A stretch of 64,000 nt of DNA from Desulfoplanes formicivorans (GTDB lineage Bacteria; Desulfobacterota; Desulfovibrionia; Desulfovibrionales; Desulfomicrobiaceae), in NCBI RefSeq assembly GCF_001748225.1, contig NZ_BDFE01000020.1:1-64000 (forward strand), in the 5' to 3' direction. This document shows, piece after piece, positions 1-64,000 of this stretch. The stretch's first letter is position 1. Each line of letters opens with the position of its first letter. The notes under the pieces are model-generated. The model saw only the letters and a program-made list of their open reading frames with translations. It was not told the origin of the DNA and did no database searches. A program made the position numbers and the translations under genes.

Positions 1-495
1 TTAATTTCGATAATATATACTAAATTTTGTATATTTTGTAAATAGTATAGGTAGTAATTTTTCGTTATTGTAGAGAGTTTTTGCAGTCAAATCTTCAAAG
101 GAGATTTGATCAAAATAATGAAATAAATAGCGGGTTAGAATAATATTTCTTTTCGGTCTAAGGCATGCTACCCGTTGGTTTAATGCCGCAGGCAAGTCAT
201 TATTTGAGAGCATTGCCACTCTGCCACAGTTGCCTGTTAATGACATCACTAAGTCATTAGCTTTCAGCAAGTATCGTTCGATTTCTGAGTACAATTCTAA
301 AGGGTAGAATTTGATATTCTTTTCTGAAATTTTACCTTTTTGAACATCAGATATTCGAATTACTCTTATGCCTTCATTGCAGTACATTGAGCTCTTGAAT
401 GCGTAGCCATTACGTATGTGTACAACTTCTCGTAAAGGTGTCCACTCCACCTCCACCCCATCCAGCAGTTTTTCCAGAAAGCAGTTGTTGCTCAT
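1..495 (-). CDS. hsdS: HsdS-like type I restriction specificity subunit, short/truncated
   Basis: The start of a type I restriction-modification specificity subunit, which selects the DNA target for the HsdM methyltransferase. The first target-recognition domain is readable: an N-terminal segment ending in VEWTPL, then [32 protein letters not shown] and [11 protein letters not shown], all typical of HsdS. Its ATG overlaps the hsdM stop (ATGA), so the two were an operon. The frame stops at 164 residues against about 400 for a full HsdS, and the last 25 or so residues are AT-rich and no longer look like the family. The gene is therefore truncated, frameshifted, or a half-size subunit. The stop lies at bases 1-3, so nothing further can be seen. 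Confidence 0.7.
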
Positions 496-2050
496 GCTTT
501 TACCCCCTGCTCGCCTTCAATCTCGGCCACGATGGCATCAATGTCTGCGCGAAGCTGGTCGATGCGGCTGACTGTGGCTTTGAGCTCCGCATTCAACTTG
601 TCGATATCAATGACTTCACGGGTGTCTTTGGCTTTCACATAGCTGCTGACAGAAAGGTTGTAGTTGTTGTCGGCGATCTGTTCATGGGGCACGGACTTGG
701 CAAAGTAGTCGATGTTTTCCTTGCTGTCGAACACGGCCATGATTTTATCGATATGTTCATCCAGCAGCACATTGTTGTTGGTCTCTTTTTTAAAGAGTTC
801 GCTGGCGTCGATAAACTGGGTGTAGGTGTCGGGCTTGTGTTTGGAGAGCACCAGGATATTCACGGCGATGGTGGTGCCGAAAAACAGGTTGGGCGCCAGG
901 GAAATCACCGTTTCTACATAGTTGTTGTCCACCAGATACTGGCGGATTTTTTTTTCTGCTCCGCGTCGGTAGAAGATGCCCGGGAAGCAGACAATGGCGG
1001 CGCGTCCTTTGCCGGAAAGGTAACTGAGTGCATGGAGCACAAAGGCAAAGTCGGCCTTGGATTTGGGAGGGAGCACACCTGCCGGGGCAAAGCGATCATC
1101 GTTAATCAGGGTGGGATCATCTTTGCCGATCCATTTTACCGAATATGGCGGGTTGGAGACAATGGCATCAAAGGGCTTGTCATCCAGAAAATGCGGGTTG
1201 GTCAGGGTATCACCCAGCTGGATATTGAACTTGTCGTAGTTGATGTTGTGCAAAAACATGTTCATCCGCGCCAGGTTGTAGGTGGTGTGATTGATCTCCT
1301 GACCAAAGAAACCATCTTCAATGATATGGGCGTCAAAGTGTTTTTTGGCCTGTAGCAGCAGTGATCCTGAGCCGCAGGCCGGGTCATAAATTTTGTTAAC
1401 GGTTTTCTGTTTGTGCATGGCCAGCCGGGCAATGAGCCTGGAAACATGCTGGGGAGTAAAAATTCACCCCCGGATTTACCCGCATTGGCTGCGTAGTTGG
1501 AGATGAGGAACTCGTAGGCATCGCCAAAAAGGTCTATGTGGTTGCCATGGAAATCACCAAAATCCAGCCCGGCCACCCCTTTGAGTACCGCGGCCAGGCG
1601 TCTGTTTTTGTCCGCCACGGTGTTGCCCAGGCGATTGCTGGTGGTATCAAAATCGGCAAACAGGCCTTTGATATCATTTTCGGACGGATAGCCGCCGGCA
1701 GACGCCTCGATAGCGGTAAAGATTTCGGCTAAATCGGTGTTCAGGCTTTCATTGGTGTTGGCATTTTTGACGACGTTGGCAAACAGCTGGCTGGGGTAGA
1801 TGAAGTATCCCTTTGTTTTAACGGCGTCGTCTTTAATTTCAGGGGTGATGACGCTGTCGGGCAGTTCAGCGTAATGAATACTTTCATCATCTGCTTCCAT
1901 GTAACTGGCAAAGTTTTCGCTGATAAATCGGTAAAACAGGGTGCCAAGGACGTATTGTTTGAAATCCCAGCCGTCCACGGCGCCGCGTACATCGTTGGCA
2001 ATGGCCCAGATCTGGCGCTGCAGGGCGGAACGTTGTTGTGAGCTTGTCAT
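492..2050 (-). pseudogene. hsdM: Type I DNA methyltransferase HsdM, interrupted by one frameshift
   Basis: Modification subunit of a type I restriction system (N6-adenine methyltransferase). The N-terminal part (from [15 protein letters not shown], start at 2050) has the HsdM N-terminal helical domain. The C-terminal part carries the SAM-binding motif [10 protein letters not shown] and the catalytic motif NPPY. The two parts lie in different frames. The switch is at the A run 1458-1462: on the coding strand GAATTTTTACTCCC gives EFLLP, but one extra T would give [11 protein letters not shown], the expected family sequence, and rejoin both halves into about 518 residues, the normal length. The Met at 2050 is preferred to one at 2086 because family members begin there. 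A real mutation, a slippage switch and a sequencing error are all possible. No hsdR is visible. Confidence 0.85.
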
Positions 2051-2091
2051 GTGATTTTCTCGCTTTAATTCGATTGGATATGTCATTCAGG

Positions 2092-2127
2092 TGATCCTGC
2101 GGCTGCTACATTTTGTAGCCAGGATCA
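2092..2127. repeat. Imperfect 36-bp palindrome upstream of hsdM
   Basis: Outer arms TGATCCT (2092-2098) and AGGATCA (2121-2127) enclose inner arms GGCTGCTACA and TGTAGCC around a TTT loop. The outer arm is the TGATCCTGC word that recurs through the neighbouring IS debris, so this may be an insertion-sequence end or two ends brought together. It could also act as a terminator or operator for hsdM. Function is not known. Confidence 0.5.
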
Positions 2128-2254
2128 GTTGCAAAAAAAATCTGGGGATCTCTCAAAAAACTTTTTGGGGATAAACGAGTCTGACTTGTCTCGTCAAACA
2201 GTCATTACCCTTGGTGCTGATTTTGACTGACTTCATTGGCCTTGTCTGTTGCAG

Positions 2255-2430
2255 GATCAATGTTCAGGTATGACCTTGGAGCAGGTGAAGGCGTTGATCG
2301 GTCATGTCATCGAACCATGGAAATGACTGAGCGGTATGCTCATTTTGAGCAGCTTCAGGGCTTCGGTGGATTGAAGGAACTTGCAATCCGTTATGAGCGT
2401 GGCGAAAGCCACATCCGGAGTGGACTTTAG
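2255..2430 (+). pseudogene. Tyrosine recombinase C-terminal remnant
   Basis: This holds only the last 50-60 codons of a phage-type integrase, in two frames. The first frame reads SGMTLEQVKALIGH, with the box around the active-site His. The second reads HRTMEMTERYAHF, with the nucleophilic Tyr, and runs to a TAG at 2428-2430. A small insertion near 2294 separates them. Nothing upstream encodes the catalytic core, so it is a dead fragment. Just downstream, TAGAAATAGG is repeated twice at an 11-bp step (2441-2461). The rest, to about 2600, shows no gene. Confidence 0.65.
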
Positions 2431-2598
2431 GATTAAAGGCTAGAAATAGGTTAGAAATAGGCTAGATTTTTTTGAAAGGAAACATGCGTCTATCCTCTCG
2501 CTGTTATAGGTTAAAATGTTGGTTGAAATTTTGAAAAGGAATTTCTAGCCCGGTTGGTTGTCAGAATAGTGGATTAACTTCAACTCCTCAAGTCTGTA

Positions 2599-2904
2599 GC
2601 AGGATCACTTCCGAAAAACTCTTGAACAAAATGGCTGCACTCAAAGCATGAGCCGCAAGGGGAACTGCTGGGACAACGCGGTCGCAGAATCATTCCTTTA
2701 TACCCTGAAAACTCAATTCATCCGGCATCATACATTTCAACCCAAAGAGAGGCCGAATTGGCCATCTTCCAATATATTGAAGCCTATTACAATCGCAGAC
2801 GACGACACTCCGCAACGGGTGGATGTCGCCATTTGAATACGAAAACCGTCAGGTCACACAGCGAGTGGCTTAACAGGGTCTCCACTAAACTGTTGCAGGA
2901 TCAC
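2599..2904 (+). mobile_element. IS3-family insertion sequence remnant, right end
   Basis: The C-terminal end of an IS3-family OrfB transposase (2630-2873), followed by its terminal repeat. The catalytic-core hallmark [17 protein letters not shown] is intact. After it the frame breaks twice: one base is missing near 2748 (expected [17 protein letters not shown], then RRRRHSA) and one near 2814 (expected [18 protein letters not shown], stop at 2871-2873). The sequence to 2904 (GTCTCCACTAAAC, ending GCAGGATCAC) resembles an IS3-type right inverted repeat. The left part of the element and OrfA are absent, so it cannot move by itself. Confidence 0.8.
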
Positions 2905-3038
2905 CCTCTTTGAGATTTTTTTGAGAAAAAATCGGCAAAAAAAAATGATTTTACGATAATTCCGAGAGGATGATTTCCGCCGAGGCTATCCTCGATTTAC
3001 TCTTGTCCGCCATATTTTTTTTGATTCCCTTAATTTTT

Positions 3039-3268
3039 GGTAAACCCCTCTCCCAGGATACCCCCCCCTCAACTTCGACATCGTAGCCGACAACTCTCAG
3101 ATATTCTTCCGCATCCAACACGCATATTCTTCCGCATGCTAAAAATGCGGAAGAATATGCCCGCTCGATCTACTTGATGAAAATTTTGGATAAACCTGAT
3201 CATTTTATCCACACATCAACGTATCATTTCTGAGAGCGGGCACAGGGTATCCCTACAACAGGTTTACC
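3039..3268. repeat. Nested inverted-repeat block upstream of a recombinase gene
   Basis: Part of a 510-bp gene-free stretch (2905-3414). At its centre is a perfect 16-bp inverted repeat (3122-3137 and 3145-3160, 7-nt loop) built on ATATTCTTCCGCAT. A third copy of that word lies at 3101-3114 in direct orientation. Around it are further exact inverted pairs: GGTAAACC (3039-3046) with GGTTTACC (3261-3268), GATACCC (3057-3063) with GGGTATC (3245-3251), CTCTCAGA (3094-3101) with TCTGAGAG (3229-3236), and GCCCGCTC (3159-3166) with GAGCGGGC (3234-3241). It could be a recombination site, a replication or binding region, or a structured RNA; nothing here decides between them. Confidence 0.7.
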
Positions 3269-3365
3269 CTATGGATGGAAATCCATTTTACAGGCAATCC
3301 ATATGGAACGATGGAGACATAGATTCATCATGAGATTGCCAATTCCCTTCGGGCCTTGCATTTTG

Positions 3366-3395
3366 AGATCTATATATTATACTACTAATAGATCT
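3366..3395. promoter_or_regulatory. Palindrome overlapping the likely promoter of the recombinase gene
   Basis: Perfect 8-bp arms AGATCTAT (3366-3373) and ATAGATCT (3388-3395) flank a 14-bp AT-rich spacer that could include a -10 element (TATTAT, about 3376-3381). It ends 19 bp before the recombinase ATG. Position and symmetry suggest an operator, perhaps for one of the small regulators downstream; this is inference. Confidence 0.4.
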
Positions 3396-3414
3396 TAAAT
3401 TTGAGGATATCGAT

Positions 3415-4431
3415 ATGGAATTAAAAGAGGCTGTTTCATATGCAAAAAAAATAGTTCGTGATATTGGTATAAAAGACGTAGAGGATAAAACAAAAGATGA
3501 GTATCTGAAGATTTTTAAGAGAATAATAACCGACCCAGATAAAATTTTATATGAAGGATCAAAAGGCTACTATTATAAAAAAAAGGCTGCTCTCAGATTT
3601 TCAATTGTTCATTATATTCAGATGTGCATCAAAAAGATTAACTCAAAATCTCTGGATCAAGTAGATGCTAACAAGATTTGGGATGAGTTAAGATATTTTA
3701 TCGATCTCTATAAAAAGCATGCCATAAATACGGGGGTCAGTCCCGTGACGACTAAGAATCCGGGCAAATCAAAAAGGAAATCTTTGCGCAAGATGCCGTA
3801 TAATTGGCGGGAGATCATGTGGGAACGGTGTGATAATTATGACTATAAGGGTGCTTTGGCCATCCTGCAGTTAACAGGTGCTAGGCCCAGCGAGATCGAG
3901 CGAGGAGTGATTGTGGCCGGTGATGAGTCTTCGGATTTTCTCGAAATCACTATTCGGGGATCGAAGCAAGGTAAGGCAAAGCGGAACGGGCAGGCCACGC
4001 GCACTATTAAAATTGAAATGCGGACCCGTGTCAGCCACGGCTCAGCAAAGAATTACCTGCTAAGTCAGGTAGCATATGAAGGTCATTTGTTTGTTCAGGT
4101 CAATGCGAAACGCCTCAACGACTATGTACGAAGACTCTCTCAAAAGATCTGGCCCCGCAAGAAAAATCATATCTCTCCATATAGCTACAGGCATCAACTT
4201 TCAGCGGATTTGAAAGGAGAGGGATGCCTGCCTCCCAAAATTTCGATGATCCTTGGACACCGATCCATCCTTTCCAAGAAAAAATATGGGATTTCAGCCC
4301 AAGCTAGGGGGAACAGTCATATCGCAGATGTCACTTGTAGCAGCCCTCTACGCGATCCTCAGCCATCGAGATTGCCGTGGGATCGGCTAGCTTCGACTAA
4401 AGGTGCTGACGCTCGGTACCCGATGCTCTGA
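3415..4431 (+). CDS. Tyrosine recombinase (site-specific integrase)
   Basis: A DNA strand-exchange enzyme of the phage-integrase fold. Residues 1-110 form a Lys-rich core-binding domain and 125-300 the catalytic domain. Active-site residues can be placed: Arg157 in LTGARPSEIE, the beta-hairpin Lys184 or Lys187, Tyr256-x-x-Arg259 in SPYSYRH (the usual HxxR with Tyr for His), His282 in ILGHRS and the nucleophile Tyr291 in KKYGISAQAR. GAGG precedes the ATG by 8 bases, which supports the start. The last 40 residues after QARGN look unrelated to the family, and the stop codon lies inside a TGATCCTGC word (4429-4437), so the 3' end may have been rewritten by an insertion event. Its codon use is AT-rich at the start. 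It differs from the island integrase at 5991-7148 and may mobilise its own smaller unit. Confidence 0.75.
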   Translation: MELKEAVSYAKKIVRDIGIKDVEDKTKDEYLKIFKRIITDPDKILYEGSKGYYYKKKAALRFSIVHYIQMCIKKINSKSLDQVDANKIWDELRYFIDLYKKHAINTGVSPVTTKNPGKSKRKSLRKMPYNWREIMWERCDNYDYKGALAILQLTGARPSEIERGVIVAGDESSDFLEITIRGSKQGKAKRNGQATRTIKIEMRTRVSHGSAKNYLLSQVAYEGHLFVQVNAKRLNDYVRRLSQKIWPRKKNHISPYSYRHQLSADLKGEGCLPPKISMILGHRSILSKKKYGISAQARGNSHIADVTCSSPLRDPQPSRLPWDRLASTKGADARYPML

Positions 4432-4456
4432 TCCTGCTATAGCCTTTTGACGCAGA

Positions 4457-4687
4457 TCATTCTTCATCAAACAAATCTTTGATTTTGACACCCAATCCTT
4501 GCGCGATAATCGCTAGGGTCTCCAATTTGCATTTTTTGATATTCTCTCCCCGTGCCCTTTCAATAATTTTTGTCGAGAGTTTGGTTTTCTCGGCTAATTT
4601 GGCAAAGGAAACGCCTTGGCGTTCCATGATGTCCCGAACATTGCTCTTAGGTGCAGGGGTATTCTCCCTAACTTCGTAAATAGACAT
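4457..4687 (-). CDS. XRE-family helix-turn-helix regulator
   Basis: A 76-residue DNA-binding protein. A short N-terminal arm (MSIYEVRENTPAP) is followed by an HTH of the lambda-repressor/XRE class. Its signatures are VSFAKLAEKTKLSTKIIERA for helices 1-3 and LETLAIIAQGLGVKIKDLF for the closing helices. The start at 4687 has GGGAG about 8 bases upstream; a longer reading to 4870 would run through the divergent gene and is not supported. It is transcribed away from the 97-residue protein at 4797. The shared 110-bp gap contains a perfect 12-bp palindrome, which suggests autoregulation and control of the neighbour. It likely controls the accessory cassette rather than core genes. Confidence 0.8.
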   Translation of the reverse strand: MSIYEVRENTPAPKSNVRDIMERQGVSFAKLAEKTKLSTKIIERARGENIKKCKLETLAIIAQGLGVKIKDLFDEE

Positions 4688-4734
4688 GGTTGGCTCCCGG
4701 ATATTTGTGAAACCGGGATGATACCGAAAATTTC

Positions 4735-4767
4735 TTGACCCTGCATATTGTAATATATTACTATAAT
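4735..4767. promoter_or_regulatory. Divergent promoter region with palindromic operator candidate
   Basis: GTAATATATTAC (4750-4761) is a perfect 12-bp palindrome between the XRE gene and the 97-residue HTH gene. It is followed directly by TATAAT (4762-4767), a good -10 for the rightward gene. TTGACC at 4735-4740 would be the -35, though the 21-bp spacing is long. A repressor bound to the palindrome would block that promoter. Confidence 0.5.
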
Positions 4768-4796
4768 AAAAAATGAAGAAAAAGGAGGTGAAGAAG

Positions 4797-5090
4797 ATGA
4801 AACTGGACTTGGAAGCCAAGACAAAAGCAGTAGGCGAAGTCTTTTTGGGTACGGGTACCCTCGAGGTCATTGGCCTGAAATATGGTATCAGCTCAAGCTA
4901 TCTTTCAACTCTGGCATCGCGGGCCAAGCGTACGATGCTCAGGAAGGGAATTGGTGAGGTTGATATGATTGAGCAAAACGAAAAGGGGGATCGTCTTAGT
5001 GCTGTGGTTAAGGAAAAAATTTCTGACTTGGAGGAGATTAAAGATAAAATATCAACCATAGGGGCGGAACTCGCAGAGCATTTGGAATAG
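4797..5090 (+). CDS. Small HTH protein of unknown function
   Basis: 97 residues. The N-terminal half (TKAVGEVFLGTGTLEVIGLKYGISSSYLSTLASRAK) has the spacing of a helix-turn-helix, similar to those at the start of transposase OrfA or homeodomain-like proteins. The C-terminal half (DRLSAVVKEKISDLEEIKDKISTIGAELAEHLE) looks like an amphipathic or coiled-coil helix suited to dimerisation. The start at 4797 is chosen because AAGGAGGTG ends 6 bases upstream of it; the ATG at 4773 has no such site. A strong hairpin terminator follows at 5116. The family is not recognised. It could be a repressor, a recombination directionality factor, or an addiction partner of the divergent XRE protein. Confidence 0.65.
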   Translation: MKLDLEAKTKAVGEVFLGTGTLEVIGLKYGISSSYLSTLASRAKRTMLRKGIGEVDMIEQNEKGDRLSAVVKEKISDLEEIKDKISTIGAELAEHLE

Positions 5091-5115
5091 ATCAGCGTAT
5101 AGGAGGAAGTGAAGG

Positions 5116-5156
5116 CAAAACGGTCCTCAGCCTGGCAAGGCTTGAGGATCGTTTTG
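5116..5156 (+). terminator. Intrinsic terminator after the small HTH gene
   Basis: Fourteen-base arms CAAAACGGTCCTCA (5116-5129) and TGAGGATCGTTTTG (5143-5156) pair with a single G-T. They enclose a short GCCT/AGGC inner stem, and a T-rich tail follows. Confidence 0.75.
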
Positions 5157-5733
5157 TTTGGGAGAAGTGTCGAGATTCAAATATGTTTCGCGGAAGCACG
5201 GTCGCTTTCCAGGTCCTCTGCAGGGATGGTTCTTGGCCTTGGTAGCAATGGTCACGAATGCTTGAGTCCGATTGTTGTAAATGACAACCAATAAAAATGG
5301 TCAGAAAGGGGATTTTATGAAAGGGTTGTAGTTTTGAAAACGCTGGGTCAAAAAAATAAAATTATGAGTATACCATAAATTTTTGAACAAAAAAAATCCG
5401 GCTTTTTGGGGTATTTTTGAATCAAAAATGGTTCATAAACAAAATAAACCAGCTTGAAAATGCATCATAAGATATTGATTATATTTCAAAAATATCTTTT
5501 TTGCAATAAATGCTATTCTTACATTTTTTTATTTTTTTTCTTCAAAAAAAGGGGATTGCGGAGATCCTTGCATGTATGTCGATAGAGCATCTTCGAAGCA
5601 TTTATGTCGATTAGAGCAAGTTTTTATTGCTGATAAATATAATATCTTGGTAAGCAAAAACAATATTTTTCAATATTAGGTTATTTAAAAACAAAACTCT
5701 ATAATGGTTTAAAACGCAACCATGGAGTTTTGT
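5157..5733. other. AT-rich intergenic region before the excisionase gene
   Basis: About 575 bases with no convincing reading frame on either strand. The stretch is dominated by A and T runs. TATAAT at 5700-5705 is a plausible -10 for the excisionase-integrase pair, with only a poor -35 (TAGGTT, 5677-5682). CAATATT occurs twice at 5661-5677. Integrase arm-type sites would be expected here, but no clear repeat set was found. Confidence 0.5.
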
Positions 5734-6006
5734 ATGAGTGTAAAAGAGGAAATATTTGAAACCAACCCGTATGAAATTGAACTTGATCGACCGTTTTATA
5801 GCATGAAGCAGTTGGCAGATCTTTTTTCTGTCCATCGTTCGACGATTTCGAGGCTTCTTAGTGATGGCACATTGCCATATTTTTTGGTAAGGGGAACCAA
5901 GCGAGTCGCCAGACGGGACATCGCCCTGTTCATTGACAGACAAATAGCGAAGACTGGTTCTCAGAAAAGCTCGACTAAGGAGAACGGCCAATGGCAACAG
6001 TTCTGA
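5734..6006 (+). CDS. Excisionase/AlpA-like MerR-type HTH protein
   Basis: A 90-residue DNA-binding protein of the excisionase type, which normally tilts a tyrosine integrase towards excision or controls its expression. The core FYSMKQLADLFSVHRSTISRLLSDGTLPYFLVRGTKRVARRDIALFID shows the winged helix-turn-helix pattern, including the LPYFLVRG wing and the RRDI segment seen in DNA-binding excisionase domains. Met5 of the longest frame (5734) is chosen because GGAG (5724-5727) sits 6 bases before it. The 3' end overlaps the integrase start by 16 bases, so the pair is translationally coupled. Confidence 0.75.
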   Translation: MSVKEEIFETNPYEIELDRPFYSMKQLADLFSVHRSTISRLLSDGTLPYFLVRGTKRVARRDIALFIDRQIAKTGSQKSSTKENGQWQQF

Positions 6007-7148
6007 TTAGCGAGCGTGTGAACAAAAATAATAAATCGTTTGTGGTGTATTTTCGCGATCCACTTAGTGGAAAACGTAAGTATTACAAGACATTCAAGAT
6101 GAGAAAGGATGCCGCAGCCGAAGCTGCCCGTTTGCGGGTGATGCTTGATGGCAGGGAATATGCGGAGCTGGCAAAAATTCAGAAACGCCATACTCCGCTT
6201 ACGTTCAACGAAGTGGCTGACCTCTGTCGGAAGGAGTGGGATCGCCGGGTTGCCACAGGCGAACTTTCATCGGTTACGGGTGAAGACTATAAAATCGCGC
6301 TGAGGCAATTGTGCAGGACGTTCGGAGATAATCTGCTCATGGACATAACTCGGGAGATGATTTTGGAGTATCGTGCCCAGGTGGCCATGGATCTGTCCGT
6401 GATCACATCTAACCGACGTTTGTTCATTTTCAAACAAGTACTCAAGCGTGCTTATGCCGAGTCCGCTGTGGTGGAAGATGTTGCGGCTCCGATTAACTAT
6501 CTGAGCGAAAAGAAGCACGAGCGAAACAAATATCTGAAACCGGAAAAACTCGATGAACTTTTGAAGGCCTGCTGTAAAACCAAAGCCAAGCATTATCTGG
6601 TATCAATGATTTTGCTGGGGGCCGAACACGGATGCTCCAAGCAGGAAGTTTTGGATCTAAAGTGGAAAGACATTGATTTCGATACCGATACGATCCGTTT
6701 TTTCAGAACGAAGAATGGCATGGAACGCACCATGTGGCTTATGCCGAGAACGAAGTATGCGCTCCTGCATTGGAAAAAACATGTGGAATACGCCCGGCAT
6801 CGGCGGAAGATTGTTCCCAAGGATGATTCCTGGGTTTATGGGCATCTGGATGGAACCCCCCGGTCGAACTTCAGAAGTGCATGGGAGAAAGTTCGTTTGC
6901 TGGCAGGGTTGAAAGGATTTCATTTTCACGACCTCAGGCATACGTTTGCCAGTAATCTGCTCACGTCGGGCGGAGATCTCAAGGACGTGAAAGTTTTGCT
7001 CGGACATCGGGATATTAGGAGTACTGACAGATATGCTCATCTTTCGGGCCTGCGGAAACAGGATCGGCAGGTGAAGCTGGCAGGGCACTATGGCCAATGG
7101 ATGCCTTCCTCAGAAAACAAGGGGGGACTGAGTGATTTTGGTACATAA
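5991..7148 (+). CDS. int: Tyrosine integrase of the tRNA-Pro genomic island
   Basis: A 385-residue site-specific recombinase. Residues 1-60 resemble an arm-binding domain (FRDPLSGKRKYYKTFKMRKDA), 70-170 the SAM-like core-binding domain and 180-360 the catalytic domain. Visible active-site residues are Lys241 (RTKNGMERT), His313-x-x-Arg316 (FHDLRHTFAS), His339 (LLGHRD) and Tyr348 (STDRYAHL). Box I reads GAEHGCSKQEVLDLKW: the position of the first catalytic Arg (TGLR in XerD) appears to be Ser216. Integrases of this general look occur in sulfate reducers, as I recall, so this may be a family trait rather than damage. It ends 79 bp from the 3' end of tRNA-Pro, which marks its likely attachment site. 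Confidence 0.85.
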   Translation: MATVLISERVNKNNKSFVVYFRDPLSGKRKYYKTFKMRKDAAAEAARLRVMLDGREYAELAKIQKRHTPLTFNEVADLCRKEWDRRVATGELSSVTGEDYKIALRQLCRTFGDNLLMDITREMILEYRAQVAMDLSVITSNRRLFIFKQVLKRAYAESAVVEDVAAPINYLSEKKHERNKYLKPEKLDELLKACCKTKAKHYLVSMILLGAEHGCSKQEVLDLKWKDIDFDTDTIRFFRTKNGMERTMWLMPRTKYALLHWKKHVEYARHRRKIVPKDDSWVYGHLDGTPRSNFRSAWEKVRLLAGLKGFHFHDLRHTFASNLLTSGGDLKDVKVLLGHRDIRSTDRYAHLSGLRKQDRQVKLAGHYGQWMPSSENKGGLSDFGT

Positions 7149-7165
7149 TTGGTACATGAACGCAA

Positions 7166-7197
7166 AAAAGGCCACTTTCTTGCGAAAGTGACCTTTT
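7166..7197. terminator. Bidirectional hairpin terminator between int and tRNA-Pro
   Basis: Arms AAAAGGCCACTTTC (7166-7179) and GAAAGTGACCTTTT (7184-7197) pair around a TTGC loop with one mismatch. They start with an A run and end with a T run, so they can serve int from the left and the tRNA from the right. Confidence 0.8.
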
Positions 7198-7226
7198 GAT
7201 AAAGCCTTGGGGTTTAAAGCTTTTTT

Positions 7227-7303
7227 TGGTCGGGATGAGAGGATTTGAACCTCCGACCCCTTGAACCCCATTCAAGTGCGCTCCCAAACTGCGCTACATC
7301 CCG
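7227..7303 (-). tRNA. tRNA-Pro(GGG)
   Basis: On the minus strand the 77-base cloverleaf has acceptor stem CGGGATG/CATCCCG, discriminator A and an encoded CCA. Its anticodon stem is CTTGA/TCAAG around loop ATGGGGT (anticodon GGG). The T arm is GTCGGAGGTTCAAATCCTC-like. The 3' end faces the integrase, so this is the probable attachment site of the accessory island to the left. Confidence 0.95.
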
Positions 7304-7340
7304 ACACAGGTGGCTCTTTTATGGATCTGCCCTCTGGTTG

Positions 7341-8525
7341 TCAAATGGTTTTTTGCAAAACCTGCAATTTTTTTTTCAATTCCATGATGCGAGCAAAGGA
7401 TCGCGCTATCCGGTCCCGGGAAATTTGTCCGGAGGTGACCAGATTGTTCATGACCTGAATGGCTTTGGCCGTGATGTCCGGATCGTATTCCAGGTTGTTG
7501 CCAAAGACGAGGATGTCCGCCCCGGCCTTGAGGGCATGATAAATGGCCTGTTTGAGGCCGTACTCGTTGGCGATGGCGCCCATCTGCATGTCGTCGGTCA
7601 GGATCACCCCGTCAAAACCCATATCCCGGCGCAAAAGATCGGTTATGGTTGCCCGGGACAGGGTGGCCGGAAACCGGGCGTCCAGCTGACGGTTGAAAAT
7701 ATGCGCGGTCATGATGGCGTCGCATGTTCCCTTGCTGACCAGTTGTCGGTAGGGGATGAGTTCCTGGGGTGACCATGTGGAAGAGACATCAGTGAAGCCC
7801 TGGTGGGAGTCGCTCCTGGCGCTTCCATGGCCGGGAAAGTGTTTGAGGCAGGAAAGAACTCCATACTCGTGCAGGCCCGTGATAAATGCCTCGGCATGGG
7901 CAACCACCTGGTGCGGATCGGATGAAAAACTCCGGCCAAGGTTGCCGATGGCCGGAGAACAGGGATTGACGTTCACGTCCACCACCGGGGCAAGATCCCA
8001 GTTGATGCCCACGTCTTTCAGGGTTTTTCCCGTTAGTTCACCGGCTTTCCGGGTTCTTTCCGGATCATGATCGCGCCCGAGGTCTTGGGCGCTGGGCAGG
8101 GCAGGGAAGCCGTATGCGGGCTTGAGCCTGGCCACACGTCCTCCTTCCTGATCAACCGCCACCAAAAGAGGAATGCTTGCATGATGCTTGAGCGTGCTGA
8201 CCAGCTTTTGGACCTGTTGGAACGAGGCTATGTTGCGTCCGCTCTGGTGCAGGTTGACGTCGTAATCAAATAAAATGACCGAGCCCAGATGGCGGTCTTT
8301 GATATCCCGGACGATGGGCGAGTTTTCGTCCACATTTTGGTCTCTGAACCCCACCATGAGCATCTGGCCCATCATGGTATCAAGATCAGGGGTTCTGGTT
8401 CCTGTTGCCGTGGCCTGTCTGGAACAGGCCGGGCAAAGAGACAGGACCAAGGCCAGCATGATGGGAAAAAGATGATTTTGCATGGTTATGAATGGGATAT
8501 GAAGGAGAAGGCGCACACGGCTCAT
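7341..8525 (-). CDS. nagZ: Beta-N-acetylhexosaminidase-like glycoside hydrolase family 3 protein
   Basis: Likely removes N-acetylglucosamine from cell-wall fragments or similar sugars. The family 3 (NagZ-type) barrel is clear: VAVDQEGGRVARL near the start of the barrel, the catalytic loop KHFPGHGSARSDSHQG with the Asp-His pair, and the nucleophile strand GFDGVILTDDMQMGAI. The N-terminus has a hydrophobic segment ending in a Cys (ALVLSLCPACSRQ), so the protein is probably exported and may be a lipoprotein, although PAC is not a canonical lipobox. Cytoplasmic NagZ lacks such a signal, so this is a periplasmic variant. Two starts are possible, 8525 and 8483; neither has a strong ribosome-binding site. 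Confidence 0.85.
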   Translation of the reverse strand: MSRVRLLLHIPFITMQNHLFPIMLALVLSLCPACSRQATATGTRTPDLDTMMGQMLMVGFRDQNVDENSPIVRDIKDRHLGSVILFDYDVNLHQSGRNIASFQQVQKLVSTLKHHASIPLLVAVDQEGGRVARLKPAYGFPALPSAQDLGRDHDPERTRKAGELTGKTLKDVGINWDLAPVVDVNVNPCSPAIGNLGRSFSSDPHQVVAHAEAFITGLHEYGVLSCLKHFPGHGSARSDSHQGFTDVSSTWSPQELIPYRQLVSKGTCDAIMTAHIFNRQLDARFPATLSRATITDLLRRDMGFDGVILTDDMQMGAIANEYGLKQAIYHALKAGADILVFGNNLEYDPDITAKAIQVMNNLVTSGQISRDRIARSFARIMELKKKLQVLQKTI

Positions 8526-8549
8526 TGAGATGCATGACGAAAATGTCTT

Positions 8550-9578
8550 TTATCCCAACGAGGCAACGTACCAGGCCGCGGTTGTGTCCAGCCCCTGGCG
8601 CACGCTGTGGGTTGGCTCATACCCGAGAAGGGTCCGGGCCCTGGTGATATCGGCCAGAGAGTGGCGCACATCGCCGGGTCTGAAATCCCTGTACACGGGA
8701 TCGGCAATGGTCAGATCAGGGCGCAGGTGGGCAACCCGGTCCCTGATGAGGGTAAAGAGTTCGTTCAGGGTTGTGCGTTCTCCAAAGGCCACGTTGTAGA
8801 CCTGACCGGCTGCGTCGGGATGGTCTGCCGTGGCCGCAAGGATGTTGGCCTGAACACAATTGTCGATGTAGCAGAAATCACGAGATGTCTCGCCGTCGCC
8901 GTTGATGTACACAGGCTTGTTGGCCAGCATGCTGGCAAACCATTTGGGCATGACCGCGGCATAGGCGCCGTTGGGGTCCTGACGGCGCCCAAAAATGTTG
9001 AAATAGCGCAGGCCAATGGCCTTGAAGCCATACGTTCTGGCAAACACGTCGGCGTAGAGTTCATTGACGTACTTGGTCACGGCATAGGGGGAGAGCGGAC
9101 GGCCGATGCGATCTTCGACCTTGGGCAGTCCGGGGTGGTCGCCGTAGGTGGAACTTGAGGCCGCATACACAAATCGTTTGATGCCGGCGTCGCGGGCCGC
9201 CACAAGCATGTTCAGAAATCCGGAAATATTGTTGGCATTGGTGGTTATCGGATCCTGGATGGACCGGGGCACTGATCCCAGGGCAGCCTGGTGAAGAACG
9301 TAGTCCGCATTGGCACAGACCTGCCTGCAGGTGTCCACATCCCGGATATCTCCCGTGACAAGGGAAAAACGGGCCCATTGATCCGCAGTAACCAGGTTGC
9401 GGACATCTTCGAGATTGTGGTGGTGGCCGGTGGAAAAATTGTCCAGTCCCACGACCTGTTGATCAAGTTTGAGCAGGCTTTCAAGAAGGTTGGAACCGAT
9501 GAAGCCGGCAACGCCGGTGATGACCCAGGTTCGGGGATCGCGGGTAAGGTGGTTTGTGATGGTTGAATAATGGCTCAT
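8550..9578 (-). CDS. wbpP: UDP-N-acetylglucosamine 4-epimerase, WbpP/TviC type
   Basis: An SDR-family NAD-dependent epimerase that interconverts UDP-GlcNAc and UDP-GalNAc or their uronic acids for surface polysaccharide. The nucleotide-binding motif is [13 protein letters not shown]. The catalytic set is [13 protein letters not shown] (Ser and flanking residues) with YAVTK (Tyr-x-x-x-Lys). WbpP hallmarks include [44 protein letters not shown] and [15 protein letters not shown]. The length of 342 residues fits. The internal Met at 9578 ([10 protein letters not shown]) is preferred over 9617 by comparison with the family. It is not within a visible polysaccharide cluster; its neighbours are a glycosidase and a regulator. 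Confidence 0.9.
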
Positions 9579-9613
9579 GAAAGAAGGGGTTTGGGTTGGA
9601 CCAGAGGAAATAC

Positions 9614-9976
9614 TCATCCTCTGGCGTTGGAGAAGTCGTTTATTTTCCAGGAAAACTTTTCCTGGGCCTTGTGCAGGGCAAAGGTTTCAACCTCCTGCTG
9701 CCATGTACAGAAATTGTCCACCAGGGTATCGGCCATGTCCGAAAGCACGAACCCCTTGCGCCCGGCAACCTTGACCAGCAAGGGCTTGCCCAGGACTTCT
9801 TCGGTGGCCTTGATTTTCCCCCAGGCCGCCCTGTAGGACATGCCCAGTTCCTTGGCCGCCTTGTTCAGGGAGCCGAGTTCCTTGACCTTTTGCAAAAGAA
9901 GCACGCGCCCCATACCGAAGAACATGCCTTTGGGAGTCTCGAACCAGAGATGGGTTCTCATTGTGGTGGTAATCAT
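9614..9976 (-). CDS. ModE-like (LysR-type HTH) molybdate regulator domain
   Basis: A 120-residue protein that consists essentially of the ModE N-terminal winged helix. Signatures are [41 protein letters not shown] and the wing [12 protein letters not shown]. It lacks the C-terminal molybdate-binding (TOBE/MOP) domains of full ModE, a form that is common in anaerobes. The start at 9976 is chosen because AGGAGGA lies about 9 bases before it. Its targets cannot be read from the context. No molybdate transporter or cofactor gene is visible nearby. Confidence 0.8.
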
Positions 9977-10281
9977 GGTGGGCATTCCTCCTGGAAACGG
10001 ATCTGTTCGCACTAGCGGGTGCAAGCTGGCATCCCTGCAGCTCAAATATGTAACCAGAATGGGAGAGTCGGTCAATGAAGGAGGCCTTGTTCCTCGTCTT
10101 GTACCCTGTGGATGAAATCAGAGCTTGACCCCGTGGCACGCGTCCATCAAAATATATTCTTTGGTGTGGACGATTGTTGCGGTTCGCGGATTGAGTATGA
10201 GGAACGGTGCATGGTTGTTGTGAATCCCCTTTTTTCCCTTTGTGTGCCGGCCCTGGATGCGGGCACCGAGAACGAGTTGTC

Positions 10282-10776
10282 ATGATGCGGCGGGTGTGGG
10301 TCCGTTTGGGGCGCAGCCTCCGCTTTGCCTACTTGAAGATCCTGCGCATCAAGGCGCCTCCCCATTCCATTGGGTTGGGCATGGCCGTTGGCGTGTTTGT
10401 GGGCTGTCTTCCTGTTATCCCCTTTCAGACGGTCATTGCCGTGGCCTTGGCCTTTGTCCTGCGTTGCAGCAAGATTGCTGCGGCGTTGGGTACGTGGATT
10501 TCCAATCCCGCCAATGTGGTTTTTATCTATTATTTCCTCTACCAGATAGGCCGGCTGATTGTGCCCGGGGAGGTCCAGGGGTTTGATCCCGGACAGTTGG
10601 CCCTGGCCGACATGCTCACCTCGGGCTGGCATCTGGTCATGGTCATGAGCGTGGGCGGTCTGGTGATCGGTGTGCCTGCCGCCATTGGTACCTATTTTCT
10701 GACCGTCCGGATGGTCCTTATGTACCATCAGAAACGAGCTGCCCGTCGGATGAAGCGGGCGGCCCTTAAAAAATAG
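10282..10776 (+). CDS. DUF2062 membrane protein
   Basis: A membrane protein of about 164 residues. The DUF2062 pattern is clear: SIGLGMAVGVFVGCLPVIPFQT, then a second helix and the conserved WISNPANVVFIYYFLYQIGR. A further hydrophobic segment near the end (GGLVIGVPAAIGTYFLTVRMV) and a Lys/Arg-rich C-terminus (KRAARRMKRAALKK) follow. The family is widespread in proteobacteria and its biochemical role is unknown. The tandem ATGs at 10282 and 10285 are the likely starts; an upstream reading from 10207 lacks family sequence. Confidence 0.8.
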   Translation: MMRRVWVRLGRSLRFAYLKILRIKAPPHSIGLGMAVGVFVGCLPVIPFQTVIAVALAFVLRCSKIAAALGTWISNPANVVFIYYFLYQIGRLIVPGEVQGFDPGQLALADMLTSGWHLVMVMSVGGLVIGVPAAIGTYFLTVRMVLMYHQKRAARRMKRAALKK

Positions 10777-10856
10777 CGGTCGCGATTCCTCAAGCCTTTG
10801 GGTCTGACCCCTGGGGCTTGTCGACCCGTAACATCCCAATTGTTCAAGGATTACTC

Positions 10857-11642
10857 ATGACATTTGGCCATGCTGGTGCGGGGACGCATCGGCCCAAAAA
10901 GAGCCTGGGGCAGAATTTTCTTGTTGACGGAAATGTCATCCGGAAGATCGTTGATCAGCTTGCCATTGAGGCGGGTGATACGGTTTTTGAAATCGGTCCA
11001 GGTCGCGGCGCCTTGACCCGGGTTCTGGCCCAAAAGGCCCAAAGACTCTTTGTGCTGGAAAAGGACCGTGACCTTGTGTACGCCCTCAAGGCGCAACTGC
11101 CGGATCTGGGATGCATACTGGGTGATGGGCTTGATTTTGTTTGGGAAACCATTGGTGCTCTGCCATCCCTCAAGGTTGTGGGCAACCTTCCATATAATGT
11201 CGCATCGCCCATCATGTGGGAGGTGTTTAGTCGGGTCTGTCCGTTCACCTCATGCTGTTTCATGGTGCAAAAGGAGGTGGCCCTGCGCCTGACAGCCAGG
11301 CCGGGCTCCAAAACCTATGGCGGGCTCTCGGTGTGGGTGCAGACCTTTGCTGTGCCGCGCATCCTGTTTCATGTTTCGCCTTCCTGTTTTTATCCCCGTC
11401 CCAAGGTCGATTCCACGGTGGTCGGGTTTAAGCAACGTCCTTTTCCCGCGGTTGATCACGCCAAGCTGGCCCAGACAATTCATCTTTTGTTTCAGAAGAG
11501 ACGCAAGCAACTGGGCAATATCCTTAAACATGTGTGGAGTGAACAACTCGAGGCCTGGTTGGAACACGAAGGTATTGATCGGCGGGCACGCCCCGAGTCG
11601 CTCACGCCCGAGCAGTTCGTGACGTTGACCCATTGCCTGTGA
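10857..11642 (+). CDS. rsmA: 16S rRNA (adenine-1518/1519-N6)-dimethyltransferase
   Basis: Dimethylates two adjacent adenines in the 3' terminal hairpin of 16S rRNA during 30S maturation (KsgA). The N-terminal KKSLGQNFLVDGNVIRKI is diagnostic. It is followed by SAM motif I (VFEIGPGRGALTRVL), the acidic motif (LEKDRDL), the catalytic NLPYNVASP, and the C-terminal helical domain with FYPRPKVDSTVV and KRRKQLGNIL. It is 261 residues, a normal length. AAGGA lies 7 bases upstream of the ATG at 10857, which decides against a start at 10818. Confidence 0.95.
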   Translation: MTFGHAGAGTHRPKKSLGQNFLVDGNVIRKIVDQLAIEAGDTVFEIGPGRGALTRVLAQKAQRLFVLEKDRDLVYALKAQLPDLGCILGDGLDFVWETIGALPSLKVVGNLPYNVASPIMWEVFSRVCPFTSCCFMVQKEVALRLTARPGSKTYGGLSVWVQTFAVPRILFHVSPSCFYPRPKVDSTVVGFKQRPFPAVDHAKLAQTIHLLFQKRRKQLGNILKHVWSEQLEAWLEHEGIDRRARPESLTPEQFVTLTHCL

Positions 11643-11962
11643 AAATGTCTTACAAATGGCGCTATTCCAAAATTTTCCTTGACTTCGAGGATGAAATTTT
11701 GTTCTTGGCGGAAAGTCACGCTGTAAGACGTTCATTGTGCCCGCCAGAAGGATGGTGCGTGCAAGTAGACTTTCAGAATCGATTGGCTCTAGACAGAAGA
11801 AGCTCTTTGATCTACGAAGCGACCTGACTGTGCTGACGGTATTTAAGGCTGTGGCAGTTTTACGATTTCGCGGCGGATTGCGGTACGGTTTGAATATATA
11901 TTATTTCCATTCATGATAGTTGTCATGAACATGATCACTTTCTATTCAGGAGGAAGAGACTG
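11643..11962. other. Intergenic region before the HU gene
   Basis: About 320 bases without a supported gene. The AT-rich part at 11888-11910 (TTTGAATATATATTATTTCC) is the likely promoter area for the HU gene. Just after it TTCATGA (11910-11916) and TCATGAA (11923-11929) form a 7-bp inverted repeat that could be an operator or a leader hairpin. No terminator for rsmA was recognised. Confidence 0.4.
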
Positions 11963-12235
11963 ATGACAAAGGCTGAACTCGTAGCTAAAATGGCAGAAAA
12001 GGCCGAATTGACTAAAGCTCAGGCAGAAAAGGGACTGAACGCCTTTCTGGAATCCGTCCAGGAAACCTTGGTTGCCGAAGGCAAATTGACTCTGACTGGT
12101 TTTGGCACTTTTGTTGTCGAAGACCGCAAGGGTCGCAAGGGCCGCAACCCGCGCACGGGTGAAGAGATCGATATTCCGGCAAGCAAGGTTGTCCGTTTTC
12201 GGCCTGGCAAACTCCTGAAAGAAGCGGTCAAGTAA
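11963..12235 (+). CDS. hup: HU-family DNA-binding protein
   Basis: A 90-residue nucleoid protein that bends and compacts DNA as a dimer. MTKAELVAKMAEKAELTKAQAEKGLNAFLESV forms the helical dimer body. LTGFGTFVVEDRKGRKGRNPRTGEEIDIPASKVVRFRPGKLLKEAV gives the saddle and the Arg-rich beta arm with the conserved RNPRTG. The spacing fits HU better than IHF. AGGAGGAAG precedes the ATG by about 7 bases, a strong initiation site that matches an abundant protein. A small membrane protein follows at 15 bp. Confidence 0.97.
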   Translation: MTKAELVAKMAEKAELTKAQAEKGLNAFLESVQETLVAEGKLTLTGFGTFVVEDRKGRKGRNPRTGEEIDIPASKVVRFRPGKLLKEAVK

Positions 12236-12250
12236 TCTCTTGGAGGCGTC

Positions 12251-12442
12251 ATGATTCCTGGTGAAACCGTCCACAGCATGCTTCCGCAGGATCTGCCCTG
12301 GTGGGCTCCTGATCATGCGGTATTTTTCGGCGTCTTATATATCGTCTTGTTTGTCATTGGTACAGGGCTTGGCGTGGTTTTCCTGCAGTCTTTTATCGAG
12401 ACCATTAAGGAAGCCCGCAAGGAAGAGGCCGCTGCCAAATAA
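12251..12442 (+). CDS. Small single-span membrane protein downstream of HU
   Basis: 63 residues: an amphipathic start (MIPGETVHSMLPQDLPWWAPDH), one long hydrophobic helix (AVFFGVLYIVLFVIGTGLGVVFLQSF) and a charged tail (KEARKEEAAAK). GGAGG 9 bases upstream and the 15-bp gap to the HU gene indicate a two-gene operon closed by the terminator at 12499. A protein of this kind next to HU is familiar from Desulfovibrio-type genomes, but no function is known to me. Confidence 0.75.
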   Translation: MIPGETVHSMLPQDLPWWAPDHAVFFGVLYIVLFVIGTGLGVVFLQSFIETIKEARKEEAAAK

Positions 12443-12498
12443 AATTACCTGTGATCCCTGAAATACAAGGGATTGCATTGGAATAGTTGGACATTGAA

Positions 12499-12532
12499 GA
12501 GGAAACCCCGACAATTGGGGTTTCCTCTTTTT
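12499..12532 (+). terminator. Intrinsic terminator of the HU operon
   Basis: Perfect 11-bp arms GAGGAAACCCC (12499-12509) and GGGGTTTCCTC (12517-12527) with a 7-base loop, followed by TTTTT. Confidence 0.95.
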
Positions 12533-12601
12533 ATGCTTGCCAATATTTTCTTTTTTGTATATTTGACATGTTTCCAAATTTGCACGTGGGAGGTGATTCT
12601 A

Positions 12602-12802
12602 TTGCCAGGAGTTGTGTTAGGTGACAACGATACCTTTGATTATTCGCTCCGTAAGTTCAAGAAGCAGGTCGAAAAGGCCGGTATTCTCTCCGAACTCAAG
12701 AAGCGTCAGCATTACGAGAAGCCCAGCATCCAGAAGAAGAAGAAAGAGGCTGCCGCCCGTAAACGTTTGATGAAAAAGATGCGCAAAATCCAGATGATGT
12801 AG
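12602..12802 (+). CDS. rpsU: 30S ribosomal protein S21 (TTG start)
   Basis: A 66-residue small-subunit protein near the mRNA entry and 16S 3' end region. [54 protein letters not shown] is the S21 sequence, with the Lys/Arg-rich C-terminal helix. No ATG gives a family-like start. GGGAGGTGA at 12588-12596 sits 5 bases before the TTG at 12602, which puts the first residue directly before PGVV. The upstream in-frame reading from 12473 passes through the HU terminator and can be discarded. Confidence 0.93.
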
Positions 12803-13066
12803 GGCATATGCTACGTTTTTTCTTTCTGTGATATTGCTCGACCTGCACCCGTTCCGGCATGTACCGGGGCGGGTGTACTTCATGCTGGATCCGGCCAGTC
12901 CTGCCTTGTTTCTGCGCCCAATCCGCATCCCCAGGCCAACGCCGATTGCCATCTCCCCGAATCGGCATGCTCGCAGGTCGACTCTGCCTGCTCAGCGTTT
13001 CCGAACCGCGATGATTCCTTTCGCGGATCACATCCAGAATTTCAAAACCCGGTTTTCCCCCATTTT

Positions 13067-15358
13067 ATGGATTCCAGAACACTGACTTTGTTGGATTATC
13101 CCAAAGTGCTTGAGCTGCTTTCTCATCACGCCTTTTCCCTGGCCGGGAAGGGGGCCTGCAGGGAGCTTATGCCGTGCACAAGCCAGGATCGTCTGTCCCA
13201 TGAGGTGGGACTTTTGCAGCAGGCTCTTGCCTGGTTCGGCGAGACCGGGCATGTTTTTCCTGCATTTCCCGAACTCGATGGGGTGCTTGCCTTTGTGGGG
13301 CAGCCGGCAGCGATTTTGGACAAGGACGGGCTCTGGGCTGTTTTCAGGATGCTTGAAACCGCCAAGACAGGACGCGATGCCGTTTTGGACGCACCCTCCA
13401 AGCGCTTTACCCTGCTTGTGGATGCGGCCGATCAGGTGACGTGGCCTTCCAAAACCTGGTCGGGTCTCAAACGGTGCATGAACAGCGAAGGGGAACTCAA
13501 GGACGAAAGTTCTCCGGGGCTCTATTCCGTGCGTCAGGAGATGCGGTCCATTCTGGCTCGGTGTACCCGCAAGGTGCATGATTTTTTCGGGGACAAGGAC
13601 GTCCTTTCTTTTTTGCAAGACGAATTTCTGACCATTTCCGCAGACAGATATGTCCTTGCGGTCAAATCCAATTTCAAGGGCAAGATCAAGGGTATTGTCC
13701 ATGATTTTTCCCAGACCGGTGAAACCTGTTACATTGAGCCCCTTTTCCTGGTGGAGCTGAACAATCAGGTCCGGGACCTCAAGCAGGAGGAGCGCGAGGA
13801 AGAGCGCAAGGTACTCACCCTGCTCACGGATCTGGTTCGTCAGGAAGCGGCAGGTATTCGGGAGATGTACGACTGGCTGGTCATGATGGATGTGCTGCAG
13901 GCCAAGGTTCGTCTGGCGGCATCTCTGGACGGGATCGTGCTGCACATGGAACCAGGCGCGCCCCTTGCCCTCAAGAGCGCTCGTCATCCGCTGCTGGCCT
14001 TGCAGGGAAATGCCGTGGTGCCCGTGGACATTGAACTTGAGCCCGATCAAAAGGGACTGATTGTCAGCGGCGGCAATGCCGGGGGCAAGACCGTCAGCCT
14101 CAAGACCCTGGGGCTCATTGCCCTCATGGCCCGAACAGCACTGCCCGTTCCCGTGGCCCCGGAAAGCCGGCTGCCCCTTCTTGATCAGGTTTTTGTTTCC
14201 ATGGGCGACGAGCAGAGTCTTGAGGAAAGCTTGAGTACCTTTACGGCCCAGATTCGACATTTTGCCCGGCTCTGGCCGCATATCGGTCCGGCCACCCTGG
14301 TTATTCTGGATGAATTCGGCATGGGCACGGATCCCAGCCAGGGGGCTGCCCTGGCCCAGGCCGTGGTGGACGGGCTGCTCGAGCGGGACAGCTTTGTAGC
14401 CGTTGCCACACATTTTCCGGCCCTCAAGGTCTACGGCCTGACCAAACAGCAGGTACGTGCGGCATCGGTCTTGTTCGATCCGAGAACCAAAAAGCCGCTG
14501 TACAAGCTTGTCTATGATCAGGTCGGGGCCAGTCAGGCCCTTGATGTGGCCAGGGAGCAGGGCCTGGACGCGTCCATATTGGCCCGGGCCGAGGAATATC
14601 TTCTGCTTGAAGGGGGGGATACCCGGGACATCTTCAACCGTCTCAACGCCCTGGCCGAGAGCAAGGAAAAAGAGCTTGACCGTCTGAAAAAGCGCGAGGC
14701 CGTGCTGGAAGAAAAATGGGCCCGGCGGCAACAGCGCTTCGAGCGGGAACGTGCCGAGCTCGTCAAGGGGCTGGAGGCCAGATCCCAGGAGATTGTTCGT
14801 GCCTGGCGCCAGGGCCGTCTGGGCCGCAAGCAGGCCTTGAGCAAGCTGGCCGAGGCCAGGAAACAGATTGCACCAGCACCTCGGGAATCGACCACCAGAG
14901 GGTTTGCATGGGCGGATCTCGCTCCAGGCAAACGGGTTGTTTACACCTCATGGGACAAGTCCGCTGTTGTCGAGGCCCTGGACCAACGCAAAAAACGGGT
15001 CAAGATCAATGCCGGAGGTCTGGCGGTCTGGGTCGGTATCGAAGACCTTGCCCCGGACAGGCCCGCAACCGCCAAGAGTCCAGGGTACACGGTGAACAGC
15101 GGTCAGGTGGCCGGTTCCCTTATGCGGCTGGATCTGCGGGGAATGCGCGCCGATGAGGCCCAGGCTCGGCTTGAATCCTTTCTGGACAGTGCGATCCTCA
15201 AGGGGGGATGTGAACTGGAGATCATCCACGGCAAGGGAACCGGCGTGCTCAAAACCGTGGCTCACGAGGTCCTCCAGGGCTTTCCCGGGGTCCAATCCTT
15301 TGCCTTGGCCAATGCGGATGAAGGCGGCGATGGCATGACCCGGGTCGTTCTGGAATAA
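13067..15358 (+). CDS. mutS2: Endonuclease MutS2
   Basis: A MutS-family ATPase with a C-terminal Smr nuclease, linked to suppression of recombination and, in other bacteria, to rescue of collided ribosomes. The N-terminal region (TLLDYPKVLELLSHHAFSLAGK) is typical of MutS2. The ATPase core has Walker A GGNAGGKT near residues 335-342 and the Walker B region VILDEFGMGTDPSQGAALAQ. A long Lys/Glu/Arg-rich coiled coil covers roughly 520-600. The Smr domain (LDLRGMRADEAQARLESFLD, IIHGKGTGVL) ends the 763-residue protein. The mismatch-recognition domain I of MutS is absent, as expected. The 264 bp upstream hold no gene that I can support. Confidence 0.95.
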   Translation: MDSRTLTLLDYPKVLELLSHHAFSLAGKGACRELMPCTSQDRLSHEVGLLQQALAWFGETGHVFPAFPELDGVLAFVGQPAAILDKDGLWAVFRMLETAKTGRDAVLDAPSKRFTLLVDAADQVTWPSKTWSGLKRCMNSEGELKDESSPGLYSVRQEMRSILARCTRKVHDFFGDKDVLSFLQDEFLTISADRYVLAVKSNFKGKIKGIVHDFSQTGETCYIEPLFLVELNNQVRDLKQEEREEERKVLTLLTDLVRQEAAGIREMYDWLVMMDVLQAKVRLAASLDGIVLHMEPGAPLALKSARHPLLALQGNAVVPVDIELEPDQKGLIVSGGNAGGKTVSLKTLGLIALMARTALPVPVAPESRLPLLDQVFVSMGDEQSLEESLSTFTAQIRHFARLWPHIGPATLVILDEFGMGTDPSQGAALAQAVVDGLLERDSFVAVATHFPALKVYGLTKQQVRAASVLFDPRTKKPLYKLVYDQVGASQALDVAREQGLDASILARAEEYLLLEGGDTRDIFNRLNALAESKEKELDRLKKREAVLEEKWARRQQRFERERAELVKGLEARSQEIVRAWRQGRLGRKQALSKLAEARKQIAPAPRESTTRGFAWADLAPGKRVVYTSWDKSAVVEALDQRKKRVKINAGGLAVWVGIEDLAPDRPATAKSPGYTVNSGQVAGSLMRLDLRGMRADEAQARLESFLDSAILKGGCELEIIHGKGTGVLKTVAHEVLQGFPGVQSFALANADEGGDGMTRVVLE

Positions 15359-15558
15359 CGCTGATGGGGAGGCTGGATCGGCGCCCCCCCCGGTTGTGCA
15401 ACACAGGGAGTTTGCAGGAAAGCATGATGGCACGCACGGGCGTGCGGATCTGAAACAGCTGATGATCCGTGATCTATCTGGAGAGGCTGCGGCTTGCAAT
15501 CTGCGTTGGCCGCTGCTGTTGGTGATCTTCTCCTTTCTTGTTCTGTACACAGGTGCTC

Positions 15559-17259
15559 ATGGCAAAATTTGATTCCAACACCGTGGAGGCCATCAAGGCC
15601 AGGATTGACATCCTTGATCTCATTGGTCGCTATGTGGAACTCAAGCCCGTGGGGGAAAACTGGGTTGCTCCCTGTCCCTTTCATCAGGAGACCAAGCCCT
15701 CGTTTTCCGTGAGCCCTGCGCGTGGCTTTTACTATTGTTTTGGATGCCAGGCAGCCGGCGACGTGATCGAGTTCTACCGCGCCATCAATGGCCTCAGTTT
15801 TCCCGAGGCTGTTGAACAGCTTGCCCGTGAGGCCGGGGTGGAGCTTCGCCCTGAAACACCTGGTGGGTACAAGAGACGTGAGGTCAAGGCCGAATGTTTC
15901 GAATTGCACGCACGGGCCCAGCGATTTTTTCAAAACGCCCTTGCTGCCCGGGGTGCGGAAAAGGCCCGGGCCTATCTGGACAGGCGGCATATTTCCCATG
16001 ACATGAGGGAACGCTTTGGCCTCGGGTGGGGACCTGATTCCTGGAACAGTCTCAAGGATCATTTGCAACAGCTGGGCTATCCCCAAGAGGCCGGTGTCAC
16101 GGCAGGGCTTCTTTCACACAACAAGGCAGGCCGGGTCTATGACCGCTTTCGGGGGCGGATCATGTTTCCGATCCACAATCTGGCCGGTCAGGTCATTGCC
16201 TTTGGCGGTCGGGGGATCGAGGAGGATCAGGAACCCAAATATCTGAATTCCAGCGAGACCCCCATTTATACCAAGGGAGATCATCTCTACGGATTGTTTC
16301 AGGCCCGACGATCCATATCCAGTGAAAAATCAGTGCTCCTCACCGAGGGGTACGTGGATGTCATCACCTTGCACCAGCACGGATTTTCCCATGCCTGCGG
16401 GGTTCTCGGCACGGCCCTGACGCCCCGTCAGGTGCACCGGCTGGCGGGCTTGGCCAAGGAAATTATCCTGCTTTTTGATGGTGACAGGGCCGGGCGCAAG
16501 GCGGCCTTGCGCAGCGCCCTGATGGTGCTTTCCGAAGGGGTTTCCTGTCGGGTGGTCATGTTTCCCGAGGGCGAGGATGCGGATTCCCTGCTGCGGAAAA
16601 AGGGCAGGGATGTTTTTGCCGATCTGCTGGCAAATGCCCGTGACGGCCTTGCCTTCTGCCTTGCGGTGGTTAGAGAGAATGAATCGCCCAAGGAAATCAT
16701 GCGATGGGCTGTTTCTTTTATTCAGGGGTTGAAGGAGGTTTCCTGGCAGGCCTTTTACATCCCCAAGATAGCCGAAGGCCTCGGGGTCTCGGAAAAGGAA
16801 CTTCGCGAGGCCATTGGTCAACCGGGTACAACCCAAAGTCCCAAGGCGATCCAGCTGCATCTTTGCGGTCCGGCCCAGCGGGACCGGGAACTGTTGTCAT
16901 TTGCCATCAGGTTCCCCCAGTACCTCGAACGCCTGGAGGAATACCACTTTGCTTCCAGCCTGTGTACCCAGCGTGGCCGGGAATTTTGGGAAAAACTTCT
17001 TCAGTATGGTCACGACCATCTGCTCTCCCATCTTGATGAGGGGGAGCGGACTTTTTTTGTCAAATGCCAGATGCAGCAGAAAGCCTCTCCCGAGGCCGAA
17101 CTTGAGGAGTGGCAGGGGCTCAAGGAATTCATGGCCCGGAATGTGTCCAAAACACGCCGGAAACATCTGAAAATGGCTCTGGCCCGGGCCCAGCAGGACG
17201 GTGACATTGGGGAGGTCAAGCGGATTCTCGCGCAATTGCAGGACATTATCGTTCATTAA
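15559..17259 (+). CDS. dnaG: DNA primase
   Basis: Makes the RNA primers for DNA replication. The N-terminal zinc ribbon has Cys39, His42, Cys60 and Cys63 (CPFH, then YYCFGC), followed by the RNA polymerase core and a TOPRIM domain with [12 protein letters not shown] and [12 protein letters not shown]. The C-terminal DnaB-interacting region is short and divergent, as usual. It is 566 residues. AGGTG four bases before the ATG at 15559 supports that start over 15538. It is followed by rpoD at 103 bp, so the two form a macromolecular synthesis operon. Here rpsU is separate from dnaG-rpoD, with mutS2 between. Confidence 0.96.
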
Positions 17260-17362
17260 TGACGACAACTCGGCCACCTATCATCAACGCGTGCGGATAC
17301 CAACAGGGGCGTTGGGGTGCATGGTGGCCGGATACATACGGAACGTTTCGCAAGGGGGAAGG

Positions 17363-19123
17363 ATGAGCAACATCAAGGATGTGCAGCAGATCAAGGCGCT
17401 TATTGCCATTGGCAAGCAAAAGGGGTTTCTGACCTTCGAGGAACTCAACAAGGCATTGCCGGCTGAAGTGACCAATAGCGATCAGATCGAAGAAGTTATT
17501 TCCATTTTCGATTCCATGAATATCGCTATCGTGGATGAGAAGGTCGGCAAGTCCCTTGAGGCCAAGGGTGAGGTCGTGGAAGATGGGGAAGCCGAAATCG
17601 AACTTGCCGAAACGGACGATACCGCGGATTATCCCACCCGGAGCAACGATCCCGTGCGCATGTATCTGCGGGAGATGGGCTCGGTGGGCCTTCTTGACCG
17701 GGAAGGGGAAGTGTACATCGCCCGCAAGATCGAGGCGGGCGAATTCGAGGTCATGTACTCCCTGGTGGAGGTTCCCGTGGCAGTCGAGGAACTCATCCAG
17801 GTGGGCGAGGATTTGCGCAATGGCCGGATCAAGCTCAAGGACGTGGTCAAGACCATTGAAGAGGATGACCCGTCGGAAGAGGAAATGAACCAGCGGGAGC
17901 GGGTCATCAAACTGCTCGAAGAGGTCAAGAATATTTACCGGAAGAAGCGTTCCGTTTACGAAAAGCTGGACGAATGCGCCCGTCTTGATCGACGAGTTTA
18001 CGGTCTGCAAAACAAGATTGTGGAGTACAAGAGTTCGGTTGTCCAATGTCTGCGCGATATCAAGCTGGACAAGAACCTCCTTGATCGCATTATCGAGACC
18101 GTGGGAGACTACGTCCGTCAGATGCACAATTGCCGCCGGGATCTTTCTGCCTACATTCTTTCCATTGGCAAGTCCAAGGAAGAGATTTTTGACTTGTTCG
18201 AAAAAATGGAAAAAAGGGAAATCAATCCTGTTGCTGCTGCTGATTCATTGAACATGACGGTTGAGGAACTTTTTTCCTTCAAGGAAATGGTTCATGGAAA
18301 AATCGAGATTTTGCAGCGGTTGCAGGAAAACTGCATGCATGACGTGGAAGATCTTGAGGAAATTCTGTGGCGGGTGAAAAAGGGCAACCAGGATGCCCTG
18401 AACGCCAAGCAGGAACTCATCCGGGCCAACCTCAGACTGGTGGTCAGCATTGCCAAGAAATACACCAATCGGGGTTTGCAATTCCTTGACCTCATTCAGG
18501 AAGGCAATATCGGCCTCATGAAGGCCGTGGATAAATTCGAGTATCAGCGGGGATACAAATTTTCCACCTATGCCACCTGGTGGATCAGACAGGCCATTAC
18601 CCGGGCCATTGCCGATCAGGCCAGAACCATCCGTATTCCCGTGCACATGATTGAAACCATCAACAAGCTGGTCCGGACTTCCCGGTATCTGGTTCAGGAG
18701 CTTGGACGCGATCCCTCGCCCGAAGAAATTGCCGAGCGCATGGATTACCCCCTTGAAAAGGTCAAAAAGGTGCTCAAGATTGCCAAGGAGCCCATTTCCC
18801 TGGAAACGCCCATTGGTGATGAGGAAGACAGCAGTCTGGGGGATTTCATTGAAGACAAGAAGGCTGTGGCACCGGCTGAGGAAGTGGTATCCACCAAACT
18901 TTCGGAGCAGATCGCTTCGGTCCTTTCGGATCTGACCCCGCGTGAGGAACAGGTGCTTCGCAAGCGGTTCGGCATAGGGGAAAAGTCCGATCATACCCTG
19001 GAGGAAGTGGGTAAGTTGTTCAATGTTACCCGTGAACGCATCCGACAGATTGAGGCCAAGGCCTTGCGCAAACTGCGCCATCCCGTGCGCAGTCAGGGGT
19101 TGCGTTCCTATTACGAATCCTGA
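17363..19123 (+). CDS. rpoD: RNA polymerase primary sigma factor (sigma-70)
   Basis: Directs core RNA polymerase to housekeeping promoters. All regions are readable: region 1.1 ([23 protein letters not shown]), 1.2 ([11 protein letters not shown]), a non-conserved acidic insert, 2.1-2.4 ([54 protein letters not shown]), 3 and 4.2 ([25 protein letters not shown]). It has 586 residues. The start at 17363 is preceded by AGGGGGAAGG; a frame open from 17201 overlaps dnaG and lacks family sequence. The terminator at 19149 closes the operon. Confidence 0.97.
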
Positions 19124-19148
19124 TGGACCTTGTTGTCCAGAGACTATC

Positions 19149-19176
19149 AAAAGGCAGCCACAGGCTGCCTTTTTTT
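19149..19176 (+). terminator. Intrinsic terminator after rpoD
   Basis: AAAAGGCAGCC (19149-19159) pairs across an ACA loop with GGCTGCC (19163-19169) followed by TTTTTTT. The 245 bases from here to the next gene show nothing else that I can identify. Confidence 0.95.
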
Positions 19177-19421
19177 CATGGCCGGCACACCAGGGCCGTG
19201 ACCCTGGCTGTTGCCAATCCGGGTATCATGAGGCATGCACGTTGCCAGAGCCACCGGCCGACCCGGGGGCGCTTGGTCCGTCAACACGTTCTGGGGATGT
19301 GTTGTGAAAGTGTCTTCCGGGCGACCCTACGAATGTCTGTGTTGCCGGCCATCCTGAACAGGGTGGTTCGTGATGCATCCGTAATGCATCCTGGGGATCA
19401 TCCTCAGCCTTGTGTTTTTTT

Positions 19422-20108
19422 ATGCGCCTTGTATCTCTTGGTTACTGCCTGCACAAAGGGGTCGTTGGGATTATTATCCTGGCGGCGCTGGTTGGTGTTC
19501 TGCGGGTTGACCTGACCCTGGCGGCGGACTGGATTGTCCGGGCACGCTATGTTCCTGACGGGGACACGCTTTTTCTGCATTCAGGCGAAAAAATACGCCT
19601 TGAGGGGATCGACTGCCCGGAGCTGCGGCATGACGGACGTCCTTCCCAGTATTATGCCAGGGAGGCCCGTCAGTATCTGTGGCGTCTGGTACGGGGCCAG
19701 GACCTGTGTGTACATACTCGGGACATCCGGGCTGATCGGTTCGGCCGGATTGTCGCTCCCGTGTATCTGCCCGACGGCAGGTCCATCAGCCTGATATTGG
19801 TCGAAAACGGCTATGCCTTTTATTATGCCCATACAAAACATCCGCACAGGCAACAGGCCGTCCTGCTTGAGGCGCAGCAGCGGGCCATGAACGGCCTGCG
19901 CGGTATGTGGGCCCGGGTTTTGCGTCTGCCCGCTGCCAGCAAAAGGTATGTGGGGAGCAGGAATTCCCGTCGATTTCATACCCAGACATGTGGATTCGGT
20001 CGGCAGATCAGTGCCCGCAATAGAATTGTTTTTGCGGATTTGCGTCAGGCCTTTTATGCCGGGTTTGCCCCTTGCAGGTCGTGTACGCCATGGCCTGACG
20101 CAAGATAG
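19422..20108 (+). CDS. Exported SNase-like nuclease with C-terminal zinc-binding module
   Basis: A thermonuclease-fold protein. An N-terminal hydrophobic segment ending TLAADW suggests export, with cleavage after Ala. The nuclease domain carries YVPDGDTLFL, IRLEGIDCPELR and RADRFGRIVAPVYL, matching the Asp, Arg and Glu positions of staphylococcal nuclease. The last 55 residues (YVGSRNSRRFHTQTCGF, then APCRSC) resemble the small Cys-rich Ada-type zinc-binding module found at the end of some SNase and competence proteins, where it probably binds DNA. The ATG at 19422 gives the signal peptide; TTG at 19410 is an alternative. No clear ribosome-binding site is present. Confidence 0.8.
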   Translation: MRLVSLGYCLHKGVVGIIILAALVGVLRVDLTLAADWIVRARYVPDGDTLFLHSGEKIRLEGIDCPELRHDGRPSQYYAREARQYLWRLVRGQDLCVHTRDIRADRFGRIVAPVYLPDGRSISLILVENGYAFYYAHTKHPHRQQAVLLEAQQRAMNGLRGMWARVLRLPAASKRYVGSRNSRRFHTQTCGFGRQISARNRIVFADLRQAFYAGFAPCRSCTPWPDAR

Positions 20109-20203
20109 CTCGTGGCGCCATGTGCCCGGTTGGGGCATTTGTTTACTGCCTCTTTGGTTGGGGGCAGGACGTGTGTGCGTTCTTTTTGCAGCAGAGGTAT
20201 GGT

Positions 20204-21562
20204 TTGAAGATCATCATTGTCGGAGCCGGCGAGGTGGGGTTTCATTGCGCCCGCCGTCTTGCCTCGGAAAACAAGGAAGTGGTTGTTATTGATCGCAACC
20301 CCAAGGTGCTTGGGCGGTTGCAGGATGCCGTGGACGTCCAGGTTCTTGAGGGATCGGGCAGCAGTCCCGAGGTCCTCAAACAGGCCGGAATCACCGGGGC
20401 TGATATTTTTCTGGCCGTGACCGACAGCGACGAGACCAATCTCACGGCCTGCACCTTTGCCCATCTCCTGGCCCCCGGGATCACCAAACTGGCCCGGATC
20501 AGGAACCAGGATGTTCTGTGCTACCAGGATATTCTGAGCCGGGAACTGCATCTTGGCACCATCATCAATCCCGAGCTTGAGGTGGTCAAGACCATTTCAA
20601 GCCTGCTGGGTACTCCCGGGGCCACGGATCTGAGTGAATTTGCCGACGGTCGCATCAAGCTTCTGGGGGTATGGATCGGTGGGGACAACGACCTGGCCGA
20701 TACCCGGCTCATGGACCTGCGCAAAAAGATCGTTGATGTGCGTTTCATTGTTGCGGCCATCATTCGGGGCAATGACCTGATCATTCCCACGGGCATGGAC
20801 ACCATCCGTTCGGGAGACCTCATCTATCTGGCCTGCGAGGACAAGGATGCTGCTTCTCTGCTCAAGGACTTTGCCCCGGCCCGGGCCGGGTGGCATGACG
20901 TGCTCATTGTGGGAGGCGGGAATATCGGCTTCAAGCTGGCCATTGCCCTTGAAAAGATGTCCGTGAACGTCAAACTGCTGGACAAGGATAACGACCGGTG
21001 CGAGTTTTTGGCCGAGCATCTTGACAAGACCGTGGTGCTGTGCGGTGACGGCACGGACAAGGATATTCTCGAGGAAGAAAATGTCAGCAGCCTGGATGCG
21101 GTCATCACGGTCACCGGCAGCGAGGAAACCAATATTCTGGCCTCCCTTTTGGCCAAAAGCATCGGAGTGAACAAATGCATTACCCGCATCAACAAGTCCG
21201 AGTACATTCCCCTGGTCCGGGCCATCGGCCTTGAGCATATTGTCAGCCCCAGACTTTCTGCAGTGAACAGTCTGCTCAAGCATGTGCGCAAGGGCAATGT
21301 CATTTCATCCGTGGCCATCAAGGACGAGGCCGAGGCCATGGAGGCCATTGCCGAGGACAGATCCGCACTGGTTGGCCGACCCATCAAGGATCTTCCCTTT
21401 CCCCGGGGGGCCATTGTCCTGTGCATCATGCGCGGGGACACCGTGATCATTCCCACGGGGGAGGATATCATCAATCCCCGTGATCGGGTCATTCTGCTGG
21501 CCACCCGCGAGAGCATCGCCAAGGTGGAAAAGGCCCTTACCGTGACCCTGGAGCAGCTCTGA
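20204..21562 (+). CDS. trkA: Trk potassium uptake regulatory subunit TrkA (TTG start)
   Basis: A cytoplasmic NAD-binding gating subunit of the Trk K+ channel. Two copies of the RCK unit can be seen. Each starts with a Rossmann motif (IIIVGAGEVGFHCARRLA and VLIVGGGNIGFKLAIALE), contains the conserved acidic switch (VIDRNP, LLDKDN) and ends in a TrkA-C domain. The length of 452 residues fits. The start is TTG at 20204, because AGAGG lies 5 bases upstream and the first residues (KIIIVGAG) then align with the family; a reading from 20120 adds unrelated sequence. The stop overlaps the trkH start, so translation is coupled. Confidence 0.93.
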   Translation: MKIIIVGAGEVGFHCARRLASENKEVVVIDRNPKVLGRLQDAVDVQVLEGSGSSPEVLKQAGITGADIFLAVTDSDETNLTACTFAHLLAPGITKLARIRNQDVLCYQDILSRELHLGTIINPELEVVKTISSLLGTPGATDLSEFADGRIKLLGVWIGGDNDLADTRLMDLRKKIVDVRFIVAAIIRGNDLIIPTGMDTIRSGDLIYLACEDKDAASLLKDFAPARAGWHDVLIVGGGNIGFKLAIALEKMSVNVKLLDKDNDRCEFLAEHLDKTVVLCGDGTDKDILEEENVSSLDAVITVTGSEETNILASLLAKSIGVNKCITRINKSEYIPLVRAIGLEHIVSPRLSAVNSLLKHVRKGNVISSVAIKDEAEAMEAIAEDRSALVGRPIKDLPFPRGAIVLCIMRGDTVIIPTGEDIINPRDRVILLATRESIAKVEKALTVTLEQL

Positions 21563-23007
21563 TGCGTTGGGGTCAAACCTTGTATCTCATCGGGGTGATC
21601 CTGGTCTTTGTGGGCCTGTCCATGCTCGTCCCCCTGGGATTTTCTCTGTACTACCAGGATGCCGGCATCATTCCCCTTGCCGTCGGTATCCTCATGACCC
21701 TTGCCGTGGGCACCGGGCTCATTTTCGGGTTCAAACCCAGACCGCCGCGACCGTTGAACCATCGCGAGGGCATGGCCGTGGTTGCCCTGGGCTGGGCTGC
21801 GGCCGGCCTGTTCGGAGCCGTTCCCTTTTGTCTGGGCGGCGTGGGGGGATTGACCGATGCGGTGTTTGAGTCCTTTTCCGGGTTCACCACCACCGGGGCA
21901 TCCATCCTGAACGATATCGAGGCCGTTCCCAGGGGGCTGCTCATGTGGCGCAGCCTGACCCACTGGCTCGGGGGTATGGGGATCATTGTCCTTTCCCTGG
22001 CCATTTTGCCCTTTCTCGGTGTTGGGGGCATGCAGCTTTACAAGGCCGAGGTTCCCGGGCCGGTTCCCGACAAATTGCGGCCACGCATCAAAGATACGGC
22101 CGTGACCCTGTGGAAGGTGTATGTCCTGTTCACCCTGGTGGAGACGGCCCTGCTCATGTTCGGGGGCATGGATTTTTTCGACGGGCTGTGCCATTCCTTT
22201 GGAACGCTGGCCACCGGAGGGTTTTCCACCAAAAACACGTCCATTGCCTGGTACGACTCCGCCTACATCGACGGGGTGATCACCGTGTTCATGTTTCTGG
22301 CCGGAATCAATTTTGCCCTGCATTTCAACCTGCTGCGCGGCAAACCCCTGTTGCTTCTCAAGGATTCGGAATTCAGGTTCTTTGCCTTGATCGTGGGACT
22401 GATCATTGCCATCTGCACCCTGGTCAACCAGGGTTCGGTCTATCCCTCATGGGTGGAGTCCTTTCGTTATTCCGCATTCCAGGTCATCTCCATCATCACC
22501 ACCACCGGATACGGAACGTCGGATTACGAGCTCTGGCTGCCCCTGCCCCAGCTTTTACTCCTTGTGTGCATGTTCATCGGCGGGTGCGCCGGGTCAACAA
22601 GCGGAGGCATGAAATGCATGCGCATCATGCTTCTTTTCAAGCAGGGATACAGGGAACTGTTCCGGCTCATTCATCCGCGGGGAGTCAGGAACGTCAAGAT
22701 CGGGGAACGTTTGGTCAAGCCCGAGGTCTTAAGCGGTGTCTGGGGATTTTTTGTTTTGTTTCTCGGTCTGCAAGTCATCTCGACGTTGCTGGTGGCTGCA
22801 ACCGGGGTTGATGTGCTCACCTCGGTGAGCGCTGTTCTGGCGTGCATAGGAAATATCGGTCCGGGGCTGGGCAGTGTCGGACCCACGGACAATTTCGCGC
22901 ACATCCCTGCCCTGGGGAAATGGGTTCTGATCCTGTGCATGCTCCTTGGCCGTTTGGAGGTCTATACGGTCATCGTGCTTTTTGTACCCGAATTCTGGAA
23001 AAAATAA
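21562..23007 (+). CDS. trkH: Trk potassium uptake channel subunit TrkH
   Basis: Inner-membrane K+ (or Na+-coupled K+) translocating subunit of the SKT superfamily, 481 residues with about ten hydrophobic spans. The four pore-loop filters are recognisable: FSGFTTTGAS, FGTLATGGFST, ITTTGYGTSDY and ACIGNIGPG. The intracellular gate region (CMFIGGCAGSTSGGMKCMRI) is also present. Its ATG overlaps the trkA stop. It works with TrkA, whose RCK units control opening in response to nucleotides. A 61-residue acidic protein follows within 17 bp. Confidence 0.95.
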   Translation: MRWGQTLYLIGVILVFVGLSMLVPLGFSLYYQDAGIIPLAVGILMTLAVGTGLIFGFKPRPPRPLNHREGMAVVALGWAAAGLFGAVPFCLGGVGGLTDAVFESFSGFTTTGASILNDIEAVPRGLLMWRSLTHWLGGMGIIVLSLAILPFLGVGGMQLYKAEVPGPVPDKLRPRIKDTAVTLWKVYVLFTLVETALLMFGGMDFFDGLCHSFGTLATGGFSTKNTSIAWYDSAYIDGVITVFMFLAGINFALHFNLLRGKPLLLLKDSEFRFFALIVGLIIAICTLVNQGSVYPSWVESFRYSAFQVISIITTTGYGTSDYELWLPLPQLLLLVCMFIGGCAGSTSGGMKCMRIMLLFKQGYRELFRLIHPRGVRNVKIGERLVKPEVLSGVWGFFVLFLGLQVISTLLVAATGVDVLTSVSAVLACIGNIGPGLGSVGPTDNFAHIPALGKWVLILCMLLGRLEVYTVIVLFVPEFWKK

Positions 23008-23024
23008 GACAACGAGGTTGTACT

Positions 23025-23210
23025 ATGGAAGATTGGATAGAGGTGGAGCGGTTTGAAGCCATGGAAGACAAGCTTCATGAGGAAATGCACCGCCTGGGCG
23101 AACTGGCCATGGATCTGGCCCTCAATCCCGGAGCAGTGATCAAGGCGGTGGAGGATGACAAAGGGTTTGCCATCCTGGTGCACAAGGTGTTCTACAAGAG
23201 CTTTACCTGA
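23025..23210 (+). CDS. Small acidic protein of unknown function downstream of trkH
   Basis: 61 residues. It has a mainly helical acidic start (MEDWIEVERFEAMEDKLHEEMHRLGELAMDLAL), then GAVIKAVEDDKGFAILVHKVFYKSF. GAGG lies 8 bases before the ATG, and the gap to trkH is 17 bp, so it is probably co-transcribed with trkAH. There is no signal peptide, membrane span or known motif. It could be a small partner of the Trk system, but only position supports that. Confidence 0.65.
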   Translation: MEDWIEVERFEAMEDKLHEEMHRLGELAMDLALNPGAVIKAVEDDKGFAILVHKVFYKSFT

Positions 23211-23220
23211 ATCGCTCCCC

Positions 23221-24156
23221 GTGTTCGGTTCCATTGTCACCACCATCGTGCCGGTCTTTCTGGTCATGGGACTCGGCTACGTACTCAGACGCAGAGGGCT
23301 GATCAGCGACGCCTTTCTGACTGATGCCAACGGGCTTTTATACCATGTCTGTCTTCCCTGTCTGCTTTTTGTGAAGATTGCCGCGGTTCCTGTGGACATA
23401 TCGTTCAATGGGCTGTTGGTGGCCGGTTCCACAGGAGTGCTCGTGCTCATGTTTGGCGCGAGTTATGGGCTTGCCAGACTCCTTGGGTATCCGGATCAGG
23501 TAGTCGGAGTTGTCAGTCAGGGTGCGGCCAGGGGCAACATGGCCTACATGGGGCTGGCTGTCATCTACTACGCATTGGGTGATGCTGGACTGGTCAGCGC
23601 CGGAATTCTGCTTGCCTGTCTGGTCCCGCCCGTGAACCTGGGTTCGATCATGGTCTTGTCCATGGCTAGGTCCTCGTGTGGTGGCAGGGGAGTCGTGTTC
23701 TGGATGCGGGAAGTCTTTTCCAACCCTCTCATTCAGGCTGCAGCGGCCGGGATTGTGGTTGCCTTGCTGGGAGTGCACTTGCCCGTGATTCTGGACCGGG
23801 GGCTCGGGCTGGTTGCCGAGATGACCCTGCCCCTGGCCCTTGTGGCCATTGGCGGGAGTTTTGCCCCCCAGCCCGTTCGTTTTTCCTGGGATGTTCTTCT
23901 GATTGTCGTGTTCAAGAACGTGCTCATGCCTCTGGCAACCCTGCTTGTGCTGACCTGGCTGAAGGTTGGCGGGGTGGATCTTGCTGCTGGTGTACTCATT
24001 GCCGCGATGCCCACGGCCATGGTTTCCTATGTCATGGCCAGTGAGCTCGGAGGGGATACCCGGGTGGCAGGATCGGCCATTTTGGTTTCCACCCTGGCCT
24101 CGCTGGTTACCGTGTCGGGCTGGTTATATGTTGTGAGGACATGGTTGGGGGTATGA
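23221..24156 (+). CDS. AEC-family (auxin efflux carrier type) transporter
   Basis: A secondary transporter of the AEC/membrane transport protein family; bacterial members carry malate, malonate or related organic acids. It has about ten hydrophobic segments in two halves. The first half ends with QGAARGNMAYMGLAVIYY and the second with MPTAMVSYVMASELGGD, the AEC signature region. The start is uncertain. GTG at 23221 places the first span (IVTTIVPVFLVMGLGYVLRRRG) as in the family but has no ribosome-binding site. A longer frame from 23155 overlaps the preceding gene. The substrate cannot be deduced. Confidence 0.85.
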   Translation: MFGSIVTTIVPVFLVMGLGYVLRRRGLISDAFLTDANGLLYHVCLPCLLFVKIAAVPVDISFNGLLVAGSTGVLVLMFGASYGLARLLGYPDQVVGVVSQGAARGNMAYMGLAVIYYALGDAGLVSAGILLACLVPPVNLGSIMVLSMARSSCGGRGVVFWMREVFSNPLIQAAAAGIVVALLGVHLPVILDRGLGLVAEMTLPLALVAIGGSFAPQPVRFSWDVLLIVVFKNVLMPLATLLVLTWLKVGGVDLAAGVLIAAMPTAMVSYVMASELGGDTRVAGSAILVSTLASLVTVSGWLYVVRTWLGV

Positions 24157-24211
24157 CGCGCCATGCGTTCCGGGCGCATTGTTTTTCAGAACTGGTCCAA
24201 GGACATTGATC

Positions 24212-25000
24212 ATGGATATACAACACGCCACAGCGTGGTTTCTGGCGTATGCCGGACGGTTTCGGCAACAAGATGCCAGGGATCAGGAAAATATCGATCT
24301 CAAGATACACCATTCCCTGCGGGTGCTTGCCGAGGCCGAAAAATTGGCCGAACATGAAGCATTTGAACCGCATATTGCCTTTCTGACGCAGGTAGGCGCC
24401 CTGTTGCATGATGTGGGACGGTTCAGGCAGTACGATACCTACAAGACCTATAGTGATCCTCTGTCCGTGGATCACGGGGATCTGGGCCGGGAGGTGCTTG
24501 AAGCCGAACAGGTTCTGGAAGATCTGGAAGGGACGGACAGGGCAATCGTTCTTGAGGCAGTCAGGCTGCACAACAAAAAGCAGCTTCCCGACAATCTGGA
24601 CGAACACCTGGGCATGATCACCCGGGCCATCAGGGATGCGGACAAGCTTGATATCATCCCCGTGGTTCTGGCCAGTGTGGCTCCGGGCGCACCTGACAAT
24701 CCGGTGATCCGCCTGGGGCTTTCCTGTGAACCGGACAGATTTACCCGGTCCGTGTTGGATCAGGTGGCGGCCCGGGAAATGGTCGAGTACACGTCCATGC
24801 GTTTTGTGAACGATTTCAAGTTGCTGCTTATTTCCTGGTCCTACGCGCTGGCATATGGATGGACCAGACAACAGATGCTTGCCCGGGGGTATGTGGATCG
24901 GCTTTTCGAGCTATTGCCCGCAACCGAGATATTTGTTCACCTGCGTGAGGGGGTGATACGGGATTTACAGGGCGGTTTCGGCGATGAGAAGCCAGAGTAG
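24212..25000 (+). CDS. HD-domain phosphohydrolase
   Basis: A 262-residue metal-dependent hydrolase of the HD superfamily. Metal-binding positions are the first His in IHHSLRV (around 33-34), His66-Asp67 in GALLHDVGRFRQ and the Asp in RAIRDADKLDII (about 151-155). The substrate is unknown; relatives act on nucleotides and (p)ppGpp-like compounds. The Met at 24212 begins the family-like sequence. Its 3' end overlaps the convergent BPL-N gene by 36 bp, so transcription of the two must collide. Confidence 0.8.
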   Translation: MDIQHATAWFLAYAGRFRQQDARDQENIDLKIHHSLRVLAEAEKLAEHEAFEPHIAFLTQVGALLHDVGRFRQYDTYKTYSDPLSVDHGDLGREVLEAEQVLEDLEGTDRAIVLEAVRLHNKKQLPDNLDEHLGMITRAIRDADKLDIIPVVLASVAPGAPDNPVIRLGLSCEPDRFTRSVLDQVAAREMVEYTSMRFVNDFKLLLISWSYALAYGWTRQQMLARGYVDRLFELLPATEIFVHLREGVIRDLQGGFGDEKPE

Positions 25001-26227
25001 CCGGTCCAGGGTGGTCAGGATGTCGCCGTACAGGCCGCCGTATCCGGGAAAACGGCCGAACAGCCGGTGACGTTGGGTTTCCTGCCTCGGGCATCCACTG
25101 GTGGCAGGGGAGGATTTGCCTTCGGTGGCCAGGACCAGTCGTTCGTGCATCAGGTAGGCGCAGGCTTCTGTGGCGAACCGCGATGCCAGGGTCACGCATT
25201 GGGGGCCTGCCTGGTGCCAATATGATTGCGCCGCAGGCGTTGGACGGCTGGCAAGGGCCTGTCTTGTCATGGCGTAGAGAAAATTGATCTGGGATCCGGG
25301 AATGCCTCGTCGCCAGCCAAGCAGCCAGGGCAGCCGCCAGGACATGAGAAAATTGTTCCTGGCCAGGCTGATGATGGTTTCAAGACATTCCTGCAGTTCC
25401 AGAAGTTCCCGGTCGGGCCAGAGAACATCCAGGCGGGCAATGTCCCATGTCGGGGACAGCTTTTCCCGGATCACAAGACCGGGGATGCGTTGTTCCAGGA
25501 GGACGGCCAGAAGATGATTGGCCTGGCGTGAGGCCGGTGTTTCAAGGTGCACGTAGCTCAACACAAAGGAGCCTTTGCCATAGTCGCCCCCGATGATGCA
25601 CGGTTCTCCCTTGAGGGGGCCGGGGTCGAGCTTGATTCCGTAGACGGATTCCCATTGGCTCAGGTCTGAAGAGGGGCATTGTCCCAGATTCAGATCTGCT
25701 GTCCAGAAGTCCCGGGCCGGTCGTTCGTACCGGGCCAGAACCCGGACCTGATCGTCGTCCTCATGGCCGTCGAATTGGGCGGGCCACCAGGCCGGGAGCT
25801 TCAAGGTCCGTTCTCCAGGGGTTGCAGGCGCAAAGACCCTGGTATAAAGGTGGCCGCTGAAATTGGGGACGCGTTCCTTGTAGGGTTTTTTGCCCCAGGT
25901 GCACAGTTGCAGATTTTTGTGTTCCCCATCGTGGTCAAGACCGAGGCCGGCTCCGCCGCAGAAACCGATATAGTGCCCTCCCTGGGCCAGGTAGTCTCTG
26001 ATGGCCTGCCTGCCCGTGTGGCCCAGCTGTTTTGATTTGAGCCGGGCCCATCCTCCCGGGACCATGAGCACCGACGGGGGGGAGGTTGCAAGCAGTCCCT
26101 CGCGTATCTGGGACGCCTGGACAATGGTCAGCGGCACCTGCCAGGCCCGAAGGGTGTGCCTGAGCAAAAGCCCCCACAGATGGGATTCGTCCCAGAGCAT
26201 GAAGATACGGCCATTATTTGTGTGCAT
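24965..26227 (-). CDS. BPL-N domain protein (glutamine-amidotransferase-like fold)
   Basis: A 420-residue protein whose first 220 residues look like the N-terminal domain of fungal biotin-protein ligase, a class I amidotransferase-like fold. VLMVPGGW is followed by YIGFCGGAGLG, with a nucleophile-elbow Cys at about position 90. GGDYGKGSFVLSYVHLETP, near 220-240, resembles the end of that fold. The remaining 180 residues are helical and Trp/Arg/Leu-rich with no recognised domain. There is no biotin ligase catalytic part, so the name describes only the fold. It is divergent from valS and converges on the HD gene. Starts at 26227 or 26200 are both possible. Confidence 0.7.
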   Translation of the reverse strand: MHTNNGRIFMLWDESHLWGLLLRHTLRAWQVPLTIVQASQIREGLLATSPPSVLMVPGGWARLKSKQLGHTGRQAIRDYLAQGGHYIGFCGGAGLGLDHDGEHKNLQLCTWGKKPYKERVPNFSGHLYTRVFAPATPGERTLKLPAWWPAQFDGHEDDDQVRVLARYERPARDFWTADLNLGQCPSSDLSQWESVYGIKLDPGPLKGEPCIIGGDYGKGSFVLSYVHLETPASRQANHLLAVLLEQRIPGLVIREKLSPTWDIARLDVLWPDRELLELQECLETIISLARNNFLMSWRLPWLLGWRRGIPGSQINFLYAMTRQALASRPTPAAQSYWHQAGPQCVTLASRFATEACAYLMHERLVLATEGKSSPATSGCPRQETQRHRLFGRFPGYGGLYGDILTTLDRLLWLLIAETAL

Positions 26228-26428
26228 GCCGAAGTGATATCAAGAGCCGGGCTGGCGAGCAAGTGAATGGGGGGGTACGGATACAGGTCGGGTCGTCAGG
26301 TTGCGGAGCCGGATGGATTGCCCTGTGCCAAGACGAGAGAATGTTTGCTGCAACCAGTTTGTTTTTTTACGTTAATACATGTTGAAACGTGCGATTTTCA
26401 TGTTGTTTTTTTCGATAACGGAGTGATC

Positions 26429-29086
26429 ATGGCAGAATACGCATTGCCCAAGGGCTACGAGCCCGCTGATGTTGAAGACCGATGGCTCAGATACTGGGAG
26501 GAGAACAAGACCTTTACCCCTGATCCCGCGTCTGAGAAAGATCCCTACAGTATCGTCATCCCACCGCCCAACGTCACGGGCAAGTTGCATATGGGGCATG
26601 CCCTGAACCTGACCCTGCAGGATATTTTGTGCCGGTTTTACCGTCAGCAGGGGAAGAATGTCCTCTGGGTTCCGGGGACCGATCATGCCGGGATCGCTAC
26701 CCAGAATGTGGTGGAGAAATCTCTGGCCAGGGAAGGCAAGACCCGGGACGATGTGGGCCGGGAACAATTCATTGAGCGGGTCTGGGAGTGGAAGGAGGAG
26801 TATGGCAACGCCATTTTGAACCAGATCCGGCGCATGGGCGCTTCCGTGGACTGGACCCGAACCCGGTTTACCATGGATGAGGGGCTTTCCCGGGCCGTGC
26901 GTGAGGTTTTTGTGCGTCTGTATGAGGAGGGGTTGATCTACAAGGGCAACTACATCATCAACTGGTGTCCGCGCTGTCATACCGCCCTGGCCGATATCGA
27001 GGTGGAGCACAAGGAGATCCCGGGGGGACTCTATGAGGTCCGTTATCCCCTGGCCGATGGCAGCGGTGATGTGGTCATTGCCACCACACGTCCCGAAACC
27101 ATCCCCGGCGACACGGCCGTTGCCGTGCATCCCGATGACGAACGTTACACGCATCTGGTGGGCAAAAAGCTCGTTCTGCCCCTTTTGAACCGCGAGATCC
27201 CCATTATTGCCGATCCCTATGTGGATCGCGAGTTCGGCACGGCCTGCCTCAAGGTTACTCCGGCCCACGACATGAATGACTTTGCCCTGGGCAGAAAGCA
27301 CAATTTAGAGACCATTCAGGTTATTGACGACAAGGGGATGATGACCGAGGCCGCAGGGCCCGATTTTGCCGGTCTGGATCGGTTTGCCTGTCGGGAGAAG
27401 ATCCTGGCCATGCTCGAGGAATCCGGCTTTCTGGTTGCCAGAAAGGAATATGCCCATTCTGTTGGTCATTGCTATCGGTGCAACACGGCCATTGAGCCGT
27501 ATGTATCCAAGCAGTGGTTTGTCTCCACGGCGCCTCTGGCCAAGGTGGCCCGTCAGGCTGTTGCCGACGGCAGGACCAAAATCTATCCCTCCCACTGGGA
27601 CAAGACCTATTTCGAATGGCTGGACAATATCAGGGACTGGTGCATTTCCAGGCAGATCTGGTGGGGGCACCGCATCCCGGCCTGGACCTGTCAGGAGTGC
27701 GGCAGGCTCATCGTGGCCAAGGAAGATCCCACCTCGTGCCCGCATTGCCAGAGCGCCAATCTGGTGCAGGAAGAAGATGTCCTGGATACCTGGTTTTCTT
27801 CGGCCCTGTGGCCTTTTTCCACCCTGGGCTGGCCGGATAAAACCCCGGAGCTTGCCACCTTTTATCCCACCTCCGTTCTGGTCACGGGATTTGACATTCT
27901 CTTTTTCTGGGTGGCGCGCATGATGATGATGGGCCTTCATTTCATGGATGAAATCCCCTTTGATGATGTGTACATCCACGCCCTGGTCCGTGACGCCAAG
28001 GGGCGCAAAATGAGCAAGTCGACTGGTAATGTCATTGACCCGCTGACAACCATCGACAAGTTCGGCACGGATGCGTTCCGTTTCACCCTGACCTCGTTTG
28101 CGGCCATGGGCCGGGATATCAAGCTGGCCGAGGACCGCATCGAAGGGTACCGCCATTTCATCAACAAGATATGGAATGCGGCCAGGTTTTCCCTCATGCA
28201 TCTTGACGAGACCACACCCGCTCTTGATCCGGGTACGATCAGGGGACTGCATCACGCCTGGATTTTGAACCGTCTCGAAGAGGTCAAGGCGGAAGTCAAA
28301 AAGGCCATTGAAGGCTACCAGTTCAACGAGTACGCCGGGACCATGTACCAGTTTGTCTGGCATGAGTTCTGCGACTGGTATCTGGAGATGATCAAGCCCG
28401 AGCTGTATGGTGAGGACGAGGAGGCCAAGCAGAAGGCCAGGGGGTGTCTGGGACATGTCCTGCGCGAGACCCTGATTCTGCTTCATCCTGTTGTCCCGTT
28501 CGTCAGTCAGGAGATCTGGTCCCACATGCCGGGAACAGATCAGGAGAATCTGGCCGAGGCTCTCTATCCGGTGTCGCATCCGGAACTTGCCAACAAGGAG
28601 GCTGCCAAACAGATGGCCTTTTTGCAGCAGCTTGTGGTGGCGGTCAGGAATATACGTTCGGAGCTCGGGGTGGAGCCGGCCAAAAAGGTCAACCTCCTTA
28701 TCAAGGCTGAAGGCGATGACAGCGCGTTCCTCCTGGATCACGAACAGGAAATCGCCAATCTGGCCCGTCTGGATTCCATCCGTGTGGCAGCCGAGATTGA
28801 GCCGCCCAAGGGGTGTGCCACGGCAGTAGTTCAGGGGCACGAGATCTTTGTTCCCCTGGAAGGCATGGTTGATTTTGATGCCGAATTGGCCCGGTTGTCC
28901 AAGGAGCTGGTCAAATTGACCAAGGAACTTGATCGGGTGACCAAAAAATTGTCCAACAAGAGCTTTCTGGACAAGGCTCCCCGGGACGTGGTTGCCAAGG
29001 AAGAGGCCAAGGCCAGGGAGTTTAGCCAGAAGCGGGAAAAACTCGAAGGCCTGCAGGCCAGACTTCGGGACATTATCGGAGAATAA
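26429..29086 (+). CDS. valS: Valyl-tRNA synthetase
   Basis: Charges tRNA-Val, with an editing domain that removes threonine. PPNVTGKLHMGHAL is the HIGH-type motif and GRKMSKSTGN the KMSKS loop. The editing domain spans roughly residues 200-340 (ATTRPETIPGDTAVAVHPDD). The anticodon-binding helical domain and a C-terminal coiled coil (ELARLSKELVKLTKELDRVTKK) complete the 885 residues. GGAG 6 bases before the ATG at 26429 fixes the start; a frame open from 26267 is not supported. cobA-hemD follows 2 bp after the stop, so they are co-transcribed. Confidence 0.97.
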   Translation: MAEYALPKGYEPADVEDRWLRYWEENKTFTPDPASEKDPYSIVIPPPNVTGKLHMGHALNLTLQDILCRFYRQQGKNVLWVPGTDHAGIATQNVVEKSLAREGKTRDDVGREQFIERVWEWKEEYGNAILNQIRRMGASVDWTRTRFTMDEGLSRAVREVFVRLYEEGLIYKGNYIINWCPRCHTALADIEVEHKEIPGGLYEVRYPLADGSGDVVIATTRPETIPGDTAVAVHPDDERYTHLVGKKLVLPLLNREIPIIADPYVDREFGTACLKVTPAHDMNDFALGRKHNLETIQVIDDKGMMTEAAGPDFAGLDRFACREKILAMLEESGFLVARKEYAHSVGHCYRCNTAIEPYVSKQWFVSTAPLAKVARQAVADGRTKIYPSHWDKTYFEWLDNIRDWCISRQIWWGHRIPAWTCQECGRLIVAKEDPTSCPHCQSANLVQEEDVLDTWFSSALWPFSTLGWPDKTPELATFYPTSVLVTGFDILFFWVARMMMMGLHFMDEIPFDDVYIHALVRDAKGRKMSKSTGNVIDPLTTIDKFGTDAFRFTLTSFAAMGRDIKLAEDRIEGYRHFINKIWNAARFSLMHLDETTPALDPGTIRGLHHAWILNRLEEVKAEVKKAIEGYQFNEYAGTMYQFVWHEFCDWYLEMIKPELYGEDEEAKQKARGCLGHVLRETLILLHPVVPFVSQEIWSHMPGTDQENLAEALYPVSHPELANKEAAKQMAFLQQLVVAVRNIRSELGVEPAKKVNLLIKAEGDDSAFLLDHEQEIANLARLDSIRVAAEIEPPKGCATAVVQGHEIFVPLEGMVDFDAELARLSKELVKLTKELDRVTKKLSNKSFLDKAPRDVVAKEEAKAREFSQKREKLEGLQARLRDIIGE

Positions 29087-29088
29087 TC

Positions 29089-30615
29089 ATGGCAAACGTT
29101 TATCTCATTGGTGCGGGTCCCGGAGATCCCGGTCTGTTGACCATCAAGGGCAGGGAGATTCTTGAAAGGGCTGATGTGGTCATTTACGACTACCTGGCCA
29201 ACAAGGTGTTTCTCGACTTTTGTCGCGATGATGCCCAGATCATCTATGTGGGCAAAAAGGGCGGGGATCATACCCTGCCCCAGGACAAGATCAACGAACT
29301 CATTGTGCAAAAGGCCAGGGAAGGCCATGTGGTGGCCCGCCTCAAGGGAGGAGACCCGTATGTCTTTGGCCGAGGGGCCGAAGAAGGCGAGGAACTGCTT
29401 GATGCGGGTATTGATTTCGAGGTGGTTCCCGGAGTTACGTCGGCCGTTGCCGGACCTGCCTATGCGGGTATCCCCCTGACCCACAGAAAGTACGCTTCGT
29501 CGGTATCTTTCATCACAGGGCACGAAGATCCCACCAAGGGTGAGAGCGCACACAACTGGGAATCCCTGGCCAAGGGGACCAGCACCCTGGTTTTTTTCAT
29601 GGGGGTGAAGAACCTGCCCCATATCACGGCCAATCTCATCCAGGCGGGCATGGACCCGGATACGCCGGCGGCTCTGGTGCGATGGGGAACAACCTGTCGT
29701 CATTTTTCCATGGTCTCAACCGTTGGGAATATTGCCGAAGATGCGGTCAAACAGGGGATTAAGCCCCCCTCTCTTCTGGTGGTGGGGCATGTGGTGTGCC
29801 TGCGGGACCGGTTGAACTTTTTTGAGAAACGTCCCCTGCTGGGCAAGGGGGTTGTGGTTACCCGGGCCAGAAAGCAGGCCAGTGGACTGGTTGCACGTCT
29901 TGGCGAGCTTGGGGCGTGCTGCTATGAGTTCCCGACCATCAGGATCAAGCCCCTGGATGATTACGGGCAGGTTCAAGAGGCTCTTGCCGGTTTGGACACC
30001 TATGACTGGATCCTGTTTACTTCGGTCAACGGGGTTGTGCATTTCTGGGATCAGCTGAGGCAGACCGGCAGGGACGCCCGGGCCCTGGGAGGCAGGAAGA
30101 TTGCCGCCATTGGACCGGCAACGGCCAGGGAATTGGAAGCTCGAGGCGTGTTTCCGGATTTTGTGCCTGAAAAATATGTGGCCGAATCCGTGGTGCAAGG
30201 ACTTCTGAAAAGGGGCATCCAGGGAAAAAATGTCCTTGTTCCTCGAGCGAAAAAGGCCCGAGAGGTGCTTCCCGAGGGATTGCGCAACGCCGGATGCCGG
30301 GTCGATGTGCTTCCCGTGTACGAAACCGTGCTTGCCGAGGACGGCCAGCAAGAGGTTCTGGACGGGCTTGCCAGCGGGGATATCCATTGCCTGACCTTTA
30401 CCAGTTCCTCCACCGTGGAGAATTTTTTTGCCCTGGTGGAGCCGGACGTGGTCAAATCCTTTGTGGACAAGGGACTTGCCATCGCGGTCATTGGACCTGT
30501 TACGGCAAAAACCCTTGCAACCTACGGGCTTGCTGCCCGGATTCAGCCGGAGGAGTATACGGTTCCTGCCCTGGCCCAGGCTGTGGCCGAGGTGTTGGGG
30601 AACCACCACGCATAA
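29089..30615 (+). CDS. cobA-hemD: Uroporphyrinogen-III C-methyltransferase/synthase fusion
   Basis: A 508-residue bifunctional tetrapyrrole enzyme. Residues 1-245 are the SAM-dependent methyltransferase (CobA/SUMT) that turns uroporphyrinogen III into precorrin-2: VYLIGAGPGDPGLLTIKG, RLKGGDPYVFGRGAEE and VVPGVTSAVAGPAYAGIPLTHR. Residues from about 255 are uroporphyrinogen-III synthase (HemD), which closes and inverts ring D (VVVTRARKQASGL, LFTSVNGV, LTFTSSSTVENF). The fusion carries flux from hydroxymethylbilane to precorrin-2, the branch to siroheme, cobalamin and, in sulfate reducers, the alternative heme route. It starts 2 bp after valS. Confidence 0.95.
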   Translation: MANVYLIGAGPGDPGLLTIKGREILERADVVIYDYLANKVFLDFCRDDAQIIYVGKKGGDHTLPQDKINELIVQKAREGHVVARLKGGDPYVFGRGAEEGEELLDAGIDFEVVPGVTSAVAGPAYAGIPLTHRKYASSVSFITGHEDPTKGESAHNWESLAKGTSTLVFFMGVKNLPHITANLIQAGMDPDTPAALVRWGTTCRHFSMVSTVGNIAEDAVKQGIKPPSLLVVGHVVCLRDRLNFFEKRPLLGKGVVVTRARKQASGLVARLGELGACCYEFPTIRIKPLDDYGQVQEALAGLDTYDWILFTSVNGVVHFWDQLRQTGRDARALGGRKIAAIGPATARELEARGVFPDFVPEKYVAESVVQGLLKRGIQGKNVLVPRAKKAREVLPEGLRNAGCRVDVLPVYETVLAEDGQQEVLDGLASGDIHCLTFTSSSTVENFFALVEPDVVKSFVDKGLAIAVIGPVTAKTLATYGLAARIQPEEYTVPALAQAVAEVLGNHHA

Positions 30616-30844
30616 TGGATCTTTTTTCCAGACGCGAGCAGGTCCGGTGTCGGAAGTCTGCAGTCCATAAACCGAGGCAGCACACCCTCCCGACGTGATC
30701 GACGGCTCATGGGCTGCTCCGGGTTGCAGTTTTGCAGTTCCTCGGGTGGTTCACGATCCCGACCGGTGCCGGGATGGCGGCAACGTCAACTATCCCGCTT
30801 GAAAAGGGACAGCTTTTCAGGAATCCACAGCTCAAGGAGGATCC

Positions 30845-31519
30845 ATGACCCTACCCATTGCCGTTTTGATTTCAGGCAGCGGTACCAATCTTGACGCCAT
30901 CATCCGGGCCATTGAGGCCAAGCGCCTTGATGCCCGGATTACCGTGGTCATCAGCAACAATCCCGATGCCTACGGGCTTGAGCGGGCCAAGGCCCATTGT
31001 CTGCCGTACCAGGTTATTGACCATGGGGACTATGCCTCCAGAGAGGCCTTTGATGCCGTTTTGGCCGAGGCCATCCGGGAATCAGGCGCCAAGGCCGTGA
31101 TCCTGGCGGGGTTCATGCGTATCCTCTCTCCCTCGTTTATTTCGGCTTTTTCCGGGAACGTCCTGAACATTCATCCTGCCATTCTTCCCAGTTTTGCAGG
31201 GGCCAACGCCCAACGGCAGCAGGCTGATTTCGGGGTCAGGCTGGCGGGGTGCACGGTTCATTTTGTGGATGAAAAAATGGATAACGGGCCCATTGTCATC
31301 CAGGCGGTTGTTCCGGCCTATCCCGATGACAACGGAGACACCCTTGGCCAACGCATTCTCGAGTACGAGCACAGAATCTATCCCCAGGCCATTCAATGGC
31401 TTGCCCAGGGACGGCTCAAGATCCAGGGACGCAAGGTTGTTGTTGCCAACGCAGGCAAGGCAAAGGCGTTGCCGGAAAACGGCGTGCTCATCAATCCGCC
31501 CCTTGAAGAAGGATTCTAG
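30845..31519 (+). CDS. purN: Phosphoribosylglycinamide formyltransferase
   Basis: The third step of purine synthesis, transferring a formyl group from 10-formyl-THF to GAR. The GART motif is present: AVLISGSGTNLDAII (substrate loop), ILAGFMRILSPSFI, NIHPAILPSFAG (catalytic Asn and His) and CTVHFVDEKMDNGPIVIQ (second Asp-containing signature). In the usual HPSLLP signature Ser is replaced by Ala here. 224 residues. AAGGAGGATCC gives a strong start. The 229-bp gap upstream shows no gene. Confidence 0.95.
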   Translation: MTLPIAVLISGSGTNLDAIIRAIEAKRLDARITVVISNNPDAYGLERAKAHCLPYQVIDHGDYASREAFDAVLAEAIRESGAKAVILAGFMRILSPSFISAFSGNVLNIHPAILPSFAGANAQRQQADFGVRLAGCTVHFVDEKMDNGPIVIQAVVPAYPDDNGDTLGQRILEYEHRIYPQAIQWLAQGRLKIQGRKVVVANAGKAKALPENGVLINPPLEEGF

Positions 31520-31565
31520 GCTGCTTGATGGGTGCACAGGCGGGAAAAGACCAGAGAGGCGCGGC

Positions 31566-32117
31566 ATGAACAGATTCCGTTTTGAACTGACCAAAGAGGA
31601 AAAAACGTATCTCAAGGACCTGGTTTTTGCGAGCATTGGGCATCGTCTGGGCGTGGGTCCAGCCCCGGACATGACTCCGGTGAGCCGGAAACTGACCCAG
31701 CCGTATGGTGCCTTTGTCACTCTGACCAGGAACGGGCAGCTCAGGGGATGTATCGGACATATTGTCGCCCAGGACCCCCTGTACAGGACCGTGGCCGGGA
31801 TGGCCCGGGCCGCGGCCTTTGGAGATCCCAGATTCCCGCCGGTTTCTCTGGAGGAGTTCGGGGACCTTGAGGTGGAAATTTCCATTTTGAGCCCTCTGGA
31901 GCGGGTCAAGGATCTGACAGCCATTATCCCGGGCGTTCATGGCCTGTACGTGCGTCAGGGACAACGATCCGGGCTGCTTTTGCCCCAGGTGGCAGTGGAA
32001 TGGTCCTGGGATAGGGAAACCTTTCTCGCCCAGACCTGTCACAAGGCCGGCCTGCCCCCGGATGCCTGGAAGGATGATGCCACCGAGGTGTACTGGTTTC
32101 AGGCAGAGGTTTTCTGA
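31566..32117 (+). CDS. AMMECR1-domain protein
   Basis: A 183-residue cytoplasmic protein of the AMMECR1 family. Hallmarks are GAFVTLTRNGQLRGCIGHI (the conserved LRGCIG), DPRFPPVSLEEFGDLEVEISILSPLE and GLYVRQGQRSGLLLPQVAVEWSWDRETFL. Family members are often found with MEMO or radical-SAM partners, absent here; the activity is unknown. It begins 46 bp after purN and so may be expressed with it. Confidence 0.9.
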   Translation: MNRFRFELTKEEKTYLKDLVFASIGHRLGVGPAPDMTPVSRKLTQPYGAFVTLTRNGQLRGCIGHIVAQDPLYRTVAGMARAAAFGDPRFPPVSLEEFGDLEVEISILSPLERVKDLTAIIPGVHGLYVRQGQRSGLLLPQVAVEWSWDRETFLAQTCHKAGLPPDAWKDDATEVYWFQAEVF

Positions 32118-32234
32118 GCCCCAGGAGAGAAAAAAATTTGGTATGTCCATGCGTTCACGGCCAAGAGGGCCGGACTTTTTTGCTGCACAAGCGCATGGTT
32201 GCCCACTAACACACATGCCCACAAGGAGAACAAC

Positions 32235-32729
32235 GTGGTACGAATCGAGACCAACAAGGGAACCATTGTCCTGGAACTGTTCGAAGACAAGGCTCCCAAG
32301 ACCGTGAAGAATTTTCTGCGCTACGTCAAAGACGGGTTTTATGAAGGAACCATCTTTCACCGGGTGATCAAGAATTTCATGATTCAGGGTGGCGGCATGG
32401 ATGAGAAGATGCAGGAAAAGAAGACCTTTTCACCGGTGAAGAACGAGGCGGACAACGGCTTGAAGAATGAGGCCTACACCGTGGCCATGGCCAGGACCAT
32501 GGATCCCCATTCGGCAACGGCCCAGTTTTTCATTAACACCGTGGACAACGCCTTCTTGAACCACACGGCCAAGACCGAGCAGGGTTGGGGATATGCTGTT
32601 TTCGGCAAGGTGGTCGAAGGCAAGGACGTTGTGGACGCCATCAAGAATGTGGAAACCGGAGCCTGGGGCTTTTACGAGGACGTTCCCAAGGAAACCGTCA
32701 TGATCACCAAGGCCGAAATCGTGGATTGA
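32235..32729 (+). CDS. ppiB: Peptidyl-prolyl cis-trans isomerase, cyclophilin type (GTG start)
   Basis: A 164-residue cytoplasmic cyclophilin that isomerises prolyl bonds. The catalytic and substrate-binding signatures are [33 protein letters not shown] and [11 protein letters not shown]. There is no signal peptide. The start is GTG at 32235, because AAGGAG ends 7 bases upstream and the following [15 protein letters not shown] aligns with the family. A frame reaching back to 32199 adds non-family residues. A hairpin terminator overlapping the 3' end of the convergent ychJ gene follows. Confidence 0.95.
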
Positions 32730-32794
32730 TCTTGTGGTCGGTGCGCAAAGGGAGAAGGAACCCGGGGTGGTCACCGGTTCCCGGTTTGAGCTGA

Positions 32795-32837
32795 TGCTGC
32801 GGCAAACCCCTTAACGGTGTTTGCCGCAGCATTTTTT
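32795..32837 (+). terminator. Intrinsic terminator of ppiB inside the end of ychJ
   Basis: Perfect 13-bp arms TGCTGCGGCAAAC (32795-32807) and GTTTGCCGCAGCA (32819-32831) with an 11-base loop, then TTTTTT on the plus strand. The right arm encodes, on the other strand, the last codons of ychJ. Confidence 0.92.
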
Positions 32838-33344
32838 GTACTTTTTGCCGCTCCCGCACGGACAGGGGGTGTTTCGGCCGATGCTGCGACCCGTTCCCAC
32901 GACCTGGTTTTCTGCCAGCAGATGGCCGCCAGCGTAGAGCCAGGCGCCTTCTCTTTTTTCAAAGCGGCTGCGTTCTCGAACAATGTGCTGCCTGTTGTTG
33001 TGCTCGTACCGGGCCGAGAAGATCACCGTACCCTGGATATCGTTGGCTGTTCCTGCTTCACGGCCCTCTATCTCGAGACGGGTCCAGCGTACATGCCGGG
33101 TTGACCTGGCAAGGTCATCGGGGATGAACTTGTCGTAAAGGCTGGGGATGACGGTTTGCTGCAGATAGGCATACCTGCCGGTTGCAAAGGCCGTGAAGCG
33201 CGAGCGCATGAGCGCTTCGGCTGTCTGGGGACGTGAGGTCCCTTCGAGTAGGGGGCCGCAGCAGGAGCCAAAGCTCAGGCCCGAACCACAGGGGCAGGGA
33301 CGGGGTTTTGCCTGCGCAAGAAGGTGGTGTGTGTTCATTTGCAT
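32811..33344 (-). CDS. ychJ: YchJ-family protein with two SEC-C zinc motifs
   Basis: A 177-residue protein with the YchJ/UPF0225 layout. An N-terminal SEC-C motif ([18 protein letters not shown]) is followed by the NTF2-like middle domain ([19 protein letters not shown], then [12 protein letters not shown]) and a second SEC-C motif at the very C-terminus ([16 protein letters not shown]). SEC-C motifs bind zinc and, in SecA, contact SecB and the ribosome; the role in YchJ is unknown. The final codons lie in the arm of the convergent ppiB terminator, so the sequence there is doubly constrained. Confidence 0.93.
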
Positions 33345-33425
33345 TACCAGAAGCGTTTGGATAAGAGAACCGCTTCACGAAGTCGTGGAAGCATCGCTTT
33401 TCCGTTCTTTATATGAGAGGTCCTC

Positions 33426-34421
33426 ATGATCAACATCGACAAATTGAACGCCGCCATGGACATGGCAGCCATGCCGGCTGATTTCAAATGGCGATCGTTC
33501 ATGATGCACCTTGCTGGCATGGCAACCTATGATTTTTTGACTGGTGAGCAGAAAAAACAGCTCAAGGCCCTGTTCGACCAGATCCTTGGGGAGCGGAATT
33601 ATTCCGAGGAATATTTTCGCACGATTTTCATGCGCAAGCAGAGCATTCTGGCCGCGCCCTGGAAGACCGAGCTCAAACTGGCCCTTGACGAGGCCATGGG
33701 GCGTGTCCACTCCTTCAAAAAATTGTTGCGCCAACGTACCGATGATATCCGCGATCTCGAGGAGGAGACCGTTCGGACCGTGGAGACCGAGACAAGTCTC
33801 GACGCCGTGGTGGCAAGTGTCAAGTCGGGATTTGGCGGGCTGATATCGAAGCTGGAAGACGATGCCAAAGTTCTGGTCGAAATGAGTATGACCGATGTGC
33901 TCACGGGCTTACCCAATCGCAGAGCCTTTGATCTGGCCATCCAGCGTTCTTTTAAACGGTGGAAGGACAAAGGGGGAAAACTGGCCCTGATCATGATTGA
34001 TATCGATTATTTCAAGGCCTTTAACGACAAATACGGTCATCGCATCGGCGATCAGGTTCTGGCAACGGTGGGGGCAGCTGTGAAACAGGCCTGTGGGCCT
34101 CGGGATGTTACGACTGAACGTTCTATCCTGGGCGCACGATTTGGGGGAGAAGAGTTTGCCGTTCTCCTGGTTGGCTTTGCCGCCCAAGAGGTCAAGGACC
34201 TGGCCAAAGAGCTTTGTCAACGTGTGGCTAGGTACAATTTTGTGATCCGGGATGCCAATGGTCGGATTATTGAGAATCATATCCAACTGACCATTAGCGC
34301 GGGCTCGGCCATGGCCGAGCCCGGGTGGGACAGTCCGGCCCGGCTTATTGATGCGGCAGACAGTCTCCTGTACCGGGCCAAACGTTCGGGCCGCAATCAG
34401 GTCTGTAGTCAACCCCGGTGA
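33426..34421 (+). CDS. GGDEF-domain diguanylate cyclase
   Basis: A 331-residue enzyme predicted to make cyclic di-GMP. The C-terminal GGDEF domain starts near 150 (LVEMSMTDVLTGLPNRRAFD), has the metal and GTP region LIMIDIDYFKAFNDKYGH and the active loop GGEEF at 240-244. The residues before the loop (ERSI) do not match the RxxD inhibitory site, so product inhibition through that site is unlikely. The N-terminal 145 residues are helical with no recognised sensor domain. No membrane segment is seen, so the enzyme is probably cytoplasmic. Confidence 0.92.
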   Translation: MINIDKLNAAMDMAAMPADFKWRSFMMHLAGMATYDFLTGEQKKQLKALFDQILGERNYSEEYFRTIFMRKQSILAAPWKTELKLALDEAMGRVHSFKKLLRQRTDDIRDLEEETVRTVETETSLDAVVASVKSGFGGLISKLEDDAKVLVEMSMTDVLTGLPNRRAFDLAIQRSFKRWKDKGGKLALIMIDIDYFKAFNDKYGHRIGDQVLATVGAAVKQACGPRDVTTERSILGARFGGEEFAVLLVGFAAQEVKDLAKELCQRVARYNFVIRDANGRIIENHIQLTISAGSAMAEPGWDSPARLIDAADSLLYRAKRSGRNQVCSQPR

Positions 34422-34518
34422 TGGACTCGTCTGAGCATTCTGCAGCTTTTGGGCATCAGGCAACGCTGATGCACCGTAGCTGTGCGGCATGCACCTGGCA
34501 ACAAGGGAATCTACCATC

Positions 34519-35772
34519 ATGAGCATTCTGATAACCGGCGTTCTTCATGAGAACAGGATCCAGGACATCCTGATTAAGGGCAATCACATCGTCTCCATCG
34601 GTAACCTTGCTCATGTTCAGGCGGATACGTGCATTGACGGAACAGGCAAGGCCATTTTGCCTTCGTTCATGAACGGACATACTCACGCCGCCATGACCCT
34701 GCTTCGGGGATTTGCCGATGACATGCCTCTGGGTGTCTGGCTCAAGGATCATATCTGGCCCATTGAAGCCAAAATGACAGAAGAGGATGTCTATTGGGGG
34801 GCCAAGTTCGCTTGTTTGGAGATGATCCGGACCGGGACCACATTTTTTGCAGACATGTACTGGCATTTTCCTGGAACGGCCAGGGCCGTTCAGGAGATGG
34901 GGATCCGGGCCGGGCTTTCAGCTGCGTTGTTCGATTTCGGGGACAAGGAACGGGCAAGGCAGGCCAAGGATCAGGTCGAAAAACTGTACGAGAAATACGC
35001 CTCCTTGTCCGAGCGCATCATTTTCACCCTTGGTCCTCATGCCATATATACCGTGTCCAAGGATTCCCTGGCCTGGGTGGCCGAGTATGCCGAGGACAAG
35101 GATCTGCTTATTCATCTGCATGTGAGCGAGACCAGCACGGAAGTGGAAAATTGCCTCAAGGAGCACGGGATGCGCCCGGTGGAGTATCTGGATTCTGTGG
35201 GACTGCTTTCCCCTCGGCTCATGGCCTGTCATTGCGTATGGCTGAGCGACCATGAAATGGATCTGCTCGCCCGCAACCATGTCCAGGTCATTCACAATCC
35301 TGCCTCGAACCTCAAGCTCGCCTCGGGAACATTCAGGTATCAACCCCTGGCCGACAGGGGACTCAATATCGGTCTGGGCACGGATGGGTGCGCCTCCAAC
35401 AATAATCTGGACATGTTCGAGGAAATGAAACTTGCGGCTCTGCTGGCCAAGTCGGCATCAGGTGACGCGACCGTGCTTCCGGCTGTGGATGCCTTTGCTC
35501 TGGCCACGAAAAACATGGCCGCCATGTACGGGCTGGAGTGTGGAGAAATCCGTGAGGGCATGCTCGCCGACTGCATGCTCGTGAATTTGAATCACCCCCA
35601 GCTCACTCCTGGTCACCATCTTCTCTCCAACGTCGTGTACAGTGCCAACGGGGATTGTGTGGACACGGTTATCTGCAACGGACGTGTGCTCATGGAGGAT
35701 GGTGTGGTCCCTGGTGAGGAGGAGATCACTGCCGGGTTCAGGGCGTGTGTGGACCGCTTGACGGGTGCCTGA
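34519..35772 (+). CDS. mtaD: 5-methylthioadenosine/S-adenosylhomocysteine deaminase-like amidohydrolase
   Basis: An amidohydrolase that probably deaminates MTA and SAH to the inosine derivatives, recycling by-products of SAM use. The metal-binding motifs of the family are LPSFMNGHTHAAMTLLRGFADDMPL, LGPHAIYTV, LIHLHVSET and LGTDGCASNNNLDMFEEM. It has 417 residues. The Met at 34519 begins the family sequence (MSILITGVLHE); AAGGGAATC lies upstream. The convergent small secreted protein overlaps the 3' end by 35 bp. Related enzymes act on chlorohydrolase-type substrates, but the loop sequence is MtaD-like. Confidence 0.88.
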   Translation: MSILITGVLHENRIQDILIKGNHIVSIGNLAHVQADTCIDGTGKAILPSFMNGHTHAAMTLLRGFADDMPLGVWLKDHIWPIEAKMTEEDVYWGAKFACLEMIRTGTTFFADMYWHFPGTARAVQEMGIRAGLSAALFDFGDKERARQAKDQVEKLYEKYASLSERIIFTLGPHAIYTVSKDSLAWVAEYAEDKDLLIHLHVSETSTEVENCLKEHGMRPVEYLDSVGLLSPRLMACHCVWLSDHEMDLLARNHVQVIHNPASNLKLASGTFRYQPLADRGLNIGLGTDGCASNNNLDMFEEMKLAALLAKSASGDATVLPAVDAFALATKNMAAMYGLECGEIREGMLADCMLVNLNHPQLTPGHHLLSNVVYSANGDCVDTVICNGRVLMEDGVVPGEEEITAGFRACVDRLTGA

Positions 35773-36031
35773 TGCGGGCCTTTTTGGCCTTTCCGTGGGG
35801 ATGACGATGGTTTTTGGGTGGCAAAATGATTTCGGGTGTGATAATGAGCTCTTGGGGAGAAGAGAACGGTTCTGCTTGTTCCCGGTCGGGGCCTATGGAC
35901 ATGATGGCGTCACCTGAAGTCTGGTCCTGACCTATAAACAGCGTGGGCAGGGGGGTGGATGTGGCATTGTGGGCTGAAGCGGTTCCCGTGAGTGCCAGAA
36001 TCACAAGCAGGTGTACGGCAAGGGATTTCAT
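35738..36031 (-). CDS. Small exported protein of unknown function
   Basis: 97 residues with a clear signal peptide (MKSLAVHLLVILALTGTASAHNA, cleavage after AxA). The middle is short and polar (LFIGQDQTSGDAIMSIGPDREQAEPF). The basic, His- and Pro-rich tail (PPKNHRHPHGKAKKARIRHP) could bind metal or nucleic acid. GGAG lies 9 bases before the ATG at 36031. It is divergent from purM and overlaps mtaD at its 3' end. No family is recognised; the overlap and low complexity leave some doubt that it is expressed. Confidence 0.5.
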   Translation of the reverse strand: MKSLAVHLLVILALTGTASAHNATSTPLPTLFIGQDQTSGDAIMSIGPDREQAEPFSSPQELIITPEIILPPKNHRHPHGKAKKARIRHPSSGPHTP

Positions 36032-36207
36032 GATGGTTTCTCCATGCGCTATGGATGAGCCGTTGGTGATTGGTAACACCATGCGTGCGGGGACGTTTCG
36101 CATGCAACATGGTATATGTTCTGACAGATACGCGTTATGGGATGTTTTGTCATCCATGCAACATCTTTCAGGTCATCAGGCAGGAGCAACTAAGGAGAAA
36201 GGTGGCT

Positions 36208-37257
36208 ATGCAGCAGCGTGACAAGGCCTACAAGGAGGCCGGGGTGGATATAGATGCGGGAAACGCCTTTGTTTCGAGCATCAAATCCATTGTTTCGGAA
36301 ACGTTTACCAAGGGAGTGATCACGGATATCGGCGGATTTGGAGGATTGTTCAAGCCGGATCTGCACAATCTGCACGAGCCTGTTCTGGTGGCTTCCACTG
36401 ATGGGGTCGGAACCAAATTAAAACTGGCTTTCCTGTTCGAGCATCATACGACCATCGGAATCGATCTGGTGGCTATGAGCGTGAATGATATTTTGGTTCA
36501 GGGTGCTAAACCTCTTTTTTTCCTTGATTATTTTGCAACAGGTAAGCTTGAGCAGGAGCGTGCTCAGGAAGCACTTGCGGGGATAGCTCATGGGTGCAAA
36601 CTGGCTCAATGTGCTCTTTTGGGCGGTGAAACCGCAGAAATGCCGGATTTTTACGCACCTGGCGAGTATGATCTTTCCGGATTCTGCGTGGGCATCGTGG
36701 ACAACGACCGTATTGTGGACGGTAGAGGTATTCGTGTCGGGGACAGGATCGTGGGGCTGGCATCGTCGGGCATTCACTCCAATGGGTATTCCCTGGTGCG
36801 CAAGATTTACAAGGATAGCGGCCTTGGGGCCAGGGACATTTTTCCGGGGACGGACAAAACCGTGGCCGACGTGCTGCTGGAACCGACCAGAATCTATGTT
36901 AAAACAGTACTCAACCTCCTGCGTGATCTCGAGATTCGGGGCATGGTTCATGTAACCGGTGGTGGTTTTTACGACAATATTCCCCGTGTACTGCCCGAAT
37001 CCCTCAAGGCATCTGTCCAGTTCGGAACCTGGGACATCCCCCCTGTTTTTTCTTGGCTCAGGAAACAGGGCAATTTGTCTTGGGAAGAAATGCTTCAGAT
37101 TTTCAATTCGGGAATCGGGTACATCCTGGTTATCAGCCCGGATATGGAAGAGGATGTTATGTCCCGTTTGAAGGCTCTAGGGCAGGATGCCTGGGTGATT
37201 GGTGAAATAGCCGAACGAACCGGTCAGGATTCCGAGCAGGTGGATATTCTTTTCTAG
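36208..37257 (+). CDS. purM: Phosphoribosylformylglycinamidine cyclo-ligase
   Basis: An ATP-dependent ring closure that forms AIR, the fifth step of purine synthesis. The family sequence is complete over 349 residues: YKEAGVDIDAGNAFV at the N-terminus, VLVASTDGVGTKLKLAF, GIDLVAMSVNDILVQGAKPLFFLDY, LLGGETAEMPDFYAPGEYDLSGF, GLASSGIHSNGYSLVRKI and VTGGGFYDNIPRVLP. AAGGAGAAAGGTGG before the ATG at 36208 fixes the start. Its upstream region shows no recognisable purine riboswitch. The 237 bp downstream hold no gene that I can support. Confidence 0.97.
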   Translation: MQQRDKAYKEAGVDIDAGNAFVSSIKSIVSETFTKGVITDIGGFGGLFKPDLHNLHEPVLVASTDGVGTKLKLAFLFEHHTTIGIDLVAMSVNDILVQGAKPLFFLDYFATGKLEQERAQEALAGIAHGCKLAQCALLGGETAEMPDFYAPGEYDLSGFCVGIVDNDRIVDGRGIRVGDRIVGLASSGIHSNGYSLVRKIYKDSGLGARDIFPGTDKTVADVLLEPTRIYVKTVLNLLRDLEIRGMVHVTGGGFYDNIPRVLPESLKASVQFGTWDIPPVFSWLRKQGNLSWEEMLQIFNSGIGYILVISPDMEEDVMSRLKALGQDAWVIGEIAERTGQDSEQVDILF

Positions 37258-37494
37258 ACTTCCTGATGAATGTGAATACAGAAGGAATCTGGTTGGTCGG
37301 GGTCCTGGATCGCATCTGGCACGGCCCTCAATAAACAGGGCGCCAACCCCGAAAAAAGGTCGTCCGGTGGGCAGGCCGCGAGGGAGGGGTGCTTTGAACC
37401 CCTTGTGGTGTTTGCCCCTTGGGCAGGCGTAAAGGGTGTCTTCCCGGGCTCCTTTTTCCCGCGTTTGTCGCAGATGCAGAAACCGAGGTGAACA

Positions 37495-37830
37495 ATGGAA
37501 TTTGAGCAGATAGAAAAGGATAATGCCGTGATTCTCACGGTGCGCGGGCGGATGGATGCTGTGACCGCTCCCCAGTTTGAAGAACAATGCAACGCCATCA
37601 TTGATGGCGGGGCCACAAATATCTGTGTGCAGATGGCTCAGGTGGAGTACATGAGCAGTGCGGGTTTGCGCAGCGTGCTGCTCATTGGCAAGAAACTCAA
37701 GGGGCTTGGTGGGGGACTGGCGTTTTACGATCTTTCCGGCATGGTGAGCGAGGTGTTCAAAATGTCCGGGTTCAGTTCGATCTTTCCTGTGGGGGAGAGC
37801 CAAGACGATGCGCTCGCCAAACTCGGTTGA
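37495..37830 (+). CDS. STAS-domain anti-sigma factor antagonist
   Basis: A 111-residue single-domain STAS protein of the SpoIIAA/RsbV type. Its switch serine lies in YMSSAGLRSVL (Ser54 or Ser55), the site that the partner kinase phosphorylates. Unphosphorylated, such proteins sequester the kinase partner. The gene overlaps the following RsbW-like kinase by 23 bp, so the two are coupled and likely form one switch. No sigma factor of the sigma-B type or PP2C phosphatase is next to them, so the output target is unknown. Confidence 0.9.
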   Translation: MEFEQIEKDNAVILTVRGRMDAVTAPQFEEQCNAIIDGGATNICVQMAQVEYMSSAGLRSVLLIGKKLKGLGGGLAFYDLSGMVSEVFKMSGFSSIFPVGESQDDALAKLG

Positions 37831-38248
37831 TGCCTGCACGCAATGTCTGACGGCAGACGCCGACATGGCTTCTCTTGACGCCCTGCAAACCTTTGCCCGC
37901 TCCTGTCTGCACCGCTCGGGCGGGCCGGAGGCCCTGCAGGGTAAGATTGAGCTTGTCCTTGAAGAGCTTCTGGTCAATGTCTTCAATTATGCCTATCCTC
38001 GGGATTGTCCCGGGCAGGTCACCCTGTGCTGCCGGTGCGAGGCTGACCGCCTGGCCTTCATCATCAAGGACCGGGGCGCAGCCTTTGATCCCCTGGAGCG
38101 AGCCACTGCCGACACCTCTTTGGACATAGAACAGCGTCCCATAGGTGGACTCGGCATCCACCTGGTCAGAAACATGGCTGATTCCATTGTCTATGAACGG
38201 CGGGATGGCTTCAATGTCCTGACTGTCACCTTTTCCCTTTCTCAGTAA
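37808..38248 (+). CDS. RsbW-like anti-sigma serine kinase (HATPase)
   Basis: A 146-residue GHKL ATPase of the RsbW/SpoIIAB class. The ATP lid and binding boxes are ELVLEELLVNVFNYAY (N box), IIKDRGAAFDPL (G1 box) and GGLGIHLVRNMAD (G2 box). It should phosphorylate the STAS protein encoded just upstream and bind a partner protein when free. Translation is coupled to the STAS gene by overlap. A strong hairpin follows at 38261. In Gram-negative bacteria such pairs control diverse outputs, not only sigma factors. Confidence 0.9.
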   Translation: MRSPNSVDACTQCLTADADMASLDALQTFARSCLHRSGGPEALQGKIELVLEELLVNVFNYAYPRDCPGQVTLCCRCEADRLAFIIKDRGAAFDPLERATADTSLDIEQRPIGGLGIHLVRNMADSIVYERRDGFNVLTVTFSLSQ

Positions 38249-38260
38249 GACCTTCCCAAA

Positions 38261-38297
38261 CAAACGCTCCGACACCCACAGGGTATCGGAGCGTTTG
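38261..38297. terminator. Hairpin between the partner-switch pair and a convergent GGDEF gene
   Basis: CAAACGCTCCGA (38261-38272) pairs with TCGGAGCGTTTG (38286-38297); an inner ACCC/GGGT pair and an ACA loop complete it. T-rich flanks are short on both sides, so it likely serves both convergent genes. Confidence 0.75.
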
Positions 38298-38333
38298 TGT
38301 CCTTTGGCTTGGCGCACCATCTTTCCACGTGTT

Positions 38334-39386
38334 TCAGTCTGTTTCTGGGGTCACGACCCTGTGGCCGCCACTTTGCTTGCCCTTGTAGAGCAGTTTGTCC
38401 ACCCGATGGATCAGCTCCTGAATGGGAATGGGCTGCTGGGGACCGATGCACATGGCTCCGGCAGAAATGGACACCTCATGTCCCGATGGCAGGGCCTTGA
38501 AAACATGATTGCTGACATCATCCAGGATGCGTTGGGCTATGCATCGGGTCTGCTCGGGACCTGTCTGGGGCAGAAGGATCACGAATTCATCCCCTCCGTA
38601 GCGACAGACAATGTCGATGTCCCTGCGTAATCCCTGGGAGATCTTCCCGGCAAATTCCACCAGAACCTGGTCACCGACCACATGGCCGAAGCGATCGTTG
38701 ATCGTCTTGAACTCATCTATATCCATGAGGATGATGCCGAGATAGTGAGGGGTGCGTTTCATTTTGGCCATTTCTTCATTGGCCCTGATTTCGAAATACC
38801 GCCGGACATGCACGCCAGTAAGTCCGTCAACAACAGCCAGTTCAAAAAGGTGCATGTTCTCCAGGGAGAGGGCAAAGATCGATGCCAGGACCCTGAGACG
38901 TTGCACGGTTTCAAATTCCAGGGGGTGGTTGTCGATGGTCAGTGTGACCACCGCCATGAGTTGCTTGGAGGATCGGGCCACGGGGATGCACAATCCCTGG
39001 GTCAGGTTCGATGTCTGTTGGGACGTGATCCAGGGGAAAACGTTCAGGTCCAGGAAACATTCCCGTATTTCGTGGGACATGATGATTTCGTGTTCCGGGG
39101 AACCCTTTTTCAGAGAGCAGGCCCTGGAGGAAAAGGTGGTTTTGCCGTGATCAAAAGACCCTTCCTCGGTGAGATTGAGCTTTTTTTCGTCCACGGTCAT
39201 GATCCCCACCTGCTGTGTCCTGGAGAAATCGGCAAAGGTTTCCAGTGCCGTCTGGATCAAAGTCTTTTTGTCGGTAATGGCCATGAACAGCCGGGTGGCG
39301 TAATTGAGGATGAAGAGTTCTTCATCCCACCCGGGACTTTTGGGGGGGCAATGGTTGCCAGAAGGTGGTGATCCGTTTTTGGTCAT
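38334..39386 (-). CDS. GAF-like sensor with GGDEF diguanylate cyclase
   Basis: A 350-residue cyclic di-GMP synthase. Residues 20-180 resemble a GAF sensor (ATRLFMAITDKKTLIQTALETFADFS, then GLCIPVARSSKQLMAVVTL). The GGDEF domain follows with LMDIDEFKTINDRFGHVVGD and the active GGDEF at 264-268. Five residues before it, Arg255-x-x-Asp258 forms a canonical inhibitory I-site, so product feedback is expected, unlike the cyclase at 33426. There are no membrane spans. It may sense an intracellular ligand. Confidence 0.92.
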   Translation of the reverse strand: MTKNGSPPSGNHCPPKSPGWDEELFILNYATRLFMAITDKKTLIQTALETFADFSRTQQVGIMTVDEKKLNLTEEGSFDHGKTTFSSRACSLKKGSPEHEIIMSHEIRECFLDLNVFPWITSQQTSNLTQGLCIPVARSSKQLMAVVTLTIDNHPLEFETVQRLRVLASIFALSLENMHLFELAVVDGLTGVHVRRYFEIRANEEMAKMKRTPHYLGIILMDIDEFKTINDRFGHVVGDQVLVEFAGKISQGLRRDIDIVCRYGGDEFVILLPQTGPEQTRCIAQRILDDVSNHVFKALPSGHEVSISAGAMCIGPQQPIPIQELIHRVDKLLYKGKQSGGHRVVTPETD

Positions 39387-39395
39387 GGTAACCTG

Positions 39396-39614
39396 TTATG
39401 TTTCAAGGAGCTTTACAATGGTCTCTGGAGGCGGAATCTTCCCTGTTTGGCGTTTGGAATAGATTGTTTTCCCCTCTTTGACCACCTCGAAATCGCCGGT
39501 TTGTCCCGGAGTAAGGGTGACCGTGCAGTCCAGGGCGTCTTGCAGGGCAGCCGCCAGACCGGCGGCCTTGGGATAATAGTTTCAAACCGTGCAATAGAAT
39601 ATTTCGATGTTCAT
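39396..39614 (-). CDS. SelW-like (Rdx family) selenoprotein, Sec encoded by in-frame UGA
   Basis: A 72-residue thioredoxin-fold redox protein, readable only if UGA at 39584-39582 is decoded as selenocysteine. It begins MNIEIFYCTV, then Sec11 and NYYPKAAGLAAALQDAL. The redox motif is therefore Cys8-Thr-Val-Sec11 (CxxU), the position of CxxC or CxxU in SelW/Rdx proteins, directly after the first beta strand as expected. The rest (CTVTLTPGQTGDFEVV, then GKTIYSKRQTGKIPP) matches the family pattern, including the GxFEV and G-K-x-P segments. AAGGA lies 7 bases before the ATG. A SECIS-like hairpin follows the UGA. Conventional gene calling would miss or split it. The homology call rests on recognised motifs. 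Confidence 0.88.
39550..39584 (-). promoter_or_regulatory. Bacterial SECIS-like element
   Basis: On the mRNA the UGA (39584-39582) is followed after 15 bases by GCCGCC, loop GGUCU, GGCGGC (39566-39550). This is a 6-bp GC stem with the same GGUCU loop as the E. coli fdhF SECIS, at a suitable distance for SelB to act. Confidence 0.82.
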
Positions 39615-39667
39615 GGCTGATCCTTTTCCGGGGAAGTTCTGCCATTGCTGGCGTGCATGTCCCCATG

Positions 39668-41350
39668 CTATTTCTTTTTGGCCCAGGAATCCCTTATGGT
39701 GACAGTTCGGTTGTAGACCGGCATGCCCTGGTCGTTGTCCCTACTGTCCCGGCAGAAAAATCCCTGACGTTCGAACTGGAATCCCTGCTCGGGACGACCT
39801 TGGGCCAGAGCGGGATCGGCCTTGCACCCCGTCAGGATACGCAGGGATTCGGGATTGATGAACTCCTTGAAATCCTTGCCCTTGTCCGCAGTGGGAAAGG
39901 GAACCGAGAACATCCGGTCGTAGAGGCGCACTTCGATATCCAGGGCATGGCGGGCCGAAACCCAGTGCAGGGTCCCCTTGACCTTGCGTCCGTCAGGAGC
40001 GTCCCCGCCCCGGCTGGCCGGGTCATGGGTGCAATGGATTTCCTTGATGGCGCCGGTTGTTGTATCCCGGATCACCTGGGTACAGGTGACCAGATAGGCA
40101 CCGCGTAGACGCACTTCCCGTCCGGGAGCAAGGCGGAAGAATTTTTTGGGCGGGTTTTCCAGAAAATCATCCTTTTCAATGTAGATTTCCCGGCAAAAGG
40201 GCACCTTTCTCGTTCCCATGGCCGGATTCTTGGGATGCACGGGGAGTTCGAAATATTCTTCCTGGTCGTTGGGATAGTCGGTGAGAACGATTTTCAGGGG
40301 CTTGAGCACGGCCATGGTTCTCGGAGCCGTATCATTGAGGGCATCGCGCACGCAGCTTTCCAGCACTCCCATGTCCACGCAGCTGTCCTTGCGGCTCACC
40401 CCGATGCGTTCACAAAAGGCACGGATGGCCTCAGGGGGAAAGCCCCGCCTGCGCATTCCTGACAGGGTGGGCATGCGGGGATCGTCCCATCCGTCCACCA
40501 GTCCTTCCCGGACCAGTTCATGGAGTTTGCGTTTGCTGGTTACCGTATAATTGATGTTCAGCCGGGCAAATTCGATCTGTACAGGGTGGCAGGGAACGCT
40601 CACATGGTCGAGGATCCAGTCGTACAAGGGCTTGTGGTCCGCGAATTCAAGGGTGCACAGGGAATGGGTAATGCCTTCCAGGGCATCGGAAATGCAGTGG
40701 GCGAAATCGTACATGGGATAGATGCACCACGTTGTTCCCGTTCGCGGGTGCGGGGTCTTGATGATCCTGTAGATGACGGGATCGCGCATGTTCATGTTGG
40801 GGGAGTTCATGTCGATTTTGGCCCTGAGAACATGGGTTCCTTCCTCGAATTCTCCCTGGCGCATCCTGGCGAACAGATCCAGGTTTTCCTCAACCGAGCG
40901 GTTGCGAAAGGGGCTTTCCTTGCCGGGCTCGGTCAGAGTACCCCTGTAGGCGCGGATGTCCTCGGCCGAAAGTTCGCACACATAGGCCAGATTTTTTTGG
41001 ATCAATTCAACAGCCAGGTTGTACAGGGTTTCAAAATAATCCGATGCATGGCACGGTGTATTGCCAAAGGAAAATCCAAGCCATGTGACATCGCGGATGA
41101 TCGCGTCAATATATGTCTGTTCTTCCTTGGCAGGGTTGCTGTCATCAAAGCGGAGGTTGCAATGGCTGCCTGCATAGGATTCGGCAAGACCGAAATTGAG
41201 ACAGATGGACTTGGCATGTCCGATGTGCAGGAAACCGTTGGGCTCGGGGGGAAATCGGGTCACGATGTGCGCGTGCTTGCCCTGGGCAAGATCCTTGTCA
41301 ATGATGGCTTTGATGAAATGGGATGAGGGGGTTGATGCTGGTGTTGTCAT
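39668..41350 (-). CDS. glnS: Glutaminyl-tRNA synthetase
   Basis: A class I synthetase that charges tRNA-Gln directly. Its presence implies that the cell does not rely only on transamidation. PPEPNGFLHIGHAKS is the HIGH-type motif and VTSKRKLHELV the KMSKS-type region. DDSNPAKEEQTYIDAI and YPMYDFAHCISDALEGITHSLCTLEF are diagnostic, and the C-terminal beta-barrel anticodon domain is present (to GMPVYNRTVTIRDSW). 560 residues. The ATG at 41350 is preferred because AAGGA precedes it by 7 bases. Confidence 0.96.
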   Translation of the reverse strand: MTTPASTPSSHFIKAIIDKDLAQGKHAHIVTRFPPEPNGFLHIGHAKSICLNFGLAESYAGSHCNLRFDDSNPAKEEQTYIDAIIRDVTWLGFSFGNTPCHASDYFETLYNLAVELIQKNLAYVCELSAEDIRAYRGTLTEPGKESPFRNRSVEENLDLFARMRQGEFEEGTHVLRAKIDMNSPNMNMRDPVIYRIIKTPHPRTGTTWCIYPMYDFAHCISDALEGITHSLCTLEFADHKPLYDWILDHVSVPCHPVQIEFARLNINYTVTSKRKLHELVREGLVDGWDDPRMPTLSGMRRRGFPPEAIRAFCERIGVSRKDSCVDMGVLESCVRDALNDTAPRTMAVLKPLKIVLTDYPNDQEEYFELPVHPKNPAMGTRKVPFCREIYIEKDDFLENPPKKFFRLAPGREVRLRGAYLVTCTQVIRDTTTGAIKEIHCTHDPASRGGDAPDGRKVKGTLHWVSARHALDIEVRLYDRMFSVPFPTADKGKDFKEFINPESLRILTGCKADPALAQGRPEQGFQFERQGFFCRDSRDNDQGMPVYNRTVTIRDSWAKKK

Positions 41351-41565
41351 GCGTTGATCCTTGATTGATAGGCAGAGTGCAGAAAACAGAAAAAAGATGA
41401 CGGAACGAAAAGATGTGTCATTCCGGACATGCTCCAGGATATCTCCCCGGCGGGCTTTGCCTGGATGGTGGGGCACAAGGCGGTCTGCCGGTGTTGTGCC
41501 GAGGAGCACGGGGAGAGAAGGACGTTCACGAAAGGCAATGGGCTGACGCGATCATTCAGCGCAGT

Positions 41566-42078
41566 TTATCGTTCCTCAATCCGGTCCCAGAGCAGGCTCT
41601 CTTTGGGGTGCCCCTTGGGGGACTCTTTGGGATAGCCCATGGCAATGATCGATTCCACTTCCAGGTGATCTGGCAGGTCGAGCACCTGTTTGATGTAGTC
41701 GCTTGCGGGTGCTCCTTGCTCGTGCATCCTTTTTCGTACCTGAATCCAGCAGCTCCCAAGGCCCAGGCTGTGGGCGGTCAGGTGCAGAATGAGCGAGGCG
41801 ATGGACGCATCCTCCACCCAGACATCGCAAAGGGACGGGTCAGCGCATACAACCACCCCCAGGGGGGCGTTCTTGAGAAATCCGGCCCCGTGCGGTTTGC
41901 ATGTGGCAAGGGTTGCAAGCAGAGACGTGTTGGTGACGAACAGAAAGTGCCAGGGGTTCAGGCTGCGGGAGGAAGGCGCACGAAGAACCGCTTCCTTGAG
42001 GGCGGCCACAAGCTCCGGGGCAACGGGACGGGCATCAAAGGCCCTGATGCTTCGTCTGGTGCGCAAAAGGTCGAGCAT
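41566..42078 (-). CDS. Nitroreductase-family FMN oxidoreductase
   Basis: A 170-residue flavoprotein of the nitroreductase fold. Residues near the start (LLRTRRSIRAFDARPV) and RAPSSRSLNPWHFLFV form the FMN phosphate-binding region. DASIASLILHLTAHSLGLGSCWI and the C-terminal MGYPKESPKGHPKE are also family features. Physiological substrates of such short anaerobic members are usually unknown; quinones, enones or nitro compounds are typical in vitro. It is divergent from lpxB with a 192-bp gap. Confidence 0.88.
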   Translation of the reverse strand: MLDLLRTRRSIRAFDARPVAPELVAALKEAVLRAPSSRSLNPWHFLFVTNTSLLATLATCKPHGAGFLKNAPLGVVVCADPSLCDVWVEDASIASLILHLTAHSLGLGSCWIQVRKRMHEQGAPASDYIKQVLDLPDHLEVESIIAMGYPKESPKGHPKESLLWDRIEER

Positions 42079-42270
42079 GGCAAACTCCTTGGACTGGGAT
42101 GGATCAAAGGTACCATAAATGTCCTTGCGCCTGGGGTTCTGTCAAGCCGCAATCCGGGTACCAGGACGCTTCCAGCGTTTCCTGGGGCCCAACCTGATCA
42201 TTTACTTGGCACGGGTTGGAGAGTAAGGACTATGCCTTTGTCGATTACAAACCACGGTGCCGGGAGGACC

Positions 42271-43416
42271 ATGAGGCAAACACGAAGCCAAGGTACATTG
42301 AAAAAGGTTTTCATCTGTGCGGGAGAGGCCTCCGGAGACATGTACGGAGCCATGCTGGTTGATGCCCTGCACGCGATTGATCCCGCCCTTTCCTGTGTTG
42401 GCATGGGCGGAAGCACCATGCGTGCACGGGGATTCAAGGCATTGATCCATTCCGAAGCCCTTTCGGTCATGGGGCTTACCGAGGTCATAGGACACCTGCC
42501 TCGGATTCTGGGGCTGTTTACACGCATGCGCCGGTTTCTGGAAAAAGAACGGCCTGCAGTGGTGGTGCTCATCGACTCCCCGGATTTCAATTTCCGGGTG
42601 GCCAAAATGGCCAAAAAACTTTCCATCCCGGTTGTCTATTACATCACCCCGCAGGTCTGGGCTTGGCGGCAGGGCAGGGTCAAATTTCTCAAGCATTATG
42701 TAGACCGCCTCGTGTGCATCTTTCCCTTTGAAGAGCCTTTTTTCCGCAAGCATGGACTTGATGCGACCTTTGTGGGTCATCCCCTGCTTGAAACCATGGA
42801 TCTTGCAACCCGCAGGAAGATTGGTCCCGATGCCAAGCGGATAGGCATCCTGCCCGGCAGCCGGCACAAGGAAATTGCCTCCCTTTTGCCCGTATTTGCC
42901 AAGGTCGCCTCCCTTTTGTGGGCAAGGGATCCCGCATTGAGGTTTACCCTTGTTCAGGCTCCCCAGGTGGAGCTGCAGACCATACAATCGTTGTGGCTCC
43001 AGGACGTGCCCGTGGATATTGTACCGGCAACAGACAGATACGATGCCTTGAGGCAATGCTCCTTTGTTGTTGCTGCTTCCGGCACGGCCACGTTTGAATG
43101 CGCCCTGCTCGGGGTGCCGACCATGCTGGCCTACAAGGTGGCTTTTTTGAGCTATCATATTGGTCGCAGGCTCATCCGGGTGCCTTTTATCGGCATGGTC
43201 AACCTGATCCTGGGCAAAAGGGTCTTTCCGGAATTCATCCAGCACGAGGCCACCCCCCAGGCCATGGCCGCCCTGGGGCAATCATGGCTTGAGCATCCCG
43301 ATCGTCTCGAGCTGATACGCAGCGAACTCGAAACCTTGCCCGCCATGATGGGTCCGGGAAAGGCAACGGATCGGGCCGCTGCCATTGTTGCAGAATACGT
43401 ATCCGGTACGCGCTGA
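42271..43416 (+). CDS. lpxB: Lipid-A-disaccharide synthase
   Basis: A GT19 enzyme of the inner membrane surface that joins lipid X to the UDP-diacyl sugar to give the beta-1,6 disaccharide of lipid A. Typical sequences are FICAGEASGDMYGAMLVDAL, LIDSPDFNFRVAKMAKKL, VVYYITPQVWAWRQGRVKFL, LPGSRHKEIASLLPVF and the C-terminal VAASGTATFECALLGVPTMLAYKV. GGGAGG is 3 bases before the ATG at 42271, and AAGGA is near an ATG at 42232, so the first 13 codons are uncertain. It starts the lpxB-gnnA-gnnB-like run. Confidence 0.95.
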   Translation: MRQTRSQGTLKKVFICAGEASGDMYGAMLVDALHAIDPALSCVGMGGSTMRARGFKALIHSEALSVMGLTEVIGHLPRILGLFTRMRRFLEKERPAVVVLIDSPDFNFRVAKMAKKLSIPVVYYITPQVWAWRQGRVKFLKHYVDRLVCIFPFEEPFFRKHGLDATFVGHPLLETMDLATRRKIGPDAKRIGILPGSRHKEIASLLPVFAKVASLLWARDPALRFTLVQAPQVELQTIQSLWLQDVPVDIVPATDRYDALRQCSFVVAASGTATFECALLGVPTMLAYKVAFLSYHIGRRLIRVPFIGMVNLILGKRVFPEFIQHEATPQAMAALGQSWLEHPDRLELIRSELETLPAMMGPGKATDRAAAIVAEYVSGTR

Positions 43417-43477
43417 CCATTTTCCTGAATGGCAGCTGCTGTACTAGAGGATACACATACCTTCAATGGAGTTACGC

Positions 43478-44509
43478 ATGAACGCACTTGCTTATGGAAT
43501 CATCGGTGTCGGTCATCTCGGGGCGATCCATGCCAAGGTGGCCAAGCAGATGACTTCGCTTGATCTGGTTGGCGTCTACGATACGGATGTATCCAGGGGA
43601 AGGATGGTGGCCGAGCAGGTCGGTGTTCCCTGTTTCGAGACCATGGAGGAACTCCTCGATCAGGTGGATGCAGTGAGCATTGTTGTGCCCACGGTGCACC
43701 ATTTCGAGGTGGCCCAAAAGGCTCTGGAGCACGGGTGCCATATTTTCCTGGAAAAGCCGATTACCGCCACGGTGGACGAGGCCAGAAGGATCGTTCATCT
43801 GGCCAAACAGGCCGGAAAGAAGTTGCAGGTCGGGCATATCGAGCGGTTCAACCCTGCGGTCTTGGCTCTCAAGGAGTATTCCTTTGAGCCCATGTTCATT
43901 GAATCCCACCGTTTGAGTCCCTTTAATCCCCGGGGCACGGATGTGAGCGTGATCCTTGACCTGATGATTCATGATCTGGATATTATTCTGGCGCTGGTGG
44001 ACCGCCCCCTGGCATCCATAGACGCCTCGGGGGTTGCCGTTGTTTCCGATACCGAAGATATCGCCAATGTCCGGTTGACCTTTGACAACGGGGCCGTGGC
44101 CAATATCACCACGAGCAGGATTTCGGTCAAGGCCATGCGCAAAATGCGCATCTTTCAGAAAAACATGTATATTTCCATTGACTTTCTTCAGAAGCAGTCG
44201 GAAATTTTTCAGCTTTCAACTGGCGAGGTGTCCGGTGGCAAGGGGTTGCCCGTGGCCACCATAGGCGAGGGTGATCGGGCCAAGCAGGTGCTCTATGAGC
44301 GGCCTGAAGTGCCCGAGGTCAATTCCATGGAGCTGGAGCTGGACAAGTTTGCCCAGGCCATCAACAAGGGCGAACATACCCCGGTCACGGGAGAGGACGG
44401 TTTGCGGGCCCTGGATGTGGCCGCGACCATTTTGCAGAAAATCCGGCATCCCGAGGACGTGCAGCAGGGGGGACGGTGCCCGAATCACAGGGCGCAGGAA
44501 GCAGACTGA
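43478..44509 (+). CDS. gnnA: GnnA-like UDP-GlcNAc 3-dehydrogenase (Gfo/Idh/MocA family)
   Basis: A 343-residue NAD(P)-dependent oxidoreductase. The Rossmann motif is YGIIGVGHLGAIHAKVA, the family signature FLEKPITATVDEA contains the catalytic-type EKP, and QVGHIERFNPA follows. In lipid A pathways with 2,3-diaminoglucose, GnnA oxidises C3 of UDP-GlcNAc and GnnB transaminates it. Here the gene lies 61 bp after lpxB and 133 bp before a DegT-type aminotransferase, the arrangement expected for that pathway. Related WbpB-like enzymes act on UDP-GlcNAcA, so the substrate is inferred. The start at 43478 is chosen because GGAG lies 6 bases upstream. Confidence 0.82.
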   Translation: MNALAYGIIGVGHLGAIHAKVAKQMTSLDLVGVYDTDVSRGRMVAEQVGVPCFETMEELLDQVDAVSIVVPTVHHFEVAQKALEHGCHIFLEKPITATVDEARRIVHLAKQAGKKLQVGHIERFNPAVLALKEYSFEPMFIESHRLSPFNPRGTDVSVILDLMIHDLDIILALVDRPLASIDASGVAVVSDTEDIANVRLTFDNGAVANITTSRISVKAMRKMRIFQKNMYISIDFLQKQSEIFQLSTGEVSGGKGLPVATIGEGDRAKQVLYERPEVPEVNSMELELDKFAQAINKGEHTPVTGEDGLRALDVAATILQKIRHPEDVQQGGRCPNHRAQEAD

Positions 44510-44642
44510 AGATCTGTCTCCGGCCTTACGGCCATGTGACAAGGCGGAAAGCCTGCATGGTCGTTGCGAACGGGCACGGCTCAGATCAGGCATTGTTTCT
44601 GACCACAAGGATGCAACACCACCAACAAAGCAGAGCTATTTC

Positions 44643-45806
44643 ATGAGCATACCATTTATTGATCTCAAGGCGCAGTACGCCCTTATAGAGGACAAGGTCC
44701 GCGCCAACATGGACCAGGTGCTTGGGCATGGGGCCTATATCATGGGGCCGGAAATCAAGGAACTTGAACAACGGCTTGGCGAATACATCGGAAGCAGGTA
44801 CGCCTTGGGCTGTTCGTCAGGGAGCGATGCCCTGCTCATGGCCCTCATGGCCCTGGATATCGGGCCCGGGGACGCGGTTTTCACCACCCCGTTCACTTTT
44901 TTTGCCACGGCCGAAGAGATCGCCATGGTCGGGGCCACGCCCGTGTTCGTGGACATTGATCCCGTGACCTTCAACATGGATCCCGCATGCCTGGAAAAGG
45001 CCATCAACGCCCTTGAGGCCCGGGACAACTCCATCTATCCCCTGCCCCGGGGGTACGAGGAACTGACCCCAAGGGCGGTCATCCCGGTCGATCTTTTTGG
45101 CCTGGCTGCGGATTATGATCGAATCGAATCCCTGTGTAAGGCGCATCATCTCAGGATCATTGAAGACGCTGCCCAGGCTTTCGGCGCCGTGTACAAAGAC
45201 AGGTCATCCAGGGCCTGCGGGTTCGGTGACATCGGATGCACCTCCTTTTTTCCGGCCAAGCCCTTGGGGTGTTACGGGGATGGTGGCATGTGCTTTACCA
45301 ATGACGGGGAACTCGAGGAAAAGTTGCGATCCATAAGGGTGCACGGCATGGGTGCTGATCGCTATGACAATGTGCGCATCGGGATCAATGGCCGGCTCGA
45401 TTCCCTGCAGGCGGCCGTGCTCCTGGCCAAGTTCGAGCTCTTTCCGGATGAAATCAAGGCCCGCAACAAGGTGGCCGACAGGTACGCCCAGCTTCTGGGC
45501 GAGGAGGTCATCACGCCCCGGGTACCAGAAGGGTATGTGTCGGTCTGGGCCCAGTATTCCGTTCTGGCCCGGGATGCATCGCACCGGGAAGCACTTCGTG
45601 CCCGGCTGAATGAACACGGAATACCAACGGCCGTGTACTATCCCATACCCCTGCATCTGCAAACTGCCTTCAGGGGACTTGGCTATGAGTCAGGGACCAT
45701 GCCGGTAAGCGAACGTTCCGGCGAGAGGATTCTCAGCCTGCCCATGCACCCGTATCTGGACGGTGCCACCCAGGAACACATCGCCACTGTCATCCGGGAG
45801 ATGTAG
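44643..45806 (+). CDS. gnnB: GnnB-like PLP aminotransferase (DegT/DnrJ/EryC1 family)
   Basis: A 387-residue sugar aminotransferase. SIPFIDLKAQYALIEDKVRANMDQVLGHGAYIMGPEIKELE is the family start. The PLP-binding residues are in CSSGSDALLMAL, EDAAQAFGAVY (Asp and Gln) and SFFPAKPLGCYGDGGM (Schiff-base Lys). C-terminal elements (HGIPTAVYYPIPLHLQTAF and LSLPMHPYL) are complete. With the preceding dehydrogenase it should make UDP-GlcNAc3N for lipid A, although WbpE-like use in polysaccharide is a possible alternative. A VanZ-like gene starts 3 bp after its stop. Confidence 0.83.
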   Translation: MSIPFIDLKAQYALIEDKVRANMDQVLGHGAYIMGPEIKELEQRLGEYIGSRYALGCSSGSDALLMALMALDIGPGDAVFTTPFTFFATAEEIAMVGATPVFVDIDPVTFNMDPACLEKAINALEARDNSIYPLPRGYEELTPRAVIPVDLFGLAADYDRIESLCKAHHLRIIEDAAQAFGAVYKDRSSRACGFGDIGCTSFFPAKPLGCYGDGGMCFTNDGELEEKLRSIRVHGMGADRYDNVRIGINGRLDSLQAAVLLAKFELFPDEIKARNKVADRYAQLLGEEVITPRVPEGYVSVWAQYSVLARDASHREALRARLNEHGIPTAVYYPIPLHLQTAFRGLGYESGTMPVSERSGERILSLPMHPYLDGATQEHIATVIREM

Positions 45807-45809
45807 GCC

Positions 45810-46169
45810 ATGCAGCCATGCCCGGCCTGGTTTGTCCGGGGGGTCGTCTTGCCTGGATCCTCGCGTTGTTGGGTAATTCTTGTTTCCCTGCGTCCTCTTC
45901 CGCCGGGCATGGATATCCCGGGGGGTGACAAGATGGCCCATCTGCTTACCTATATGGTTCTGGCGGTCACTTTTCCCTGGAAGTTGACCGGCAAGCAAAA
46001 CCTTGTGCTTTTTGTTGCCCTTGTGCTAGTCGGAGGTATTCTCGAAGGACTCCAGGACATCATGGCCCTTGGGCGGTCAGGGGAGATAGCCGATGCCGTG
46101 GCCAATGGGGGAGAAGTCCTCGCCGGTTGTGCGCTTCGCCGTTTGCACCAACATGCAGTCAAGGATTGA
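45810..46169 (+). CDS. VanZ-like membrane protein
   Basis: 119 residues with two or three hydrophobic spans. The VanZ-type sequence PGGDKMAHLLTYMVLAVTF is recognisable, as is the GGILEGLQDIMALGRSGEIADAVANGGEVLAG region typical of small VanZ-family proteins. The VanZ label comes from teicoplanin resistance, but small members in Gram-negatives have no established role. It begins 3 bp after the aminotransferase stop, suggesting co-expression. Confidence 0.8.
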   Translation: MQPCPAWFVRGVVLPGSSRCWVILVSLRPLPPGMDIPGGDKMAHLLTYMVLAVTFPWKLTGKQNLVLFVALVLVGGILEGLQDIMALGRSGEIADAVANGGEVLAGCALRRLHQHAVKD

Positions 46170-46176
46170 CAGAGAC

Positions 46177-46425
46177 ATGGAACATACTATTTTCGAATTG
46201 GGCTTGTCTGTTGAGGCTGTTTCCCTGTATATTCTGTTGGATCATTTCGAGGGGTCCAAAGGACGTGTTACCAGGGAGATCCTTTTGACCAAATGGAATG
46301 CCAGTGCAGACAGCTTTGAAAAAAGTCTGCAGGAGCTTGAAATGCAGGGGGTGGTCACCATCAGTGAACAGGGAATGGTTGCCACGACTCCTGTTTCCAG
46401 GTGGAAAGCGGCCAGAGAATCCTGA
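46177..46425 (+). CDS. Small winged-helix-like protein
   Basis: 82 residues: EHTIFELGLSVEAVSLYILLDHF, TREILLTKWNASADSFEKSLQELEMQGVVTI and SEQGMVATTPVSRW. The pattern of a helix, a second helix carrying the TREIL/FEKSLQEL segment and a beta-wing (GVVTISEQGMV) resembles a winged helix-turn-helix, as in MarR- or DnaD-like domains. It begins 7 bp after the VanZ-like stop. AAGGA is 12 bases upstream. The family is not recognised. Confidence 0.6.
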   Translation: MEHTIFELGLSVEAVSLYILLDHFEGSKGRVTREILLTKWNASADSFEKSLQELEMQGVVTISEQGMVATTPVSRWKAARES

Positions 46426-46530
46426 CGGCCGGAACCGGCATGCCCTGCCTTGTGCGACCGCGCGTTTGCGTGGGCGGTCGCTTCGCCCCGAACCTCACGC
46501 CCCATTTAAGCGTATCAGGAGGCAACCTGT

Positions 46531-47268
46531 ATGAAATCCAGATTGTGCATCTTTTTGGTTCTTCTTTTTCTGATCCCGGTTTTTGCCTGTGCCCCGACCA
46601 GTCCACTTCCCCAGCCGCGTCGAGTGGTGGATCCTTCCCAGGTCCACAATGCCATCAAGACCCCTGAATGGGACATTGCCGCCATCAAATATGAGTATTC
46701 CGGACAGGGACTTGATTACAGCAAGGCTGATCTTGAACCCGTCTTTCTGGTGTTCAAGAATATCGGCCAGTCCACGCCCAAGGTGCTGGAAGAAGAGATG
46801 CGCGGGGTGGGAACCGATGGAGATTATCTGCCCTATTCCACGGACGAGGCCGTACGGCTAGCCTTTGCCTCGGAAACCTTCAAGCAAACCGCGAAAAACG
46901 CTCTCAAGTCCGGAGGGCTGGGGGCTGCCCTGGGTGGTGGTCTCGGTGCGATCATTACCATGTTCACCGGAGACAATGTTCTTGTGGGCGCGGGCATGGG
47001 CGCGGCTGTTGGCGGGGCGGCCTTTGCCGCCGGGTCGCTGCCTGAGGCCGAGGCCAAGCTCGAACGGAACATCAAACAGGAGCTGGTCCAGTACGCCTGG
47101 AAATCAACTCCGATCCCGCCTTCCTATACCCGCATGGGCTATGTGTATCTTCCCGCCAACAAGGGGATCGACAGAATGTCCATCACGGTTCGGTCCGGTC
47201 AACGCCTTGAAACCTATGTGCTGCCTCTGCTTGATTCCCCCGAGGATATGGGAAAAACCGGAAAATAG
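46531..47268 (+). CDS. Glycine-zipper lipoprotein of unknown function
   Basis: A 245-residue outer-envelope protein. The signal peptide (MKSRLCIFLVLLFLIPVFAC) ends in the lipobox VFAC, so Cys20 is predicted to be lipidated. A Gly/Ala-rich stretch near 130-175 (GLGAALGGGLGAIITMF, then GMGAAVGGAAFAAGSL) is a glycine zipper that may span or insert in a membrane. The last 65 residues form a domain ending with RSGQRLETYVLPL. No family name is certain. It has its own terminator and stands just before flgE. Confidence 0.75.
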   Translation: MKSRLCIFLVLLFLIPVFACAPTSPLPQPRRVVDPSQVHNAIKTPEWDIAAIKYEYSGQGLDYSKADLEPVFLVFKNIGQSTPKVLEEEMRGVGTDGDYLPYSTDEAVRLAFASETFKQTAKNALKSGGLGAALGGGLGAIITMFTGDNVLVGAGMGAAVGGAAFAAGSLPEAEAKLERNIKQELVQYAWKSTPIPPSYTRMGYVYLPANKGIDRMSITVRSGQRLETYVLPLLDSPEDMGKTGK

Positions 47269-47294
47269 CCGGAACAGATCACTGGTATGACCAC

Positions 47295-47331
47295 AAGAGC
47301 CCCTGGAAGGATTTCCAGGGGCTCTTGTTTT
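47295..47331 (+). terminator. Intrinsic terminator before flgE
   Basis: AAGAGCCCCTGGAA (47295-47308) and TTCCAGGGGCTCTT (47313-47326) form a perfect 14-bp stem with a 4-base loop, then GTTTT. The T tail abuts the sigma-54 promoter. Confidence 0.93.
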
Positions 47332-47346
47332 GGCATTGATCATGCT
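47331..47346 (+). promoter_or_regulatory. Sigma-54 promoter of flgE
   Basis: TGGCATTGATCATGCT has GG (47332-47333) and GC (47344-47345) exactly 10 bases apart, the defining spacing of -24/-12 promoters, and matches TGGCA-N7-TGCW. It lies 60 bp before the flgE ATG. Hook genes are sigma-54 dependent in many polarly flagellated bacteria. Confidence 0.75.
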
Positions 47347-47405
47347 TTCTCGTAATCGGGCAGAACACGTGGAATATTTTTCCCGCTATACAAGGAGCAT
47401 TGATC

Positions 47406-49070
47406 ATGACAGCGTTTGGCAGTTTGTACACCGCAGCCACAGGACTCCAGGCCTTTGGCCAGGGCATGTCTGTTATCGGCAACAATATTGCCAATGTGAA
47501 TACCACCGGGTTCAAAAGTACAAGTATCCATTTTGCCGATGTTTTCAACGATACTGTTGTGACCGGGGGTGGGGTCGGACAGGTGGGAAAGGGGGTTCAG
47601 CTTGCCGATTTGATCACTGATTTTGACAGTGGCCCCCTTGAGCTGACAACGGAATCCTTGGACCTTGCCCTGGGTGGAAACGGTTTTTTTGTGGTCTCTC
47701 CGCCGGATAGCGACAAGCTTTTCTATACCCGAAGCGGGGCCTTCAGGTTTGATAAACAGGGATATCTTAAAGATTCCGGCGGAGCAGCCGTACAGGGGTA
47801 TGAAGTACAGACCAGAAGAGATCCGACAGCCGTTACCACGGAAGGTGCTTCCGGTGCCGGACTGACGGAAAGCATTGATTTCGGGAATATGGTCGACGTG
47901 CGATTGGGGACGAATGCAGAGGACGATCGGTTTGTGTCTTCGCCGGAACGAACGACTCGTATTGAGGTCATGGTCAATCTCGATTCCCAGGCTACCGATT
48001 TGGCCAACACGCCTGCCGCAGCCTCGAGCCCGGCCTTTTCTCTGTTCAATGCGTGGGATGCAAGCCAGGACGAGCCCCTTGACTCGGCAAAATATACCTA
48101 TATGTCTCCGTTGACTGTTTATGATCAGGCAGGCAATGCTCATCGCGTCAGTGCCTATTTTGATCCGGTTTACACCCCGTCCCAGGGTGACGATGTGAAC
48201 GGAACCATGGTGTGGGAATACCTACTGGCCATGGACCCCTCGGAAGATGGTCGGGCCATTGCCCAGGGAAGCTCGAAATCCGGCGTGCTCATGATGGGCA
48301 CCATGACCTTTGACGCTTCAGGGGAGTTGGTCAATCAATCCGCATTCACACCAGACACGACCGGCAACATGAGCGATCTTGCCAGCTGGACAGGCGCTTT
48401 CATGTCAGATGATGGCTATTTTTTGTGTGATCCCGTGTTTGTCGCTGCAGACGGGCAGGAACTTGAAGGGAGTATTGAGGTCAATTTCGGTCTTGCCGAT
48501 ACGTCTCCCCATGCTCCCGATCCCCTTTTGACGGCTGCCGATATCCCTGCCCTGGATGCCGAAACAGCCCTGCAGATGCTTGGCATGGTCCAGGATCCTT
48601 CGCGATTGGCCAACGCTTCCACCAGTTACAACAGGGGTTCGGCTACCTTATATCAGAATCAGAATGGCTATCCCGAAGGTGCGTTACAGGCGCTTTCCGT
48701 TGACCGTGACGGGGTGCTCACTGGACATTACTCCAACGGGCAGGAAAGAAGTCTTTTTGTCTTGGCAGTGGCTGATTGTCCCAATCGATTTGCCCTGCAC
48801 CGGGAGGGGGGAAACCGGTTTGCGGAAACACCTGATTGCGGAGGGATGCAATTCGGGTTGGCAGGTACAGGCAATGCCCGGTTCGATTTGGGCCCGGATG
48901 CTCTTGACGGCTTGGGAACTATTGCCTCCAGTACCCTGGAACAATCAAATGTGGATATGGCCACAGCCTTTGTGGACATGATCCTGACCCAAAAGGGATT
49001 TCAGGCCAACAGCAAGGTGGTGAGCACCAGCGATGAAATTTTGAAGATGCTCAATGAGATGAAGCGTTGA
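47406..49070 (+). CDS. flgE: Flagellar hook protein
   Basis: A 554-residue hook subunit. The N-terminal rod/hook signature (MTAFGSLYTAATGLQAFGQGMSVIGNNIANVNTTGFKS) and the C-terminal LEQSNVDMATAFVDMILTQKGFQANSKVVSTSDEILKMLNEMK form the coiled D0 core. The large variable middle domains (D1-D2) make it longer than E. coli FlgE (about 400). AAGGAG 8 bases before the ATG fixes the start. Export is by the flagellar type III system with no cleaved signal. It has its own sigma-54 promoter and terminator, apart from the flgF operon at 59665. Confidence 0.92.
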   Translation: MTAFGSLYTAATGLQAFGQGMSVIGNNIANVNTTGFKSTSIHFADVFNDTVVTGGGVGQVGKGVQLADLITDFDSGPLELTTESLDLALGGNGFFVVSPPDSDKLFYTRSGAFRFDKQGYLKDSGGAAVQGYEVQTRRDPTAVTTEGASGAGLTESIDFGNMVDVRLGTNAEDDRFVSSPERTTRIEVMVNLDSQATDLANTPAAASSPAFSLFNAWDASQDEPLDSAKYTYMSPLTVYDQAGNAHRVSAYFDPVYTPSQGDDVNGTMVWEYLLAMDPSEDGRAIAQGSSKSGVLMMGTMTFDASGELVNQSAFTPDTTGNMSDLASWTGAFMSDDGYFLCDPVFVAADGQELEGSIEVNFGLADTSPHAPDPLLTAADIPALDAETALQMLGMVQDPSRLANASTSYNRGSATLYQNQNGYPEGALQALSVDRDGVLTGHYSNGQERSLFVLAVADCPNRFALHREGGNRFAETPDCGGMQFGLAGTGNARFDLGPDALDGLGTIASSTLEQSNVDMATAFVDMILTQKGFQANSKVVSTSDEILKMLNEMKR

Positions 49071-49112
49071 TGGTAGCTTGGCAGCCTTGAACCCTGACAT
49101 CTTTGCATAAAT

Positions 49113-49146
49113 AAAAGGCCTTCCCGGGAAACCGGAAAGGCCTTTT
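49113..49146. terminator. Bidirectional terminator between flgE and pnp
   Basis: AAAAGGCCTT and AAGGCCTTTT plus an inner CCGG/CCGG pair and a GAAA tetraloop form an A-to-T flanked hairpin that serves both convergent genes. Confidence 0.92.
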
Positions 49147-49174
49147 ATTATGGATTGATTGCAGGCGTTAAGGA

Positions 49175-51376
49175 TTAACGTCGGCGGTTGTTGTTCCCAC
49201 CGTGGCGCTTGTTGCGGTTGTTCCCGCCACCACTGGGCCGTTTGGCCTGGTCCATGGAAAAGGTTTCACCGGCTTCTTCCATGAGCACGGCCTTGCGGCT
49301 CAAGCGGATTTTTCCGGATGGATCCACTTCAATGACCTTGACCTTGATGGGATCGCCTTCCCTGACCACGTCTTCCACGCTGTTCACCCGTTCGCGGGCC
49401 AGCTGGGAGATGTGGCAAAGGCCTTCAAGGCCGGGAAGAATTTCGATAAAGGCTCCAAAATCCATGATCTTCTTGACAACACCATCATAGTCCTTGCCCG
49501 GTTCTGCCTTCTGGTCGTAGAATAGAACCATTTCCTTGGCCCTGTCCAGTGCGTCCTGATTACAGGCAAAGATGGAGATCTTGCCCGAGTCTTCGATATC
49601 TATGGAGGCGTCGGTGGCCGCGGTAATGGCCTTGATGTTTTTACCGCCGGGGCCGATGACGTCGCGGATCTTGCTTGTGTCCACATACACGATTTCCATT
49701 TGCGGGGCATAGGTGGAAAGTTCGGTCCGCGGTTTGGCAATGGTCTTGGCCATTTCTTCGAGAATGTGAAGCCTGGCTGCGCGGGCCTGTTCCAGTGCCT
49801 TGGCCATGACCTGGGAGGGAATACCCGCGATTTTGATGTCCATCTGGATGGCGGTGACGCCTTCGGCCGTACCGGCAACCTTGAAGTCCATGTCACCAAG
49901 ATGGTCCTCGTCGCCAAGGATATCGGTCAGGATACGGTATTCGTCCCCTTCCTTGATGAGTCCCATGGCAATACCGGCAACAGGGGCGCTGATGGGAACA
50001 CCCGCATCCATGAGGGCCAGGGTGCCGCCGCACACAGAGGCCATGGACGAGGACCCGTTGCTTTCAAGGATTTCCGAGACGATTCTGGTTGTGTAGGGAA
50101 AGTCTTCAAGACTGGGCAGAACAGGTGCAATGGCCCGTTCGGACAAGGCACCATGCCCGATTTCCCGGCGGCCCGGAGCGCGCAGGGGACGGGCCTCACC
50201 CACACAAAAGGGCGGAAAATTATAATGGAGCATGAAGGGTTTGACCATCTCGCCGGTCAGGGTTTCGATGCGCTGCTCGTCCCTGCTGCTGCCAAGGGTT
50301 GCCGTACAAAGGCTCTTGGTTTCTCCGCGAGTGAAGATAGCTGAACCATGGGCCCTGGGAAGCACGCCCACCTGCATGGTCAACGGCCGGACCGTTGTCA
50401 TGTCGCGTCCGTCGATACGGATGTTCTTGGTCACGATCTGTTGACGAACGATGGTTTTCTCCATGTCCTGGAGAATGGCCGGGATTTTGGCAAGACGTTC
50501 CGGTGTGTCTTCAAGCTGCGCGGCAAGGGCTTCAATGGTCTGCTTCTTGACCTGTCTCTTGGCGGCGTAGCGTTCCATCTTTTTGGGAATGCCAAGGGCC
50601 TTTTCAAGATCTTCCCTGGCGATCTCCTCGACCATCTTTTCAAGTTCCACGTCCGGTTCGGGCGTCACAACCTCGAGCTTTTCCTTGCCCACTTTTGAAC
50701 GGAGTTCTTCCTGGGCATCAATCATGGGCTGCATGGCCTTGTGGCCCCATTGGATGGCTTCGGCCAACAGGTCTTCCTTGAGGAAGTGTGCGCCCCCTTC
50801 AACCATGACCACGGCATCACGGGTGCCGGCCAGAAGAAGGTTGAGGGTACTGTTTTTCTGCTGCGCATAGGTGGGGTTGAGAACGAATTCGCCGTCTATG
50901 TACCCGATGCGTGCTCCGGCAATGGGCCCGAGAAAGGGGATGTCGGAGATGTGCATGGCGGCCGAGGCACCCACCAGGGAGAGGACGTCAGGATCATGCT
51001 TGTCATCGGCCGAGATGACCGTGGCAATGACCTGCACCTCGTCCCGGAATCCCTCGGGAAACAGGGGGCGGATGGGGCGGTCGATAAGCCTGGAAACAAG
51101 GGTCTCATGATCACTGGGTCTGCCGATTTCCCGGCGGAAGTACGATCCCGGGATCTTGCCGGCAGCGTACATTTTTTCCACGTAGTTGACCGTCAGGGGC
51201 ATGAAGTCAGTTGTCCGTTCCATGGGCTGGGTAACGGCGGTGACCATGATGGATGTTTCGCCGCAACTGACCAGTACGGCTCCGTTGGCCTGCAGGGCGA
51301 TGCGGCCGTGTTCAATGGTAATGGCGTCATTGTTGACGGGAATGGAAACCGAAGTGGTTTCAAATGTGTTTGACAT
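49175..51376 (-). CDS. pnp: Polynucleotide phosphorylase
   Basis: A 3'-to-5' phosphorolytic exoribonuclease of the RNA degradosome. It has 733 residues: two RNase PH domains separated by a helical domain, then KH (VIGPGGKNIKAI) and S1 (GVVKKIMDFGAFIEILPGLEGLCHISQL) domains. The second PH domain has the phosphate and catalytic signature GEARPLRAPGRREIGHG. The C-terminal tail (GGGNNRNKRHGGNNNRRR) is basic and Gly/Asn-rich, probably for RNA binding. The ATG at 51376 starts the family sequence (MSNTFETTSV). It is preceded by a terminator after rpsO, a usual site of post-transcriptional control. Confidence 0.97.
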   Translation of the reverse strand: MSNTFETTSVSIPVNNDAITIEHGRIALQANGAVLVSCGETSIMVTAVTQPMERTTDFMPLTVNYVEKMYAAGKIPGSYFRREIGRPSDHETLVSRLIDRPIRPLFPEGFRDEVQVIATVISADDKHDPDVLSLVGASAAMHISDIPFLGPIAGARIGYIDGEFVLNPTYAQQKNSTLNLLLAGTRDAVVMVEGGAHFLKEDLLAEAIQWGHKAMQPMIDAQEELRSKVGKEKLEVVTPEPDVELEKMVEEIAREDLEKALGIPKKMERYAAKRQVKKQTIEALAAQLEDTPERLAKIPAILQDMEKTIVRQQIVTKNIRIDGRDMTTVRPLTMQVGVLPRAHGSAIFTRGETKSLCTATLGSSRDEQRIETLTGEMVKPFMLHYNFPPFCVGEARPLRAPGRREIGHGALSERAIAPVLPSLEDFPYTTRIVSEILESNGSSSMASVCGGTLALMDAGVPISAPVAGIAMGLIKEGDEYRILTDILGDEDHLGDMDFKVAGTAEGVTAIQMDIKIAGIPSQVMAKALEQARAARLHILEEMAKTIAKPRTELSTYAPQMEIVYVDTSKIRDVIGPGGKNIKAITAATDASIDIEDSGKISIFACNQDALDRAKEMVLFYDQKAEPGKDYDGVVKKIMDFGAFIEILPGLEGLCHISQLARERVNSVEDVVREGDPIKVKVIEVDPSGKIRLSRKAVLMEEAGETFSMDQAKRPSGGGNNRNKRHGGNNNRRR

Positions 51377-51516
51377 AGATGTTCCTTTGCAGTGCTGATG
51401 GTAACGCTTCCATGTTTTGCACATCCCTTGGGGGTTGTTTAGTGTTTTGCCTGTGTCTCCAGGGTCATCCGATTCTGGAACCACGAGCCAAACACCAAAC
51501 ACAAAACATGAAGCAC

Positions 51517-51551
51517 AAAAAAGCAGGACAGAAGGGCCTCCTTCTGTCCTG
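51517..51551 (-). terminator. Intrinsic terminator/processing hairpin between rpsO and pnp
   Basis: On the minus strand CAGGACAGAAGG, a 4-base loop and CCTTCTGTCCTG form a perfect 12-bp stem followed by CTTTTTT. Upstream of pnp, CATGTTTTG (51411-51419) and CAAAACATG (51502-51510) could pair over a long distance. Confidence 0.85.
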
Positions 51552-51564
51552 TCAGATCATGAGC

Positions 51565-51834
51565 CTACTTGCGCAATCCCAGCTTAGCGATGAGGTCGCG
51601 GTAGCGCTGGATGTCCTTTTTCTTGAGGTAATTGAGGAGCTTGCGTCGTTTACCTACGAGCTTGAGCAGACCGGTCCTGGAATGGAAATCCTTCTTGTGA
51701 ACCTTGAAATGCTCGGTCAGGTAGGTGATACGGTGAGTGAGCAGGGCCACCTGGACTTCCGGTGAACCGGTGTCGCCTTCATGGTGGCTGAATTCTTCGA
51801 TGATCTTGTTTTTTTCTTCTGGGGTCATGACCAC
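51565..51834 (-). CDS. rpsO: 30S ribosomal protein S15 (GTG start)
   Basis: An 89-residue primary binder of the central domain of 16S r[26 protein letters not shown] and [22 protein letters not shown] are invariant S15 segments. The start is taken as GTG at 51834 because GGAGG lies 8 bases before it, whereas the ATG two codons later would be 14 bases away. It gives the expected MVMTPEEK start. It lies between truB and pnp in the usual order. Confidence 0.95.
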
Positions 51835-51910
51835 AGCGGTATCCTCCGATGAGAATGATTGGTTTTCAGTGCCATTGCCGATTCGGGTCGGTGCATGAAC
51901 CGGACAGAAT

Positions 51911-52828
51911 TCACGTTGATGCCGGTGACCAGAGTCCTCGCAGGATGGCCCAGTGCAGGGTGCCTTGACGTATGGTCGCTTGAACCAGGGCAAGGGGGCT
52001 GCCTTGGGGGTCAAGGAACATGCGCTGGTCGCCTTCCGCATGGTTCTCCTCCAGAGGAACCGGAAGCCAGGTGCCGTTCATGATCTCCAAGGTCTGCTCG
52101 TTGGAGACGACCTCGGTGGACCAGTGGGGCAGGGCCTTGGCCAAGGGGATGATACGGTTGTGCCATCCCTCGGCGTCGGCCACGACATCATCAAGAAGAT
52201 GTGCCTGGCTCAGGTCAAAAGGGTGACAACGCTCTCGTCGCAGTTTCGTGAGAGTTGCTCCGCACCCTAGACGTTTCCCCAGGCTGTGGGCCAGGGAACG
52301 TATGTAAGTGCCTTGGGAGCAGGTGACCCGAAATTGTACCAGGGGAAGATCAATGCCAATGATCTCCACCTGGGAAATATGAATGGGTTTCGTCTTGACA
52401 GGTACTTCTTTACCTTGACGGTGCAGTTTGTAAAGGGGTTTGCCCTGGTGCTTGGCGGCCGAGACCGGTGGCACTTCCTGCATGGTCAACGTCTGCCAGT
52501 CAAGTACTTCCCTTTGGATTTTCCGGGGGCTCAGGCCGTCAATGGGGTGTTCTTCAATGATCCGGCCTTCAATGTCATAAGTATCCGTGGTCAGGCCCAG
52601 CTTGAGTTCGCCCGCGTAGGTCTTGATTCCCGATGTCAGATAGGGCGCCAGTTTGGTTCCCTGACCGAGGAGCACAAGCAGCACCCCCGTGGCCATGGGG
52701 TCAAGGGTTCCGGCATGGCCGATTTTTTTCTGACCAAGCTTGCGCTTGATGACGTTCAGGCAGGCAGCCGAAGTGGGACCCTGGGGTTTGTCCAGAACGA
52801 GAATGCCGTGTTGTTGGGCGGATTGCAT
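51911..52828 (-). CDS. truB: tRNA pseudouridine-55 synthase
   Basis: Converts U55 in the T loop of tRNAs to pseudouridine. [19 protein letters not shown] contains the catalytic Asp. [31 protein letters not shown] and the C-terminal RGLWSP-type region also fit. 305 residues, with a divergent C-terminal PUA-like domain. It starts 4 bp after nrnA. Confidence 0.95.
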
Positions 52829-52832
52829 GAAT

Positions 52833-53807
52833 TTATTCGTCCTTTATACCCAAGGTGTCCTGGATCATTTTGACCATCTGGCTTTCAGCCGAATCAAGGG
52901 AGGCGTGGATGACCCCGCCCGAGGCATTGATGTGTCCTCCTCCGCCAAAACGGGCAGCCACCTGGCGAACATCCACCTCACCGGTGGACCTGAGGCTGAA
53001 CTTGATCTTGCGCGACTCTTCCTCCCTGAAGCTCACGGCAACAACCACGCTGCCCACATTGCGCACCATGTCCACGAGCCCTTCGGTATCATCGCCTGTT
53101 GCCCCGGTCTTGGCAAAATCCGTGCTGGAAGCGGAAACAACCCCGATTTTTCCCCGGGAGTAGAACCGGGCGCCGGCCATGGCCCTGCCCATGAGACGAA
53201 TCTTGCTGGGGGTCCAGTTGTAGTTGAGCCTGGGCGTGAAAATATCAGGGCGCAGCCCCTGGCGAATGATGTCGGCAGCCAGTTCCATGGTCTGGGATGA
53301 TGTGTTGCCGTAGCTGAACCATCCGGTATCGCTGACCAGGGCAAGGTAGATGGCCTCTCCCATGTCCCCGGAAAGGGGAATGCCCAGATGTTGGGCTATG
53401 CCGGCAACCATCTCTCCAGTGGAGGAAATCTGGGTATCCACCCAGTTGATCTGTCCGAAAAGCGGGTTGCCCTGGTGATGGTCGATGTTGATCACCCGGG
53501 CTTTGCCCAGCCGTTTGGCCAGGTCCTGGCCAACACGGTTGGAGTCTCCGCAATCAAGAACAATGGTCCAACCGGGTTTGTCCGCCGGCAGTTCCGTTTC
53601 CACGGGAGCGGGCATGGACAACCAGGCGAATCTGTCCGGCATGCCGGAAACATTGTACATCCTGAAGCGTTTCTCAAGGGAGGTGAGTATCCAGCCCATG
53701 GCGGCCATGGAGCCTATGGCGTCCCCATCCGGATTGAAATGGGAGACGATCAGGAACTCGTCTTCCGTTTGGAGGATTTCAGGAATCCTGTCCATCGATG
53801 TGGTCAT
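52833..53807 (-). CDS. nrnA: DHH/DHHA1-family phosphoesterase (NrnA-like)
   Basis: A nano-RNase and/or pAp phosphatase of 324 residues. DHH motifs are FLIVSHFNPDGDAIGSMAAM (DGD-containing), VLDCGDSNRVG, NIDHHQGNPLFGQINWVD and LVSDTGWFSYGN. The DHHA1 domain ends with the RNA-binding RFGGGGHINASGG. The ATG at 53807 is preferred since GGAG lies 7 bases upstream; it overlaps rbfA by 29 bp. In bacteria such proteins clear the last di-nucleotides of RNA and pAp from sulfate assimilation or CoA transfer. Confidence 0.93.
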   Translation of the reverse strand: MTTSMDRIPEILQTEDEFLIVSHFNPDGDAIGSMAAMGWILTSLEKRFRMYNVSGMPDRFAWLSMPAPVETELPADKPGWTIVLDCGDSNRVGQDLAKRLGKARVINIDHHQGNPLFGQINWVDTQISSTGEMVAGIAQHLGIPLSGDMGEAIYLALVSDTGWFSYGNTSSQTMELAADIIRQGLRPDIFTPRLNYNWTPSKIRLMGRAMAGARFYSRGKIGVVSASSTDFAKTGATGDDTEGLVDMVRNVGSVVVAVSFREEESRKIKFSLRSTGEVDVRQVAARFGGGGHINASGGVIHASLDSAESQMVKMIQDTLGIKDE

Positions 53808-54123
53808 AGACCATCTCCTCCAGGAAATCATCCCATGTGAACCGAAGTTCGGGAACACGACGCATCCTGAGCCGCTGACCAAGGCGGGAACGCAGGAATC
53901 CGGCAGCTTGTGCAAATCCTTTTTCCAGCTCGGGAATGCTCCCCTTGCCCTTGATGTGGGTATACATGACCTCGGCGATGCTGAAGTCCCTGTTCAAACG
54001 GACGCCGGTGATGGAAACCAGTTCAAGTCGCGGGTCCTGGGACTCTTCGACCATGATCCTGCTCAGCTCGCGCATGAGCTGGTCCGCCATCCTGGTGCCA
54101 CGTCTTGATGTTGTTCGTTGCAT
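53779..54123 (-). CDS. rbfA: Ribosome-binding factor A
   Basis: A 114-residue KH-fold factor that binds the 30S subunit during late 16S maturation and cold adaptation. ADQLMRELSRIMVEESQDPRLELVSITGVRLNRDFSIAEVMY is typical. It overlaps the nrnA start and lies 2 bp after the DUF503 gene, so the run is tightly coupled. Confidence 0.93.
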   Translation of the reverse strand: MQRTTSRRGTRMADQLMRELSRIMVEESQDPRLELVSITGVRLNRDFSIAEVMYTHIKGKGSIPELEKGFAQAAGFLRSRLGQRLRMRRVPELRFTWDDFLEEMVYDHIDGQDS

Positions 54124-54125
54124 GT

Positions 54126-54413
54126 TCAGGCTCCAAAGATTTCAAGATGGGTATCCACAAACTCTTCCGACGTGCTTGCTTCGATCATGGAAATGGCCTT
54201 GGACAATTGGCTCTGGACCCGCTTGGTCTCGTTGGAGACCGTGACCGCAGCAAGGGCGAGCCATGTGTGGGAATCCTGGTTGTCCACCTCGGAAACCGCC
54301 ACGTTGAACTTGTTTTTCAGCTTCTGTTTCAGACTGTTGGCGATGCGTCGCTTTTCCTTGAGGGAATGGACGTTGTGCAGTCTGAAATCAAGTCGCAAAA
54401 TGCCGATGATCAT
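54126..54413 (-). CDS. YlxP-like DUF503 protein
   Basis: A 95-residue protein. [43 protein letters not shown] is the DUF503 signature, followed by [23 protein letters not shown]. It is found between infB and rbfA in many bacteria (YlxP in Bacillus) and its function is uncertain. Its ATG overlaps the infB stop (ATGA). Confidence 0.93.
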
Positions 54414-57055
54414 AAGGTCCGTTTTTCTTCGACCTCTTCAAAGGCTTCAATGATGTCGCCTTCCTTGATGTCGTTGAACCTTTCAAGGCCGGTTCCGCAC
54501 TCAAAGCCCTTTTGGACCTCGCGTACATCGTCCTTGAAGCGTTTCAGGGAATTGAGTTTGCCGGTGTAGATGACCACGCCGTCGCGCAACAGTCTGACCA
54601 TAGCGTTGCGCACCAGTTTGCCGTCAATGACCGCACACCCGGCAACCGTGCCCACCTTGGGAACGTTGAAAGTCTGTCTGACTTCTGCCTGGCCGATGTA
54701 CACTTCCTTGATGGTCGGCGCGAGCATGCCGCTCATGGCGTCCTTGATCTCGGCGACCAGCTTGTAAATGATGTTGTAGAACCTGATCTCGACCTTTTCC
54801 TGCTCGGCAACATCCTTGACCTTGGCCGTGGGGCGGACATTGAAGCCGATGATGATAGCGTTGGATGCCGAGGCCAGCAAAATATCCGATTCCGTGATGG
54901 CGCCTGTTCCGCTATGGATGATTTCAATGCGCACTTCATCACCCGAAAGCTTGTTCAAGGCGTCGATGATCGCTTCCTGGGAACCCTGCACATCGGACTT
55001 GACCACCAGGTTGAGTACCTTGACCTTTTCCCCGGCCTTGGCAGCCAGAAACTTGTCCAGGGTGAATTTCGTTTCCTTGGCCAGTTCCTTTTCGCGCTGC
55101 TTGCCCTTTCTGGAATCCGAAATCTTGCGGGCCACCTTTTCATCGGCCACAACCACAAATTCGTCACCAGCATCCGGAACACCGTCAAATCCCTGAACCT
55201 CGACAGGCATGGCCGGTCCGGCCTCCTTGAGCATCTTGCCCTGGTCGTTCAGGATGGCCCGGATCTTTCCAGCATGCAGGCCGCAGGTAAAGGCGTCACC
55301 CTTGTGGATGGTTCCCGCCTGGATGAGCACCGTGGCCACAGCGCCACGCCCCTTGTCCAGACGCGCTTCAACAATATGACCTACGCCCCGTCTGTTGGGG
55401 TTGGCCTTGAGTTCAAGAACCTCTGCCTGGAGCAGCACCAGTTCCAGAAGTTCGTCGATCCCGATCTTTTTCTTGGCTGACACATTGGCAAAAATGGTGT
55501 CTCCACCCCATTCCTCTGGCACAAGACCGTGTTCGGCCAGCTCGCGCTTGACCCGGTCGGGGTCGGCTCCTTCCTTGTCGATTTTGTTCACCGCCACCAC
55601 AATGGGCACGCCGGCTGCCTTGGAATGGTTGATGGCCTCTCGGGTCTGGTCCATGACACCGTCGTCAGCAGCAACGACCAGGATGACCAGGTCGGTCACC
55701 TGGGCGCCCCGGGCCCGCATGGCCGTGAATGCTTCATGGCCGGGCGTGTCCAGAAAGACGATTTCGCCCCGGGGGGTGGTTACGTGATAGGCACCAATGT
55801 GCTGGGTGATCCCACCGGCTTCGCCCGAAGTGATGTGGGACTTGCGGATGACATCAAGCAGTGACGTCTTGCCGTGGTCGACATGCCCCATGATGGTGAC
55901 AACAGGGGGACGAGGTCGAAGATCCTCTTCCTTGTCCTCGTGAACCGGTGCGAGAAATTCCTTTTCGGAAAAGCCGATTTTTTCCACATCATAGCCAAAG
56001 TCGGCGGCAATGATTGCTGCCGTGTCCGCGTCAATGGACTGGTTGATGGTGGCCATGACGCCCATGCCGATCAGATTCTTGATCAGGTCCTGGGCCTTGA
56101 TGCCCATCTGCTGGGCCAGATCCGCGATCCTGATGGCCTCGTCAATGCGGATCTTGCGTTTGGCCGCCTTGATGGGCTGGGTGGTGACCATGGGTTTGGT
56201 CTGGACCTGATCGCGGCCCCTGCGTCCGCGTTTGCCCCGACCCTTGCGACTTCCCACCAGTTCGGGCCTGGAAGTTTCGGCCTGGCGAACCTTGCGGTAG
56301 AGTTCATCCGCTTCAACGGTCCGGCGATGCTTTTTCTTGAAGGACTTCTTTTTCTTGTCCTGGGACGTGCTGGCAGGCTGGGGAGCGGGCTGCTCCTTTG
56401 CGGGATCCGGTCGGGAAATGATCTTGACCTGGGGAGCAGGCTGCGGCGCTTTTTTCTTCTTGCTCTTCTTGCGTTTGCCCCGTTTCTTTTCCGTTGCCTT
56501 TTTCTCGTCGTCCTCACCGGACTCCGGCTGCGACGCTTCCCCGGAAGGTTCCTGGACAGGTGCCTTTGCAACAGAGGCGTCCGCATCCTCGGTCACTTCC
56601 CCGGTTACTTCCTCGGTCACGTCCCTGGGCGCATCTGTTGCCGTTTCCGGAGCCGCATCTTCGGGCTGTTCGGTCTCGGCTGTGGGGATGGATGGCGTTG
56701 CCTCGTCATCTGCATCAGATACGGGGGCTGCTGTCGAGGGAGTGGGGGACTGGGAGGACGTTGGCTGCACAGGGGGTTCTTCCTGAACGGCGGTGTCTGC
56801 TGGCTCGGCCTTGGGTTGTCGTACCGGTTTCTTTTTCCTCCGGACAATGACACCGGAGCGGACACGCTTGTCCTCAATGGACGGTTCGTGGGATGCCTTG
56901 TTGAACTCCTTGCGTGCCATTTCGGTTTCTTCGTCCGTCAGACCGCTCATGTGACTCTTGACGTTGATATTGAGCTTGCGGAGCAGATGGATCAACTCCT
57001 TGTTTGAAATGCCGAGTTCGCCTGATAATTCTCTTACCCGCATTTTAGTTGTCAT
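54410..57055 (-). CDS. infB: Translation initiation factor IF-2
   Basis: A GTPase that places fMet-tRNA on the 30S subunit and promotes subunit joining. It has 881 residues. The N-terminal IF2-N subdomain ([32 protein letters not shown]) is followed by a long linker (about 60-290) of acidic, Pro/Ala-rich and Lys-rich segments. A second IF2-N motif then precedes the G domain, with GHVDHGKT at 390-397, DTPGHEAF and NKID. Domains 2-4 end in the fMet-tRNA binding C2 domain. The stop overlaps the DUF503 gene and its start overlaps ylxR. Confidence 0.97.
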
Positions 57056-57260
57056 AATGTTCCCCCCTACATTTCTTCTGCCAGCCCCTGAACTTCTTGA
57101 ACTTTTTCATGCATTCACTGCTTGTGCACACGTAGAAACCCCGTCCGGACCGTTTTCCTGTAGGATCAGGACATAATTCCTGTTTGTCGTTTTGGGGACA
57201 TGTGTATCGTATGATTTCCGATTTGGGAAATCGCTGCCGGCAAATTACGCACATGCGCAT
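57045..57260 (-). CDS. ylxR: YlxR-like RNase P modulator (DUF448)
   Basis: A 71-residue RNA-binding protein. [21 protein letters not shown] has the paired Cys and Arg of the family. [23 protein letters not shown] contains the conserved GRGFYVC. In other bacteria YlxR binds RNase P RNA or acts in nucleoid transcription. The start at 57260 is chosen because the family begins there, although a longer frame is open to 57332. It overlaps infB by 11 bp. Confidence 0.88.
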
Positions 57261-57425
57261 TGGAACATGATTGCACCGATGCGGGGTATGGTTGTTCGGC
57301 TCGATCTTGCAAGATCGGTTTGGTGGATGCATAGCAGGTCGAAAAATAATGTTTTTTGGAAAATTGATGGTTGGTAAGATGCAGCTTCAAAAAACGTGTG
57401 ACGTCTCCTGAACGATGCACGGATT

Positions 57426-58721
57426 TCAGCTCTGTTGGTCGTTGTCGGATTCAGCTGTTTCGGCATCCTCGTGCTCATCGCTTTCAGGAGCCTTTTCCGC
57501 AAGCAGGTTGGCAGCAGCCTTGAGATCGGCGACATTTTCTTCCCCGATACCCTCAATATCCAACAGTTCTGCTTCCGTGCTCTCGACGACACTGTTTACA
57601 TCCTCGAAACCGGCCTCAATGAGATTGTCCACATGGATCTCCGCAGCACTGGCCAGCTGTTCCAGACCCCGACGGTTTTTGTTCAGTTCTCCGTAACGGC
57701 TTTCCGTGAAGATATCGATACGCCACCCGAGGAGTTTGGCCGCGAGTTTGACGTTTTGCCCCTTGCGGCCGATGGCCGGCGTGAGCTGATCGTCGGGAAC
57801 AACCACTTCCAGGGTCTTGTCATCGTCATCCACGGTGATTCTGGATATGACCGCCGGTGAAAGTGCGTTGGCCGCATAGGTGGTAATGTCCGGATTCCAG
57901 AGCACGATATCAATGCGTTCACCCCGGAATTCCTGGACAATATTCTGGATGCGCGAGCCCTTGACGCCCACGCAGGCCCCAACGGGATCAACATCGGGTT
58001 CGTGGGAAATGACCGCCACCTTGGCACGCAGGCCCGGATCACGCGCCACACCCATGATGGTCACGATGCCATCGTCGATCTCGGGAACTTCGCGTTTGAA
58101 CAGGGCTTTCATGTACTCGGGGTGCGATCTGGAGACAACGACCTGAGGACCGCGGCCTTCCTGCTTGACGTCTACAATATAGGTCTGAACCCGATCTCCC
58201 TGACGGAAACGTTCCCTTGGGATCTGTTCGTTCTTGGGAAGGATGGCTTCGGTTCTGCCGAGGTTGATCACCCAGCCGTTGCGATCCCGGCGTTGAATGA
58301 TGCCGCCTACGATTTCTCCGATGCGATCCTTGTATTCTTCGTAGATGATTTCATGCTCAGCGTCACGCATCCGCTGGATGATGACCTGTTTGGCGGATTG
58401 GGCTGCGATTCTCCCCAGGTCCTCGATTTCCATGCGAAATCCCACTTCGTCGTCCAGCTGGACGTTGGGATCGTGGATCTTGGCATCTTCCAGGGTGATT
58501 TCCCGGGAGGGGTCGTTCACCTCGGCAACCACCACCTTGAACTGGTAGACCTCGATCTCGCCGATTTCTTCATTGAAGCTGACTTCGATATCAAGATTGT
58601 CGCCGTATTTTTTGATCACCGAGGCCCGGATGGCTTCTTCGAGAGTGTCCACAAGAAGATCACGGTCGATGCCCTTGTCTTTGCTGATCTGATCGATTGC
58701 TTTTTTTAGCTCCATGCCCAT
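57426..58721 (-). CDS. nusA: Transcription termination/antitermination factor NusA
   Basis: 431 residues. The N-terminal RNA polymerase-binding domain (MELKKAIDQISKDKGIDRDLLVDTLEEAIRAS) is followed by an S1 domain (NGWVINLGRTEAILPKNEQIPRERFRQGDRV) and two KH domains (DPVGACVGVKGSRIQNIV and TPAIGRKGQNVKLAAKLLGW). A helix-hairpin-helix type acidic C-terminus (EEDVADL-like to EHEDAETAESD) completes it. The ATG at 58721 has GGAG 7 bases upstream. It follows rimP by 100 bp. Confidence 0.95.
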   Translation of the reverse strand: MGMELKKAIDQISKDKGIDRDLLVDTLEEAIRASVIKKYGDNLDIEVSFNEEIGEIEVYQFKVVVAEVNDPSREITLEDAKIHDPNVQLDDEVGFRMEIEDLGRIAAQSAKQVIIQRMRDAEHEIIYEEYKDRIGEIVGGIIQRRDRNGWVINLGRTEAILPKNEQIPRERFRQGDRVQTYIVDVKQEGRGPQVVVSRSHPEYMKALFKREVPEIDDGIVTIMGVARDPGLRAKVAVISHEPDVDPVGACVGVKGSRIQNIVQEFRGERIDIVLWNPDITTYAANALSPAVISRITVDDDDKTLEVVVPDDQLTPAIGRKGQNVKLAAKLLGWRIDIFTESRYGELNKNRRGLEQLASAAEIHVDNLIEAGFEDVNSVVESTEAELLDIEGIGEENVADLKAAANLLAEKAPESDEHEDAETAESDNDQQS

Positions 58722-58821
58722 GAGGATTCTCCGCTTCTTCTTGGAATCAAAAGGATTCGGATAACGGTTGGTTGAAAGGACAGCGGGTGCACCATGTGCC
58801 TGCCGCGGTCGTGTACTCTGA

Positions 58822-59289
58822 TCAGCCCGTGAAGACGAGTCGCAGTTTTTTGGTTTCGCCCCATGAAAATTCGTGTTCGCTTTGGTCGTCGAGCCGCAGG
58901 GCAAAGGTGTCTCCCGTACGCGAGGTCAAGATGCCCCTGAACTGCTTGCGTCCCTGCCTGGGCGCGTTCAGGGTCAGTTTGACGGTTTTGTTCAGAAATC
59001 CGTCGAGCTGCTCGGGCGAAAAAAAGATGCGATCAAGACCTGGAGAGGAAACTTCCAGATTGTACGCGCCTGCAATGATGTCTTCCACATCCAGAAGGAC
59101 GCTTGCCTGGCGGCTGAATGCCGCGCACGTGTCAATGGTCACCCCTTGGGGTGAGTCAATGAAGATGCGCACAATCCGGTGTTTGGGAGACGCAAGAATC
59201 AATTCAATACCCCAGATGGCGACGTTGTGTTCCTCGCACAGGGGGGCCAGAATGGAAATGAGCTGGTCGTAAAGTATGTGTTTTTGCAT
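58822..59289 (-). CDS. rimP: Ribosome maturation factor RimP
   Basis: A 155-residue factor needed for 30S assembly. The N-terminal domain has LAPLCEEHNVAIWGIEL and IVRIFIDSPQGVTIDTCAAFSRQASVLLD, and the C-terminal SH3-like part has YNLEVSSPGLDRIF. The start at 59289 is preferred, as the 12 extra codons to 59325 pass through a terminator stem. It opens the nusA-infB operon. Confidence 0.92.
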   Translation of the reverse strand: MQKHILYDQLISILAPLCEEHNVAIWGIELILASPKHRIVRIFIDSPQGVTIDTCAAFSRQASVLLDVEDIIAGAYNLEVSSPGLDRIFFSPEQLDGFLNKTVKLTLNAPRQGRKQFRGILTSRTGDTFALRLDDQSEHEFSWGETKKLRLVFTG

Positions 59290-59297
59290 TTGTTTCC

Positions 59298-59325
59298 AAA
59301 AAAAAAGTGGACCAAAATGGTCCAC
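59298..59325 (-). terminator. Intrinsic terminator between tRNA-Gly and rimP
   Basis: On the minus strand GTGGACCA and TGGTCCAC form an 8-bp stem with a TTT loop, followed by eight or nine T. It ends the tRNA-Gly transcript and may attenuate entry into rimP-nusA. Confidence 0.88.
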
Positions 59326-59370
59326 CCCTCAATAACCCTACCACTTCGGTTATGTCATTACATCTTGGAG

Positions 59371-59446
59371 TGGAGCGGATGACGGGGCTCGAACCCGCGA
59401 CACCAAGCTTGGGAAGCTTGTACTCTACCAGCTGAGCTACATCCGC
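59371..59446 (-). tRNA. tRNA-Gly(CCC)
   Basis: The 76-base minus-strand cloverleaf has acceptor GCGGATG/CATCCGC, discriminator T and encoded CCA. The D arm is GCTCAGCTGGTAGAGT, and the anticodon stem CAAGC/GCTTG encloses TTCCCAA (anticodon CCC). The T arm is CGGGTTCGAGCCCCG. Confidence 0.95.
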
Positions 59447-59620
59447 CCGGAAAGCTCTTCTCTTTTGTCGAATTTTCTGGGTTTGTCAACTTTTTTTTCC
59501 TGAGATCGACCCGGATGCGTGCCTGCGCCATTCTTAACACAAATGGTCCGGATAGGCAAAAAATGCCCACGCTTTTGGCGGGGACGAGGAACATGGTTTT
59601 TTGGAAAACAATATGAATTC

Positions 59621-59636
59621 TGGCAGGATTATTGCT
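59621..59636 (+). promoter_or_regulatory. Sigma-54 promoter of the flgF operon
   Basis: TGGCAGGATTATTGCT has GG (59622-59623) and GC (59634-59635) exactly 10 bases apart and agrees with TGGCACG-N4-TTGCW in all but one base. It lies 28 bp before the flgF ATG, so the leader is short. Confidence 0.85.
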
Positions 59637-59664
59637 TTGGTGGAAGATTACGGAGGGTATCAGT

Positions 59665-60394
59665 CATGCAATCAGCAGTATACAGCGCGGTTTTCGGGAG
59701 TACAACCCAGTCCAAGCGGCTTAATTACATCGCCAATAATTTGGCGAACGTCAATACGACCGGCTTCAAAAGGATGGCCATGTCCTTTTGCGATGCGTTC
59801 AGGAATCAGGAAATTGGCAAGGACCCCATGGTCTCACAGACCCGGTTGCATACCGTGGACGTGGATCTTAGCCAGGGCGGCTTGACCATGACAGGCAATC
59901 CTCTGGATCTGGCCATTGAGGGCAAGGGCTTTTTCAAGCTGGAGACCCCCAATGGGGTTCGCTACACCCGGGCGGGCATGTTTCGGCTTGATGACAATGG
60001 GGTCATAACGGATGTTCATGGCAATATCTTGCAGGGCGAGGGCGGTCCGGTCACGGTACCACGTGATTCACAGCCTGTTATCAACGATGCCGGGGAACTG
60101 TATGTTGATGGAGCTGTTGTGGGACGTATTGCCGTGGTTACTTTTGATGAGGCCCAGCGCCTTGAACCGGTGGGTCGGCATTTGTTCCGGACTCCTGATG
60201 ATCAGTCCTTTGAGGAAATACCGGCCACTGACTCCATGGTCCATCAGGGCTTTCTTGAAAATTCCAATGTGGAGGTTGTGCAGGAAATGGTCAGGATGAT
60301 TGAGGTCTCTCGCAATGTGGGTGCTGAACAGAAAATTATGACTACGTCTTCGGACATGGACGACAAGGCAATCAACACCGTGGGCAAGATTTAG
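59665..60394 (+). CDS. flgF: Flagellar proximal-rod protein FlgF
   Basis: A 243-residue rod subunit of the flagellar basal body. It has the rod/hook N-terminus (VYSAVFGSTTQSKRLNYIANNLANVNTTGFKR), the central LDLAIEGKGFFKLETPNGVRYTRAG and the C-terminal LENSNVEVVQEMVRMIEVSRNVGAEQKIM. GGAGG 9 bases before the ATG supports the start over an earlier one at 59519. It opens the flgFGAHI operon. Confidence 0.92.
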
Positions 60395-60493
60395 ACGGAA
60401 TCTGTAGTTAGGACGCGAAATGGTCCGAAACATGGGCCGTGTGTGGGTAGGACATTAATGTATGAAATGTAAAAATTAGGAGATAACAAGGTT

Positions 60494-61279
60494 ATGATGC
60501 GATCATTGTGGACAGCAGCTTCAGGCATGGTGGCCATGCAGCGCAACATTGACGTGATTTCCAACAATCTGTCCAATGTGAGCACAACGGGGTTCAAGAA
60601 GAGTCGGGCGGAATTCGAGGATCTCATGTACCAGAACCTTAAGATATCCGGTGCCCAGAATGTTTCCGGCGATCGGTTGCCCACGGGTATTCAGGTGGGC
60701 ATGGGGGTGCGGGCCGTGGATGTGCACAAGATTTTTACCGAGGGTGATCTGACCAATACCGGCAATCAGCTTGATCTGGCCATCGAGGGGGATGGGTTTT
60801 TCAAGGTGGAGGATGCCAACGGCGATGATGCCTATACCCGTGTAGGATCGTTCAAACTCAATGTTGACGGTGAGCTGGTTACCTCGGGGGGATACAGGTT
60901 GCAGCCCAATTTTACGGTTCCCGTGGAAACACAAAATATCGTCATTACCGAAGACGGACATATTAGCGCCCTGGATAAAAACGGCGAGTCCCTGCAGGAA
61001 GGGGATATCCCTTTGTATACCTTTATCAACCCGGCCGGGCTCAAGGCCAAGGGACGCAACCTGTATGTGGAGACTGAAGGGTCCGGCGATCCTGTGGAGG
61101 GAACCCCCGGAGAGAACAATGTGGGGACGCTGGCCCAGGGATTCCTTGAGTCTTCCAATGTGGATCTCGTGGAGGAAATGGTCAACATGATTGTCGCCCA
61201 AAGGGCCTATGAAACCAATTCCAAGGCCATTACCACGGCCGATAACATGCTTCAGACCGCCAACCAGATGAAGCGATAG
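60494..61279 (+). CDS. flgG: Flagellar distal-rod protein FlgG
   Basis: A 261-residue rod subunit. MRSLWTAASGMVAMQRNIDVISNNLSNVSTTGFKKSRAEFEDLMYQ is the FlgG signature, as are LAIEGDGFFKVEDANGDDAYTRVGSF and the C-terminal SSNVDLVEEMVNMIVAQRAYETNSKAITTADNML. Both ATGs at 60494 and 60497 are family-like; AAGG lies just before the first. It forms the rod through the peptidoglycan, surrounded by the FlgI ring. Confidence 0.95.
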   Translation: MMRSLWTAASGMVAMQRNIDVISNNLSNVSTTGFKKSRAEFEDLMYQNLKISGAQNVSGDRLPTGIQVGMGVRAVDVHKIFTEGDLTNTGNQLDLAIEGDGFFKVEDANGDDAYTRVGSFKLNVDGELVTSGGYRLQPNFTVPVETQNIVITEDGHISALDKNGESLQEGDIPLYTFINPAGLKAKGRNLYVETEGSGDPVEGTPGENNVGTLAQGFLESSNVDLVEEMVNMIVAQRAYETNSKAITTADNMLQTANQMKR

Positions 61280-61286
61280 GTTTGCC

Positions 61287-62264
61287 ATGCGGGATCTGTC
61301 TGCAATCATAACGCGCATGCTTGCGCTTTTTATTGGGATGCTGTGGTTGGGCGTTGGACATGGGCATGCAGCCACCGTCGAACGCCTCGTGTTTGCCGAT
61401 GCCGTCTGCGTACAGGGGCCCCAGGTAACCCTTGGCGATCTGGCCGTGTCCAGTGGACCGGAATCAGCGGTTTTTCTGGAGCATTTTGCCTCGTTCAAGA
61501 TGGCGGATGCTCCTTCCCGTCAAGGGGACCGGATGATCCTTGCTGCGGACATGATTCGTGCTGCTTTGGGTCGGATACCCCCTGTCCCTGGCGATTGCGA
61601 CATCCCTTCTCAGATCCATGTCCAGCAGGGAGGGCGGGTCATTGCCTCGGCCGCCATCAGACGTCAGGTCGACAAATTTTTGACAACAGCCCTGACATCC
61701 ACCCGGGCAGAGATCACCATCCGGGACTACCGGATTCCTGACCGGTTGTTTTTGCCTGATGCCCTTGGAACGGTACGCATTGACTCGTCGCGGGCCATTG
61801 CTCCTGGCCGCGTCTCGCTGCGCATCAAGATTCTGGACGGGAACAAAATGGTTGTGCGTCAGATTGCCGCCAGCGCATTTGTGGATGCCTGGGTGACGGT
61901 TCCTTGCGCTGCCAGGCCCCTGAGCAGAGGACGAATCATTGTTCCTGATACCGTGCGTTTTGAACGCAAAAATCTGGCTTACCTGCGGGGGGCTGTCTGG
62001 AACGGCCGGGGTGGTCCCTGGCGGGTTAAAAGGCCCATGGGTACGGGGGAGGTTGTGTACGACAAAAACATTGAACTCGTGCCGACCATTACCGAAGGTT
62101 CACGGGTGTCCCTGGTGTTCGAGGGACCGACCATCCGTTTGGAGGTGCCGGCCGAGGCCCTTGAAGATGGACGCGTGGGTGCAAGCATCGCGGTTCGCAA
62201 TTTGCAAAGTGACAAACAGGTCCTTGCGCGTGTCAAGGACAAGGATACGGTTGTGGTTCCATAG
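61287..62264 (+). CDS. flgA: P-ring assembly chaperone FlgA
   Basis: A 325-residue exported protein. The N-terminal hydrophobic stretch (MLALFIGMLWLGVGHGHAA) ends in AxA and is a Sec signal. The body has the SAF-type fold of FlgA (FADAVCVQGPQVTLGDLA, then ARPLSRGRIIVPDTVRFERKNLAYLRG and the C-terminal GSRVSLVFEGPTIRLEVPAEALEDGRVGASIAVRN). It is larger than the E. coli protein, as in many deltaproteobacteria. It follows flgG by 7 bp. Confidence 0.88.
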   Translation: MRDLSAIITRMLALFIGMLWLGVGHGHAATVERLVFADAVCVQGPQVTLGDLAVSSGPESAVFLEHFASFKMADAPSRQGDRMILAADMIRAALGRIPPVPGDCDIPSQIHVQQGGRVIASAAIRRQVDKFLTTALTSTRAEITIRDYRIPDRLFLPDALGTVRIDSSRAIAPGRVSLRIKILDGNKMVVRQIAASAFVDAWVTVPCAARPLSRGRIIVPDTVRFERKNLAYLRGAVWNGRGGPWRVKRPMGTGEVVYDKNIELVPTITEGSRVSLVFEGPTIRLEVPAEALEDGRVGASIAVRNLQSDKQVLARVKDKDTVVVP

Positions 62265-62311
62265 GCCCGGGGCCGAGCCACATTCCAGGAGATTTTACCC
62301 AAGGGTTCACC

Positions 62312-63049
62312 ATGTCATCACCTCGACATTTTTATCCTCATCAATGGTTGGATACAGGTTCTTGGCCACGGCTTATGAGCCGCATTGCCCTTTTTTGCTT
62401 TTTCGGTCTGCTTTTTGGCGGTTGCGCCACCACCCAGAAGCACGCTCTGCCCGAACCCGTGTACACCCCGGCCAATGAGTCCATCCCTCCCGAAGAAAAT
62501 CCGGGTTCGCTATTCAAGCCCGATCAGGCCGATTATCTTTTTGCAGACAGCAGAGCGCGTCGTGTCGGGGATATCGTGACTATCAACATTGTTGAAAACA
62601 CCGTTTCCAAGAACAAGGCCTCAACTGATGCCAGCAAGGATTCCAGTATCAACCTCGGTGTCCAGAATTTTATGGGAAATGGATATATCAAGGGCATTCC
62701 TGTTGGAGCAACGCCAGCCATTGAGGCGGGTTCCTCCAGTGAATTTTCCGGTGACGGAGAGACTAAGCGCGAAAATTATCTGACAACCACGGTGTCCGTG
62801 CGCGTCGTGCGGGTTCTGGCCAACGGTGTCCTCGAGGTCGAGGGAGGGCGTGAGGTTCGGGTCAACGACGAGACGCAGATCGTGGTTGTCAGGGGGATCA
62901 TTCGGTCAAGGGACATTGGACCTGATAATTCCATTGCTTCCACGGCCATGGCAGACGCCCGCATTGAATTGTACGGCCGGGGAGTCCTGGCGGACAAACA
63001 GAAACCGGGCTGGCTGACCAGAATTCTGGATAACATGTGGCCCTTTTGA
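62312..63049 (+). CDS. flgH: Flagellar L-ring lipoprotein FlgH
   Basis: A 245-residue outer-membrane ring subunit. The signal peptide ends in the lipobox FGGC, so it is lipidated at that Cys. GSLFKPDQADYLFADSRARRVGDIVTINIVENTVSKNKA and the C-terminal GIIRSRDIGPDNSIASTAMADARIELYGRGVLADKQKPGWLTRILDNMWPF are highly typical. AAGGG 7 bases before the ATG supports 62312; the Met at 62375 would still give a signal peptide. Confidence 0.95.
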   Translation: MSSPRHFYPHQWLDTGSWPRLMSRIALFCFFGLLFGGCATTQKHALPEPVYTPANESIPPEENPGSLFKPDQADYLFADSRARRVGDIVTINIVENTVSKNKASTDASKDSSINLGVQNFMGNGYIKGIPVGATPAIEAGSSSEFSGDGETKRENYLTTTVSVRVVRVLANGVLEVEGGREVRVNDETQIVVVRGIIRSRDIGPDNSIASTAMADARIELYGRGVLADKQKPGWLTRILDNMWPF

Positions 63050-63079
63050 GGCATGAGCATAAGGGGAAGGTGCAGGCAT

Positions 63080-64000
63080 ATGGCAAATAATGCCGAACAT
63101 GGGAAAATCCGTTGTACGCAATGGGCAGCCATGCTGATGGCGGTGGTGGGACTGGGGTTGTTTGTTCCCCGGGCAGATGCTGTCAGACTCAAGGACATGG
63201 CCACTTTCAGCGGGGTACGTACCAATCAGCTGGTGGGATATGGGTTGGTTGTGGGCCTTTCCGGGACCGGAGACGGGTCCGGTACCGAATTTACCATCCA
63301 ATCCATGGTCAACATGCTTGAGAAAATGGGTGTTCGCGTGGACAAGGATGATCTGAGTGTCGACAATGTGGCAGCGGTCATGGTCACGGCCAAAATGCCG
63401 GTATCGGCCCGTCCCGGGGCCAAGCTGGACGTGGTTGTCTCCTCTGTAGGTGATGCCTCGAGCCTTTATGGGGGGGTTCTTTTGATGACACCTCTCAAGG
63501 GCATTGACGGCAAGGTCTATGCCCTGGCCCAGGGATCGTTGGTCCTGGGCGGGTATTCTGCAGAAGGGCAGGCAGCCCAGGCCACCAAAAACGTTACAAC
63601 CGTGGGGCAGATTCCCGGAGGCGCTACTGTGGAACGGGGAACACCCTTTGCCTTTAATGAACAGGATTCCCTGCTCATTCATCTCAATGATCGTGATTTT
63701 TCAACGGCAGAACAGGTGGTCCAAAGCCTTAACCGGTCTCTGGGGGGCGATTACGCCCGTGCCGAGGATATTGCCACCATCCGATTGCAGATACCGCAGC
63801 GTTTCAAGAACAATCTTGTTCCTCTGATGGCTTCCCTTGAGAATATTCAATGTACTCCGGATACCAGGGCCAAGGTGGTCATTGACGAGCGCAGCGGCAC
63901 GGTAGTCCTTGGGAGCAATGTGACCCTGTCCCGGGTGGCCGTAACCCACGGCAATCTCAATGTGGTGATTAAGGAAAACGCTAATGTCTCCCAGCCCAAT
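63080..64000 (+). CDS. flgI: Flagellar P-ring protein FlgI (partial, cut by window end)
   Basis: 307 codons of the peptidoglycan-ring subunit are visible, without a stop. A signal peptide ([17 protein letters not shown]) is followed by [106 protein letters not shown] and [31 protein letters not shown], all strongly conserved in FlgI. AAGGTG 7 bases upstream favours the ATG at 63080; an in-frame ATG at 63053 is an alternative. FlgJ-type genes commonly follow outside the window. Confidence 0.95.

Follow-up and report, generated by a model that had tools for sequence, protein, structure and literature searches.

Does the minus strand at positions 39396 to 39614 of the window, the whole 64,000-nucleotide stretch of DNA analysed from the sulfate reducer Desulfoplanes formicivorans, encode a small selenoprotein whose internal UGA is read as selenocysteine (Sec), or does translation end at that codon? 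A plain list of open reading frames has at this locus only an out-of-frame 87-aa ORF (39403-39666, minus strand), and a selW-like gene is easily missed by standard gene finders. Considering the frame, its relatives, the Sec genes of the organism and the RNA downstream of the codon together, the locus is almost certainly a functional SelW-like (Rdx) selenoprotein gene in which codon 11, a UGA, specifies Sec.

The reading frame and its protein family

The sequence-only reading had described a 72-residue frame on the minus strand with UGA at codon 11 and AAGGA ahead of the ATG, and direct reading of the DNA confirmed each of these elements:

39396..39614, minus strand: selW-like gene of 72 codons plus TAA, assigned by translation, PF10262 and TIGR02174
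39582..39584, minus strand: UGA at codon 11, the predicted Sec codon of the CxxU motif, read directly; relatives have TGA in this motif too
39621..39625, minus strand: a Shine-Dalgarno-like AAGGA, placed 6 nt ahead of the start codon (ATG at 39614), read directly

Translation of 39396-39614 gives a single in-frame TGA and a TAA at the end. With TGA written as U, the product is MNIEIFYCTVUNYYPKAAGLAAALQDALDCTVTLTPGQTGDFEVVKEGKTIYSKRQTGKIPPPETIVKLLET, and its redox motif, C8-T-V-U11, is located near the N-terminus. When U was replaced by C, the product matched PF10262 (Rdx) with an E value of 1.1e-15 and 58 bits (cut-off 22.6), the match spanning residues 2-71 of the protein and positions 1-73 of the 74 in the profile. 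TIGR02174 (CXXU_selWTH) gave 44.8 bits, above its cut-off of 34.2. The kinship with Rdx/SelW proteins proposed earlier is thus borne out by two profiles, both over their cut-offs. As judged by its score of 73.9 bits, which is under the curated cut-off of 88, the product falls outside NF041051 (SelTWH_Campy), a Campylobacter equivalog.

Across 12 aligned Rdx members, with U shown as C, the columns of the CxxU motif are invariant, and the Desulfoplanes product is 39-51% identical to the aligned relatives. Solved structures among the Rdx relatives comprise several SelW-related bacterial proteins and the eukaryotic selenoprotein W (PDB 2npb), a member of the same family with a weak sequence match (E 0.002). 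The CxxU/CxxC site is common to eukaryotic selenoprotein W and the Rdx family, and the Desulfoplanes protein is the shorter of the two. A second Rdx-like match in the same genome (C20:102301-102537, 21.5 bits), which lies below the cut-off and contains a TAG, was discarded as a chance match.

Selenocysteine genes and conservation of the UGA

The sequence-only reading had implied a functional Sec machinery in this organism. The search of its genome, 3,000,979 bases in 26 contigs, revealed all four of selA, selB, selC and selD. The tRNA-Sec (selC) has a score of 82.4 bits, which exceeds the Rfam cut-off and is well clear of the next tRNA-like match (44.5). On contig C17, selB (409.7 bits) and selA (617 bits) are separated by about 1.6 kb, and the same contig carries selD (333 bits; L034 1480-2560), which has an internal in-frame TGA within KSVKAAGUAAK. 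SelD itself is a likely selenoprotein, because this TGA falls in the active-site stretch AAGUAAK; other Sec-containing SelD proteins also carry U in the corresponding stretch.

Elsewhere in the genome, one TGA each is present in three molybdopterin oxidoreductase matches (C16:273617-274894, C15:637259-638710 and C20:87125-88582), which are probably formate dehydrogenases, and in two NiFeSe hydrogenase matches (C16:63061-64104 and C8:132983-133345). These five matches probably represent additional selenoproteins, consistent with an active Sec trait.

Conservation of the codon was followed at two distances. Rdx matches occur in 16 of 101 close genomes, the organism's own included (15 of the 100 relatives); every one of them has a single TGA, is otherwise free of internal stops, and gives YCxxU when read through. 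An even sample of 395 genomes from the phylum yielded 53 with a matching gene. TGA is found inside it in 51 cases, of which 50 have one TGA and nothing else and the remaining one has a TAG in addition. The other two have no stop, and the one of them that was read (L081) carries Cys at this position (YCTQC). CxxU is likewise present in MAG homologues from Acidobacteria, Aminicenantes, Planctomycetota, Phycisphaerae and Calditrichia. Wherever relatives were read, residue 11 corresponds to TGA or Cys and to no other residue. Since dozens of independent genomes carry the TGA in this gene, a sequencing error or a fresh nonsense mutation is excluded for practical purposes. Judged by the Rdx homology of the whole post-UGA part and by the retention of the TGA in distant relatives, the frame is beyond chance.

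Within the class, of which 348 genomes were searched, SelW-like matches are confined to the Desulfomicrobiaceae, so that this family keeps a SelW-like selenoprotein for which the remaining genomes of the class gave no match. Homologues were absent from the plasmid records and viral contigs searched. In the same-genus relative (G001, L023 899-1057) CTVU is kept and about 18 residues are missing in frame from the second half, a gap that takes in the conserved YSK stretch; this copy may be a decaying gene, a minimal form or an assembly fault. A third genus of the family (G003) has a more divergent Rdx gene, in which the profile match begins past the motif. Reading upstream of that match (L058, about 1480-1720, minus strand) gives RVCSLU with TGA, and the gene adjoins one for a 'RCQGDLMTPGTI' protein (L058 1721-2161), similar to a gene beside the Desulfomicrobium copy (L013 1740-2036).

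The hairpin downstream of the UGA and the decoding of codon 11

Shortly after the UGA the transcript can fold into a small hairpin:

39549..39567, minus strand: bSECIS-type hairpin GGCCGCC-GGUCU-GGCGGCU, spanning +15 to +33 relative to the UGA, with the loop from +22

The published bSECIS model comprises a loop of 3-9 nt with G in the first two loop positions, a stem of 4-16 bp, a loop located 16-37 nt after the UGA and an MFE of at most -7.5 kcal/mol (PMC13188914). The Desulfoplanes hairpin, with its 7-bp stem, GGUCU loop and -13.2 kcal/mol, lies within all of these limits. The Rfam search of the locus gave no match to a SECIS family, the 61-nt fold around and after the UGA is not better than that of shuffled sequences (z +0.83), and among synonymous recodings 8% reach an equal stem length and 26% an equal MFE. 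As the hairpin taken alone is unexceptional against such recodings, the case for it is built on comparison with relatives.

In 25 distinct sequences, 90.7% of the stem cells are paired versus 77.3% after shuffling, and 15 stem cells show changes on both sides versus 2.4. The covariation score reaches 0.387 versus 0.123, with 0 of 500 shuffles as high, a comparison that is inflated by the presence of related sequences. Slid controls, which keep the relatedness, all score 0.111 or less, although the use of the window sequence as the reference structure favours the unslid version, chiefly in the percentage paired. The stem reads CCGCC/GGCGG in Desulfoplanes, CCGCA/UGCGG in Desulfomicrobium, and CUUCC/GGAAG and CUGCU/AGCAG elsewhere. 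The Desulfomicrobium change from C-G to A-U is synonymous, falling on the third position of one Ala codon and one Leu codon. In the same-genus relative two pairs have become G-U and U-G with the stem kept. The family thus offers a clean set for bSECIS evolution, in which the stem covaries and the codons still give roughly A-A-[GS]-L-A. The E. coli fdhF SECIS has a small stem and a GGUC-type loop shortly after its UGA, features that the Desulfoplanes hairpin would share; the stem sequences differ, and no bulged U was identified in the Desulfoplanes hairpin. Desulfoplanes has its SECIS-type element within the reading frame, immediately past the UGA, whereas that of eukaryotic selenoprotein W is in the 3' UTR.

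The covarying hairpin adds a mechanism to the Sec reading. In the proposed route, SelD would generate selenophosphate, which SelA would use to produce Sec-tRNA-Sec, and SelB would dock on the bSECIS just past the UGA, bringing Sec-tRNA-Sec to the ribosome. This route of Sec decoding through SelA, SelB and SelD is established for bacteria, and it is from these parts that we infer actual Sec insertion at codon 11. The product would be small and have a thioredoxin fold, and its CxxU pair could form a reversible selenenyl-sulfide. Judging by the family, the protein would most likely serve other proteins as a thiol/selenol redox partner.

Other explanations of the locus have to be weighed against Sec decoding. 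Were the UGA a real stop, the gene would produce the 10-residue peptide or the 87-aa ORF, the two products that the standard code gives. However, the Sec frame matches the Rdx family over its whole length and is conserved past the UGA, and the 87-aa ORF is expected to be incidental, as it occupies the same DNA as that frame; termination at codon 11 therefore deserves next to no credence. The locus could also be a pseudogene or a sequencing error, derived from a former Cys-type SelW by a change of TGC or TGT to TGA. One base separates these codons, and part of the domain has indeed been lost in the same-genus relative, but the TGA in all matching relatives and in nearly the whole phylum set, the protein sequence conserved on both sides of it, the complete Sec machinery and the covarying stem reduce the probability of such an origin to a minute one.

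Sec at residue 11 is a prediction, and the codon could in principle be read by another route, as a different amino acid or by suppression or read-through. This is extremely improbable given that the TGA stands exactly at the redox Cys position, occupied by Cys in the YCTQC homologue, and that a SelB gene and a bSECIS-type hairpin are both present. Sec decoding of the UGA as part of CxxU in a SelW-like protein, as first put forward, is supported by profiles, machinery, relatives and the covarying hairpin.

Known SelW-like selenoproteins and the gene neighbourhood

SelW-like selenoproteins have been tabulated for the Deltaproteobacteria Desulfotalea psychrophila and Geobacter sulfurreducens and also for Desulfotomaculum reducens (PMC1794560), and the family is included, as CxxU with PF10262, in an up-to-date catalogue of selenoproteins from prokaryotes (PMC13188914). 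It is already known from many anaerobic bacteria, and from Deltaproteobacteria since at least 2006; the Desulfoplanes gene is real and not surprising. Like the bacterial SelW-like selenoproteins (PF10262; TIGR02174), its product is a small Rdx protein with CxxU near the N-terminus, encoded with a bSECIS-type hairpin directly after the UGA in a host with SelA, SelB, SelC and SelD, and no difference of substance was found between them. The SelW genes of Epsilonproteobacteria in particular have been missed altogether by annotation (PMC4607533), as the sequence-only reading had supposed for the gene here. The genome paper of Desulfoplanes formicivorans Pf12B contains no word beginning with 'selen' (PMC5460402). 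The result is chiefly a correction of annotation, by which Desulfoplanes gains one selenoprotein, probably unannotated.

The gene is placed between two others of the same orientation:

39668..41509, minus strand: glnS-type gene for glutaminyl-tRNA synthetase, the upstream neighbour; the coordinates are those of the longest ORF, and the true start probably lies inside it
38334..39386, minus strand: downstream neighbour, GGDEF diguanylate cyclase, whose ATG is 9 nt beyond the stop codon of selW

The stop of the glnS-type gene is 53 nt before the selW ATG, and neither promoter-like nor terminator-like sites were found on the minus strand across the glnS-selW-GGDEF stretch. This absence is compatible with co-transcription, though of little weight as proof. 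We consider it highly improbable that the tight cluster reflects a functional tie of the Desulfoplanes selenoprotein to tRNA-Gln charging or c-di-GMP signalling; such a tie, if true, would mean that redox state or selenium feeds into one of these processes. The same gene order is kept in the same-genus relative, and in Desulfomicrobium (G012) the neighbours of the selW-like gene differ, so that its neighbourhood is not fixed across the family.
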